From a virus: DNA of 43,765 nucleotides. Numbering within the stretch: the stretch's first letter is position 1; each line of letters starts with the position of its first letter. The DNA lies in IMG/VR virus record IMGVR_UViG_3300030114_000021, positions 1 to 43,765 of that record. One strand, 5' to 3'. The notes below the pieces were generated by a model. It saw only the letters and a program-made list of their open reading frames with translations. It searched no databases and had not been told where the DNA came from. The position numbers and the translations under genes are program-made. Shown here piece after piece: positions 1 to 43,765 of the stretch.

Positions 1-2
1 GC

Positions 3-2027
3 CCATTCACAATGGGGCCAGAAAGCATATTCAACTCTTCGAATATCACTGTTCCTCTTGTCCGTCGCATCTGCCGCCAGATGCAGGCCAAGGCGATCAA
101 TGCATTTTTTGGGTCTGATCCATGGTTCTCAGTAGATCCTGCTCCAGTCCCTGAGTTCGATCCACAGGATGACGAGGGACGCGCACTACGTATCGAGCGA
201 TTCTGCCGATTCAAGCTTCATGAATCAGGGTCCCGCGATGACAAGGAACGTGCCATTAAGCGTGCGTTAATTCTTGGAGAATGCGCAGTGAAGACATCCT
301 ATGTCGTGCGTGACCAGATGTTCAACGTGGAGGCGCGCGTACTCACCGATGTAGATGGCCAGCCAATCCGTGCACAGGACGGTAATCACATCATCGAAGG
401 AGAGGAGTTTATTGACGCCGAAGATGGAACTGGAAATCAGGTTTTAGCTCGCGATAAAACAACTCAAAAACCAGCAGCCCCGATCTACACTCAGGTTCCG
501 CTCAATCGTCGCCAGATACTATTCGAGGGTGCGCGCTCTGAGCCGATTTTCTTTAAAGACTTCCTTTGCCCAATTACAGCGACCGACGTACAGACGGCAG
601 ATACTATTGTTCACCTCTATGATAAGCCAGTGATGGAATTCGTGGATCTTGTGGTGAAACGCGGCATGGTCGACGATAGCACGGACGAGCGTATTGGAGC
701 TACTCAGAAGATGCTGGCTCTAATTAAGAAACTATCTAACAACTCGCCACTGCCAAAGTCTGCGATCGATAGCCAGAATCGACCTAACGATAATTTCCAG
801 GCAGCTCCTACCGTAGAGACCGGTGGGCCTATCAGCGAGTTTGCAGAGTTCTACATGTGGTATGATGCCAATGAAGACGGAGTGGCGGAGAACATCATGC
901 TGATCGCTGATCGTAATTCAAAGGCCCCTATCTTTTACGACCACGTTGCAAATATCACAACCGATGGACTGCGTCCGATCGAGATCGTACGCATAAATCC
1001 AGTCGAGGGCCGCTGGTATGGGCTCGGTATAATGGAGCTCTTTGAGTCATATGGCACGATTACCGATCTACTGGTTAATCGGTGGAATTTCAGCCAATCT
1101 AGATCTGGCCGGGTGGACTTTTGGAATCCAACTAACACACTTGAGGGTGATCGTGATCCAAGTCTCAAGATGAACTGGGGTGGAAGTTATTCTCTCAAGC
1201 CTGGGATGAAACCAGAAGAGACATGCAAACCGGTCTACCTAACAGACACAAAGTTCGATGCTATCCACACGATGATCCAGTTCTTCATGCAACTGGCGAT
1301 GAATGAATCCGGTGTCACCAACGCAAATGATGATCAGGCTGCTGGCATGCAGTCAGCGAAACTCGCGACTGGAATTATTGAGGTAAGCAAGTCAGGGGAC
1401 GAGCTATTTCAGCCGATCATCCAAGATCTCAAAGGGCCACTAGAAAAGCTGCTTACCCGTGAGATAGATGTGACGCTAGCCAATCTTAATCCCAAGGAGG
1501 TCTACACGTATCTTGAAGGCGACACGCTTGGTGTGGACACATTAACACCAGACGACGTTAGGAATCTAAAGTTCAAAACCAAGATAGAGCTCACGTCGAT
1601 GCGCGATAATCAATCGCTCCAGATGTCGGCCCAGGCATCTGCGCTTGTAGAGAAATTCTACATGCTTACTCCCGCAGTGCAGGAAAAGGTTGCCAGTTTC
1701 TATAGGCAGCAGCTTCGCGTGCTCGATCCTAAGGCAGATGCTGATCGTGCGATACAGCCGCTGGATCCACCTACCGAACCACCAAATGAAACCAAGACCG
1801 GAGTAAATGTATCGGCTAAAATCGAGATGCTCACACCTGAAGAGCGAGCGAAGGTCATGCAAAAGCTCGACGTTCAAGAAACACCAGAAGATTTATCGAG
1901 CGCCCCTAAGCCTTTAGCACATAAGAACGGAGCTAATGGATCTACACATAAGTTAGGTGACGGCGGGGCAGCTGGATCTACTAGGATCCCGACTCAGCTC
2001 ACACAGGCAGGCAATAGGAAGACGTAA
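3..2027 (+). CDS. Phage portal protein (5'-partial at window edge)
   Basis: Portal subunit of a tailed phage, the ring at one capsid vertex through which DNA is packaged and ejected. The frame is open at the left edge, so the true N-terminus may lie outside; the first ATG inside is at 12 and gives 671 residues. Seen: an early block VPLVRRICRQMQAKAIN, a central aromatic/glycine stretch GRWYGLGIMELFESYG near residue 332, then NRWNFSQSRSGRV, and a charged proline-rich tail from about residue 580. This layout fits podovirus-type portals. The assignment rests on remembered motifs and on the capsid genes further along, not on a search. Unusually, a recombination module and a minus-strand block separate it from scaffold and capsid. 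A hairpin motif (2034-2051) begins seven bases after the stop codon. Confidence 0.72.
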   Translation, partial: PFTMGPESIFNSSNITVPLVRRICRQMQAKAINAFFGSDPWFSVDPAPVPEFDPQDDEGRALRIERFCRFKLHESGSRDDKERAIKRALILGECAVKTSYVVRDQMFNVEARVLTDVDGQPIRAQDGNHIIEGEEFIDAEDGTGNQVLARDKTTQKPAAPIYTQVPLNRRQILFEGARSEPIFFKDFLCPITATDVQTADTIVHLYDKPVMEFVDLVVKRGMVDDSTDERIGATQKMLALIKKLSNNSPLPKSAIDSQNRPNDNFQAAPTVETGGPISEFAEFYMWYDANEDGVAENIMLIADRNSKAPIFYDHVANITTDGLRPIEIVRINPVEGRWYGLGIMELFESYGTITDLLVNRWNFSQSRSGRVDFWNPTNTLEGDRDPSLKMNWGGSYSLKPGMKPEETCKPVYLTDTKFDAIHTMIQFFMQLAMNESGVTNANDDQAAGMQSAKLATGIIEVSKSGDELFQPIIQDLKGPLEKLLTREIDVTLANLNPKEVYTYLEGDTLGVDTLTPDDVRNLKFKTKIELTSMRDNQSLQMSAQASALVEKFYMLTPAVQEKVASFYRQQLRVLDPKADADRAIQPLDPPTEPPNETKTGVNVSAKIEMLTPEERAKVMQKLDVQETPEDLSSAPKPLAHKNGANGSTHKLGDGGAAGSTRIPTQLTQAGNRKT

Positions 2028-2033
2028 ATATAT

Positions 2034-2051
2034 TTCTCGCTTGACGGGAAT
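2034..2051 (+). promoter_or_regulatory. Dispersed hairpin motif, copy 1
   Basis: The sequence TTCTCGCTTGACGGGAAT forms a stem (TTCTCG with CGGGAA, one G-T pair) around the loop CTTGA. It lies seven bases after the portal stop and 26 bases before the next small gene, at the head of the recombination module. It is nearly identical to the copies at 39816-39834 and 27158-27176 (minus). It may be an operator, phage promoter or RNA element; the role is inferred from recurrence and position only. Confidence 0.6.
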
Positions 2052-2077
2052 ATGCCGACCTGCCATCGGTATGTCTT

Positions 2078-2248
2078 ATGCCGAAACAAAAGAAACGTTA
2101 TGGGTTCTACGTGGAACTTCCACGCTGGACAATCCACCTCATTAAACTAGCTGCCAAGCGTACTGAATCCGGTACCCAGTGGGAGGCGATTCAGGATGCC
2201 TTCAATACTTCAGCTAAGAAACAAAAATCCAATAAAGCAAAATCCTAA
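2078..2248 (+). CDS. Small basic hypothetical protein (56 aa)
   Basis: ATG at 2078 opens a 56-residue frame ending TAA at 2246-2248, three bases before the recT start. The product is rich in Lys/Arg at both ends (MPKQKKRYGF at the start; a Lys/Ser-rich tail) with a central stretch that could be helical (TIHLIKLAAKRTES). It is the first gene after hairpin motif copy 1 and probably shares a transcript with recT. No family recognised. The small size and basic charge would suit a nucleic-acid-binding accessory, but that is a guess. No clear Shine-Dalgarno precedes the ATG. Confidence 0.5.
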   Translation: MPKQKKRYGFYVELPRWTIHLIKLAAKRTESGTQWEAIQDAFNTSAKKQKSNKAKS

Positions 2249-2251
2249 GCC

Positions 2252-3562
2252 ATGTCTGACTCACAACTAGCGGAGCGCCCACAGTCTGTTAAGGACTATC
2301 TCGCACTTCCATCATACCGAGATCGTTTCCATGAAGTGATGGGAAAACGTGCGAATCAATTCATGGCCTCTATTGTCGCATCAGCGCAGATGCCCGCACT
2401 GAAAGATGCCGAACCACGCTCAGTAATCGCTGCCGCAATGGTCGCAGCTACACTCGACCTACCAGTAAACCCCACACTTGGTATGGCGCACATCGTTGCC
2501 TACGGTGATAAAACTGGTGCAAAGATAGCACAGTTCCAGTGTGGCTATAAGGGATTCATCCAACTCGCACTACGGTCCGGCCAGTACAAAAGACTGAATG
2601 CTGGACCATTAAATTCAGAAGCCTTCGCTGGCTATGATCTCGTTGGTGAGCCAAAGCTAGATTGGTCTGAATATGACCCAGTCAAACCAGTGGGCGGATA
2701 TTTCTGCGCTTTTGAGTTACTCAATGGATTCACGAAAGTAGTTTATTGGCCCAAGAAGCAAGTTGAAGAACACGCAAAGCGATTCAGTAAGGCCTATCAA
2801 AAGGGCTACCAGTCTTCACCGTGGTTTTCTGATTTTGACGGTATGGCTACCAAGACGGTGATAAAGAATGCCCTGACGAAATGGGGAATTCTTTCTGTTG
2901 AGATGCAGAAAGCAGCTACCCACGACCAGGGCGTTCAAGTGGATGTCGATTCGGACGTTAAATATGTCGATGCCGAGCCATTGAATACTACTTCTGAAAA
3001 TGAAGCTGAAACAACCGGCGCCACTCAACAGCCTACCCGTCCAGCACCTCCGCCGCGCGCCAAGAAAGGTGCCGCTGCAGCTGAAGCTGCAATCGACGTC
3101 ACGGCTACCCCGGTTAAGAATCCAGAGAAAACTGTCGAACTAGAGAAGCCCGTGGTCAAAGAACAAGAGCCGGCACAAGCACCCAAGACCGAAGAAAAGA
3201 AGCCAGAGCCCCCCAAGAATCAGACACCTCGGCAATCTCTCCAAGACAAGGAAGAGCTGGTTACTGTATGCGTGCCTGACAAGCTTTTCGCGCTCAATAT
3301 CAAGCTTGCTGGCGTGGATACACCATCAGTACGTGCTACACTTAAGGGCGGATACATTGGTGATGTCTACCACTTCGGCGGTGCAATCAAGAACCCTTCT
3401 GGTGATGGGCTGATCCCAACCAAAGAATGGGAGATCGGAACTCCTGTCTCGCTCCTGCTGAGTGGCCGACTCAATAGTAAATCAGGAACACTGCTCACCG
3501 AGGTAAAGAAAATAACTCCAGTTGAGGCTGCGTCCGACACGGCGCAGATGGCGATTGAGTGA
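2252..3562 (+). CDS. recT: RecT-family single-strand annealing protein with extra C-terminal region
   Basis: Anneals complementary single strands and drives phage recombination together with a 5'-3' exonuclease. The first ~215 residues carry the RecT core: LPSYRDRFHEVMGKRANQF, a block with ATLDLPVNPTLGMAHIVAYG, CGYKGFIQLALRSGQYKRL, and DFDGMATKTVIKNALTKWG. A proline/lysine-rich linker follows (about 250-330), then roughly 100 further residues (LKGGYIGDVYHFGGAIKNP) that I do not recognise. At 436 residues it is far longer than a typical RecT of about 270. The linker may tether a single-strand DNA-binding or partner-binding domain; this is inference. It overlaps the next gene by 8 bases, and nuclease genes follow on the same strand. 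No obvious Shine-Dalgarno is present. Confidence 0.9.
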   Translation: MSDSQLAERPQSVKDYLALPSYRDRFHEVMGKRANQFMASIVASAQMPALKDAEPRSVIAAAMVAATLDLPVNPTLGMAHIVAYGDKTGAKIAQFQCGYKGFIQLALRSGQYKRLNAGPLNSEAFAGYDLVGEPKLDWSEYDPVKPVGGYFCAFELLNGFTKVVYWPKKQVEEHAKRFSKAYQKGYQSSPWFSDFDGMATKTVIKNALTKWGILSVEMQKAATHDQGVQVDVDSDVKYVDAEPLNTTSENEAETTGATQQPTRPAPPPRAKKGAAAAEAAIDVTATPVKNPEKTVELEKPVVKEQEPAQAPKTEEKKPEPPKNQTPRQSLQDKEELVTVCVPDKLFALNIKLAGVDTPSVRATLKGGYIGDVYHFGGAIKNPSGDGLIPTKEWEIGTPVSLLLSGRLNSKSGTLLTEVKKITPVEAASDTAQMAIE

Positions 3563-4352
3563 GGCTATCGTACTCGAAGCGATCACACCGGCTACCCAGC
3601 TGGTGTTGGTCGACTCTAAATTCGTCTCTGCGCTAACAGCCGTAGAGGCACAGGTTGCTACGCTAAAGATCACTGATTCTAATTCAGCGCAACTGGCCGC
3701 GGACCTACAGATCCGCCTTACTACGGCCGGCCGTAAGCTGGAAGAAGCACGGAAGATCATCAAGCAACCATTCCTAGACAAATGCGCTGAGATCGAGAAT
3801 GCAGCGCGCGGACCAGCCCAGCGCATCATACGCGCAAAAGATTCAATCAAGAAGGCGCTAACTGACTTCGAAGTAGAACAGACGCGCATAGCTGAAGAGA
3901 AAGAATCCGAGCGCCTTCGTGAGCTTGATCGACTGGAGAAACTACGCCAAACAGAGGAAGCTGAAGCACAACGTAAGGCAGCAGAACTGGCCAAGCTTGC
4001 CGCTGAAGAAGCAGCCAAATCAGCTACACCTACGATCGAGATCGAGTTCGATGATGAGCCTGCACCACAAGCGCAAAAGACCGAGACAGAGAAAAAGATT
4101 GAGGCGATTAAATACGCCCCAGTGGTGTATGCACCTATAGTAGAAGGCGTTAGGTTCAAGACCGTGCTCATTCCGACCGTCGAGGATATATCTAAAGTCC
4201 CCGACTGCTTTGTTATCAAGACCGTGAACTATCAGGCTATCAAGACGACGTTCTGTACCGGCTACAAAGAAGGCCAACCATTACCCGTCTGTAATGGAGT
4301 GAAGTTCGAGGCCAAGCGTGAAGTAGATTCAACTGGTAGGAGAGTATTTTGA
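3555..4352 (+). CDS. Coiled-coil phage protein paired with RecT
   Basis: A protein of about 265 residues. I chose the TTG at 3555, which overlaps the recT stop by 8 bases and suggests translational coupling; a TTG at 3522 would add 11 Arg-rich residues of doubtful quality. The N-terminal half is helical (FVSALTAVEAQVATLKITD). A long charged coiled coil (about 85-160) is rich in Glu, Ala, Lys and Arg. A C-terminal globular part follows (VPDCFVIKTVNYQAIKTTF). Coiled-coil proteins of this layout often sit beside recT in phages, sometimes annotated DUF1351-like, with no enzymatic role known to me. No catalytic motif is visible. Assignment to a named family is tentative. Confidence 0.75.
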   Translation: MSEAIVLEAITPATQLVLVDSKFVSALTAVEAQVATLKITDSNSAQLAADLQIRLTTAGRKLEEARKIIKQPFLDKCAEIENAARGPAQRIIRAKDSIKKALTDFEVEQTRIAEEKESERLRELDRLEKLRQTEEAEAQRKAAELAKLAAEEAAKSATPTIEIEFDDEPAPQAQKTETEKKIEAIKYAPVVYAPIVEGVRFKTVLIPTVEDISKVPDCFVIKTVNYQAIKTTFCTGYKEGQPLPVCNGVKFEAKREVDSTGRRVF

Positions 4353-4360
4353 AAGAAACT

Positions 4361-4447
4361 ATGAAAACAAAACTCAAAAAACGTTGGATAGTGACAAAAG
4401 ATGGTGTCGATTGCGGGTTAGCCAAAGCCACAGAACTAGGCTTATGA
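4361..4447 (+). CDS. Possible 28-residue peptide
   Basis: ATG at 4361, eight bases after the preceding stop, opens a 28-codon frame ending TGA at 4445-4447. The product starts MKTKLKKRWIVTKDG and is Lys-rich. AGGAG occurs 18 bases upstream, which is too far for a good ribosome site. Evidence is only position and spacing, and it may be chance. Confidence 0.25.
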   Translation: MKTKLKKRWIVTKDGVDCGLAKATELGL

Positions 4448-4458
4448 CACGAAATCTT

Positions 4459-4474
4459 GTCTAGTGTGGTAGTG
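4459..4474 (+). promoter_or_regulatory. Degenerate copy of dispersed hairpin motif
   Basis: GTCTAGTGTGGTAGTG matches the first eleven positions of copy 4 (GTCTCGTGTGG) except one, then diverges and loses the right arm. It lies 11 bases upstream of the gene at 4486. It could be a decayed or weak site, or a chance match. Confidence 0.25.
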
Positions 4475-4485
4475 CGTCAACACTT

Positions 4486-4680
4486 ATGGGTAAGCGCGGT
4501 GTTCTGGTTAAGAAACCTGAAGATCCAGCTGACTTTGCCACCGAAAAGTCGGCGTTGAAATATATCGGTATCGCCGAACGATGCGCCAATAAGTTCCGTG
4601 GTACGCTCGTCGATGAGATGCCCAAGCTTAGGCCACTCATTGAAGGCGGAGTATTCGGTGTAAGGATGATGCATCGATGA
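4486..4680 (+). CDS. Small hypothetical protein (64 aa)
   Basis: 64 residues beginning MGKRGVLVKKPEDPADFATE. The stop overlaps the next start as ATGA (4677-4680), typical of translational coupling in this genome. No signal peptide, membrane segment or known motif is seen. It sits between the RecT partner and a RecB-like nuclease, so a recombination accessory role is possible but not shown. No clear Shine-Dalgarno. Confidence 0.65.
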   Translation: MGKRGVLVKKPEDPADFATEKSALKYIGIAERCANKFRGTLVDEMPKLRPLIEGGVFGVRMMHR

Positions 4681-5816
4681 AGCCATCAATCCGCTGCAGT
4701 GAACTTGACCGCGTGTTGTCCTGTAATGGGTCACTTACACTCACTCGCATAGTAGCCCCTCGCAAGGGTGACGAGGGCGATGAGGGTACGGATATCCACG
4801 CCAATATAGCATGGCGACTAGTTCATGAGCTCGGAGCCACTGATAATGGATTCCCAAATGGATTCAGCTATGAACCAGGAAAACATATTACCGATTGGAT
4901 CGTAAACTTCTGCTTTAGGACCGTGCAGGAAGGAACTCCAAGCGACTGGTCTATGGAATGTGAAGTACCACTCGAATGTGAGTTCGGTCGGTTCATTCTC
5001 ACAGGGCATCCAGATCTCGTCGCAATAAATCCCGATGTAACTGAATTCAACATCGACGATTACAAGACCGGTTATAATCCGGTAGATATCGCCGAATCTA
5101 ACTGGCAACTACTCGGATATGCGGCGTTACTAAAGAGCGCTTATCCTACGCTAAAACGCGGGAGAATTCGAATCATCCAGCCACGTAATTACGAGGATGA
5201 AGGATTCCCGCGTGTCAGCGAATATACGATCGAGAACATAGACGCAGCTATCGCCGGGCTAGAACAGTTCGTAAACAAGGCCATCGATAACTCGATGGAG
5301 CTAAACTCAGGAAATAAACAATGCGCGTGGTGTATCGGCTGCCAATGCCCGGCACTCAAAGAAGAACAACGACTCATGAAACTCAAACTCACACCAGAAC
5401 TACTCGCCAATATCAAGCGTGAGCCAGATGACGCCGCTCTTGCCGACTGGGTTATAACAGCGCGCACGCTCAATCGACCAACCGAAGATGCAGAAAAAAT
5501 GCTGCACGAGCGTTTAGACACAGTGGCATCAATCCAATCCGGTACGGGTGTAACAATCACACGCAAGATCACCAAGGGTAGCTACTCGTTCCCGGACATG
5601 CTAAAGTTTATACAGGAATTTCGCGATCTAGTCCCAGGTGACGACGCGCTAGCTAGCGTCGTCACTCCTTCTGTAACCATAGTAAAGGACCAGATCGCCG
5701 AAAAGCTTGGCGTTCCAAAAACAGGTAAAGCAGCCGTAACTGCTGAAACACTTTTCGATGCCAAATTACGCCCATTCGTAACCCAAGGAGAACGTAAGAT
5801 TTTACAATTCACATGA
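4677..5816 (+). CDS. PD-(D/E)XK nuclease, DUF2800/Cas4-RecB-like
   Basis: Probable exonuclease working with RecT. The N-terminus (RCSELDRVLSCNGSLTLTR, then GDEGDEGTDIHANIAWRL) fits the phage DUF2800 family, related to Cas4/RecB nucleases. Metal-binding motifs are visible: GHPDLV near residue 110, NIDDYKTG near 125 (D...DxK), then a conserved Q and Y (NWQLLGYAALLKSAYP). A Cys cluster CAWCIGCQC near 215-223 could hold an Fe-S cluster, as in AddB/Cas4 proteins. The C-terminal third is unassigned. The 4-base overlaps at both ends place it firmly in the recombination operon. In lambda-like systems such a nuclease makes the single-stranded substrate for the annealing protein; that pairing is inferred here. 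Confidence 0.82.
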   Translation: MKPSIRCSELDRVLSCNGSLTLTRIVAPRKGDEGDEGTDIHANIAWRLVHELGATDNGFPNGFSYEPGKHITDWIVNFCFRTVQEGTPSDWSMECEVPLECEFGRFILTGHPDLVAINPDVTEFNIDDYKTGYNPVDIAESNWQLLGYAALLKSAYPTLKRGRIRIIQPRNYEDEGFPRVSEYTIENIDAAIAGLEQFVNKAIDNSMELNSGNKQCAWCIGCQCPALKEEQRLMKLKLTPELLANIKREPDDAALADWVITARTLNRPTEDAEKMLHERLDTVASIQSGTGVTITRKITKGSYSFPDMLKFIQEFRDLVPGDDALASVVTPSVTIVKDQIAEKLGVPKTGKAAVTAETLFDAKLRPFVTQGERKILQFT

Positions 5817-5980
5817 AGATCGTTGAACGTCCGTATAGAAAATCCAAATATCGCCGTCGTACTATGTCTCGCCTACCCCAGCTCAATAAGGCCAACCAGC
5901 TTTATCGTCGACTTATAGGTGGACACAAACCAGCGGCTCAAAATCATACCCCAATCTTACATGCCCCGGAGACTGACTGA
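5813..5980 (+). CDS. Small Arg-rich hypothetical protein (55 aa)
   Basis: ATG at 5813 overlaps the nuclease stop (ATGA), and the frame runs 55 residues to TGA at 5978-5980, overlapping the downstream nuclease start at 5961 by 20 bases. The first half is strongly basic (RPYRKSKYRRRTMSRL), suggesting nucleic-acid contact. No family recognised. The tight overlaps on both sides are the main support. Confidence 0.5.
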   Translation: MKIVERPYRKSKYRRRTMSRLPQLNKANQLYRRLIGGHKPAAQNHTPILHAPETD

Positions 5981-6434
5981 TGCAGATCTGGCTGCGATAC
6001 TTGAACGGCAGGGCAAGCCAGTAGATTTCAAGTTCCGAAAGAACTCCGTACGATCTTCCGGCCCATCAGAGTCACAGATTCAGCAGGCTGTGATTCAATG
6101 GTGGCACCATGCGTGTGGCGCCTATGGAATACCAGAACGCTTACTCATGGCATTCCCTCTACAGGCTGCGCGCTCCCCGCGCAATGGCGCCAGAATGAAA
6201 GCCGAGGGCTGTCGAGCTGGCACACTAGATCTCCAGCTAGCTGTCGGCCGTGGTCGGTTCAATAGCCTATGGATAGAGATGAAAACACCTACAGGAAGGG
6301 TATCAGATGAGCAGACAGAAATGATCATCGCCTTACAGCACCAGCGAAACATGACCGCAGTTTGCAGATCGTCTGAAGAAGCCATAAAAGAAATTCAAGA
6401 ATACCTCGCTCTCGACGGAGGCTGCGATGAATGA
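5961..6434 (+). CDS. VRR-NUC domain nuclease
   Basis: A 157-residue virus-type replication-repair nuclease (PD-(D/E)XK superfamily). Start chosen at ATG 5961 (MPRRLTDADL); an in-frame GTG at 5919 would overlap the preceding gene more deeply. Visible motifs: SESQIQQAVIQWW near residue 36, FPLQAARSPRNGARMKAEG, RAGTLDLQL (the metal-binding D) and LWIEMKTPTGRVSDEQ (the E-x-K pair) near 103. Stand-alone VRR-NUC proteins commonly process branched DNA in phages. It overlaps the helicase start by 8 bases, so nuclease and SF2 helicase are probably co-translated. Confidence 0.88.
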   Translation: MPRRLTDADLAAILERQGKPVDFKFRKNSVRSSGPSESQIQQAVIQWWHHACGAYGIPERLLMAFPLQAARSPRNGARMKAEGCRAGTLDLQLAVGRGRFNSLWIEMKTPTGRVSDEQTEMIIALQHQRNMTAVCRSSEEAIKEIQEYLALDGGCDE

Positions 6435-8127
6435 GGTCTTCGAGGTAGAGTTTGAAGAGCCGTTAAAGTTTAGCCTACGCGATTACCAGATTGCAGCTCA
6501 GAACGCTACAACTGAAGGCTGGAAAACGTTTCAACGCCAGCTTTTGGCGATGGCTACTGGAACTGGTAAGTCTACAATATTCGCGTCACTAGCTGCCAAT
6601 GAGTGGATCAATAATCACGGACGCACACTCATCCTTGAGAACCGCGATGCGCTCGTGCGCCAGACGGCCAAGCGTATTAAAGACGAGACAGGCATGGAGT
6701 GCGAGATCGAGATGGCCGATCTTCATGCAAGCATAACAGCGCCAGTGGTTATCGCATCGGTTCCAACGCTCTGTCGGGATCGGCGCTTAACGGGTTTCCC
6801 GGATACCCACTTTTCGCAAGTCGTTGTCGATGAATGTCATCACAATTTATCAGCATCCTTTTCTAAGATAACGAGTTACTTCCACTATGGCGCTGAATCA
6901 TCTGCGGAAGGATGGACTCCACCGCCAGATGGAACATACCAGCCTAAGGCAAAGATCCTTGGCGTTACCGCAACACCTGAGCTTTCTTCGAAGCGTACTC
7001 TCGGTGAAATGTATCAGACAATTGCATACACGTATTCGCTTATAGACGCCGTTCGTGATGGCTGGCTTGTTCCTCCAATAACCAAGAATATACCACTCAA
7101 GATCGATATCCGCGGATTACGTCCAGGACGCACACCAAATGGTAGTGACTTCAAACTAGAGGATCTTAGCGCTAGGCTTGAGCCTGTACTTGAAGCACTG
7201 GCAGAACAGATATGCGAGATCGCAGCAAACGAGAAGACGATAGCATTCGTTCCATCCGTCGAGTGCGCACGGATACTAGCCGATGCAATTTGTCGCCACG
7301 GCCTTAACGGAATCTTCGTCTCTGGCGACTGCCTTGATGTCGATGAAAAGACTGAGGCGTATAGACGAGCAGGACGCGGGACCGTATTGGTAAATTGTGC
7401 ACTTTACGTCGAGGGAGCGGATTTCCCCGATACGTCCTGCGTTGTCATCGCTCGTGCTACAAAATCAACCGGGTTCTATCGCCAAATGATAGGACGTGGT
7501 ACTCGCGTTTTAGCTGGCGTAGTAGACGGGCTTAATACTCCAGAGAAGAGACGTGCCGCAATTGCAACGAGTGCCAAACCAACGTTACTCATTCTCGATC
7601 CACTCTGGGTATCAGATCGCATCGATCTCTGTGATGCCTATGATCTTTTTACAGATAAACCTGAGGTTAAAGAGCGGATGAAAAAGCTTGGCCAGCCAAG
7701 TGAAGAGGCAGCCCGACAAGCAGAGCGCGACATGATTAAAGCGCTAGAGAAGGAAGCACGTAAACATACACGCAAGAAATCACGTGTTATAGACCCGCTT
7801 GCATGGTCGGTTATGGTCGGCGATGAAGCGCTCGCAGAATTTACTCCAGGAGATAACTGGGAATCAGTAGCGCCAACAGAAGGCCAAATCAAATTTCTCC
7901 AGCAACAAGGAATAGATACTTCAAAAATAAAATACAAGGGGCATGCTCACAAGATCATCGGACGTGTGATGTCTCGACTTAATCTAGGTTTGGCCACTGG
8001 CCGTCAACTTTCACTCATGCGCCAGCTAGGTCTCGATGAACAGACGTGCGCTACCCTCACGGTCAAGGAAGCATCACTAGCGATCGATCATGCGATGGCA
8101 GAACGCAAGCGCTACGCTCACACCTGA
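6427..8127 (+). CDS. SF2 DEAD-like DNA helicase
   Basis: A 566-residue superfamily 2 helicase. Motifs in order: Q-like segment LRDYQIAAQNAT (about 17), Walker A ATGTGKS (43-49), Ia TLILENRDALVRQ, II DECHH (about 135), III GVTATPE (about 179), IV AFVPSVECARILAD, V VEGADFPDTSCVV and VI QMIGRGTR (about 353). The C-terminal 190 residues are charged and may bind DNA or partners. RAD25/UvsW-like helicases of this kind remodel branched DNA during phage recombination. A good GGAGG precedes the ATG by 7 bases. Its last 10 bases overlap the convergent minus-strand gene. It closes the recombination module. Confidence 0.92.
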   Translation: MNEVFEVEFEEPLKFSLRDYQIAAQNATTEGWKTFQRQLLAMATGTGKSTIFASLAANEWINNHGRTLILENRDALVRQTAKRIKDETGMECEIEMADLHASITAPVVIASVPTLCRDRRLTGFPDTHFSQVVVDECHHNLSASFSKITSYFHYGAESSAEGWTPPPDGTYQPKAKILGVTATPELSSKRTLGEMYQTIAYTYSLIDAVRDGWLVPPITKNIPLKIDIRGLRPGRTPNGSDFKLEDLSARLEPVLEALAEQICEIAANEKTIAFVPSVECARILADAICRHGLNGIFVSGDCLDVDEKTEAYRRAGRGTVLVNCALYVEGADFPDTSCVVIARATKSTGFYRQMIGRGTRVLAGVVDGLNTPEKRRAAIATSAKPTLLILDPLWVSDRIDLCDAYDLFTDKPEVKERMKKLGQPSEEAARQAERDMIKALEKEARKHTRKKSRVIDPLAWSVMVGDEALAEFTPGDNWESVAPTEGQIKFLQQQGIDTSKIKYKGHAHKIIGRVMSRLNLGLATGRQLSLMRQLGLDEQTCATLTVKEASLAIDHAMAERKRYAHT

Positions 8128-8795
8128 TTATCACCGAAGAGTTTCTTCACATAACTGCCATAAAGATCAGCCGATCTAGGGTTAGAGAACTTCTTGGCAT
8201 ATAATCCAGTTCCTCCCATATGTCCCTCTCCACTAGAATCTATTCCACTAGGGATAGAAGATCCCTTACGACTAAACCCAAGCGCATTCGCGGGATCTAT
8301 TTCTTCCTGTTCTCCGGGTAGCGCATCAGATCCAGTATCGTTTGTTAACGGATCATTCTTTGCCGGTTGATCAGCAGTCGGCTTAGGCTGGGAAACAGGA
8401 GATGGAGCAACATCTGTTGTAACCCCATCCTTGGTTAAGGTGCCACCGCTATTCATATCTGGATCACTTACAGGACTCGGTGCAACGATACGCGTGATAC
8501 CGCCACGAGTAAGCGTACCTCCGCTATTTTGAGTAGGAGAGAGATTCGATGAGCCAAATGCACTTGGAGCTACTGTCCTGGTAATTCCATCCCTAGTCAT
8601 AGTTCCACCAGAATTTGGAGTAGCCCTAGATGGAGCACGCTGAAGTACCGATGGAGCTTGGCTCGTAGCCATCGTTCGCGGGCTCTGTGGCATCGCTTTC
8701 GGGCTCGGCACATAACTGGTAGAACCGACTTGCTGTTGCGGAAAGAGTGGCTGTGGTTTGCCACGAAAGGCGCGGGATAGAGGTACAGATGGCAT
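8118..8795 (-). CDS. Repeat-containing hypothetical protein
   Basis: 225 residues, low complexity, rich in Pro, Ser, Gly and Thr. Three spaced internal repeats share NSGGTxTxxGxTxxVAPS (roughly residues 61-78, 90-107 and 114-131), joined by Pro/Ser linkers. The C-terminal part (SADLYGSYVKKLFGDNQV) looks more globular. No signal peptide or membrane segment. It lies downstream in the minus-strand block with an RCC1-like propeller and a large structural-type protein, so a virion or tail-assembly role is likely but unproven. The 3' ends of this gene and the SF2 helicase overlap by 10 bases. Confidence 0.7.
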   Translation of the reverse strand: MPSVPLSRAFRGKPQPLFPQQQVGSTSYVPSPKAMPQSPRTMATSQAPSVLQRAPSRATPNSGGTMTRDGITRTVAPSAFGSSNLSPTQNSGGTLTRGGITRIVAPSPVSDPDMNSGGTLTKDGVTTDVAPSPVSQPKPTADQPAKNDPLTNDTGSDALPGEQEEIDPANALGFSRKGSSIPSGIDSSGEGHMGGTGLYAKKFSNPRSADLYGSYVKKLFGDNQV

Positions 8796-8828
8796 AAGAT
8801 TTACGGGTTAACTTCTAATTGTTGATTT

Positions 8829-9104
8829 TCACGATTTATTCAAATCAATATCTGTCCATTTAGATCCGTCTGGGTGTGGGCATTTAGCTGTGGCAAGCCA
8901 CCACTTAAAACGCGTGCAACCACAACCCGGAGCAGTACACTCACCAAGCCACATATTTCCGCGTCGGTTATAATAGTCACATGCTTCGCAAGCTGTACTA
9001 CGGGCATTCAATTGATTTTCGTCGACAACAGGGAATCCCTTCCTAGCCCATACGCGCAGTTCACGTTGTAGATTCCAAGCCTTTAGCGCAATTGATGGGT
9101 TCAC
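8829..9104 (-). CDS. Cys-rich putative zinc-binding protein (91 aa)
   Basis: 91 residues with an N-terminal helix (SIALKAWNLQRELRVWARKG) and a dense cysteine cluster: CEAC, then C, CGC and a last C in AKCPHP. The spacing fits one or two structural zinc sites. The start overlaps the RCC1-like gene stop as a 4-base ATGA, so the two are coupled. Similar short Cys-rich proteins occur near phage structural genes; function unknown. Confidence 0.72.
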   Translation of the reverse strand: MNPSIALKAWNLQRELRVWARKGFPVVDENQLNARSTACEACDYYNRRGNMWLGECTAPGCGCTRFKWWLATAKCPHPDGSKWTDIDLNKS

Positions 9105-10237
9105 GGCTTAATTGCGATTACAGCGGTTTCATTTATACACGCACTATCCCAGTCAAAATCTACCCCGATCTGCATCGGTGCATAGACTACAAAGTCTCCA
9201 GATCCGCTCCCGTTTTGACCATAAGTATTAACCCCCCAGAACCAGATCGTTCCGTCGGACTTTAATCCCAGTGCTCCTACGGAATTATTTAGAGATATTG
9301 CTGCCCAATCGGAATCCGATCCGATCTGCATCGGTGCGTGGACTAATAAATCCGCAGCGCCACTTCCGTTGCCTCCCCAAGAATTAGTCCCCCAGAACCA
9401 AATCGTTCCGTCGGACTTTAGTCCTATTACTCCTCCGACATCGTTTATTGATATATAAACCCAATCCACACCAAAACCTATTTGTGTTGGTACGTATATA
9501 ACGGAACTACTAACACCGCTACCATCCTGCCCCCTAAAATTACCACCCCAGAACCAAATCGTTCCGTCTGATTTTAATCCCATTGCTCCCGCAAAAGGGC
9601 CTAGAGATATTGTTGCCCAATCGGAATCCGATCCGATCTGCATCGGTGCATAAATTAATCCGTCTGCAACGCCATTCCCATTTTGACCATAATAATTAGT
9701 TCCCCAAAACCATATCGTTCCATCGGATTTTAGTCCCAGTGCTCCTATGTTATCACCAAGTGATATCGCTACCCAATCTGAGTCTGTTCCTATCTGCGTA
9801 GGTGTGTAAATACCGCCGCCTCCAGATCCTCTCCCATCTTGTCCGCAATCACTAGCACCCCAAAACCAGATCGTTCCATCGGACTTTAGTCCTATTACTC
9901 CTCCGAAATTATTTAGAGATATCGCTGCCCAATCGGAATCCGATCCGATCTGCATCGGTGCATAAATTAATCCGTCTGCAACGCCATTCCCATTTTGACC
10001 GCTAAAATTCTTCCCCCAGAACCAGATCGTTCCATCTGATTTAATTCCAATTGCCCCTCCAAAAGCACCTACTAGTATAGAGGTCCAATCAGAATCCGAA
10101 CCGATCTGAGTAGGAATATATGTTACTCCATCACCTACTCCGCTTCCGTTTTGACCATCAAAATTTCTACCCCAGTACCACGCCTTAAACCCTACACTGC
10201 AACAGCTGCATGGCCCGGTAAACGAAATAGAACTCAT
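9101..10237 (-). CDS. RCC1-like seven-repeat beta-propeller protein
   Basis: 378 residues made of seven tandem repeats of about 52 residues, each with W-G-x-N-x-x-G-Q-x-G, PxQIG, SDSDW and GLKSDGTIWFWG elements. Seven matches the blade count of a complete RCC1-type propeller. The fold is inferred from the repeat pattern; RCC1-like propellers usually mediate binding. The N-terminus has a CSCC cluster and no signal peptide. DNA-level repeats are near identical (ATCCGATCTGCATCGGTG-like blocks recur), so recent expansion or recombination is likely. Neighbours look structural, so a receptor-binding or virion-surface role is plausible. It is not likely to be a nucleotide exchange factor here. Confidence 0.82.
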   Translation of the reverse strand: MSSISFTGPCSCCSVGFKAWYWGRNFDGQNGSGVGDGVTYIPTQIGSDSDWTSILVGAFGGAIGIKSDGTIWFWGKNFSGQNGNGVADGLIYAPMQIGSDSDWAAISLNNFGGVIGLKSDGTIWFWGASDCGQDGRGSGGGGIYTPTQIGTDSDWVAISLGDNIGALGLKSDGTIWFWGTNYYGQNGNGVADGLIYAPMQIGSDSDWATISLGPFAGAMGLKSDGTIWFWGGNFRGQDGSGVSSSVIYVPTQIGFGVDWVYISINDVGGVIGLKSDGTIWFWGTNSWGGNGSGAADLLVHAPMQIGSDSDWAAISLNNSVGALGLKSDGTIWFWGVNTYGQNGSGSGDFVVYAPMQIGVDFDWDSACINETAVIAIKP

Positions 10238-10238
10238 A

Positions 10239-10517
10239 TCATGCCCCCCAAGTAAGCGTTACGGTTATTGTACTCCCGCTACAAACGGCCGAAATTGAAG
10301 CCCCTTCTATCATTCTTGTTAATCTGCGTATATCGGCTAGCATTAAGTTAAGATTTTTATCTCCCTGTGGTAATGTTTCACGTGATAGCGATTGGTGAAA
10401 ATCCCTAGATCTTCTAGCCTGTGCCTTAACAGCACGATCTACTGGATTATTATCCGGCACTACAAGCTTCTGCTTTGTAGTCCATGGTTCTCTAGATTCA
10501 TCAATTTCTTCTGGCAT
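10239..10517 (-). CDS. Small hypothetical protein (92 aa)
   Basis: 92 residues starting MPEEIDESREPWTTKQKLVV, with a helical centre (LPQGDKNLNLMLADIRRLTRMIEG) broken by a short beta-like tail (ISAVCSGSTITVTLTWGA). It sits one base from the propeller gene and one base from the large upstream gene, clearly part of the same minus-strand operon. Helix plus short beta tail is common in phage head-fibre or tail-assembly proteins, but no family is recognised. Confidence 0.68.
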   Translation of the reverse strand: MPEEIDESREPWTTKQKLVVPDNNPVDRAVKAQARRSRDFHQSLSRETLPQGDKNLNLMLADIRRLTRMIEGASISAVCSGSTITVTLTWGA

Positions 10518-10518
10518 A

Positions 10519-11904
10519 TTATACTGGTAGCGTAGGTGGCGTTGGGATGTCTGCTACTACCGTTGTCTTCCTATAATAATTAGTCCCGGTTATCGATGTG
10601 AATGCCGGTCTCTCATCAATATGAACGTCGAGTGTAACAGTCGTACCAGCAGGATTTGAAGGTCCACCCGTGGTAGTTATAACAGCTGTTGTACCGCCAT
10701 ATATAGGATTCCCGAATATAGCTGCGTCAATTGGAGCTACATTACTACATGTTACTGTTACTGGAGTTGCACTAACAGCTAAATACCCAGGACATGGTTC
10801 GACTAGATTATGCGGGTTGCTACCAAAGCTTATCCACTGAGCCCTTACAGTTGCCCATTCCTTAGGAGCCCAAAGATCAGAAGGAGGTGTAAACGTATTG
10901 ATTGTCTGGTACGCAACCGTTACAGTAGTCTTTATTCGCATCGTAACAGGAGGCGATTTAAAGACATCAAGCATCGTTCGACCTCCATATGTTTCGGTAA
11001 ATGCCTTAACTCTTCCTGGGTAAGGGAAGTCAGCAATTGTATCAAAAGAAAAAGATCCAGAAGCAGGGTCACTTCCACTGGCACTCTGCATTGATGTTAC
11101 TGTATATATTCTATACCCATCAGACTCACGGTACTCGTCTTTTAATACAACACCAGATGGAGTAACTTTATTACCAAATGATATATTAGTAACCTCTCTT
11201 AACCCATCCTGCCTTGAGTTTATAACCTGCTCTATTAACCCATCTCCAAGTACAAAACCATACTTATATACCTGCCTACCATTTATAAAATCAATTCCCT
11301 TGTTTATAAGCGTCCACCCACTAGGAGTAGCAGGCTCTACGCCAAGAGACGTTATCGTGCGTAATTGCACCTTACCTCCAAATTTTATTTCATCATCTTG
11401 TGATAATTGACCACTACTAATATAAGTCCTACGTATCTTTCTAAGCGTACCATCATTAGTTCGTTCCTCGGTTTTAAGCAGGCAATCTGAGAATGGTGAT
11501 GGAGCTGGCGTGGTTCCGGGTATCTGGTATGTAGACGTACCAACATTAAGTTGATAATAATCGATTACGATACTTCTGTTATTATACTGATCTATAATAA
11601 CTCCAGGCTGACCGACCTGCGTTTCATTAAATCCATCTAGCTGCTCATAAGTACGGAGCAATACAGGCGGTAATTTGCATGGCTCATAGAAATTTCCCAA
11701 CTGCCCCTCAATCTTTTGATCTATGAGGTAGCAATTTGTGAATTTTTCATCAACTGTTCCGAGGGGTTTCCAGCATATAGATAAAATATCGGCTGGAGAT
11801 TTAGGAACCCAGTTTAAAACATCGTATCGACGTTGGACCGTTAGCCGGAAATCCGGGTTACGCACAACAGTCGGCGCTCGATTTTGGAGATCCAGATTGG
11901 ACAC
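10519..11904 (-). CDS. Large structural-type hypothetical protein
   Basis: 461 residues, first gene of the minus-strand block. Rich in beta-forming Thr, Val and Ser with scattered Cys, and without signal peptide or membrane segment. The C-terminal region (GTTVTLDVHIDERP, TSITGTNYYRKTTVVADIP) resembles immunoglobulin-like or jelly-roll virion domains in composition only. The start at 11904 faces the scaffold gene across a 120-base divergent gap. Its co-operon RCC1-like propeller suggests a tail-tip or appendage assembly. No domain is recognised with confidence. Confidence 0.72.
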   Translation of the reverse strand: MSNLDLQNRAPTVVRNPDFRLTVQRRYDVLNWVPKSPADILSICWKPLGTVDEKFTNCYLIDQKIEGQLGNFYEPCKLPPVLLRTYEQLDGFNETQVGQPGVIIDQYNNRSIVIDYYQLNVGTSTYQIPGTTPAPSPFSDCLLKTEERTNDGTLRKIRRTYISSGQLSQDDEIKFGGKVQLRTITSLGVEPATPSGWTLINKGIDFINGRQVYKYGFVLGDGLIEQVINSRQDGLREVTNISFGNKVTPSGVVLKDEYRESDGYRIYTVTSMQSASGSDPASGSFSFDTIADFPYPGRVKAFTETYGGRTMLDVFKSPPVTMRIKTTVTVAYQTINTFTPPSDLWAPKEWATVRAQWISFGSNPHNLVEPCPGYLAVSATPVTVTCSNVAPIDAAIFGNPIYGGTTAVITTTGGPSNPAGTTVTLDVHIDERPAFTSITGTNYYRKTTVVADIPTPPTLPV

Positions 11905-12024
11905 ATATCCGCATTGGGCTTAATTCAACTAAATGTCACGCCAAGACTAATTCTACCTCGCTGGATAGATACATCTCCCAACAACTTGTTGACACCGGGT
12001 AATTATAATTCCAATCAATCGTTC

Positions 12025-13218
12025 ATGGAAACAAGTCCAGCTCGCGGGACACCCGAGCAATCAGTAGTAGCACCAGTCGTTAGTACGGAGAAAGCCCCTG
12101 TGGCATCCTCCAGTTCTTTGCAGCAACCGGATCTGAACAGTAAGATTCAGAATGCTAAATCTCCCGCCGAAGTCAGGGCTCTAATTAAAGAGCAACGTTC
12201 TGTAATACAGGACACGTTACGAAAACCGGATGGGTGGAAGCCAGGTAGTGAGGCTAAGCCCGCTACGCCAACTCCATCGCCAGTTGAGGCAACGCCTGAA
12301 GCACCCGTAGCCGAGGAAACTCCCACTGGTGAACAGCCCGTAGCTGATGAAGCAGAGACTACCGAGGAGACTCCAGTAACACCCGAAGAGACGATTGATC
12401 CCGATGAAGATGATGCCGGTGGCGATGGCCCCGTCACACCAATCACAGGAAAACGCGCCCATCTTCGACTTGCGGCAGACGATAAGGTAGGACGCTTAGC
12501 AGCGTCCCTCATGAAGCGTAACCGCGATATGCCAATGGAGGAAGCAGTCGATAGGGCTAGAACCCAACTCGGGATCAAAACCCCTGAATCAACCACAGAA
12601 ACTCCAGCCGTTAAATCCGATCTACCACAGACAGTCGAGCAGACCACTGCAGAACTTGATCGTCTTGATATAGAACGCGAAAAAGCGCTGGTTGAGCTTA
12701 GATTCGAGGACGTAGCCAAGATTGATCGAAACATGCGCAAGCTGGATCGTCATCAGGTTCAACTCGAACGCCAAGCAGAACAGAGCGCCACGGCAGAAGC
12801 CGCCGCTTACGACCGAGGATTTACAACCTCACAAACGAAAGCCGCTGATCTCTACGAATTCGCGGGTAAACCCGAAAGCGATGGAGCAAAGCGTATGATC
12901 GAGATCGAGGAAGTCCTCAAAGCGAACGGAGATCCACTATACTTTAGCCCCGACAAACCGCTGAGAATAGCCCAGATGGTTGCAGCCGAACTTCATATTG
13001 CTCCACGTCGGAAGGGAGCATCAGCCGCGCCGGCTAAGGCCGCTGCTCCGGCCCCCGCTACTATTCAACCTAAGAAACAGGTACTGCCGGGTGGAGGCAG
13101 TCGAACAACCCCACCGCCAACCAATCAACCCTCCGCGGTCGATCAAGCGATTAGAAATGCACCGAAAACCTTAGCAGGAATTCGAGATCTCCGTAAGCAG
13201 CTTGGGCTGCAGCACTGA
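12025..13218 (+). CDS. Putative capsid scaffolding protein
   Basis: 397 residues from ATG 12025 (METSPARGTPEQ); longer starts upstream read poor sequence. Very acidic, Pro/Thr/Glu-rich first half (PVEATPEAPVAEETPTGEQ), then a long charged helix (about 205-270, LDRLDIEREKALVELRFED) and a basic C-terminus ending IRDLRKQLGLQH. Acidic disorder, coiled coil and a basic capsid-binding tail immediately upstream of the major capsid gene is the usual profile of a podovirus scaffold. No protease motif is visible. Assignment rests on composition and position rather than homology. Confidence 0.72.
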   Translation: METSPARGTPEQSVVAPVVSTEKAPVASSSSLQQPDLNSKIQNAKSPAEVRALIKEQRSVIQDTLRKPDGWKPGSEAKPATPTPSPVEATPEAPVAEETPTGEQPVADEAETTEETPVTPEETIDPDEDDAGGDGPVTPITGKRAHLRLAADDKVGRLAASLMKRNRDMPMEEAVDRARTQLGIKTPESTTETPAVKSDLPQTVEQTTAELDRLDIEREKALVELRFEDVAKIDRNMRKLDRHQVQLERQAEQSATAEAAAYDRGFTTSQTKAADLYEFAGKPESDGAKRMIEIEEVLKANGDPLYFSPDKPLRIAQMVAAELHIAPRRKGASAAPAKAAAPAPATIQPKKQVLPGGGSRTTPPPTNQPSAVDQAIRNAPKTLAGIRDLRKQLGLQH

Positions 13219-13243
13219 GATCACCGCCCAACTCATCCTTGCC

Positions 13244-13267
13244 GCCCGCCATCGCCAGCATGTCGCT
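13244..13267 (+). other. Hairpin upstream of capsid gene
   Basis: In the 74-base gap before the major capsid gene, CCAGC and GCTGG pair around a 5-base loop ATGTC. It has the same stem and loop sizes as the dispersed hairpin motif but an unrelated sequence. It could influence capsid translation or be incidental. Confidence 0.3.
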
Positions 13268-13292
13268 GGTAAACAATCTATAAATTTCCAAC

Positions 13293-14780
13293 ATGAGCTG
13301 GGAACCAGGAACAAATAACACCGCTACCGCGCTGGCAGCAATGTCGCCGGAGTCGGTGCGCATCCTCTGGCAGAAGACTGTCGATACGTTTGAACAAACG
13401 GAAGACTTCTTCTCCAAATTCGAAGGCGAGTCGAAAGACGCGTCTATCATGACCATCAATGACACGTCGGTTGATCGCGGCCTCAAATTCCGCATCACCT
13501 CGCGTGCAGGTTACTACAACAAAGGCAAGTCCGGTGAAGGTCTCTTCATCGATCAAGACGATTTCGCCACAGACGTCATCAACAACAATGAGCTGGATTG
13601 CGATTATCTGCGCAATGCGGCCTCTGCTTCGCTCCGTACCGATGAGTACATGGGCATGCAGGGTGAGCTCGTCGACGGCCAAGCGGAAGAGCTCGGCAAG
13701 TGGATGGGCCGTGAGAAATCGGCACGCGCTGGTATGACGTTCGTATTGAAAGGAGGGGCCGATAATCTACTGATCGGCGGTGGCAAATCGTCTGAGGCTA
13801 ATCTGCTTACGGCAGATGGCCTTGTCTACAACGACATCCTCTATATGGGGCAGGCGCTGAAGCCAATGGGTGGACGTCCTTGTGAAATTGCAACCGTTCG
13901 CGGCTCCCCGGTTTACAAGTACTGCATGATCGGTACAACCCCCGGTCTGTTCTCCCTCAAACAGGATTCAGACTACAAGCAGGTTCTTCGTGAGGCCGCG
14001 CCTCGTGAGGCTGCTTACGATGAGAATCCGCTGTTCCAGGGCGGCTACACCGACATCGACGGTCATCGTATCGTCGAGTTCAATCCGATCGATCCAGACG
14101 GTTACGCTTGGTCCGGTTCGTGGTTCAACGCCAAGGCATTCCTTGGCGAAGCAATCACCGCTGGCACTGCTGCCTTCGCGATCAAGGGTGGTGGCTCTGC
14201 CGCCGCTGCCGCGATCACCAATATCGAGTACTTCCGGTTCTTCCCGAACTTCGCGTTCGAGTTCCTCCCGAACGATATCTACTCGCCTGGTTCGACCGAG
14301 CAGTACCTCCTCATCGTCAACCCGCGCAACGCCGCTGTCGACCCAGGTAAAGTCGGCATGTACGCGTACACGACCGGCAATAACGGCAACCAAATCACGA
14401 TTACCAAGCGTCTCGCCGCTGTCCAGAATGGCCCTGTGGCCCTTGCGACAGTTGGTGATGTCACCTGGAATACCGGCGTCTGGGCCAACAAGCACACGCA
14501 GACACACCCAATCGGAGCCACGATCGTTCTCTGTAACGCCAAGGGCGTTCCAATCGGTGACACCGTTATGATGGGCGCAATGGCGATGCTCCGCGGCTAC
14601 GGCAAATACCGTAATAAGCGCGATCAGTGGTTTGTCGATGCGTTCGTCACCCGCAAGTACATCCTCACAGTCTTCGGTCAGCAACTCCGCAAGAATGTGA
14701 ATGGCAAGTACCCCGGCTACGTGCGTCTCCGTCACGCTATCAGCTATCCAGAACTAGGTCTCCCCACCGTTACGTCGTAA
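13293..14780 (+). CDS. Major capsid protein
   Basis: 495 residues forming the capsid shell. Called from position (after scaffold, before adaptors), length and sequence: an N-terminal arm (MSPESVRILWQKTVDTFEQ), DDFATDVINNNELDCDYL, a central domain with IEYFRFFPNFAFEFLPNDIY, and a C-terminal SDYKQ...GYVRLRHAISYPELG-type region. It resembles P22/N4-gp56-like coat proteins in style, but the exact family is uncertain. Codon use differs sharply from neighbours: long runs of C-ending codons (TTC, AAC, ATC, GGC), as expected for the most highly expressed structural gene. A strong hairpin (14800-14824) follows 19 bases after the stop. Confidence 0.82.
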   Translation: MSWEPGTNNTATALAAMSPESVRILWQKTVDTFEQTEDFFSKFEGESKDASIMTINDTSVDRGLKFRITSRAGYYNKGKSGEGLFIDQDDFATDVINNNELDCDYLRNAASASLRTDEYMGMQGELVDGQAEELGKWMGREKSARAGMTFVLKGGADNLLIGGGKSSEANLLTADGLVYNDILYMGQALKPMGGRPCEIATVRGSPVYKYCMIGTTPGLFSLKQDSDYKQVLREAAPREAAYDENPLFQGGYTDIDGHRIVEFNPIDPDGYAWSGSWFNAKAFLGEAITAGTAAFAIKGGGSAAAAAITNIEYFRFFPNFAFEFLPNDIYSPGSTEQYLLIVNPRNAAVDPGKVGMYAYTTGNNGNQITITKRLAAVQNGPVALATVGDVTWNTGVWANKHTQTHPIGATIVLCNAKGVPIGDTVMMGAMAMLRGYGKYRNKRDQWFVDAFVTRKYILTVFGQQLRKNVNGKYPGYVRLRHAISYPELGLPTVTS

Positions 14781-14799
14781 CGCATAGTTCGTCCGTATG

Positions 14800-14824
14800 C
14801 CTGCCGGGGTTCGCCCCCGGCAGG
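14800..14824 (+). terminator. Strong hairpin after capsid gene (partial terminator or mRNA stabiliser)
   Basis: A perfect 10-bp GC-rich stem, CCTGCCGGGG with CCCCGGCAGG, around the loop TTCGC. No real T-run follows (TTACACTTT), and the next ATG is only 10 bases away at 14834. It may terminate part of the capsid transcript or protect its 3' end, lowering expression of the adaptor genes relative to capsid. Confidence 0.7.
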
Positions 14825-14833
14825 TTACACTTT

Positions 14834-15196
14834 ATGTCAGCTAAACTAATCATCTGGATATCGGGTAAACCACTGCTGAATGGCTACAAGCAGCGTGAGT
14901 TTATTTGGTCTCCATCCCACAACTGCTATATCTACGGCGGCGAAGAAATCGACGCATCTAAGTTCAACGAGAGTTACGAAAAGGCTATCCGAAACAATGC
15001 GGACATGAACCCGCGCATCCGCGTGGTTAGCGTGCAGCATGTGAAGGTTATCGAGCCAGTGCCTATTCCTATCTCGACAATTGCAGCCAAAGAAATCACT
15101 GCTGAGCAAGCAGAAGAAGTTCTACAGCGCTTAGCACCGGAACGCCTCAAGAAAAAGCCAGGACCTAAAACTCAGCCTGCGATCGAGGTCGCGTAA
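14834..15196 (+). CDS. Hypothetical protein after capsid (120 aa)
   Basis: 120 residues from ATG 14834 (MSAKLIIWISGKPLLNGYKQ), directly after the capsid hairpin. The N-terminal half is beta-rich; the C-terminus is basic and proline-rich (LKKKPGPKTQPAIEVA). It contains SPSHNCYIYGGEEIDAS. No signal peptide. Position between capsid and adaptor suggests a head-completion or decoration protein; no family recognised. Confidence 0.68.
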   Translation: MSAKLIIWISGKPLLNGYKQREFIWSPSHNCYIYGGEEIDASKFNESYEKAIRNNADMNPRIRVVSVQHVKVIEPVPIPISTIAAKEITAEQAEEVLQRLAPERLKKKPGPKTQPAIEVA

Positions 15197-15200
15197 TGCA

Positions 15201-15920
15201 ATGTCCCTTCAAATCGTCCAAGCCCGCGATGATCTCCTGAGTAAACTCGGGATTGAGGATGCCACTTTGGCATCCGCGCTGGCTTTGCAGGATGTCATTG
15301 TTGCCATCAACGGCGCCATGCAGCTTCTCCAGACTGCTGGACAGGATTACTTCACGCGTGAGATACTAACTATCACACTGGCGGCAGGTACGTCTATTTA
15401 CAATGTTCCTGTATCAGTACAATCCGTGCTCGGGCCTGTTCGTTGGAATAACACAAAACCGCTCCGCGCGTTAACTAGCGAAGGCGAGCTCGATCAATTT
15501 GATAGGGTCTTTCAAGGTGGATCGAGCTATGGCGTAGGTACTGATGGTAATCCAATTGCGTATTTTGTGAAGTACCTAAGAAACGGCACAAAGGGCGACA
15601 TCTGCGCTATATCTATTCGACTCGCACCAGCCCCATCAGCACCCCCTGGCACACTTGTAGCCGAGGTCGTAAACGATGCACCTGAATATGCGGTCGCAGA
15701 TCTAACCAGCACCGACTATCTACCGGTAGCCCAAAACTATACCGAGAGCATATTTCTCCCCATCGCTCGTCTTCTCATCACCAGGTCCTCGCAATATAGT
15801 CGGCCGGATACACTGGCTCAACTTGAAGGCGACGGGCAGCGCGCACTACAGATGATAGGGTTCTCAGGAGGATTCCCGAACGTCGATGCCCCGGCTCCTG
15901 AAAGGAGGGTAGAAGGATGA
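15201..15920 (+). CDS. Putative head-tail adaptor protein 1
   Basis: 239 residues. N-terminal helices (LLSKLGIEDATLASALALQD, VIVAINGAMQLLQTAG) are followed by a beta-rich centre (LTITLAAGTSIYNVPVSVQS) and a C-terminal helical part ending RALQMIGFSGGFPN. This order of helical N-terminus, beta middle and helical end is typical of podovirus adaptors (T7 gp11 / P22 gp4 style). It overlaps the next gene by 4 bases. Called from fold pattern and gene order rather than by clear homology. Confidence 0.65.
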   Translation: MSLQIVQARDDLLSKLGIEDATLASALALQDVIVAINGAMQLLQTAGQDYFTREILTITLAAGTSIYNVPVSVQSVLGPVRWNNTKPLRALTSEGELDQFDRVFQGGSSYGVGTDGNPIAYFVKYLRNGTKGDICAISIRLAPAPSAPPGTLVAEVVNDAPEYAVADLTSTDYLPVAQNYTESIFLPIARLLITRSSQYSRPDTLAQLEGDGQRALQMIGFSGGFPNVDAPAPERRVEG

Positions 15921-16798
15921 CAATCGTTCAACTATTCCATCGCATCGGCCGTCGCTCTAAAGGCGGCGACTTTACAAAGTTGTCGATGACCGAGCAGACA
16001 GATATAGCCGAGGCAGCAAATACTGGCCTCCAGGAAGTCTACAACGCGCTCCCGGCGTACTTTAAAGAGATCACCGAAGGGTTCCTACTCCCCGCGCCAC
16101 AGCCTATCACACTAGCCGTAATCCAGAATTCGAACGTTCTTTCGTCTGGTGTATTTACTGAAGAGCAGATCGGCCGTTCTGTTGTACTCGATGGGGACCC
16201 ATCGTGGAATCAGGTGATCGCCACTGATCGACTGCTTAACCCATACATCGGGGCAACCGGAACAGTGAACGGTACACTCTACGGAGATTCCGTCTACTCT
16301 CAGCGCTATCCGTTTGATCGGATCATCGGGAACCCGATGTTCGCCAATCAGAATAACGCGTATCTCATGCGCCGTGAAATGATGCGAGGGAACCAAGGCT
16401 CTGCACTATGGCCATGGCAGCAGAAGGTAGGTGTTCCGATGATCTGGTGGGTACAGATGCTCGGCAACTCTCAGGGTAACGAACCTCTGATGGTCCTACG
16501 GTTCGCGCCAGCGCCAAGCATCGCCTACTCGATAAACATCCGCATGTCCTACTGGCCAAAGCGTCTCACGCTAGCCGACTACGATGCGGCAACCACATTG
16601 CCTGTTCCCGATCAATTTCTAGAGAGTTGCCTAATCCCACTGGCTATCAGGGCATTCATGTCATCGCCGTGTTACCAATCAAACAACGATGACGTAGCCG
16701 TGAATGCTCGTGCGGAAAACGGGCTACAGTTCATCAAAAACCAACCTGGCCAACCAGCTTCACCAAACAATCGAATCTTCACACCCTTCGGGTTTTAA
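15917..16798 (+). CDS. Putative head-tail adaptor / tail-tube protein 2
   Basis: 293 residues. Similar architecture to the preceding protein: helical N-terminus (MTEQTDIAEAANTGLQEVYN), beta-rich middle (QVIATDRLLNPYIGATGTVN) and a Cys-containing helical end (LESCLIPLAIRAFMSSPCYQ). A strong Shine-Dalgarno AAGGAGGG lies 9 bases upstream, among the best in the window, fitting a gene translated from an overlapping junction. It probably forms the second connector ring. Assignment by order and composition. Confidence 0.63.
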   Translation: MTIVQLFHRIGRRSKGGDFTKLSMTEQTDIAEAANTGLQEVYNALPAYFKEITEGFLLPAPQPITLAVIQNSNVLSSGVFTEEQIGRSVVLDGDPSWNQVIATDRLLNPYIGATGTVNGTLYGDSVYSQRYPFDRIIGNPMFANQNNAYLMRREMMRGNQGSALWPWQQKVGVPMIWWVQMLGNSQGNEPLMVLRFAPAPSIAYSINIRMSYWPKRLTLADYDAATTLPVPDQFLESCLIPLAIRAFMSSPCYQSNNDDVAVNARAENGLQFIKNQPGQPASPNNRIFTPFGF

Positions 16799-16800
16799 TT

Positions 16801-17088
16801 ATGAGCACACGTTTATATCATAGCAGCGCAAAGACTGCATCCCAACTTGTCTACGTAGCTAATCTACAAGGAGAAAACGGAACAACCTTTATCAATGATA
16901 CGTCAGCAAAAACAGGATCATGGAATGCAATTCAGTGCATTGCAAATTGCACCTTCTCTAAGCTCGTATCACCTGAGAACAATGGTTCCGACATGGCGTC
17001 CGTAGTGCTAACCGCTGGCGTGACAATCTATGGCCATTTCACAGACATAACTCTGGCCACTGGTTCAGTTATAGCATACAACAGCTGA
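16801..17088 (+). CDS. Small putative decoration protein (95 aa)
   Basis: 95 residues, beta-rich, with motifs GSWNAIQCIANCTF and LTAGVTIYGHFTDITLATGS. Short beta-sandwich proteins with the pattern x-G-x-W-x-A-I-x-x-I followed by an LxxGxxIYGxFTxI strand are common near phage fibre genes as decoration or trimerising modules. No signal peptide. It starts 2 bases after the adaptor stop and overlaps a 39-codon frame by TGATG. Confidence 0.68.
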   Translation: MSTRLYHSSAKTASQLVYVANLQGENGTTFINDTSAKTGSWNAIQCIANCTFSKLVSPENNGSDMASVVLTAGVTIYGHFTDITLATGSVIAYNS

Positions 17089-17207
17089 TGCCAGCCCAAG
17101 GCATACAATTAAGTACATCATCTTGTCCGCAATATGGACAACGCATTGATGTGCAAAAAATGGATTTTAGCATTCCAGCTAATCTAATAAACATAGTTCT
17201 AGAATAA
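17088..17207 (+). CDS. Small hypothetical peptide (39 aa)
   Basis: ATG at 17088 overlaps the preceding TGA (TGATG) and opens a 39-residue frame ending TAA at 17205-17207, five bases before the next gene. The product begins MPAQGIQLSTSSCPQYGQRI. No family recognised. The tight fit between two genes supports it; its size keeps confidence low. Confidence 0.4.
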   Translation: MPAQGIQLSTSSCPQYGQRIDVQKMDFSIPANLINIVLE

Positions 17208-17211
17208 CACC

Positions 17212-18009
17212 ATGGCTACAATTCCAATCAAAGACACAAACGGAAACCCGATTAATTTTACACCGGCTTCTGATTGCATAGGTTCTCCAGCAGACGCGGC
17301 AGCAGCGTCTGACACCGGATCGGCATCTCTAATCTCTTTATTTAAGAGATTTCTTGCTGCTTTCACGGCTTTTGTTACCGGATCTTCTACGGGATCAAAA
17401 CAGGATACCGGCAATACATCGCTAGCTACAATTGCAGGAAAGGACTTTGCAACACAGACAACACTAGCTGCGCTAAGCGCAAAAGTACCTGCTATTGGAC
17501 AAGCAACTAAGGCCACATCTATCCCCGTTTCTCTCCCAACTGATGTCGGAACTCTAGCGGTTAGTATCGCAACGGCCCCTGTACTCGTAGCTGGATCTGC
17601 CATTATAGGTAAAACAGGTGTCGACCAGACAACTGATGGGACAACAAATAAAGTCGCATCTGCTGGGCTACCAACAACCGCAGCGATTAATGCTGCTTCA
17701 GTTGGACTAGCTACCGGACTTACTGTAGCGAATATCAAGGCAAGCGCCGGTAGCGTTTATGGTATGGCGATAGCAAATAAAACAGCAGCCACTCTATACA
17801 TCCAATTCTATAATACGGCAGGAACCCCAACTCTTGGTACTTCAGTAGTTTGGTGGGTTCCTGTTCTCGCCTCGCAACAGATATTCATTCCTGTAGGAGA
17901 TATTGCCCTAGCTAATTTTTCGACAGGTATCGGTATTGGCGCTAGCACCACACCAACTTCAACTGGTACACCAGGAACTGCCCCTGACGTAGTAATATTC
18001 TACAAGTAA
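17212..18009 (+). CDS. Phage structural / head-fibre-like protein
   Basis: 265 residues rich in Ala, Thr, Gly and Ser. Seen: LISLFKRFLAAFTAFVTGSS, a helix that may trimerise, then TTLAALSAKVPAIGQATKAT and SIPVSLPTDVGTLAVSI, and a beta-rich C-terminal domain (SAGSVYGMAIANKTAATLYI). The pattern of short helices plus AxLxAKVPAxG motifs is seen in phage head-fibre or tail-appendage proteins. It is followed after 1 base by the next structural-type gene. No catalytic residue pattern is seen. Confidence 0.65.
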   Translation: MATIPIKDTNGNPINFTPASDCIGSPADAAAASDTGSASLISLFKRFLAAFTAFVTGSSTGSKQDTGNTSLATIAGKDFATQTTLAALSAKVPAIGQATKATSIPVSLPTDVGTLAVSIATAPVLVAGSAIIGKTGVDQTTDGTTNKVASAGLPTTAAINAASVGLATGLTVANIKASAGSVYGMAIANKTAATLYIQFYNTAGTPTLGTSVVWWVPVLASQQIFIPVGDIALANFSTGIGIGASTTPTSTGTPGTAPDVVIFYK

Positions 18010-18010
18010 A

Positions 18011-18295
18011 ATGAAAACCCGACCAGGACGCGCTGTTTATAATCCGCCCGGTGCTCCGGGGGCTGCTCCGTCTGCGTCGATCGACATCGGGATTACGTCG
18101 CTCACCGACCTTGCGGCCGTCGCAACTGTAAACCTAATCGCACCTGCCGTTAGATATTGGGTTCAGGCATCCGATGGAACTACGCAGGTATGGCAGCTAT
18201 TGTCTAGTTCGGCGAATACATCTGAAGGCGTTCTAAGACCTAATGACTACAATGATCTTACGAATCGTAAAGTATGGTTCAAGGCATCATCCTGA
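18011..18295 (+). CDS. Small structural hypothetical protein (94 aa)
   Basis: 94 residues beginning MKTRPGRAVYNPPGAPGAA, with a beta-rich centre (YWVQASDGTTQVWQLLSSS) and a polar end. Its stop codon is directly followed by the GTG start of the large fibre gene, so the two are translationally coupled. A fibre-base or assembly role is likely from context; no family recognised. Confidence 0.62.
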   Translation: MKTRPGRAVYNPPGAPGAAPSASIDIGITSLTDLAAVATVNLIAPAVRYWVQASDGTTQVWQLLSSSANTSEGVLRPNDYNDLTNRKVWFKASS

Positions 18296-21200
18296 GTGAA
18301 TGTTGATGACGTAAAAGTTTCACAGGCCACACACGTAAGCCCACATCCGGCCTACGAAGACAGGTTCATCACTCCAGATGTCGGAACGCTTTGGGGGTTT
18401 GATGCGAACAAGCGCCCATTCGCAATTAAACTCGGGGCCAATCTCGCTCTAGTAGGTGATACGCTAAACGCAACCGGTGGAGGTGGTGGATCTGGCACGG
18501 TCACGTCATTTTCTTCTGGCAATCTATCTCCGCTATTCAGCACCAATGTATCCACACCATCGACAACTCCAGCGCTAGCATTCTCGCTTACAGCTCAAGC
18601 CCAGAAAACATTTTTAGCTGGCCCATTAACTGGAGCAGATACCGGACCTTCATTTAGGGTTATCGCCGCCACTGATATTCCCGATCTAAGCAGCACATAC
18701 CAACCACTAAACACAAATCTAAGCTCCATTGGTGGACTTTCCAATGCCTCAGGCTGGCTCCATAACAATGGCCTTGGCATATTCTCATATTCAACCCCGA
18801 CCTACACCGACGTAGGCGCAGATCCAGCCGGAGCTGCAGCAGCAATAACGCTTTCTGGTCTAGGTGGAGTTCCAACAACCAGACAAGTTAATGGTCATGC
18901 ATTGAGTTCCGATATTACCGTAACAAAAGGAGATGTCGGTCTTGGCAGCGTTACCGATGATGCACAGGTAAAACGTACCGAGATGGGTGCTGCGCTTGGG
19001 GTAGCAACACTAGATTCCAGTTCTAAGCTCCTTACATCACAGCTACCATCGATTGCTATCTCTGAATACCTCGGGTCTGTAGCAAGTCAGGCTGCGATGC
19101 TTTCACTTACTGGAGAACAAGGAGACTGGTGCATACGAACCGATCTTGGAACCACATGGATTATAACTGGTACTCCACCATCAGTCATTGGTTCTTGGAC
19201 TCAGTTGAGCTATCCTACTGCCCCCGTGACTTCAGTGGCAGGACGCACGGGAGCTGTCACACTTACAAGTACTGACGTCGGGCTAAACAATTTAACTAAT
19301 TCGCTTCAGCTTGTCGCTGCTAGCAATCTAAGTGATCTTGTAAGCGCAGCCACGGCACGCGGAAATCTTGGTGGAACCACAGCCGGTCAATCGTTTTTCA
19401 CGCTGGCTAATCCAAGCGCTATAACATTTCCGAGGATCAACGCAGATAATACCGTAACTACACTGGACTCAGCGAGTTTTCGTACGGCCATTGGCGCTGG
19501 TACTGGCGGAGGCACCGTAACCTCCCTATCTGTCGTTACCGCCAATGGCTTTGCCGGTACGGTTGCTAATGCGACAACTACGCCGGCCATCACGCTTACA
19601 ACTTCTATCACTGGTATTTTGAAAGGTAACGGTACGTCCATAAGCTCGGCCAGTGCTGGAACGGATTTCGTAGCTCCAGGTTCAATCACAACATCTGGGC
19701 TCACACAAACTACTAATAAATTACTTGGCCGTGCGACCTCTCTTACTGGAGCTATCGAGGAAATATCCCTTGGGTTCGGCATGGTTTTCGCCAGTGGTGA
19801 ACTACGCACTCCACAAGATCTCAGGACAACTGGTTCACCTACTTTTTCAAATCTGACAGCCGATGGTAATTTCCGATTATCGTCCTATTCAAGCGGTCCC
19901 CTCTATGTTAATGATACAGGAGATGTTCTGAGGGAAACTTCGTTAAGTGTAGTTAGGGGAGGGACTGGAAAATCTAGTATTGCGGCTAGCCGTCTACTTT
20001 GGAGTACGGGTTCAAATACACTCGGGGAGATTTCCCTTGGTTATGGAATAACTGTAACGTCGTCCGAATTAAGAACCCCCCAAGACCTTCAGAGTACCGC
20101 CTCGCCAACCTTTGGAGGTGCAACTATTGACGCTCGTGGAGTTGGTTATGCCCTCCTAACCCTTAATGCAGATGTAACAAATAATTCGTCTGGCCTTTAT
20201 CTACGGTCTAACAATGTACAGGAATGGGCACTTATTAGCCATCTTGGAGGAGCGGATGCTTTCGGTATTTATAACAATGCACTATCTGCAAATGCACTCT
20301 CTATAAACCGATCAAATAATCAAATATCTCTAGGAACGATTGCCGCAGGAGTTTGGCACGGAACTGCAATCGCTGATGCTTACATCGCAAGCGCAACAAC
20401 GTGGAACGCTAAGATGCCAGCATTTACCCTTGGCAATAGCCTGGCGTTTACCGGAAGTGTGCTGGATACGATTCAGGATATACGGACGAGTGCTAGTCCA
20501 GGTTTCTTGGGGGTTACATTAAATAAAACTGGCGCTATCGGGGGTTCGCTGATTGGTCTTGGGACTAGTGAGGGGTTTCACCTAGAAGCTTCTTCTGGAA
20601 ACAATGTATTTGAAGTCCAGCAGAAAGGTGCTGGTGTCTGTGGTATCCGGTTCATAGATATAGACGGTCTTGAAGCAGGGGCTATGGGATATGGAGAAAA
20701 AACCGGGACAGTCGGCCTCCCGTTTCGCGATATGATGTATGTGGAGATGGGGGCTGTTGGGGCAGGGAAAAGCACTAACCATCCATCGGATTTTGCTGTG
20801 GTTAATACATCCACAGATAGTGCATGGAGCTATGCCATGTTTCGTTGTTTTTGGAATGGTAGTATAGAGTTAAAGAGGCAGTACTCCTCTCCGGGTGTTC
20901 CTGGATCAGATGTGGCATTTAAGATAGATGGTATTGGTGGGGCATGTAGAGCACCGTTCGGTATAAATTCAGACGGGGCGCTGAATGTATTTTCGGGGGA
21001 AATACGAATGGCTTCCAGTGGAGCGTCCGACGATGAGAATATGTCTTGGAAGAATGGTACACGTCAATGGAATGCGGGAATCGCGGGCAGCATAGGAAGT
21101 AGTTCATTCTTCATTAAAAATGTAACGGCAGGCACCTACGACCTAATTATAGATGGGACATCTGGACTGGCTCAATTTAATAAGGCTATACAGACCGGAT

Positions 21201-21337
21201 CACCATCAGGCGGCACTGCGAAGCCGGTAAAATTTGGCGCAGCAGCAACGGTAACCCCGACATCACCAAATCGCACAATTGAGTTAGAAGTCGATGGGAC
21301 TACTTACTATTTAGCAGCAAAAACTACTAACAATTAA
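18296..21337 (+). CDS. Large tail-fibre-like protein
   Basis: 1013 residues from GTG 18296, the longest gene here. Rich in Gly, Ser, Thr and Asn. Repeated fibre-shaft elements are visible: TSVAGRTGAVTLTSTDVGL (about 310), further VTSLSVVTANGFAGTV and GTVTSF segments, and SPTF-x-N/G blocks (PQDLRTTGSPTFSNLTADGN and two variants). The C-terminus (IELEVDGTTYYLAA) is a common ending for fibres with shaft repeats. It probably forms a trimeric fibre that contacts the host. No chaperone domain (peptidase S74) is obvious to me. Confidence 0.82.
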   Translation: MNVDDVKVSQATHVSPHPAYEDRFITPDVGTLWGFDANKRPFAIKLGANLALVGDTLNATGGGGGSGTVTSFSSGNLSPLFSTNVSTPSTTPALAFSLTAQAQKTFLAGPLTGADTGPSFRVIAATDIPDLSSTYQPLNTNLSSIGGLSNASGWLHNNGLGIFSYSTPTYTDVGADPAGAAAAITLSGLGGVPTTRQVNGHALSSDITVTKGDVGLGSVTDDAQVKRTEMGAALGVATLDSSSKLLTSQLPSIAISEYLGSVASQAAMLSLTGEQGDWCIRTDLGTTWIITGTPPSVIGSWTQLSYPTAPVTSVAGRTGAVTLTSTDVGLNNLTNSLQLVAASNLSDLVSAATARGNLGGTTAGQSFFTLANPSAITFPRINADNTVTTLDSASFRTAIGAGTGGGTVTSLSVVTANGFAGTVANATTTPAITLTTSITGILKGNGTSISSASAGTDFVAPGSITTSGLTQTTNKLLGRATSLTGAIEEISLGFGMVFASGELRTPQDLRTTGSPTFSNLTADGNFRLSSYSSGPLYVNDTGDVLRETSLSVVRGGTGKSSIAASRLLWSTGSNTLGEISLGYGITVTSSELRTPQDLQSTASPTFGGATIDARGVGYALLTLNADVTNNSSGLYLRSNNVQEWALISHLGGADAFGIYNNALSANALSINRSNNQISLGTIAAGVWHGTAIADAYIASATTWNAKMPAFTLGNSLAFTGSVLDTIQDIRTSASPGFLGVTLNKTGAIGGSLIGLGTSEGFHLEASSGNNVFEVQQKGAGVCGIRFIDIDGLEAGAMGYGEKTGTVGLPFRDMMYVEMGAVGAGKSTNHPSDFAVVNTSTDSAWSYAMFRCFWNGSIELKRQYSSPGVPGSDVAFKIDGIGGACRAPFGINSDGALNVFSGEIRMASSGASDDENMSWKNGTRQWNAGIAGSIGSSSFFIKNVTAGTYDLIIDGTSGLAQFNKAIQTGSPSGGTAKPVKFGAAATVTPTSPNRTIELEVDGTTYYLAAKTTNN

Positions 21338-21342
21338 CTCTT

Positions 21343-21408
21343 ATGAACCCAGACCCAAAACAACTCCTACAGATAATCCATAATCGCGGTGAACAGGCGA
21401 AAGTCTGA
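21343..21408 (+). CDS. Possible 21-residue peptide
   Basis: ATG at 21343, five bases after the fibre stop, opens 21 codons (MNPDPKQLLQIIHNRGEQAK...). The start MNPD is shared with the gene at 21800. It could be a remnant of a longer gene or chance. The rest of this gap (21409-21509) holds the inverted repeat and hairpin motif listed separately. Confidence 0.2.
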   Translation: MNPDPKQLLQIIHNRGEQAKV

Positions 21409-21421
21409 AGCTAAAATAGAA

Positions 21422-21488
21422 TTGGAATAGATGGATACCTAATTACGATCTATTCTCGCCACACGAGATTCTTCTGGAACTATTCCAA
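21422..21488. repeat. Inverted repeat enclosing hairpin motif copy 2
   Basis: TTGGAATAG (21422-21430) and CTATTCCAA (21480-21488) are perfect 9-base inverted repeats. They enclose the hairpin motif at 21452-21470. The nested arrangement lies in the 172-base gap between the fibre gene and the small gene at 21510. Confidence 0.6.
21452..21470 (-). promoter_or_regulatory. Dispersed hairpin motif, copy 2 (minus orientation)
   Basis: On the minus strand it reads AATCTCGTGTGGCGAGAAT: arms TCTCG/CGAGA around TGTGG, matching copy 4 over 16 bases. It is oriented against the flanking plus-strand genes, unlike the others. It could drive or repress antisense transcription into the fibre gene. Confidence 0.55.
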
Positions 21489-21509
21489 ATCTGGTTTCAA
21501 CCTACGCAC

Positions 21510-21803
21510 ATGAAGTACACGTTAAAGGCACAGACGATAAATCTACTCAGGCAGGTAGTAACATGCCCTGGATGGACTAAGAAAATCGAGGATATATACC
21601 GGGGCGGTAAACTATTAGTCGAAAAACTTCCCGAGATAAAAGATGGCATTAATACCGATGAACCGACTGAAATTGAACTCGATACCCAAGACCTAGAGAT
21701 ATGCAAGACTGCATTTGAGCATGCCCTATCTAAGGAATTCGTCCCCACCTCAAAGTGGACCAATGACCTGATTGAGAAACTTGAGTTCATCTCTAAGAAA
21801 TGA
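21510..21803 (+). CDS. Hypothetical protein (97 aa)
   Basis: 97 residues, acidic and helical in the C-terminal half (LDTQDLEICKTAFEHALSKE, KWTNDLIEKLEFISKK). No signal peptide or membrane segment. The stop overlaps the next start (ATGA). Context: first gene of the group leading to putative lysis proteins. No family recognised; similar short helical proteins pair with fibre or lysis genes in many phages. Confidence 0.65.
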   Translation: MKYTLKAQTINLLRQVVTCPGWTKKIEDIYRGGKLLVEKLPEIKDGINTDEPTEIELDTQDLEICKTAFEHALSKEFVPTSKWTNDLIEKLEFISKK

Positions 21804-22372
21804 ACCCAGACGGCACAGCAGATCTTAATTTGATATCTTTCTGCGGGCCAGAAGATAACTATAAAGTCTTCATCACAAAAGAACCGATCGGCTGTAAACT
21901 GGCATGCTACACTGCTGCATTAAAATTCACATCCAAGGTCAATGGTATATACGGAAGATTTACTGACGTCATTGGTGGTATAGAGTCGACCGTCGATTGC
22001 AACAATCAATCATCGTACATAAACCTTTCGGCAGACCTCTGGGATATCTCCCAGACAAAATACGGGTTCACCAATAAAGGCAGCTGCAATCACAACTCAT
22101 TCACCGGTCTTGTTCGAGGTCATGGCAAGGAAGTTGATTTCGATCAGGACAATTGGAGTGATCAATGTCACGAGCCATGCAAAGGCACTGTTCTTGCACT
22201 TATCAGCGAGGATAAGAAACCAATCCGCGTCCGCTACATCTATAATAAACCAGACTTTAAACCGGGAACCGGCCCATATCGCTTCGTCTTTCCATGGCCT
22301 TGGCTACCAGTTCCTCGCTCATGGATTGGCATGATCTTCAACCAACTCAGACGTCTCGGGTTCTTCAAATGA
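21800..22372 (+). CDS. Cys-rich hypothetical protein (190 aa)
   Basis: 190 residues with eight Cys (FCGPED, IGCKLACY, VDCNNQ, GSCNHN, DQCHEPCKG), consistent with disulfides or metal sites. No signal peptide. The C-terminus is aromatic and Pro/Trp-rich (YRFVFPWPWLPVPRSWIG), which could contact membrane or glycan. It overlaps the next gene by ATGA. It stands where a lysis protein might be expected, but no hydrolase motif is visible, so I do not call an endolysin. Confidence 0.62.
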   Translation: MNPDGTADLNLISFCGPEDNYKVFITKEPIGCKLACYTAALKFTSKVNGIYGRFTDVIGGIESTVDCNNQSSYINLSADLWDISQTKYGFTNKGSCNHNSFTGLVRGHGKEVDFDQDNWSDQCHEPCKGTVLALISEDKKPIRVRYIYNKPDFKPGTGPYRFVFPWPWLPVPRSWIGMIFNQLRRLGFFK

Positions 22373-23280
22373 AAAAATCAACTCGTGGTGTAGTAGATCC
22401 TGTAACATGGGCCGTGATTGGCCTAATCGCCGTTGGAAGCTGGGCCTACGTCAAAGTCTTTGAACCAGGCCGAAATAAAAAAGTAGCCGATAAGATCGCG
22501 GTCGCTACCGAGAAGGCCAACAAAGAAGCAGAAGCAGCCAAGGCTTTATCAATCGAGCTCCAAAAGTCAGTGCAGGCCATGGCCGACGCACACGCTCAGG
22601 AGACAAAAACCGAACAGAAGATGCGCGCTAATGCCGCTGACTTCAATGGTCAGAACAAAGCCGTCCTAGCTGCTGATCCAAATCCATCGCCATACACTCT
22701 GATCGCAATAGGGCTGTGTGATTCCGTAGATCAGTCTCTCGGCATCCAGTCGACAGCTGAACAGCGCCTAGAGTGGAGCAAACGTGTTATCCCGCTACTC
22801 CAGCACAATGCCGAAATAGAGAAACTCCTTGCCCAAAAGACTGCTGAAGCCGCGGCGCTTTCCGCCAGTCTTAAGGCCGAGCACGAACATGCCGTTGCAT
22901 CAGATGCCCACGCTGCCACACTTGCGAAAGCAAACACAGCCAACGTAGCCACGATAGCTACGATTACTGCAAAGGCCGAGAAGTTGGCGGGAGAGAACGC
23001 TAACTGGGCAGCCGGAACGCTTGACTGGAAAGGACGATTAAAAGCTGCAGTGATTGGCCTTTGTGTGTTGGGTGTACTACTTTTCATCTTATCATGGAGA
23101 TACCGAGGGAAGGATAAGACCCTAACCGATTCAGTTGCGCTCGGTGAATTCATAAAGACTCAGGCCATAGGTGCCGGCCACAAAGCCGAAGAACTAGAGA
23201 CAAAAATAAAGGACTGGATGCAAGGCGATCACGCTGGCATGGCAGCCATTGACAAAGTAAAAGAAAAACTTCGGATTTAG
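22369..23280 (+). CDS. Membrane-anchored coiled-coil protein
   Basis: 303 residues from ATG 22369 (overlaps preceding stop). An N-terminal hydrophobic segment (VTWAVIGLIAVGSWAYVKVF, about 12-31), a long Ala/Glu/Lys coiled coil (about 45-220), and a second membrane segment (AAVIGLCVLGVLLFILSW, about 226-243) followed by a soluble tail. It resembles spanin-like or tape-like membrane proteins, but neither family is clear. Placement just before a putative holin suggests a role in lysis or membrane bridging. Confidence 0.6.
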   Translation: MKKSTRGVVDPVTWAVIGLIAVGSWAYVKVFEPGRNKKVADKIAVATEKANKEAEAAKALSIELQKSVQAMADAHAQETKTEQKMRANAADFNGQNKAVLAADPNPSPYTLIAIGLCDSVDQSLGIQSTAEQRLEWSKRVIPLLQHNAEIEKLLAQKTAEAAALSASLKAEHEHAVASDAHAATLAKANTANVATIATITAKAEKLAGENANWAAGTLDWKGRLKAAVIGLCVLGVLLFILSWRYRGKDKTLTDSVALGEFIKTQAIGAGHKAEELETKIKDWMQGDHAGMAAIDKVKEKLRI

Positions 23281-23331
23281 CTATCGATCTTTCCGCCCTC
23301 CAGCACAGCATGACCAGCAACCCCAAAAGCA

Positions 23332-23697
23332 ATGTCCGAACAAGAAGAAGTCGATGACTCCGATCTTACAACGCCACTTATAAAACCGGAGTCCTTTGAG
23401 TTTTCGCCAAGCGTACCGGCGTCAGATATTGCTGACTTCAACAAGCGCGACCAAAAATTACTCCTCGGATTTTATGTTATCGCTCAAAAGGTCGATCGCC
23501 TTATCCAAGCCACGATCGAGACAAATCGCCAACAACGTAAATTCGAAGCCGATCTCATCGAGGTTCGTCGCTGGAAGAAAACGCTCACAATGCGCTACAC
23601 ACTTTACTCAGGCATTGCTGTGTTTATTGTTACCACGATGGGTAGCGGAATTCTGTCAAAGATCGCCGATGCAATCATGTCTAAATTCTTTCCCTAA
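23332..23697 (+). CDS. Putative holin/XhlA-like membrane protein
   Basis: 121 residues: acidic soluble N-terminus, a coiled-coil central region (QKVDRLIQATIETNRQQRKF), then a C-terminal membrane segment (YTLYSGIAVFIVTTMGSGIL, about 89-108) and a short basic end. The architecture matches haemolysin XhlA-type lysis proteins. No endolysin is found nearby, so a lysis role is inferred from layout. It is followed immediately by the receiver-domain gene. Confidence 0.6.
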   Translation: MSEQEEVDDSDLTTPLIKPESFEFSPSVPASDIADFNKRDQKLLLGFYVIAQKVDRLIQATIETNRQQRKFEADLIEVRRWKKTLTMRYTLYSGIAVFIVTTMGSGILSKIADAIMSKFFP

Positions 23698-23698
23698 T

Positions 23699-24181
23699 AT
23701 GGTCCCAACCAACACAGTTCAATTGATCGACGATCTAGTCCGACACTGGATACTTCCACCCGAGATACTGATCGTTGATGACGACGACATCCTTTGCGAT
23801 GTTTTGAGAAAGATAATTTCGTCTTTTGGTTTGAGCGTTACGACGGCCACGACCGGAGCACTTGCGGTCGAGCATTATCAAAAAATGTATGAGCGAAGAT
23901 TCCAGGATAGCGGGGCTACAACGCACCCCTACGATTTAATCTTCCTCGATATGAGACTGCCGGATTCCAGTGGGATGGAAGTTCTTCAGAAGATCCGCAA
24001 GCTTTGGCCACCGCAACCAGTTGTACTTATCTCAGGTCATTTTACGAATATCACCGGGATAACCGAAAATGGTCCGGTATGCATCGATGAGAAACCAATT
24101 ACCATCGATAGCGTTCGACTGGCCTTAGCCATGCACAACATTCGGATGCCCGCCAACCTTCACTCCCCGAGCAAGCTGTGA
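23699..24181 (+). CDS. Stand-alone response-regulator receiver domain
   Basis: 160 residues from ATG 23699. A full CheY-like receiver fold: acidic pocket ILIVDDDD (D27-D30), phosphoacceptor D84 in LIFLDMRLPDSSGMEVLQKI, the conserved small hydroxyl S112 in VVLISGH, and K132-P133 in CIDEKPITIDSVRLAL. There is no output domain, so it would act by protein contact or as a phosphate sink. All key residues are kept, so it is probably phosphorylatable. Receiver domains are rare in phages. Its last 57 bases overlap the convergent gene at 24125. It may intercept host two-component signalling; this is inference. Confidence 0.85.
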   Translation: MVPTNTVQLIDDLVRHWILPPEILIVDDDDILCDVLRKIISSFGLSVTTATTGALAVEHYQKMYERRFQDSGATTHPYDLIFLDMRLPDSSGMEVLQKIRKLWPPQPVVLISGHFTNITGITENGPVCIDEKPITIDSVRLALAMHNIRMPANLHSPSKL

Positions 24182-24439
24182 TTTGCAGGTAGTTTCTTCG
24201 CGCGACATCATAACAGAGATCTCTTCGTACTCTTTTATAATCCTCCGAAGGATCTCGCGTTCTTCATGTGAGCACTTATCGGCAGGATCGTTACGGAAGC
24301 GCGTCTCATAGGCTCTCATCTTTTCAGATAGCCTGCGCATGAAATACCTAGTAAATGGTTCAAAGCGCTGCAGCTGACCGATATCAATCAAGTCCTGACG
24401 CGCTCGCTCATCTGCCAGTGATTTTTCGTCGACTTCCAT
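24125..24439 (-). CDS. Hypothetical helical protein (104 aa)
   Basis: 104 residues, mostly helical and charged: MEVDEKSLADERARQDLID, then RFEPFTRYFMRRLSEKMRAY, EEREILRRIIKEYEEIS. Short helical phage proteins with an LRRIIKEYEEI-like motif are common and uncharacterised. Its start abuts the upstream gene stop. Convergent overlap of 57 bases with the receiver gene. Confidence 0.65.
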   Translation of the reverse strand: MEVDEKSLADERARQDLIDIGQLQRFEPFTRYFMRRLSEKMRAYETRFRNDPADKCSHEEREILRRIIKEYEEISVMMSREETTCKSQLARGVKVGGHPNVVHG

Positions 24440-24741
24440 TAGATTGGGATACTGCGTGACCGATGCTCTGCCATGATCTGTGCGAACTCCTCCTCATTCT
24501 TCGCCATCAGTGCACTTCGTTCCTCTGGGCTGAGCTCATCCCAGATCGCCTTGGCTGCATTCGCGCAGGCCTTACAGGTATTAGGACGACGCTTATGGCC
24601 GGTAAAAACATTATTACACGAGGTGCAAACATGCGAATAACACCCATTATCCTCATCTGATAAATCCTCCGGCCAATCGCGAGCAGATCCAGATTGTATC
24701 ATGTTATCAGTGGGATATCGAAATACCCAAGATTCCGGCAC
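24439..24741 (-). CDS. Zinc-ribbon-like hypothetical protein (100 aa)
   Basis: 100 residues. Two Cys pairs, CTSC and CKAC (about 39-42 and 55-58), separated by a basic stretch NNVFTGHKRRPNT, fit a small zinc ribbon. The helical C-terminus follows (LSPEERSALMAKNEEEFAQI). It overlaps the upstream XRE gene by 43 bases on the same strand. DNA or RNA binding is possible; no family certain. Confidence 0.65.
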   Translation of the reverse strand: MPESWVFRYPTDNMIQSGSARDWPEDLSDEDNGCYSHVCTSCNNVFTGHKRRPNTCKACANAAKAIWDELSPEERSALMAKNEEEFAQIMAEHRSRSIPI

Positions 24742-24911
24742 AACGTGATATATACTGGCATCGACGGCCAGTTATTCCCGGCTTCGATATTTGCCAGTGT
24801 TTTGTTTGAAATTTTCAGGTCTTCAGCGAAATCGATCTGAGTAATCCCAAGATTCGCACGTCGTTTCTTTACCTGATTGGCTAGTGCTTTCAGTTCGGTA
24901 TTTCGGCGCAT
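24699..24911 (-). CDS. XRE-family helix-turn-helix regulator (70 aa)
   Basis: 70 residues almost entirely made of one XRE/Cro-like HTH: VKKRRANLGITQIDFAEDLK then ISNKTLANIEAGNNWPS (recognition helix about 33-45). Small size suits a phage repressor or Cro-like switch protein. Two TGGGTTGAT direct repeats, 21 bases apart, lie just upstream of its ATG and a third 46 bases further, so autoregulation is likely. It could also bind the genome-wide TCTCG-N5-CGAGA dyads; this is untested inference. Confidence 0.82.
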   Translation of the reverse strand: MRRNTELKALANQVKKRRANLGITQIDFAEDLKISNKTLANIEAGNNWPSMPVYITLCRNLGYFDIPLIT

Positions 24912-24987
24912 TGGGTTGATACGTCAGATTTCTGGGTTGATCGGTCATGTGGTATGATCATGTCCAACTTCGGTTGTTTGGGTTGAT
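24912..24987 (-). promoter_or_regulatory. Direct repeats TGGGTTGAT upstream of XRE gene (possible operator)
   Basis: TGGGTTGAT occurs at 24912-24920, 24933-24941 and 24979-24987, all in the same orientation. The first two are exactly two helical turns apart and lie directly before the XRE start. The third is inside the end of the upstream gene. The 8-base core also occurs elsewhere, so only the clustering is meaningful. Confidence 0.4.
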
Positions 24988-25772
24988 GGCTGATATTCGA
25001 CGGAGCAACCGCAGCCGCCCCATTCGAGTTCGTCATAGGTTTTACCGGCTTCGATCTTCTCTCTGAGTTGGCGAAGCGTGAGTGTTGATGTGATGCCGCC
25101 TGAACGGTCTTTCATTATCGAAACGTCTTTGCCGATTCGGTCACGAAAGGCCTGCTCACGAAGCTCGTGATATTTGAATCGGCCCGGCATCTTTCTGAGG
25201 AGGTGCGCAAAGTGAGCCTGACCTGCCTTTACGCAGAATCCTCCGCAGTTGTTATGGGGGAAGCCCATGGCATAGAGCCGAGGGAGCGTGATCCCGGTTT
25301 TAGCCAGCTCACACATCATGCGCCCCTTGTCCCATATCGGCTCCCACATCATTGGTGCCTCAATCCTCCAGCCAGGCAAAGCGGCTCGCATCCTTTCCAG
25401 CCGATGGCCCTCAGTCCAGTCTAGGCCAACGAAGATGGTTGTGGACATCTCATAACAGTTTGCCCTCCGCCATTTATCCATCAGCTCTTGTTTTAGAACC
25501 TTTGAACAGCGAGAGACTCGGCTATTGCCCATCATGTCCTCATCTTCAAAAAGCTGCCACGGATCGCGCCCGTCGCTGATCACGGTAAGCGGGACGCCAT
25601 GATACCTTGTCGATTCGTTTAGGAACTCGTAAAGGCCCTCATCCTCCATCAGTGTATCGGCAAATAGCCGAGTGACGTTGGACTTTCCGTATCGTTCGAT
25701 GACGCGGTGCAAAGTCCAGAAAGAGCATAGCCCTCCGCTGTCATTTACGATAAGCTGTTGTTCAAAATCCAT
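24945..25772 (-). CDS. PAPS-reductase-like ATP-pyrophosphatase domain protein
   Basis: 275 residues. Begins MDFEQQLIVNDSGGLCSFWT, with the SGGxxS pyrophosphate loop of the adenine-nucleotide alpha hydrolase fold. FADTLMEDEGLYEFLNES and RVSRCSKVLKQELMDKWRR match the PAPS-reductase/DndC-like family seen in phages. A later Cys/His region (FPHNNCGGFCVKAGQAHF) is present. Possible roles include sulfur chemistry or DNA modification; substrate unknown. Its start codon lies exactly at the left end of the insertion at 25771, and a promoter-like hairpin motif lies beyond the insertion at 27158. Removing the insertion joins it in frame to a short upstream ORF. Confidence 0.78.
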   Translation of the reverse strand: MDFEQQLIVNDSGGLCSFWTLHRVIERYGKSNVTRLFADTLMEDEGLYEFLNESTRYHGVPLTVISDGRDPWQLFEDEDMMGNSRVSRCSKVLKQELMDKWRRANCYEMSTTIFVGLDWTEGHRLERMRAALPGWRIEAPMMWEPIWDKGRMMCELAKTGITLPRLYAMGFPHNNCGGFCVKAGQAHFAHLLRKMPGRFKYHELREQAFRDRIGKDVSIMKDRSGGITSTLTLRQLREKIEAGKTYDELEWGGCGCSVEYQPSTQTTEVGHDHTT

Positions 25773-25785
25773 GTTAAATCTCGAA
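25771..25785 (+). repeat. Left terminal inverted repeat of ISL3-like element
   Basis: ATGTTAAATCTCGAA matches the reverse complement of the right end (27064-27078) at 12 of 15 positions, including the first eight. It contains the transposase start codon. Confidence 0.55.
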
Positions 25786-27075
25786 GGAATTACGGTTGAG
25801 AACCGCGCCGAGACCCCGACGCAGTATGACTACATTGTGCGAGCGACTACCCAGCCGCCGCCCTGTTGCCTGACGCCTCCCGTCCGCAATGGGACGAAGC
25901 GCGTGAAATACCTCGACCTGCCCATGCATGGCCGCCACGTCGTCATCTGGGCCGACCGGCAACGCTTCAAGTGCAAGAGTTGCGGGAAGACGCTGTATCA
26001 GCCGATCCCGAACATGAATGACACGAACATGATGACCCAGCGCCTGGTTGACTACGTCATCAAGCGTTCGATGGAGACTCAGTTCACGGCCATGGCTCGC
26101 GAGCTGGGCGTCAACGAATCGACCGTCCGCCGTATCTTCCGACGCTTCGCCAAGGTGCAATTGGAGCGCCTGAACATCGAGACACCGGAGTGGATTGGCT
26201 TGGACGAGATCCACATCCTGTCGAAGTTCCGTGGCGTCGTGACCAACGTGAAGGAACGCACGCTGGTTGAAATGCTGCCCGGCCGCAGCAAGAAGAACAT
26301 CATCGCCTACCTCGCAGGCATCAAAGACAAGGAGCGAATCAAGGTGGTTACCATGGACATGTGGACGCCCTACAAGGACGCTGTCCACGAGGTGTTGCCC
26401 CATGCGAAGATCGTCGTGGACAAGTTCCACGTTGTGCGGATGGCCAACGAGGCCATGGAGCGCATCCGTAAAGCTCACCGACTCACACTGCCGACCAAGA
26501 GTCGGCTGCAACTGAAGGATGATCGCTGGATCTTGCTGCACAACGAAGAGGACATCCCGGCTTTCAAGCGGATGATCATGGAGACGTGGTTTGACCGATT
26601 CCCGGACCTCAAGGACGGGCACGCGGCCAAGGAGTCCTTCCGTGCGATCTGGACCGCTGCCACCGTAGACGACGCAAAGGCACGCTACGATAAGTGGAAT
26701 GACCAACTGCCCGACTCGTGTGCCGATGCCTTCATTGACCTCAGAATCGCCATGCGCAACTGGCGTGAGGAGATCTTTAACCACTTCGAGTTCCGAATCA
26801 CGAACGCCTACACTGAGGCAATCAACGGCATTGCTCGCATCGTGAATCGTGCTGGTCGCGGCTACAGCTTCGAGGTGCTTCGTGCCAAGATGCTTCTTAA
26901 CCACGCCAACCACAAAATTGAGCACGGTGGCGGCATGACTATGAAGAAGCCGATGAAGCTCGGCATAACGCTGCCAATAGCCTTTGGCATACCCTTCTGG
27001 AAGCTCACGGACCCCCGCAGGATGAAGCTGAATCAACCTTATATACTGCCCGACTGGTGGCTGTTGGAAGTTTAA
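25771..27075 (+). CDS. ISL3-family transposase
   Basis: 434 residues, close to the usual length. Zinc-binding N-terminus (PPCCLTPP and FKCKSCGKTL, Cys at about 32, 33, 68, 71), an HTH (ELGVNESTVRRIFRRFAKVQ), and the DDE catalytic core: D145 in WIGLDEIHIL, D196 in VVTMDMWTPYKDAV, then PHAKIVVDKFHVVRMANEAM, and E349 in NAYTEAINGIARI. Start ATG 25771 overlaps the minus-strand ATG of the neighbouring gene by two bases. A longer upstream start exists but reads through the neighbour. No Shine-Dalgarno outside that gene. Intact, so probably active or recently so. Confidence 0.88.
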   Translation: MLNLEGITVENRAETPTQYDYIVRATTQPPPCCLTPPVRNGTKRVKYLDLPMHGRHVVIWADRQRFKCKSCGKTLYQPIPNMNDTNMMTQRLVDYVIKRSMETQFTAMARELGVNESTVRRIFRRFAKVQLERLNIETPEWIGLDEIHILSKFRGVVTNVKERTLVEMLPGRSKKNIIAYLAGIKDKERIKVVTMDMWTPYKDAVHEVLPHAKIVVDKFHVVRMANEAMERIRKAHRLTLPTKSRLQLKDDRWILLHNEEDIPAFKRMIMETWFDRFPDLKDGHAAKESFRAIWTAATVDDAKARYDKWNDQLPDSCADAFIDLRIAMRNWREEIFNHFEFRITNAYTEAINGIARIVNRAGRGYSFEVLRAKMLLNHANHKIEHGGGMTMKKPMKLGITLPIAFGIPFWKLTDPRRMKLNQPYILPDWWLLEV

Positions 27076-27078
27076 CAT
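27064..27078 (-). repeat. Right terminal inverted repeat of ISL3-like element
   Basis: On the minus strand ATGTTAAACTTCCAA, pairing with the left end at 12/15 positions. It includes the transposase stop codon and the following three bases. Confidence 0.55.
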
Positions 27079-27149
27079 ATCAACCCTTTTTGCCGATTAG
27101 CCTTCAGTTCTTCTTTACCTGCTTTTGGCATGTCGTTACGATGGTGCAT
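27072..27149 (-). CDS. Short ORF upstream of the insertion; possible severed 5' end
   Basis: ATG at 27149, 9 bases after hairpin motif copy 3, opens 25 codons (MHHRNDMPKAGKEELKANRQ...) and stops inside the element end. Deleting 25771-27078 makes this frame run directly into the PAPS-reductase-like gene (…RQKGLMDFEQQ…). It may therefore be the original N-terminus or a short separate gene. Confidence 0.4.
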   Translation of the reverse strand: MHHRNDMPKAGKEELKANRQKGLIC

Positions 27150-27157
27150 TAAAAAAG

Positions 27158-27176
27158 ATTCCCGTCAAACGAGAAT
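27158..27176 (-). promoter_or_regulatory. Dispersed hairpin motif, copy 3 (minus orientation)
   Basis: On the minus strand ATTCTCGTTTGACGGGAAT: 7-bp arms with one G-T pair around TTTGA, differing at one position from copy 7. It points toward the minus-strand XRE and PAPS-reductase-like genes, now separated by the insertion element. Confidence 0.6.
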
Positions 27177-27203
27177 ATTTTAACAAATGCGGCGATTAAG
27201 CTT

Positions 27204-27221
27204 GTCTCGTGTGGCGAGAAC
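27204..27221 (+). promoter_or_regulatory. Dispersed hairpin motif, copy 4
   Basis: GTCTCGTGTGGCGAGAAC: perfect arms TCTCG/CGAGA around TGTGG. It heads the replication arm, 248 bases before the helicase ATG, and is back-to-back with copy 3. Confidence 0.6.
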
Positions 27222-27297
27222 CTATGCGATTCCGCAATCAGGCTGCGACGCCCGTGATTTTGTCTATCATGCATTTTCTAGTCCCAACTATCAGAAA

Positions 27298-27415
27298 AAC
27301 CACTACCCTACGTGTAGAGGTTTCCATTACTTCCCGGTCCCGTGTATCAACGCCTAGCGTTGAGGCTTACCGAAATCAGGTAGGCCGTTGTGCGTCGCAG
27401 CCCTACACGGGGCTG
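27298..27415 (+). ncRNA. Structured leader with four hairpins upstream of helicase
   Basis: Four consecutive hairpins: AACC-A-CTAC with GTAG-A-GGTT (27298-27322); TCAACGC with GCGTTGA around CTA (27347-27363, perfect); GGCTTACC with GGTAGGCC (27364-27386, one G-T pair); CAGCCC with GGGCTG (27398-27415). Hairpins two and three abut. It may be a riboswitch-like 5' leader or an origin with cruciforms. No known RNA family recognised. Confidence 0.5.
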
Positions 27416-27468
27416 GGCCGATTTTCCAAGCAACACTAACGTTAAATGAACTTCCAGCCTATCTTCTA

Positions 27469-29196
27469 ATGAGTGGGATACCCTCAGACCTTGAAGTAGA
27501 TTTTGGAGACGATACTCCGCCCCAAGCCCCACAACCAAGCGTAAGATTTGAAGATCTTCCGCCATTGGCTAAGCCTCCTCGCGTGCCCAGGTCGGCCGGT
27601 AAAAACGGTACAACCGAACCAGGCCGATCACTACCACATAGCGTAGAGGCCGAAGAGTACTTGCTTTCGTGCATCCTACTAGACGGATCGGACACGATGA
27701 AGAAATGTCTCGATGAGCGGTTAACCGAGGAGATGTATTACAGTCCAGCTAACCGTCTTGTCTATGAGGTATACCAAGGTCTTTACAATAAAAAGTCCCC
27801 GATTGATCTGGCAATAGTTTACGAGGAATTGAAACAAGCCGGGACGCTAGACGAGATTGGTGGGCTAGCTTTTCTAACCCAGATAAGTCAATGTGTTCCT
27901 ACGATCGCCCAGACAGGCTACTTCATAAAAAAGGTTAAAGATCTGCATGTGATGAGGCGGGCGATCAAAGAGGCGACATCGACTGTCGAACGTGCCTACC
28001 AATTTAGCGGAGATTCAGATGAATTTATCGAGGACGCTCAGCTTAGGTTTAAAAGCATTGCTGATAGTTCGTTATCTCCAGCTCGATTAAAAAATCGAGG
28101 ACTATTCGATTTTCCACTGGCAAAAGATAAAGACGATTCGATATTGCTCGGGAATCGGTATCTTAATCGTGGTGATGGCGCAATTCTCGTATCCACATCG
28201 GGAATGGGGAAGTCATCGATGACCATCCAGATGGCTACCGAGCTAGCGCTAAATTTAGGGCCATTTGGTATCTACGGTAACGGTCCGCTACGCAGCCTGA
28301 TCATTCAATCTGAAGACTCTGATGGTGACGTTGCAGAGGTAGCCTACTCGATGCGTCAGGTCCTACAGCTGACATCAGAACAAGTCGACCAGGTGAACTC
28401 AATGGTCAGGATAGTCACCGATCGCGTGAACCGTGGCACAAGATTCCTCACCGAGCTCAAGAAACAGATCGCCCAATTTAAACCAGATATAGTATTCATA
28501 AATCCACTACAGGCATTCATGGATGGCGACGTAACAGACGGGAGAGATCTTGGTACATTCTTGCGTGAGGGATTAAATAGCCTCAACGAACCGCCGACAT
28601 TCGGCTACATCGTAGTCCATCACACAACAAAACCAGCTACTGGGAAAGAGAAGTCAGAGCGACTTTGGCATGAGGTAATGTACGACATGGCTGGAGGAGC
28701 AGAACTGATCAACTGGGCTCGGGCAATTATTTCATTACGGGCATCGGAGACAGAGGGGGATTACAATCTCGTACTAGCCAAGCGTGGCCGGAGGGCAGGG
28801 GTTACAAAAGCAGTACCGCACGGCATGGGTACACGACTAGAACCAATAACCACGATTCCATTAAAGCATGCCACTGGACGCTACGAAATCGACGGAATCT
28901 CAAAGGGAATTCCACAGATATTCTGGGAACCACGCACACCACTTCCAGAAGAATCGAAACCAACATCCCAGAAGGCACCACCAGACAAATATTTATTCAA
29001 GGACTTCCAGCTGGCATTCCCTAAGGCCAATGAACCAGGCCGATCGGTAAACGAAATCGGGCGCATTTTTGCTACCAATGGACTTCCATCACGTTACGAA
29101 AAAATCCTACCGATTCTATCTAAATTTTCAGAAGAAGGTTTCATCACCGAAACCATAACTAACCAACGGAAAGTATATAACCTACGATCAATATGA
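27469..29196 (+). CDS. DnaB/RepA-like replicative helicase with C-terminal winged helix
   Basis: 575 residues from ATG 27469. Order: acidic N-terminal tail, a DnaB N-terminal-like helical domain (LPHSVEAEEYLLSCILLDGS to about 160), a RecA-fold ATPase of the RepA/AAA_25 kind with Walker A STSGMGKSS (about 243-250), IIQSEDSDGDVAEVAYSM, Walker B DIVFINPLQAF (about 340) and VVHHTTKP, then a winged-helix-like end (about 515-575: GRSVNEIGRIFATNGLPSRY). Probably unwinds the phage replication fork. That end is also found as a separate protein at 33962. It is transcribed after the four-hairpin leader and overlaps the next gene by 4 bases. Confidence 0.85.
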   Translation: MSGIPSDLEVDFGDDTPPQAPQPSVRFEDLPPLAKPPRVPRSAGKNGTTEPGRSLPHSVEAEEYLLSCILLDGSDTMKKCLDERLTEEMYYSPANRLVYEVYQGLYNKKSPIDLAIVYEELKQAGTLDEIGGLAFLTQISQCVPTIAQTGYFIKKVKDLHVMRRAIKEATSTVERAYQFSGDSDEFIEDAQLRFKSIADSSLSPARLKNRGLFDFPLAKDKDDSILLGNRYLNRGDGAILVSTSGMGKSSMTIQMATELALNLGPFGIYGNGPLRSLIIQSEDSDGDVAEVAYSMRQVLQLTSEQVDQVNSMVRIVTDRVNRGTRFLTELKKQIAQFKPDIVFINPLQAFMDGDVTDGRDLGTFLREGLNSLNEPPTFGYIVVHHTTKPATGKEKSERLWHEVMYDMAGGAELINWARAIISLRASETEGDYNLVLAKRGRRAGVTKAVPHGMGTRLEPITTIPLKHATGRYEIDGISKGIPQIFWEPRTPLPEESKPTSQKAPPDKYLFKDFQLAFPKANEPGRSVNEIGRIFATNGLPSRYEKILPILSKFSEEGFITETITNQRKVYNLRSI

Positions 29197-29411
29197 GTGG
29201 CCCTAATCCAGGCAGCGCCACTAGTGCTGCTAAAATGAACCTACGATCTGGTGTAACAGATCCAGGAATCAAGATCTACGTCGAACATGGGCGTAAGGTC
29301 TCCTCCAACGAACTGAAGCGAGATGCAGAAAATGGCTCTAACTATTTCTGGAATAATCCAGAAAAACCATGGCGCTATGCCAATCGTCCGATTGAAATGA
29401 GGCGCTACTAA
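29193..29411 (+). CDS. Small hypothetical protein (72 aa)
   Basis: 72 residues, ATGA overlap with the helicase stop. Sequence MSGPNPGSATSAAKMNLRSG then polar and basic (KVSSNELKRDAENGSNYFWN). No motif recognised. Its stop abuts the next start. Placement suggests a replication accessory. Confidence 0.6.
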   Translation: MSGPNPGSATSAAKMNLRSGVTDPGIKIYVEHGRKVSSNELKRDAENGSNYFWNNPEKPWRYANRPIEMRRY

Positions 29412-29698
29412 TGAACTACAACAAGGCTAAGATTATCACAGACGCGGCCGCAGATATCGGCATGGCGCTCATCGGTAAAAAGACTGACGTAGATCTCGGA
29501 TCAATCACGATCATTCGCAGTGTGTCGCTAGGCCAGATGGAGACGGCTGCTGATCAGATGACGGCGGAGAATGTTGCATCCATCGCATCTGCGTCAGATC
29601 ACCCGATCCACACCGTGTGCGATTCAAAGCTCCTTCAAAATGTGAAGCGCTACGCTGACAGCATTAAAACCCCTCCCACCCAAAAGGGAGGGGCGTAA
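29411..29698 (+). CDS. Hypothetical protein (95 aa)
   Basis: 95 residues, helical, with IITDAAADIGMALIGKKTD and QMTAENVASIASASDHPIH. No signal peptide or motif recognised. Its last codons lie over a GC-rich hairpin that serves as terminator for the convergent gene, so the Pro/Gly-rich tail (TPPTQKGGA) is shaped by that structure. Confidence 0.62.
   Translation: MNYNKAKIITDAAADIGMALIGKKTDVDLGSITIIRSVSLGQMETAADQMTAENVASIASASDHPIHTVCDSKLLQNVKRYADSIKTPPTQKGGA
29670..29693 (-). terminator. Intrinsic terminator embedded in a coding 3' end
   Basis: CCCCTCCC and GGGAGGGG form an 8-bp stem. On the minus strand it is followed by TTTTAAT, a normal intrinsic terminator for the gene at 29701-30108. On the plus strand it lies inside the last codons of the preceding gene. 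Confidence 0.7.
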
Positions 29699-29700
29699 GA

Positions 29701-30108
29701 TTACGCTGCAGGTGGAGCAGGCGGCGTTAGCGCATCGAGCGCAGTTAGCTTGTCTGCGATTGCTTTGGTGCGAGCTTCAATGCCATCAAGCAACGCTTGA
29801 TCAGCAGCGGTAATGGTTCCGGCTGAATTTTGCAGGGCTGTGATTTGGGAAGCGAGGTTTTTGACGTCATCGGATAATCCGGTGACAGCGGTATCGATTT
29901 GATCGTTGTGTGCATTTTGAGCAGTGGCGAAGTCTGATATGGCACTCATGAGTTTAGTTCCTATTTCCTGCAGGTCTTGTTTTGAAGCAGCATCGGATCT
30001 AGACCTGTGAAATAATCCAGCTGCTGTTATGATTTTATCACCAAGCCTGTCTAGAGACTCTGCCAGTATATGGAGCGAATCTTTCTGGTGATGGTTGTGA
30101 TCGGGCAT
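29701..30108 (-). CDS. Coiled-coil hypothetical phage protein (135 aa)
   Basis: 135 residues, helical and heptad-rich (DSLHILAESLDRLGDKIITA, then ISDFATAQNAHNDQIDTAVT, LSDDVKNLASQITALQNSAG), ending Pro/Ala-rich. Similar small coiled-coil proteins are common in phage structural or lysis regions. Divergent from the membrane protein gene at 30213. No enzymatic motif. Confidence 0.65.
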   Translation of the reverse strand: MPDHNHHQKDSLHILAESLDRLGDKIITAAGLFHRSRSDAASKQDLQEIGTKLMSAISDFATAQNAHNDQIDTAVTGLSDDVKNLASQITALQNSAGTITAADQALLDGIEARTKAIADKLTALDALTPPAPPAA

Positions 30109-30212
30109 GCGGCATAGTACGCCGGTTGACCATTTTGTTCGATGGGGTATAACCCGCCTTGAGTGGTACTACACCCTATGGCGATACCAAGCTACTCCTG
30201 ATATCTTGCGCC

Positions 30213-30410
30213 ATGTCCATCATATCGCTTATCATCATCTTGGTCGTTATCGGGGTCATAATGTGGCTCGTGAACACCAAGATCCCTATGGAAAATACGA
30301 TCAAGCAGATCATCAACGTCGTCGTGATCATCGCTGTGTTAGTTTGGCTTTTATCAGTTTTCGGAGTCCTCGGTAACGTCAATGCCATCCGCGTGCCGCG
30401 CGCCAATTAA
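30213..30410 (+). CDS. Two-helix membrane protein, Thivi_2564-like
   Basis: 65 residues from ATG 30213 (MSIISLIIILVVIGVIMWLV); upstream starts read poorly. Two membrane segments separated by a conserved-looking loop NTKIPMENTIKQIINVVVII, then VWLLSVFGVLG. This matches my memory of the Thivi_2564 family, small bacterial membrane proteins of unknown function. In a phage it could act as a holin-like protein; that is inference. Confidence 0.68.
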   Translation: MSIISLIIILVVIGVIMWLVNTKIPMENTIKQIINVVVIIAVLVWLLSVFGVLGNVNAIRVPRAN

Positions 30411-30419
30411 AAACTGAAA

Positions 30420-30443
30420 CCCTGCCCCAGTTAAGAGGCAGGG
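30420..30443. terminator. Bidirectional terminator between convergent genes
   Basis: CCCTGCC and GGCAGGG pair around a 10-base loop between the convergent membrane protein and PEP-CTERM genes. On the minus strand a T-rich tail (TTTCAGTTTTTAATT) follows. Confidence 0.65.
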
Positions 30444-30467
30444 TCCTTCAGATAACCTGACCGTTCA

Positions 30468-31190
30468 CTAGGCGGTCCGGCTAAACCTTAGTTTACGCAC
30501 AGCAACTAACAAGATCAACGCCGCGGCGCCGTATAGCGCGTAGGCCGATGGCTCCGGGACAGGATCGAATCCTATTTGGCTCGTATTCGTACGGACCAGA
30601 AAAATACCATCGTTAAAATCGATTGTATGGCTATCTGATGCCCGATCATCAATGAACGCCACGTAGTAGTTGAAACTTGGATCATCAGTCGACAGAAACC
30701 AGTGGAAGATCGAGGTATTAAACTGATCTCCTGCGATACCCATCGTCGCATCCTGATGTTTGAATGTAATCGTATTTGCAGGCAACGTGCTCAGCCCTGT
30801 GCCATCTATACGCCATGTCGCCGTTGAGGATGCATTGTACGAGGCAAACAACGTGGTATCTCCGTTGGCGATCCCAAACGACTTGAAGTTATTACTGTCG
30901 TTCGAACTCTTGGCGAGATATGAGACCTCAGCGAATTGCGTGAATGACCCATTGAACCCAACTGTGAATTCATTGGTAGCAAGTGTTCCGGTGATATCGC
31001 TGAACGTCAGTCCAGGGAGCGATCCTAGAGTGAAACTTGATGCCGACCCGAGATTGAGCAGTGTGTTAATATCTGAAGCGTTGGCACGGATAACCGATGG
31101 AGGAGCGGTGACGCCTTCATTGGTGTAGACGAGCTGCGCGGAAGCCGAACTGGTGATCGCCAGTACGAGTGCGATGAGCGTGTTTTTCAT
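30468..31190 (-). CDS. PEP-CTERM-anchored secreted protein
   Basis: 240 residues. A signal peptide (MKNTLIALVLAITSSASAQ, likely cleavage after residue 18), a Ser/Thr/Asn-rich beta-type ectodomain, and a C-terminal sorting signal: VPEPSAYALYGAAALILLVA followed by RKLRFSR. PEP-CTERM proteins are processed by exosortase and sorted to the surface of Gram-negative cells that make exopolysaccharide. The gene overlaps the upstream protease by 4 bases (ATGA). Finding this on a phage is unusual and points to a host with exosortase. A role at the host surface during infection or lysogeny is possible but inferred. Confidence 0.85.
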   Translation of the reverse strand: MKNTLIALVLAITSSASAQLVYTNEGVTAPPSVIRANASDINTLLNLGSASSFTLGSLPGLTFSDITGTLATNEFTVGFNGSFTQFAEVSYLAKSSNDSNNFKSFGIANGDTTLFASYNASSTATWRIDGTGLSTLPANTITFKHQDATMGIAGDQFNTSIFHWFLSTDDPSFNYYVAFIDDRASDSHTIDFNDGIFLVRTNTSQIGFDPVPEPSAYALYGAAALILLVAVRKLRFSRTA

Positions 31191-32008
31191 AGGGAAATTA
31201 TCTTGTTAGCCCACGGATGGATCATATTAACTTCAAAGGTTGATCCGAGTTTACGAGCCGACCCGAGGTAGTACGGCTGGTCGTTGAACATAAAATAATG
31301 AGGGGCGCCGCTATCTCCGGGCTCTAGGTAAGAACCATCGACCGATACTCCGGTACAGGTGACTACGCCTGATGTCCCCGATATTGCGCGCAGGATCTTC
31401 ATCCGTGTGGCCGCTGGCTTCCAGTCATATGGTCCAAGTCGACTACCGATCAACCCGAATGATACAGTTGGAAGCCCTGCATACTGGGAGAGCATCAGAG
31501 CGCTGGTCAGCTTCGCCGGCTTTATGCTCTGGACCTGATCGATCTCATAGATCTCTAGATCTCCGTAGACCGCCACTGAGCCTTTTATGCTGGCCTTCAC
31601 GATACCCTGTTGATTGTAGAACCAGACTTCACCGGAAATCGGATAGTGGTGGGCTGCGGCAACCAGCCTTGATGTGATCAACGCGCACAGCCTCGGCGGC
31701 TCACCTTGCACGACACCCATCGATTCATATGGATCGACCACCGCTCCTGGCTTTACGATATCGCGGATTATCGGAGGAGGAACAACCGTCACCATTTCAT
31801 CGATCGCCGGGAATGTCTGTGTCACTAGCTGACCACCTACGTCCTGGGTAATCGGTGGTGGCTGCACATGAACAGGGACCAAAATAGCTGGTGGCTGGAA
31901 AACTACATGCTCGACCATCTGACCATCCGATGTCGCGGCGAAAAAATTAGGGTTCAGCGCCTGATCGAAGACAGGCAGGTTCGCCGGAGTGAAATTGGTT
32001 ATCTGCAT
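31187..32008 (-). CDS. Trypsin-like serine protease
   Basis: 273 residues. The C-terminal ~175 residues read as a chymotrypsin-fold protease: His motif LITSRLVAAAHHYPISG, a plausible Asp in YGDLEIYEIDQV, and the nucleophile in LEPGDSGAPHYF. The N-terminal ~90 residues are Pro/Val-rich with repeated QPPPITQD-like stretches. No signal peptide seen, so it may act in the cytoplasm or be carried in the virion. It is translationally coupled to the PEP-CTERM gene downstream, suggesting a joint function. Confidence 0.8.
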   Translation of the reverse strand: MQITNFTPANLPVFDQALNPNFFAATSDGQMVEHVVFQPPAILVPVHVQPPPITQDVGGQLVTQTFPAIDEMVTVVPPPIIRDIVKPGAVVDPYESMGVVQGEPPRLCALITSRLVAAAHHYPISGEVWFYNQQGIVKASIKGSVAVYGDLEIYEIDQVQSIKPAKLTSALMLSQYAGLPTVSFGLIGSRLGPYDWKPAATRMKILRAISGTSGVVTCTGVSVDGSYLEPGDSGAPHYFMFNDQPYYLGSARKLGSTFEVNMIHPWANKIISL

Positions 32009-32091
32009 TATGTGAGCCTAACCGACTTCAATCCGGCTGGATATAGGGGTATCCCTTAACGTAGTGTAAGGACGAAGACGATACGCCGTAA

Positions 32092-32715
32092 TCACTCTAC
32101 CTCAAATACCGTTGTCTTTGGCGTCTTTCGGTCAACCTGCCATGCGGTGGATGGGCCGACACCCCCAAGCAACTTACCAAGCTCTTTATAGGTGCGTCGT
32201 GGTTTCTGCCTCCACTGCATCACGATCGCCTGTCGCTCATCTAGAGATCGAGGCATTATCGGTGATACTCGGCCAAGCTGCTTACCCTCTGCACGTGCAA
32301 CCTGAAGCCCAGCGATCGTACGCTCTCGAATCAGATCGCGCTCTAGTTCGGCAACGCTTCCAAGAATTGATATCAGAAATCTCGACGCAGGATTCGATTC
32401 CGACGTATCGATATTCTGCCCAGGTACAACTAATGCTACTTTTAGTTTATTGAGTTCGGCGATCAGCGAAGCGAAATGTGCCAGCGATCTTGCCAGTCGG
32501 TCGAGCTTGACCGTCATGATCATCTTTACCTGTCCAGCGCGTACCATCGTCATCAGCCGATCAAGCCCTGCGCGCGATGACTTTGACCCTGAAATGATGT
32601 CGGTAATCTCCTCATCTATGGTGATACCACGAGCTGTCGCGTAGGTCCGTAGCTCACGCAGCTGTGGCTCTAGCGTCTGGCTAGCCGTAGATACCCGGCA
32701 GTAGATTATGTTCAT
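32092..32715 (-). CDS. Small serine recombinase (resolvase/invertase)
   Basis: 207 residues. Catalytic N-terminus IIYCRVSTASQTLEPQL with Ser9, then RAGLDRLMTMVRAGQVKMIM, KLDRLARSLAHF, and a helix E (FLISILGSVAELERDLIRER) leading to RTIAGLQVARAEGKQLGR. The C-terminal HTH is short (RRTYKELGKLLGGVGPSTAW). Typical resolvase/invertase length, so not a large phage integrase. It could resolve genome multimers or invert a segment; no clear site was found nearby. Overlaps the upstream 54-residue gene by 4 bases. Confidence 0.9.
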   Translation of the reverse strand: MNIIYCRVSTASQTLEPQLRELRTYATARGITIDEEITDIISGSKSSRAGLDRLMTMVRAGQVKMIMTVKLDRLARSLAHFASLIAELNKLKVALVVPGQNIDTSESNPASRFLISILGSVAELERDLIRERTIAGLQVARAEGKQLGRVSPIMPRSLDERQAIVMQWRQKPRRTYKELGKLLGGVGPSTAWQVDRKTPKTTVFEVE

Positions 32716-32876
32716 TTTCTTTTCCTTCTAAATCTAATGTTATTTCGGCATCCTATCTGGCACACATACGCTCCAGATACTAGGTGGTTATAGGCGATGA
32801 GTTTTGGTTGATACCTACGCGTCATAAGATCAGCGAGGATCGCACGAGCCAGCGCAGTATTACGACTTCCGATCAT
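32712..32876 (-). CDS. Small basic hypothetical protein (54 aa)
   Basis: ATG at 32876 opens 54 codons ending TGA at 32714-32712, overlapping the recombinase start (ATGA). The start overlaps the upstream gene by 17 bases. Sequence MIGSRNTALARAILADLMTR leading to a strongly basic end (NNIRFRRKRK). The overlaps on both sides are typical of this operon, so it is likely real. Function unknown; possibly DNA-binding. Confidence 0.5.
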   Translation of the reverse strand: MIGSRNTALARAILADLMTRRYQPKLIAYNHLVSGAYVCQIGCRNNIRFRRKRK

Positions 32877-33180
32877 TGAACACTAGTTTTCGCATATCCT
32901 CTAGGTGCCGTACTGTTGCAGCCATAGCGCCTGCACTTCCTGCGCCTTCGGTTGGGCGAATACCGACGCGCCAGAGTTCATCCATGAATTGCTGAGCATC
33001 ATCAGGGGTTATCCGTATGGCCGGTGGCAGCTCGATATTTCCACCATCGGATTCGAGCGACCTAAACATCAATGGGTTTGCGACTATGACCACACCAATG
33101 TTTGATATATCTGCTATCCTTATCGAGATCGTATCGTTAATAAACGGTTCTCTCGTGGCGATTACTTTTAATCCATTCAT
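32860..33180 (-). CDS. Phage hypothetical protein (106 aa)
   Basis: 106 residues: beta-rich N-terminal part (SIRIADISNIGVVIVANPLM), then IRITPDDAQQFMDELWRVGI, RPTEGAGSAGAMAATVRHLE and DMRKLVF. Small phage proteins ending in a DAQxLMDxLWxxGxRPxxGxGSxG...HLxDMR pattern are widespread and uncharacterised; I recognise the pattern but not a function. Part of the minus-strand accessory operon. Confidence 0.72.
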   Translation of the reverse strand: MNGLKVIATREPFINDTISIRIADISNIGVVIVANPLMFRSLESDGGNIELPPAIRITPDDAQQFMDELWRVGIRPTEGAGSAGAMAATVRHLEDMRKLVFNDRKS

Positions 33181-33220
33181 ATTATAAATATACTGCTTCT
33201 AGTTCGTTGATTATATATTT

Positions 33221-33466
33221 TTATTCCTTCCTTATTCGTTTCTTTTTCGACTTAACGGCCGCACGCTTTGCCTGCATTTCCTTGGTTATAACTGTCCTTG
33301 CAACCCCATCTAAGCAGATCACGTAAAGATCCTCGGATTGTAGATGGTAGGTTCCGTTCTTCATTCCAACTGGTGCGCACGACGCGATGTGAGATCGCAC
33401 CTCCTCGACTTCAAGCCCGAGATAGCGTTCGTCATACCGCAAGATCGCGTGGTCGGTGACGTTCAT
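33221..33466 (-). CDS. Small phage protein, HxxxRYxER type (81 aa)
   Basis: 81 residues starting MNVTDHAILRYDERYLGLEV, EEVRSHIASC, then a beta part (YHLQSEDLYVICLDGVARTV) and a Lys-rich tail. The pattern HAxxRYxERxxGLxxEEVRxxI occurs in many small phage proteins resembling RNase-like or toxin-like folds, but no activity is known to me. It overlaps the HExxH gene by 4 bases. Confidence 0.7.
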   Translation of the reverse strand: MNVTDHAILRYDERYLGLEVEEVRSHIASCAPVGMKNGTYHLQSEDLYVICLDGVARTVITKEMQAKRAAVKSKKKRIRKE

Positions 33467-33828
33467 AACTTATTCCAAACCTTGATTCGTTTTTCTGTGC
33501 AGAGTTTATAGACGTTCTGGGTGATCCAGCCAGCGAGGTACGCATATGGTTCTTGGTTGGAGAGCGTGAACTTATCGCCAAGGTAGCCCATAATATGATG
33601 CGTGATATGGAACACCTCATGAGCGATATCCCCGTGGCATATATGTTTCCGATCAAAGAACAGCGCCGCGCGTCCATGACGGAATGACGCCAGCCCATTG
33701 AACGGTCCACCGTTGTACATCCCTAGCCACGACGAGTGCGATCTACGCTCAGAAGCAGGATTATCGGCCACGCAGATCAACAGCTTCACGTTGTAGACCG
33801 GGATATCGGTGATGTGCGTGTGGGTCAT
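33463..33828 (-). CDS. HExxH putative metallopeptidase-like protein
   Basis: 121 residues. The zinc motif HEVFH (in GDIAHEVFHITHHIMGYLGD) and a downstream acidic residue with YAYLAGWITQNVYKL give the short gluzincin-like pattern seen in phage peptidase-like proteins. It lacks signal peptide or extra domains. It sits between two small genes with ATGA overlaps. It may cleave a host or phage regulator, as ImmA-type peptidases do; this is inference. Confidence 0.7.
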   Translation of the reverse strand: MTHTHITDIPVYNVKLLICVADNPASERRSHSSWLGMYNGGPFNGLASFRHGRAALFFDRKHICHGDIAHEVFHITHHIMGYLGDKFTLSNQEPYAYLAGWITQNVYKLCTEKRIKVWNKL

Positions 33829-33965
33829 GGCGACACCGCCGATCGTTTGAGCCCGGTGAGCGGAAGTATCAGCGGACGTCGACTCCTAACTACACCGAGG
33901 CCAATCTTCTTTGGAAAGCTACGGCGCAGGACTGCTCCGACGGAGAGGAATTTCTTGTGGTTCAT
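33825..33965 (-). CDS. Small basic hypothetical protein (46 aa)
   Basis: ATG at 33965 opens 46 codons ending TGA at 33827-33825. It overlaps both neighbours by 4 bases (ATGA at each end), which is strong contextual support. Sequence MNHKKFLSVGAVLRRSFPKK, strongly basic overall. No family recognised. Confidence 0.5.
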   Translation of the reverse strand: MNHKKFLSVGAVLRRSFPKKIGLGVVRSRRPLILPLTGLKRSAVSP

Positions 33966-34399
33966 TCGACCTCCACGGCGGCGAGATTGTAGAGACGGCG
34001 CTGGTTGACGATCGTGCAGGTGATAAGCCCTTCATCTTCGAAGCCACCGAGTATACCGATTAATTTGTCATACCTACTCGGAAGACCGTTAGTTTTCATT
34101 ATTCTTGCGATCTCATTGATTGACCTACCTGGTTTACCATATGGTGGGAACGCAATCCGAGCATTCTTAAACGTTACTCCATTAGTAACAGGTTTATTCT
34201 GTGCTGGTATATTAGTTAATATTCCATGCCATTTATTTGATATAGGATCATAATCTATTGCATCTGATTTTATGATCACCTCATTTGTGAATAGCTCCAA
34301 GGCGGACTCAATAAGTCTGGGTTGCTTTGATACCCATTTCTCCATTTCACCAAAGGACATAGCTGGCATCAACGTAAGTATTTTTATATATGGTTTCAC
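33962..34399 (-). CDS. Stand-alone winged-helix protein related to the replicative helicase C-terminus
   Basis: 145 residues. The C-terminal ~56 residues (GRSINEIARIMKTNGLPSRY then LITCTIVNQRRLYNL) match the end of the DnaB/RepA-like helicase at 35 of 56 positions by hand alignment. The N-terminal part (LMPAMSFGEMEKWVSKQPRL) is unrelated. It may bind the same DNA or partner and regulate or load the helicase; inferred. Overlaps the downstream 46-residue gene by 4 bases. Confidence 0.72.
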   Translation of the reverse strand: MKPYIKILTLMPAMSFGEMEKWVSKQPRLIESALELFTNEVIIKSDAIDYDPISNKWHGILTNIPAQNKPVTNGVTFKNARIAFPPYGKPGRSINEIARIMKTNGLPSRYDKLIGILGGFEDEGLITCTIVNQRRLYNLAAVEVE

Positions 34400-34401
34400 A
34401 A

Positions 34402-35076
34402 TTATTCGATTTCTAGTTTATCTACGGGTGCGTAGTACCGGTTATCGCAGCGCACGATCAGCCCACGCTTGAGAAGTGCTGTGAATTTATTGTGTGCTGT
34501 CGTCATTGAGATCCGTACGGTCGCAAGCACATGCTTATACATCTTACGGAAGCTCGTGGCCTGAGCCGCCGTGGGCGCAAGTTCCTGAACAAGCCGAAGG
34601 AACTCTTCCTCGGTGATCACCAAATTGAATGCCGGTGGTGCCTCTGTGTAGGTAGCCGCATGCTCAGTGGGCCACACGTAGAGAACCCCCGGGTCTTCGG
34701 GTACCAAGGGATCTGGATTTGGGTGCTGCCCTTGCTCGATGAGATTACGGCGCAGCATCGTCTTGAGTCTCGATATCGCGGCGGTCTCGCTCAGGTTATA
34801 CGGGGGCTTCCCAAGAATTTCTTTTACCAAATACGATCTCGTCATGATCCTTCCATCGGTCTCCACCAAGGATTTTCTGAGGATCTCCAGGATCGCCATA
34901 TCACTTGCCCGCGGCTCCTTCCCGCCCCCGGTGATCGTCCGATTACTATGCTGCGCACACCAGTCTTCCTCACACGTGATCGGCCACGCTGTGATCGGCG
35001 GATTCAGTCGGCACTCACCTCGGCCGTCTTCGGTTGCGTTCCACGCTCGGCATGTTTTGCAGCTAAGTAAACTCAT
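34402..35076 (-). CDS. Zinc-ribbon plus winged-helix putative regulator
   Basis: 224 residues from ATG 35076 (MSLLSCKTCRAWNATEDGRG); an upstream start adds 13 doubtful residues. The N-terminal zinc-binding region has CKTC, then GECRLNPP, TCEEDWC. A winged-helix region follows (SDMAILEILRKSLVETDGRI, MTRSYLVKEILG, RLKTMLRRNLIE), then a second one (SMTTAHNKFTALLKRGLIVR). Likely DNA-binding. First gene of the minus-strand accessory operon, just downstream of the long palindrome region. Confidence 0.7.
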   Translation of the reverse strand: MSLLSCKTCRAWNATEDGRGECRLNPPITAWPITCEEDWCAQHSNRTITGGGKEPRASDMAILEILRKSLVETDGRIMTRSYLVKEILGKPPYNLSETAAISRLKTMLRRNLIEQGQHPNPDPLVPEDPGVLYVWPTEHAATYTEAPPAFNLVITEEEFLRLVQELAPTAAQATSFRKMYKHVLATVRISMTTAHNKFTALLKRGLIVRCDNRYYAPVDKLEIE

Positions 35077-35171
35077 CGTGTTTATACCTAAAAAGTGTTT
35101 TTGTCGTCCTGTCAAGTTAGTTAGTGAAACTAGCAGTAAAAGCGTTCAGTCTCTATTATTACAATTGAAGC

Positions 35172-35250
35172 GTCCAGAGGTATTGTTGCAGTGGGGAAAA
35201 TAGCGTAAGCTCTATTTTCTCCCACTGCACAAAACTAATACCTCTCGGAC
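35172..35250. repeat. Long imperfect palindrome
   Basis: About 29 paired bases: GTCC, AGAGGTATT, GCAGTGGG and AAAATAG on the left arm pair with CTATTTT, CCCACTGC, AATACCTCT and GGAC on the right, with one internal loop (3 versus 8 bases), small bulges and an 8-base apex CGTAAGCT. Far larger than ordinary terminators here and without a T-run. Confidence 0.7.
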
Positions 35251-35280
35251 CGCATCACTTCAAGGAGCATTTTTGAACAC

Positions 35281-35298
35281 ATAAAACACCCGTTTTAT
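35281..35298. repeat. AT-rich hairpin near palindrome
   Basis: ATAAAAC and GTTTTAT, perfect 7-bp arms with loop ACCC, 31 bases beyond the long palindrome and before an AT-rich tract. Confidence 0.45.
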
Positions 35299-35683
35299 AT
35301 CCTACCAAAAGAATGACCTGTTCGCAGATTTTATTTTTTAAAAATTTTTACCCACCCAAAGCTTCCTTGCCTAAATCCTTCTTTGCTTACGGACCAGAAA
35401 TTTTTAAACACATGGATAGCTCTATGTCTACGGACGGATGCCGAGCCACGTAGCCGCTCTCAATCGGTGCATAGGGTGGGTCGCTATTTTAAAACGCCTA
35501 GGGCGAAGGTAGGCCCAGACCCGCGCACCAGCTCGATCGAAGCGTCTACGCGTGCTGTGTGGCCTGCGTTGTGGCCTGTAGCGATGCGTCAAAGCACTTG
35601 TTTACCCTCGTAGAACGACGTTTATGGCCATATTTAAACGACCGTCACAGTATAATCACGCTGTGCAGCCCGTCACAAAACGC

Positions 35684-36145
35684 CTAATCCACCTCGACAG
35701 CGAGCTCTGCGACTCTGCGCGCCTCAGCGGCCTTCCTATTCCGCGTGCCATCGCGGTATTCACTTTTGTCGAGTAGTCGTTGTGCAGCATCACGCAATGC
35801 CGGGGATTCTTGTAGGGCTGCCAAAGGATCTATTGTGGGACCGTTTAGGTGTTGATGGACAATCCTCTTAATAGGCTCACCCTCCATGTGGGCAAGGAGC
35901 CCGAAGAGTGTCTGTACGCGGATTCTCATGTCGGGCTCACTCTCTAGGTGGCCGCCTCCCCTGGGGTCATCCTTAACCCAAAAGCTCCGCTCAGCTCGTA
36001 AGCCGTCTTTGGCTGCGTTGATCAGGAGCGGCAAGAACTCCTTATCTGAGGTAAGCGAGTCGGCTAGGACCTTACCTATCCCGTTTCCGGCCGCCGGCGC
36101 CAGCAAGGCAACTTGTGCTGCTATGGTGTTTAAATCAGAAGACAT
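35684..36145 (-). CDS. Phage hypothetical protein (153 aa)
   Basis: 153 residues from ATG 36145 (MSSDLNTIAAQVALLAPAAG); an earlier in-frame start reads poorly. Helical, with ADSLTSDKEFLPLLINAAKD, then RIRVQTLFGLLAHMEGEPIK and RIVHQHLNGP. The phrase VQTLFGLLAHMEGEPIKRIIHQH is familiar from small phage proteins of unknown function; a terminase small subunit is conceivable but not supported. Confidence 0.65.
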   Translation of the reverse strand: MSSDLNTIAAQVALLAPAAGNGIGKVLADSLTSDKEFLPLLINAAKDGLRAERSFWVKDDPRGGGHLESEPDMRIRVQTLFGLLAHMEGEPIKRIVHQHLNGPTIDPLAALQESPALRDAAQRLLDKSEYRDGTRNRKAAEARRVAELAVEVD

Positions 36146-36288
36146 AGATTTTTCGCGCTCGGACGCACGCGAGATAATGTGTGTTCTTGTCACATTTCCG
36201 TCAACCACCTTCTCGTGCGATTTGCATGATAGTTGCGAAAAGGAGTGTAAAAACTCACGAGAGGGAAGAGCTGTAAAGTGCAGTTGGA

Positions 36289-36306
36289 GTCTTGCGTGGC
36301 GAGAAT
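36289..36306 (+). promoter_or_regulatory. Dispersed hairpin motif, copy 5
   Basis: GTCTTGCGTGGCGAGAAT: arms TCTTG/CGAGA (one G-T pair) around CGTGG. 256 bases before the gene at 36545. Confidence 0.6.
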
Positions 36307-36465
36307 AGATGTTTTTGGTGGTTATGGTGAGGGATATAAAATAGAGGCTCTGTACCTAGTGTATGGTTATGACGGTAAACGTGGCAAGAAACTAAGTAAG
36401 CGCCGAAACTATTTTATGTTTTAAGATACGATACAGCAAAGTCATACGATTATTCAAAAATCCCA

Positions 36466-36483
36466 GTCTTGTGTAGCGAGAAT
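36466..36483 (+). promoter_or_regulatory. Dispersed hairpin motif, copy 6
   Basis: GTCTTGTGTAGCGAGAAT, preceded by TCAAAAATCCCA, a 12-base block also directly before copy 7. 62 bases before the gene at 36545. Confidence 0.6.
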
Positions 36484-36544
36484 ATGCGCCGTTGTATAAG
36501 TGCACAAAGGAAGCAATCAAGCGGCCGACAAAACCAAAAACAAA

Positions 36545-36817
36545 ATGAATACCTACGACATCCACTTCTTCAAAACCTCCAACCTCTCGGCCGACGAGAA
36601 AAACGCGATGCGGCGCAATGCTTCTGGAATCTGGCTCTGCGGTGGTCGCATCGAAGCCAAGTCTGCCCGCGCCGCCTGCGCGGCCTACCGCAAAAGCGGC
36701 GAACTCGGCAGCAAAGCGGCCAAGCTCCGCGCGAAACTGCATTTGGGAGTGGTTGCGATTACCCCGTCCATTGTAGCCAACCAGCACGCGGTAGGCGCTA
36801 GCATTACTGTAATGTAA
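36545..36817 (+). CDS. Hypothetical protein (90 aa)
   Basis: 90 residues from ATG 36545 (MNTYDIHFFKTSNLSADEKN), basic, with KSARAACAAYRKSGELGSKA suggesting a helix. First gene after motif copies 5 and 6, so it heads the plus-strand accessory arm. No family recognised; the basic helical middle could bind nucleic acid. Confidence 0.6.
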   Translation: MNTYDIHFFKTSNLSADEKNAMRRNASGIWLCGGRIEAKSARAACAAYRKSGELGSKAAKLRAKLHLGVVAITPSIVANQHAVGASITVM

Positions 36818-36943
36818 TGTACGGCGCGCTATCGATCGATCTGGCGAATTACAACCCAAGGACACTTTCGGGCTTCAGGAACTCATATGGTGCGTCGAAT
36901 AACACCTACGAAGCCAACGCAACGCTCTGCACAAGGTTTTAAA

Positions 36944-37171
36944 ATGATTCACGTCTCTTTTTACCGTAAGCCCCTCCTTGATGGAATGCCTCGAAAGGCC
37001 CTGATCAATCAATGCACTAATCATGGAGCATGGTATCAAGATCTAGTCGGCAAGATCGTGCTGATCGAATTGATCGACAGTGAAGGCTATTGGGGAAGAG
37101 AAGGCGGAGAATACAACTGCATTAACGTCATCCGCGTAGAAGACGCGACACTGCTACCATTGGAGAACTAA
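36944..37171 (+). CDS. Hypothetical protein (75 aa)
   Basis: 75 residues from ATG 36944 (MIHVSFYRKPLLDGMPRKAL); an upstream ATG at 36887 reads poor sequence. Beta-rich with a compact core (VGKIVLIELIDSEGYWGREG). AAGG lies upstream. The next gene starts 2 bases after its stop. Function unknown. Confidence 0.55.
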   Translation: MIHVSFYRKPLLDGMPRKALINQCTNHGAWYQDLVGKIVLIELIDSEGYWGREGGEYNCINVIRVEDATLLPLEN

Positions 37172-37173
37172 TT

Positions 37174-37479
37174 ATGTTCGAATACATCAAAGACAACTAC
37201 CATGTACCGGCACAAATAGGCCGGCGTGTCATCGTCTATGGTAAGCCCGGTATAATTATAGAAGACCGTGGACATCATCTAGGCGTAAATTTCGACGAGG
37301 ATAGGCCAGGTGTAGTGAAGAGTGCGCATCCTACATGCGAGGTGGAATACCTAGATAGAATAGGAATTATCCGCAAGATGACGCGATCTCAGCGAAACTA
37401 TCAGACCTATCTTAAATCGGAATGTAGTGAAAGCTTTGGTGAATGGCTGAAGATCACGCAGAGCAAGGGTAATCTATGA
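37174..37479 (+). CDS. Hypothetical protein with SH3-like barrel pattern (101 aa)
   Basis: 101 residues. The middle (RRVIVYGKPGIIIEDRGHHL, GVNFDEDRPG) has the strand-turn pattern of SH3-like barrels. Helical C-terminus (YQTYLKSECSESFGEWLKIT). ATGA overlap with the next gene. No known function. Confidence 0.62.
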   Translation: MFEYIKDNYHVPAQIGRRVIVYGKPGIIIEDRGHHLGVNFDEDRPGVVKSAHPTCEVEYLDRIGIIRKMTRSQRNYQTYLKSECSESFGEWLKITQSKGNL

Positions 37480-37826
37480 AAACCCAGCCTGCACTTTCCG
37501 AAACCGAACTTCAGATCCTAGGCTACTGCCAAACGTTCCCTAGTTCGCCTGTGGTATCTGATGAGCTGCTCGAACTCATCCACCCGCACCCACTTTACTC
37601 GTCGTGCAAAAACTTAGTGGAGTTTCATGAAGCTGAAGAAAAGTGGAAGGTGCTGACATTCGGTGGGGCTACTATGCCAGCCAGTGAAAGCTACTCCAGT
37701 ATATGCCGACAAGCTTGTGAGCATCTGGTAAAACTCGGGTATATGCTGGAAAACAATTGCGGTTACGGTCGGTTCAAATATTTCATCACTCAACAGGGGC
37801 TCAAATATGAAGTTAACTTTAAATAA
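37476..37826 (+). CDS. Paralog A of a tandem small-protein pair (116 aa)
   Basis: 116 residues. Shares with the next gene the core ELLELIHPHPLYS and SESYSSICRQACEHLVKLGY, then FKYFITQQGLKY. The layout (helix, HPxPxYS, Trp-containing strand, helix, YKYxIT) looks like a winged-helix variant. Overlaps the paralog by 20 bases. Probably an old duplication. Confidence 0.65.
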   Translation: MKTQPALSETELQILGYCQTFPSSPVVSDELLELIHPHPLYSSCKNLVEFHEAEEKWKVLTFGGATMPASESYSSICRQACEHLVKLGYMLENNCGYGRFKYFITQQGLKYEVNFK

Positions 37827-38148
37827 TCTTGATGACATCGACGTGAAATTCATGCGCCACTGCGCGGAGACATGCGACTATGCCAGCGAGATGGAGCTAC
37901 TCGAACTTATCCATCCATATCCCAAATACAGCGGCAGTGCGATTGAAACATTGCTCGAAAAGCGTGAGTGGGGGCGTCAGGCATTCGGATACGGAGATCA
38001 TGGCCTACCATTTATTGAAAGCTACTCAGCGTTAAGCAAGGAAGCGTGCACAAGACTGGTCGATGCAGGTCTGTTTGAACGCCAGCGATACGGAGTAAGC
38101 TACAAATATGCTATCACATCAAAAGGAATGAGGCTGATCGACGCATGA
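37807..38148 (+). CDS. Paralog B of a tandem small-protein pair (113 aa)
   Basis: 113 residues. Shares ELLELIHPYPKYS, ESYSALSKEACTRLVDAGLF and YKYAITSKGMRL with the preceding protein, matching end to end with a few gaps. The pair may form a heterodimer. Its stop overlaps the next start (ATGA). Confidence 0.65.
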   Translation: MKLTLNNLDDIDVKFMRHCAETCDYASEMELLELIHPYPKYSGSAIETLLEKREWGRQAFGYGDHGLPFIESYSALSKEACTRLVDAGLFERQRYGVSYKYAITSKGMRLIDA

Positions 38149-38273
38149 AAACGCTTCTCCTGCTCCTAGCGCTCTATCCATTCGCTATCTGGAGTATTCA
38201 CCATAGCAAGCGCTGCAAATTTAGAGAAACCCCAACCTATTTATGTCACTCGAAGAATACAAAAAACTGTTAG
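38145..38273 (+). CDS. Small membrane peptide (42 aa)
   Basis: ATG at 38145 overlaps the preceding stop (ATGA) and gives 42 residues starting MKTLLLLLALYPFAIWSIHH, one membrane segment or a signal anchor. It overlaps the next gene by 31 bases, which lowers confidence. Confidence 0.4.
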   Translation: MKTLLLLLALYPFAIWSIHHSKRCKFRETPTYLCHSKNTKNC

Positions 38274-38473
38274 AAGCACATGACTGGTACTACATGATGT
38301 CAGATGACAATCGTGTTTACCGTGAAGGAACTACGGCTGAGGCCAATCTAAAAGCTAAAGCGTTAGGTAGCGACGAATTCAAGCGCGCCTATAACGAGGC
38401 ATATGCTAAGCGATTCCATAATAATCCGTTCACAACGCCTCACCACTGGCCGTTTAAGGAGGTGGCGCCATGA
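38243..38473 (+). CDS. Phage hypothetical protein (76 aa)
   Basis: 76 residues: EEYKKLLEAHDWYYMMSDDN then RVYREGTTAEANLKAKALG. Small phage proteins with a HDWxYxMSDDxxVYxxG pattern are widespread and uncharacterised. ATGA overlap with the next gene. Confidence 0.7.
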   Translation: MSLEEYKKLLEAHDWYYMMSDDNRVYREGTTAEANLKAKALGSDEFKRAYNEAYAKRFHNNPFTTPHHWPFKEVAP

Positions 38474-38559
38474 ATGACATAACCATAGGGCAACTAGCTA
38501 TAGCTGCACTAATTGCTATCATCTCATTTATAGTCGGCTACATCTCCCACGATGAATAA
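38470..38559 (+). CDS. Single-span membrane peptide (29 aa)
   Basis: 29 residues, MNDITIGQLAIAALIAIISF then IVGYISHDE: one transmembrane segment and little else. Overlaps both neighbours by 4 and 8 bases, which supports it. It could be a small regulator or membrane partner. Confidence 0.5.
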   Translation: MNDITIGQLAIAALIAIISFIVGYISHDE

Positions 38560-38857
38560 ACCAACACCAGGCTGCTTACGCGCAGCCGATCAACTAATGA
38601 GCGACCGTAAGCACGTCGCTGAACTGATCTCACGCGAGACCAATGCAGGCGATATGCTTGAGGCACTCAAGAATTTGGTGCATGCCGAGGACGATGCCAA
38701 GAAGGGGCTTGGACCTAGTCAAGTTATCGCCCTTGAGCAGGCTATAGATCGAGCGCGCCGTGTCATCGCCCGTGAATGCCCAAACGACACTGACGGTGAC
38801 GGCAACTGCCATCTGTGCTTCGGTAAAGGCGCCTGCATCTGGGCGGCATCCATATGA
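38552..38857 (+). CDS. Hypothetical protein with C-terminal Cys motif (101 aa)
   Basis: 101 residues. Helical body (LKNLVHAEDDAKKGLGPSQV, ALEQAIDRARRVI) and a C-terminal CHLCFGKGAC motif that may bind metal. ATGA overlap with the next gene. No family recognised. Confidence 0.62.
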   Translation: MNKPTPGCLRAADQLMSDRKHVAELISRETNAGDMLEALKNLVHAEDDAKKGLGPSQVIALEQAIDRARRVIARECPNDTDGDGNCHLCFGKGACIWAASI

Positions 38858-39060
38858 TTTCACTCCGAATACCTGTGCAGCTAGTCAACGGACTAGGTGA
38901 AACTAAGACCGTTTTTGCGGTTGCTGAGGTCGATAAGCGGCCGGCGACGACGCTGTTTTCACCACAGGTATGCGTCGACCGTGACAACAAACTAATAGGA
39001 GCAAAGGAACTGCCAGAAGACTTCTGGTTGAACGTCAGAAAATATATTTTAAAATCATGA
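38854..39060 (+). CDS. Small hypothetical protein (68 aa)
   Basis: 68 residues: MISLRIPVQLVNGLGETKTV, beta-rich N-terminus, then a helical end (EDFWLNVRKYILKS). ATGA overlaps on both sides. Function unknown. Confidence 0.6.
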   Translation: MISLRIPVQLVNGLGETKTVFAVAEVDKRPATTLFSPQVCVDRDNKLIGAKELPEDFWLNVRKYILKS

Positions 39061-39827
39061 TCGCATCTGATATCATAAAACTCCTAAAAGCCAAACATAG
39101 CGAAGATGTATTCGTCTCTGAATGTAAAGATGGCCCAACACAGAGCGTACGAAATTATCTTCGTATGGATGCATGGGTAATGCCGCGGAGCTGGACTCGC
39201 CAAGCGATCACAGCCTATGAGGTAAAGGTCAGCCGGTCCGACTTTCTTGGCGATGAGAAGTGGAGAAATTATCTGCCGCTATGTAACTACTTCTACTTCG
39301 CAACAGCACCGGGATTGATTCAGCTCAATGAGCTTCCTACAGAGGTTGGGCTAATAGAGGCATCGAAATCGGGCAGCAGGCTGTTCATAAAGCGCAAGGC
39401 GGTGCATCACGAGGCTACGAATATAGAAGGCGTTTTACGCTACGTCCTAATGTGTCGATCGACAATCCGAGGCGAGACTACAGAAAGTGGTAAGCGAGAA
39501 TTCTGGAAGACATGGCTTGAGACACGCCAGATAGACGCAACGTTTGGCCATAACCTTTCAAAAAAGCTAAGAGAAACTATTGATAAGGAAATAATTCTAG
39601 CGCGCCATGAGAATGAAAACCTACTTCGAAAGATGGAGACCTACGATTCCCACAGGCAGATCCTAGATAGACTAAAACTTGATCACAATGTTAGTTCGTG
39701 GAGATTCGAGAATAAGCTTAATGAACTCAGGGCTGGGATCTCAGATCAAGAAATCAGGAATATGGAGGACCTATCACTTTCACTCTCGCGGATTGCCTCA
39801 AAACTCAAAAATCCCATTCTCGCTTGA
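39057..39827 (+). CDS. MmcB-like PD-(D/E)XK nuclease
   Basis: 256 residues. VRNYLRMDAWVMPRSWTRQA, ITAYEVKVSRSDFLGDEKWR and CNYFYFATAPGLIQLNELPT match the MmcB-type repair endonuclease pattern (D then E-x-K, then the YFA strand). The C-terminal third (REFWKTWLETRQIDATFGHN onward) is a coiled coil not found in classic MmcB. Possible role in phage DNA repair or host DNA attack. Its stop lies inside hairpin motif copy 7. Confidence 0.78.
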   Translation: MIASDIIKLLKAKHSEDVFVSECKDGPTQSVRNYLRMDAWVMPRSWTRQAITAYEVKVSRSDFLGDEKWRNYLPLCNYFYFATAPGLIQLNELPTEVGLIEASKSGSRLFIKRKAVHHEATNIEGVLRYVLMCRSTIRGETTESGKREFWKTWLETRQIDATFGHNLSKKLRETIDKEIILARHENENLLRKMETYDSHRQILDRLKLDHNVSSWRFENKLNELRAGISDQEIRNMEDLSLSLSRIASKLKNPILA

Positions 39828-39834
39828 CGGGAAT
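39816..39834 (+). promoter_or_regulatory. Dispersed hairpin motif, copy 7
   Basis: ATTCTCGCTTGACGGGAAT, preceded by TCAAAAATCCCA as in copy 6. It overlaps the stop codon of the nuclease and precedes the glycosyltransferase ATG by 26 bases. Confidence 0.6.
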
Positions 39835-39860
39835 CTATTTTCAAAACACCCTCACTTTAC

Positions 39861-40952
39861 ATGCATATACTCACACTAGAAGACACGGTAGATCTCGGTT
39901 CAAAGCAGGTAATTAAACCAGATAGCTACCTCATTGACGACATAAACGCAGCCCACCTACTTGTCCTCGCAAGCCGAGGAACGATGAATAAACTGGCTAC
40001 TATTCGTACTCTAGACGAAACACAAGATTGGAACAATAAGCGCATCCTTGTTATGCGTGCAGGTGGGTTTGGTGATCTTGTTTTGTTAACCCCGGTGCTC
40101 CGAGAAATTAAGCGCCGATGGCCATCCTGCTATATCGCCGTTTCTACGATGGCCACATACGCCCAGGTTATCTCTAACCTGCCATACGTTGACCACATAT
40201 CTGAATATCCTATTCAAATCGATAACGCCAATACATTTGACGCATGGGTCTTTCTTGAAAACGCGATCGAGAGAAACCCGCGCGCCGAAGAAGTTCATAT
40301 GACCGAATTATTCGGTGAGATAGCCGGAATAAGCTCGATAGAAGATATTAAACCTGACTACAAGGTCAAAGCCACAGAGGCTATCTGGGCAAATGAAGCT
40401 TACCCCCGTGTTGAGGGCACACGCCGATGCTGCATCCAGATCGGCACATCAGCACTCTGCCGAACTTATCCTCGTCCTAAGCTCGGTGAAGTCTGCACTG
40501 CACTAATCCAAAAAGGCTGGGAAGTATTTTTACTTGGAGCTAATGGGGAAATCCGGGTAGATAAGATGCCTCACAATATGCGTAACCTTGCCGATGCCGA
40601 TCTTACGCTTCGGCAGTCTGCAGCGGTTATGAATAACGCTGATGTATTTCTTGGTAGCGATTCGGCACTGCTCCATATTGCTGGAGCATTAGCAGTACCA
40701 GCTGTTGGTCTCTACGGACCATTCCCATGGTTCCTACGCACAAAGCACTGCCCAACGACCGTAGCGATTTCAGGAACGGGTGCATGCGCGCCGTGTTTCC
40801 ATCACGTTAACTCTGCGCGTCGTAATCATTTCCCGGATTACTGCCCATCAAAGAGCAAGGGGATATGCCAGGTGCTTGAGGATATATCACCAGCACGCAT
40901 CGTCACAAAGCTTGAATCGATAGCGCGTAACCAAATTGATATGATCCAATAA
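39861..40952 (+). CDS. GT9-family glycosyltransferase (heptosyltransferase-like)
   Basis: 363 residues. ILVMRAGGFGDLVLLTPVLR near 60-80 and FLGSDSALLHIAGALAVPAV near 263-283 are the paired motifs of glycosyltransferase family 9 (ADP-heptose:LPS heptosyltransferases). YPRPKLGEVCTALIQKGWEV lies between. A Cys-rich C-terminal stretch (GACAPCFHHVN, YCPSKSKGICQV) is also common in this family. On a phage it could alter host LPS to block superinfection. Directly follows motif copy 7. The first ~55 residues are an extra unassigned segment. Confidence 0.88.
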   Translation: MHILTLEDTVDLGSKQVIKPDSYLIDDINAAHLLVLASRGTMNKLATIRTLDETQDWNNKRILVMRAGGFGDLVLLTPVLREIKRRWPSCYIAVSTMATYAQVISNLPYVDHISEYPIQIDNANTFDAWVFLENAIERNPRAEEVHMTELFGEIAGISSIEDIKPDYKVKATEAIWANEAYPRVEGTRRCCIQIGTSALCRTYPRPKLGEVCTALIQKGWEVFLLGANGEIRVDKMPHNMRNLADADLTLRQSAAVMNNADVFLGSDSALLHIAGALAVPAVGLYGPFPWFLRTKHCPTTVAISGTGACAPCFHHVNSARRNHFPDYCPSKSKGICQVLEDISPARIVTKLESIARNQIDMIQ

Positions 40953-40982
40953 ACGCCATCTTCAAGAGTGAGCCATTACAAA

Positions 40983-41006
40983 GGTATTATCTGTAATACC
41001 ATGGTT
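40983..41006 (+). promoter_or_regulatory. Second hairpin family, copy A
   Basis: GGTATT and AATACC pair around ATCTGT, followed by ATGGTT. AGTGAGCCA lies just upstream (40967-40975). It precedes the interrupted gene at 41017. Confidence 0.5.
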
Positions 41007-41016
41007 AGAGAAATCT

Positions 41017-41205
41017 ATGAAAACTGAAAAAGACCAAACACAGGAACAGATAAAGAACTAACGCGACGTGCTCTTAAGCATCGAAGGCCAGGCTCAAAAA
41101 CGACACGAAGAATCCGAGCGCGTAATCAAGCTCCTCGTGTCCGCTGGCCTCGTAAGCGATGACAAGGTAGCGCAGGCCCGCGCACTGGCAAACCCTCTCT
41201 GCTGA
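41017..41205 (+). pseudogene. Small gene interrupted by an in-frame TAA
   Basis: From ATG 41017 the frame reads 14 codons, a TAA at 41059-41061, then 47 further codons in the same frame (RDVLLSIEGQAQKRHEESER...) ending TGA at 41203-41205. A nonsense mutation is the simplest reading. Alternatives are a short leader peptide followed by a GTG start at 41068 (45 residues), or read-through. Confidence 0.5.
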
Positions 41206-41248
41206 ACATCCCAGTGAGCCACGGATCTGCCGCGAACACCTAAAAACC

Positions 41249-41581
41249 ATGAACTCCACTGACAACCCATCGAAAACCAAGGAACCGGCAGAGACGTTGC
41301 GCTCTAGTGGCTGGTTGGCCGCTCTGACGGAAACCGCCGATGACCGCGAGCACGATGCGGCCCTGGTAATGCTGGACGATCTTCGTGCCGCCCTGCGATA
41401 CATCGACAAGCTGGAATGCGCGAGCCGCGAAAACCTAATCTCTGCGCGAATAATCGACGCAGAGAACAACCAACGGGGACACATCTACGCTATCACGAGA
41501 GACGCTAAATTTATCCTCGCCAGAACCGAAGCGGCTCTTTATTCGGCCAACAAACCCGACTCAGCTAAACCCAACCTGTAA
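41249..41581 (+). CDS. Hypothetical protein (110 aa)
   Basis: 110 residues, helical (AALVMLDDLRAALRYIDKLE, CASRENLISARIIDAENNQR). AGTGAGCCA, shared with copies A and C of the second hairpin family, lies upstream (41213-41221). Function unknown. Confidence 0.62.
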   Translation: MNSTDNPSKTKEPAETLRSSGWLAALTETADDREHDAALVMLDDLRAALRYIDKLECASRENLISARIIDAENNQRGHIYAITRDAKFILARTEAALYSANKPDSAKPNL

Positions 41582-41586
41582 TTACC

Positions 41587-41610
41587 GGCATTGTCTGTAA
41601 TGCCATGGTT
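41587..41610 (+). promoter_or_regulatory. Second hairpin family, copy B
   Basis: GGCATT and AATGCC pair around GTCTGT, followed by ATGGTT. Relative to copy A one stem pair is changed on both sides (T-A to C-G). It precedes the gene at 41643. Confidence 0.55.
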
Positions 41611-41642
41611 CTCCATCCGATTTTAACCTCAATCAAAACGAT

Positions 41643-42017
41643 ATGGGATACATACGACATGACGCAATAATTGTAACCGCTTGGGACTCCGAGCGGCTCG
41701 CCAGATGCGTGGCTAAAGCCGCCGAACTCGGGCTATGCCACACGGAAATAGTCGGCTCTAAAAGCAACGGATATGCCTCTTTTATGATCGTGCCGGACGG
41801 CTCGAAAGAGGGATGGCCTGCATCTGATGAGGGTAAAACAGCGCGGGAGGCATGGATCTTTTGGGCGCGAAACACCGAGGAGCTTTGGGCTGACTGGGTG
41901 CTCGTGAACTACGGCGGAGATGAGCCGGAATATACAAGCATTGCAGACCACAACGGCAAAGAGGCCGGAGCATTGGAGAACAACCGCGCTTCAGCCACGC
42001 CGGAGAAAATGCTATGA
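41643..42017 (+). CDS. Phage hypothetical protein (124 aa)
   Basis: 124 residues starting MGYIRHDAIIVTAWDSERLA, then GSKSNGYASFMIVPDGSKEG and WARNTEELWADWVLVNYGGD. Small phage proteins with an HDAIxVTxWxxERL start are widespread; function unknown. ATGA overlap with the next gene. Confidence 0.7.
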   Translation: MGYIRHDAIIVTAWDSERLARCVAKAAELGLCHTEIVGSKSNGYASFMIVPDGSKEGWPASDEGKTAREAWIFWARNTEELWADWVLVNYGGDEPEYTSIADHNGKEAGALENNRASATPEKML

Positions 42018-42280
42018 AAACAGAAACGAACAAAGCTCCGGCGTTGCGCTGTGAGGCAATAGTTAGGCTCTCGTGGAGACAATGGCTAGACATCAAACAC
42101 GGCCTAGAAAATGGCGTAGCGATGTGGAAGACACATGCCGAGCGATACAAGACCGATCCGATTTACAACGATACGCCACGCAAAACCATACATCCGGTAC
42201 ACCGCAGGATCATCGCACAGTATGCGCGCGCGCTGAAAACGATAGAGCGTATCGAGCCGAACACCCGCAGTGAGCCATGA
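42014..42280 (+). CDS. Hypothetical protein (88 aa)
   Basis: 88 residues, basic and helical (SWRQWLDIKHGLENGVAMWK, HRRIIAQYARALKTIERIE). Coupled to the preceding gene (ATGA). No family recognised. Confidence 0.62.
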   Translation: MKTETNKAPALRCEAIVRLSWRQWLDIKHGLENGVAMWKTHAERYKTDPIYNDTPRKTIHPVHRRIIAQYARALKTIERIEPNTRSEP

Positions 42281-42288
42281 CGCGCAGC

Positions 42289-42311
42289 GGCATTGGCTCT
42301 GATGCATGGTT
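42289..42311 (+). promoter_or_regulatory. Second hairpin family, copy C
   Basis: GCATT and GATGC pair (one G-T pair) around GGCTCT, followed by ATGGTT, with AGTGAGCCA upstream (42269-42277). It precedes the methyltransferase locus by 32 bases. Confidence 0.45.
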
Positions 42312-42342
42312 GGACTCCGAACTTAAACCTTAAAACTACTAA

Positions 42343-43083
42343 ATGAATGAGCTGGCTCTTTTCGCAGCAACTGGTGGCGGACTACTTGGTGGAAAACTCT
42401 GTGGATTCACCACTCGCTGCGCTGTTGAAATCAACCCCTTCCGAGCTAGCGTACTGCTCGCACGGCAACGCGACGGTTTACTCCCACACTTCCCAATCTG
42501 GGACAACGTGTGCACGTTTGACGGCGTACCATGGCGAGGAATTATTAGGGTGGTATCTGGCGGGTTTCCGTGCCCAGACATCGCCTCTGGCGGACCAGGC
42601 ACGGGAATCTTCGGAACCCGATCCGGCCTCGCATTTGAAATGCTCAGAATCATTGGTGAGGTTCGACCTGCAATCGGACTGTTTGAAAATAGCCCACTGC
42701 TCACTCGCCGCGGTCTCGAATACATCCTTTTTGCTCTGGCCCGCATGGGGTACGATGCGCAATGGGGAGTGCTGGGGGCGAACCAAGCCGGTGCTTCCCA
42801 CGGAAGAAAAAGGGCATGGGTTCTGGCATCCGACCCCAACCAAAAGCGACCATCAAGGGGCAACGACAAACGCTCTAATCAGGAAGGATGGAAGGACGCG
42901 GACCTGTCAGCTGAGATACTGGCTGCAAGACCGTTCCCGACGAACGGGAACGACATACCCGCACCCCACGTTTTTGGAGGCAGTGATGGGATGGCCAATG
43001 GGCTGGAGCGGGTTGCAGCCTGTGGAGACGGTCAAGTACCAGCAGTGGTGGCGCTCGCATGGCATCTTCTTTCAAATGAATAA
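42343..43083 (+). CDS. DNA cytosine-5 methyltransferase (frame 1 of overlapping pair)
   Basis: 246 residues. C5-methyltransferase motifs in order: I LALFAATGGGLLGG (residues 4-17), IV VVSGGFPCPDIASGG with catalytic Cys77, VI IGLFENSPLL (ENS where ENV is usual), VIII GASHGRKRAWVLA (about 150-162), and a C-terminal IX/X-like GMANGLERVAACGDGQVPAV (about 216-235). The stretch available for target recognition is only about 50 residues, so it is short for the family and may be specialised. Its start ATG is four bases before the ATG of the second frame. It would modify phage or host DNA. Motif order and the intact Cys support activity. Confidence 0.82.
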   Translation: MNELALFAATGGGLLGGKLCGFTTRCAVEINPFRASVLLARQRDGLLPHFPIWDNVCTFDGVPWRGIIRVVSGGFPCPDIASGGPGTGIFGTRSGLAFEMLRIIGEVRPAIGLFENSPLLTRRGLEYILFALARMGYDAQWGVLGANQAGASHGRKRAWVLASDPNQKRPSRGNDKRSNQEGWKDADLSAEILAARPFPTNGNDIPAPHVFGGSDGMANGLERVAACGDGQVPAVVALAWHLLSNE

Positions 43084-43144
43084 CCAACCAACACGCTCCG
43101 CAGAGGAGTCCAACATCCCAGCTCAGCCACGCCCGCGTGCGTGA
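42347..43144 (+). CDS. Overlapping +1-frame phage protein on the methyltransferase gene
   Basis: 265 residues, overlapping the methyltransferase over its whole length in another frame. It matches a phage protein type I know: FRAQTSPLADQARESSEPDP, then LLWPAWGTMRNGECWGR, GHGFWHPTPTKSD and MGWPMGWSGLQPVETVKYQQ with WRSHG. The order WPRxGxMRNGxC, WPTPT, MGWPxGWTxL is typical of proteins found next to or within phage cytosine methyltransferase loci. Starts at the second ATG of ATGAATGAG. Function unknown. Expression is not shown; confidence reflects conservation of the motif order. Confidence 0.65.
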   Translation: MSWLFSQQLVADYLVENSVDSPLAALLKSTPSELAYCSHGNATVYSHTSQSGTTCARLTAYHGEELLGWYLAGFRAQTSPLADQARESSEPDPASHLKCSESLVRFDLQSDCLKIAHCSLAAVSNTSFLLWPAWGTMRNGECWGRTKPVLPTEEKGHGFWHPTPTKSDHQGATTNALIRKDGRTRTCQLRYWLQDRSRRTGTTYPHPTFLEAVMGWPMGWSGLQPVETVKYQQWWRSHGIFFQMNNQPTRSAEESNIPAQPRPRA

Positions 43145-43153
43145 ATCAATCTC

Positions 43154-43486
43154 ATGGAAACAAAAAATAAACAGAGCGTCGGACAGACGCCAGAACAAGG
43201 ACAGAGCAAGGGCGTTGCTGCTGTGGCGAATGGTTCGGTACTCCGACAGATGGACCCTCAGCCAAACTGGCACGAGGAGCCCATCTTCGACGGTGATTCA
43301 TGGGGCGCGAGATATGTCGGCGCAACGTGTAGCGCGTACGGTGAACCCGAGCAGACTGTTGGCGAAGACTGGCACAAAGCTCCGGACGACATGCGCGGCG
43401 CGAAGCCAGTCGAGCACCTTGGGTACTGGTACTGGTCCTTACCGAACAAAACAGGTGACCAATTCCGGGGCCAGTCGGCTCCGTGA
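43154..43486 (+). CDS. Hypothetical protein (110 aa)
   Basis: 110 residues starting METKNKQSVGQTPEQGQSKG, polar N-terminus, then EPIFDGDSWGARYVGATCSA and a Trp/Tyr-rich end (YWYWSLPNKTGDQF). No family recognised. Begins ten bases after the overlapping reading frame ends. Confidence 0.55.
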   Translation: METKNKQSVGQTPEQGQSKGVAAVANGSVLRQMDPQPNWHEEPIFDGDSWGARYVGATCSAYGEPEQTVGEDWHKAPDDMRGAKPVEHLGYWYWSLPNKTGDQFRGQSAP

Positions 43487-43510
43487 CACTAAAACCCAGT
43501 ATTTCATTTT

Positions 43511-43765
43511 ATGGACAACATCGAAGCAACAACGGATAGCGCCCCGGAATTGGGTCTAGTGCATGGTTCTTCGGTTTGGCAGATAGTCAGCATTATTTCA
43601 GACTCAGAATACGAGGAAGTGAACTGCAATGGTGGGGATCGCCGACGCATCACGAAATCACGCTGCGTTTGCGGTCAACCCGTATTGATCGAGCATGACG
43701 CTAATCGTGGTGGCGTGCGCCGAACATGCCGAGCGGATGGAAAGCGCGTATTCTACCCCAACCGG
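43511..43765 (+). CDS. Hypothetical protein, 3'-partial at window edge
   Basis: ATG at 43511 opens a frame that runs off the right edge (85 codons visible). MDNIEATTDSAPELGLVHGS, then a CVCG motif and CRADGKRV, possibly a zinc knuckle. The region 43546-43568 within it matches the second hairpin family copy C at 19 of 23 bases but lies inside coding sequence. Confidence 0.5.
   Translation, partial: MDNIEATTDSAPELGLVHGSSVWQIVSIISDSEYEEVNCNGGDRRRITKSRCVCGQPVLIEHDANRGGVRRTCRADGKRVFYPNR

Follow-up and report, generated by a model that had tools for sequence, protein, structure and literature searches.

Near its end, the window (the whole stretch of 43,765 nt that was analysed, IMG/VR virus record IMGVR_UViG_3300030114_000021) carries a locus which very likely encodes a two-polypeptide C5-cytosine DNA methyltransferase with almost completely overlapping subunit genes. 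Judged from their sequences, the two products, referred to as alpha and beta, are most likely the large and the small domain of one enzyme, with a motif split similar to that of M.EcoHK31I. The observations on which this is based are the conservation of both frames, selection on the second frame, a conserved dual start, and an allocation of motifs to the two chains that is exclusive and complementary.

Alpha would represent the large domain, with SAM binding, the catalytic Cys, motifs I-VIII, and a C-terminal motif X helix. Beta would represent the small domain, with a target-recognition-like (TRD-like) region and motif IX, plus an extra N-terminal half. In the scheme that we infer for translation, association, DNA specificity, and biological role (anti-restriction), ribosomes would initiate at both start codons of AUGAAUG so that both chains are made from one mRNA; alpha and beta would associate to form the active enzyme; and this would modify the phage DNA, presumably as a protection from restriction by the host. 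An earlier note on this DNA had claimed an overprinted gene pair, and the identity of beta, most likely the small-domain chain, is new relative to that claim. Because beta holds the motif IX which is lacking in alpha, an unexplained overprint becomes a probable two-subunit enzyme.

The locus and the products of its two frames

The sequence ATGAATGAG at position 42343 opens two overlapping frames in the window (Table 1), in agreement with the two ATGs four bases apart described in the earlier note. The overlap amounts to 737 nt, close to the roughly 740 bases over which both frames had been reported as open, and beta ends past the end of alpha (43144 vs. 43083). Alpha matches PF00145 (3.9e-18) and phrog_363 (5.9e-38), which, together with the alignments, bears out its description as a C5-methyltransferase with Cys77 in GGFPCPDIA and a C-terminal GDGQVP element. 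Beta had been taken for a recognisable phage protein, and it does match phrog_26627 (8e-12) and phrog_1008 (2.5e-9). A Pfam search with beta gave no match, and a PDB sequence search revealed no relative.

The same virus record also encodes phage portal, RecT, helicase, and DnaB-like genes. Upstream of the methyltransferase, a glycosyltransferase family 9 (heptosyltransferase) domain is encoded at positions 39861-40952 (PF01075, 1.3e-16). An RCC1-repeat protein (regulator of chromosome condensation type; PF00415, 1.3e-15) is encoded on the minus strand at 9101-10237 of this phage record.

Table 1. Features of the methyltransferase locus (positions refer to the window)
Feature	Position	Strand	Remarks
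Double start ATGAATG	42343..42349	+	the ATGs of alpha and beta are separated by 4 nt
alpha, frame 1	42343..43083	+	246 aa; predicted large domain of a C5-methyltransferase, with motifs I-VIII and X
alpha motif I, FAATGGG	42361..42381	+	alignments A2/A6
alpha motif IV, GGFPCPDIA	42559..42585	+	catalytic Cys77; alignments
alpha motif VI, ENS	42685..42693	+	E115 and N116 invariant in alignments
alpha motif VIII, GASHGRKRAWVLA	42790..42828	+	alignments
alpha motif X, GDGQVP	43024..43041	+	alignments
beta, frame 2 (+1 relative to alpha)	42347..43144	+	265 aa; TRD-like region and motif IX
beta N-terminal extension	42347..42526	+	~60 codons; missing or interrupted by stops in distant homologs
beta WHPTPT (WPTPT) element	42824..42841	+	TRD-like region; T163 nearly invariant in A3/A5
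beta motif IX, TFLEAVMGWPMGWS	42968..43009	+	M214 and W220 invariant in alignment A3

Motifs I, IV (with the catalytic Cys), VI, VIII, and X occur in this order in alpha. Alpha does not combine these with motif IX and a TRD in one chain, motif IX being encoded in the +1 frame instead. By a PDB profile match, alpha could be aligned to the large domain of M.HhaI (residues 15-178), and the best structural match of its AF2 model is M.HaeIII, over 168 columns. In this model, residues 176-228, located between motifs VIII and X, have low confidence. By sequence, alpha is a predicted large domain devoid of a small domain. The triplet around the catalytic Cys reads PCP in the alpha of the window; 42 of 44 relatives have PCQ, and P is found in no other. 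With PCP for PCQ, this copy of alpha could be weak or dead. FAATGGG and GDGQVP of the window's alpha are likewise off-consensus.

Beta is predicted to supply the motif IX missing from alpha (family consensus LNPxWVEWLMGWPxGWT) as well as the TRD-like region. The latter has a homologous, in-frame counterpart in single-chain phage methyltransferases; for the N-terminal half of beta, C5-methyltransferases offer no known counterpart. AF2 modelling of beta alone gave a poor result (pLDDT 58, pTM 0.22), with only residues 211-220, which belong to motif IX, above 80. Two positional claims of the earlier note need adjustment. The WPTPT element had been assigned to the bases that encode alpha motif VIII; five bases are indeed shared, but most of the element is located just downstream (42824-42841 vs. 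42790-42828). The MGWPxGW element had been assigned to motif IX/X of frame 1; alpha is devoid of motif IX, and MGWPMGWS (42986-43009) overlaps the alpha sequence DGMANGLERV just before motif X.

Selection on the second frame and conservation of the double start

The +1 frame is devoid of internal stops in 36 of 36 homologous loci (viral contigs, phages, and plasmids), over about 200-300 codons. Under synonymous shuffling, which leaves the frame-1 protein and its codon usage unchanged, about 152 stops would be expected in total (the sum of the per-locus means, 2-8 per locus). The +2 frame has 6-25 stops in each of the 36 loci, as expected. For the window gene alone, a stop-free +1 frame is obtained with P = 0.0045 (2000 synonymous-codon shuffles; null 3.8 stops). 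In the beta frame, homologs are more similar to each other than shuffled pairs are (mean z 3.7-7.6 per bin, for alpha identities of 27-70%), and z is above that of the +2 frame in every identity bin. Part of the beta conservation is dictated by alpha motifs (for example, GGFPCQDIS in its +1 reading gives FPARTS), and shuffled controls therefore matter.

At alpha first codon positions, the ratio of beta-changing to beta-silent transversions (NN/NS) is 0.21 (0.18-0.25), compared to 0.65 (0.46-0.85) in the +2 control, which is itself below 1 so that the claim is limited to the difference between beta and control. Constraint on beta is strongest from alpha codon 120 onwards (NN/NS 0.13-0.15). It is also seen in codons 10-60 (0.40 vs. 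2.39 in the control). For alpha codons 60-120, no reduction of the ratio relative to the +2 control is seen. Four-fold sites show no contrast in their divergence because third positions of alpha codons always coincide with second positions of beta codons. Taken across the homologs, frame 2 is open beyond chance and beta is under purifying selection. The fully overprinted pair of the earlier note is thus supported, and there is excess constraint on the nonsynonymous sites of frame 2. No close homolog was found in which frame 2 is broken while frame 1 is intact; +1 stops are confined to more divergent loci (about 30-40% identity), where most of them fall within the first ~40 codons or at the C-terminus. 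A chance open frame is rejected on the basis of the synonymous shuffles, the NN/NS ratios, and the start codons described below.

The built-in dual start is conserved: the distance from the alpha start position to the beta start is exactly 4 nt in 72 of 74 viral loci and in 56 of 63 scored genome loci. Among 133 distinct loci, the beta start codon is ATG in 117 and GTG in 8. It is better conserved than that of alpha (ATG 61, GTG 34, TTG 14, CTG 3), whose position holds no start codon at all in 21 loci (TTA, CTT, CTA, CTC); for several of these, alpha can start a few codons upstream. Where the second codon of alpha specifies Asn, it is AAT in 113 loci and AAC in one. This codon must be AAT because AAT yields the ATG of beta. 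Over whole alpha genes, Asn is encoded by AAC 768 times and by AAT 595 times; the bias at codon 2 has a binomial probability of 1e-39, a value which takes no account of phylogeny. An SD-like motif is present in 112 of 139 loci, with a mode of 8 nt before the beta start, corresponding to 4 nt before the alpha start, a spacing that suits the beta start better than the alpha start. Upstream of the window's own start pair no SD-like motif was found, and the same applies to several other genes of this phage.

Motif allocation, relatives, and known systems

A profile of frame-2 proteins, which contained no frame-1 information, returned 160 loci (80 viral and 80 from bacterial genomes). Alpha is encoded exactly one frame away in all of them (offset +1), so that the two genes invariably overlap in different frames, and stand-alone beta was not encountered. 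By pattern, motif IX occurs in beta in 156 of the 160 loci and in alpha in none; the remaining four have variant copies of motif IX or, in L132, a frameshifted end. Motif X is located at the end of alpha in most loci. It is absent from alpha and found in beta, after motif IX, in at least five loci (L025, L028, L035, L092, L211) which lie apart on the alpha tree. L132 was rejected as a case of motif X in beta: its beta ORF enters an alpha-like C-terminus, is devoid of motif IX, and looks frameshifted.

Single-chain methyltransferases which share the catalytic domain with the window are encoded by Mycobacterium phage Silvy (gp53) and Propionibacterium phage PFR1. Their TRD and motif IX are homologous to the C-terminus of beta and lie in the same frame as motifs VIII and X, which flank them (E values 7.5e-8 for Silvy and 2e-4 for PFR1). 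All motifs are thus contained in one frame and one polypeptide, whereas two frames are used in the window. Given that the C-terminus of beta is in frame in these relatives, and that motif X occurs in the beta frame at five scattered loci, the two frames most likely encode domains of one enzyme. Mycobacterium phage VohminGhazi (L221:1414-2413) has two adjacent genes annotated as "DNA methylase", with overlapping frames, which resemble the two parts of one split enzyme, motifs I-VIII being in one gene and IX-X in the other. A similar double "DNA methylase" annotation is seen in several related mycobacteriophage records. More distant homologs (Mycobacterium phage Nitzel, Bacteroides phages, and Synechococcus phage S-H1) have stops in the first ~40 codons of the +1 frame, with the rest of beta kept. 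That beta reaches as far as the alpha start is thus probably a derived trait of the clade to which the window belongs.

A +1 ORF was also seen in single-chain C5-methyltransferases from Streptococcus and Lactococcus phages (L217:1562-1990, 143 codons; L220:1430-1924, 165 codons; shuffle P 0.0008 and <0.0002). These enzymes carry motif IX in frame, and their +1 ORF is devoid of it. The ORF matches the middle region of beta (about 1e-10), its C-terminus differs (SLSDILEENVDEKYFLS), and ORFs of this type are matched by 208 phage records. The subunit model leaves the +1 ORF of these Firmicutes phage enzymes unexplained, and the middle part of beta may have a second role or may be a relic.

In M.EcoHK31I, too, the two ORFs overlap and are read in different frames; M.EaeI resembles it. 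The beta subunit of M.EcoHK31I has about 176 aa and begins inside alpha; the beta of the window is different, having 265 aa, starting 4 nt after alpha, and passing its end. Two-subunit C5-methyltransferases (M.AquI, M.EcoHK31I) are described as exceptions (PMC3404938). For M.EcoHK31I (YGGCCR; Lee, Kam and Shaw 1995), motifs I-VIII and X are attributed to alpha and motif IX to beta, both being needed, and the predicted TRD is placed in alpha (PMC3404938). The window resembles M.EcoHK31I, as described there, in having motifs I-VIII and X in alpha and motif IX in beta, and may differ in the location of the TRD, since the TRD-like region homologous to that of single-chain enzymes belongs to beta. 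A division of the enzyme after motif VIII and before the TRD, which leaves the motif X helix on the large domain, corresponds to the two structural domains (PMC5944983). In M.AquI (CYCGRG), a natural two-subunit enzyme, motifs I-VIII are in alpha, and the distal variable region and motifs IX-X are in beta. The same allocation is found in the five loci with motif X in beta and in phage VohminGhazi. Unlike M.AquI, the window and most of its relatives hold motif X in alpha, and the overlap is nearly complete.

A comparable double start, AUGGAUG, with AUGs 4 nt apart that form one initiation site, is known from rnpA-rpmH of Thermus thermophilus (cited in PMC9841429). While both systems have overlapping genes that start from AUGs at this distance, the rnpA-rpmH products are unrelated proteins and the small gene is nested, whereas the window has two probable subunits which overlap by 737 nt. 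A description of such an overlap in phage methyltransferases was not found among the open-access papers that were searched.

Alternative explanations and consequences for annotation

Alpha might be the only protein made, with the open frame 2 as a by-product of alpha motifs and codon usage. It is true that alpha forces part of the beta motif conservation (GGFPCQDIS to FPARTS), that the P value from shuffling the single window gene is not astronomically small, and that some GC-rich relatives (L216, L219) have long +1 frames by chance. However, we give this explanation very little credence in view of the stop counts (0 vs. ~152 over 36 loci), NN/NS ratios well under the +2 control, the 113:1 preference for AAT at codon 2, a beta start which is better kept than that of alpha, the lack of motif IX from alpha everywhere, and the movement of motif X into the beta frame. 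Programmed ribosomal frameshifting, by which alpha motifs I-VIII would be fused to the C-terminus of beta while the beta start is unused, we consider improbable. Beta has a conserved start of its own, preceded by SD-like motifs at a suitable distance, and its first 60 codons are under constraint. In most loci a fusion would drop motif X, which alpha has kept, and the alpha ends differ among the loci with motif X in beta, so that there is no shared shift site. What frameshifting would account for is the position of motif IX, in the +1 frame after motif VIII; moreover, the fusion product would hold motifs I-X in order in the five loci with motif X in beta, and single-chain relatives with the fused layout exist.

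Beta could also be a separate protein (a regulator, an inhibitor, or a counter-defence factor) which overlaps a complete or degenerate methyltransferase. The beta-like +1 ORFs devoid of motif IX in the single-chain Firmicutes phage enzymes would fit such a function, as would the N-terminal half of beta, but we regard it as unlikely, since beta is accompanied by alpha in 160 of 160 loci and holds exactly the motif that is absent from alpha. In addition, its C-terminus is homologous to the in-frame TRD/IX region of single-chain enzymes, and motif X has been exchanged between the frames.

Under the two-subunit interpretation, a broader picture can be drawn, which we consider likely. The locus would belong to a large phage-borne class of C5-methyltransferases with the large and small domains as separate chains, encoded in fully overlapping frames behind one double start. 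The choice of initiation at AUGxAUG would set the stoichiometry of the chains, and motif X would have hopped between frames several times, the gene boundary being fluid. The overprinted split form was found in at least 100 viral contigs, in 80 bacterial genome contigs, and in cultured phages with Salmonella, Klebsiella, Pseudomonas, Acinetobacter, Vibrio, Microcystis, Mycobacterium, Bacteroides, and Paenibacillus as hosts. The annotated records that were examined give one gene in nearly every case; the arrangement is retained in hundreds of phages and prophages, with its second gene almost never annotated. If the broader picture is true, hundreds of "single-gene" phage Dcm annotations are devoid of an essential subunit. 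If a "DNA cytosine methyltransferase" of this kind were cloned with codon optimisation, beta would be lost, and the enzyme could be falsely reported as inactive. Loci of this class may serve as a test case for methods that detect overlapping genes and for ideas on initiation choice.

Four prophage or MAG loci (L139, L172, L186, L190) have a truncated alpha frame and an intact beta frame; these may represent sequencing errors, pseudogenes, or further re-allocations of motifs.
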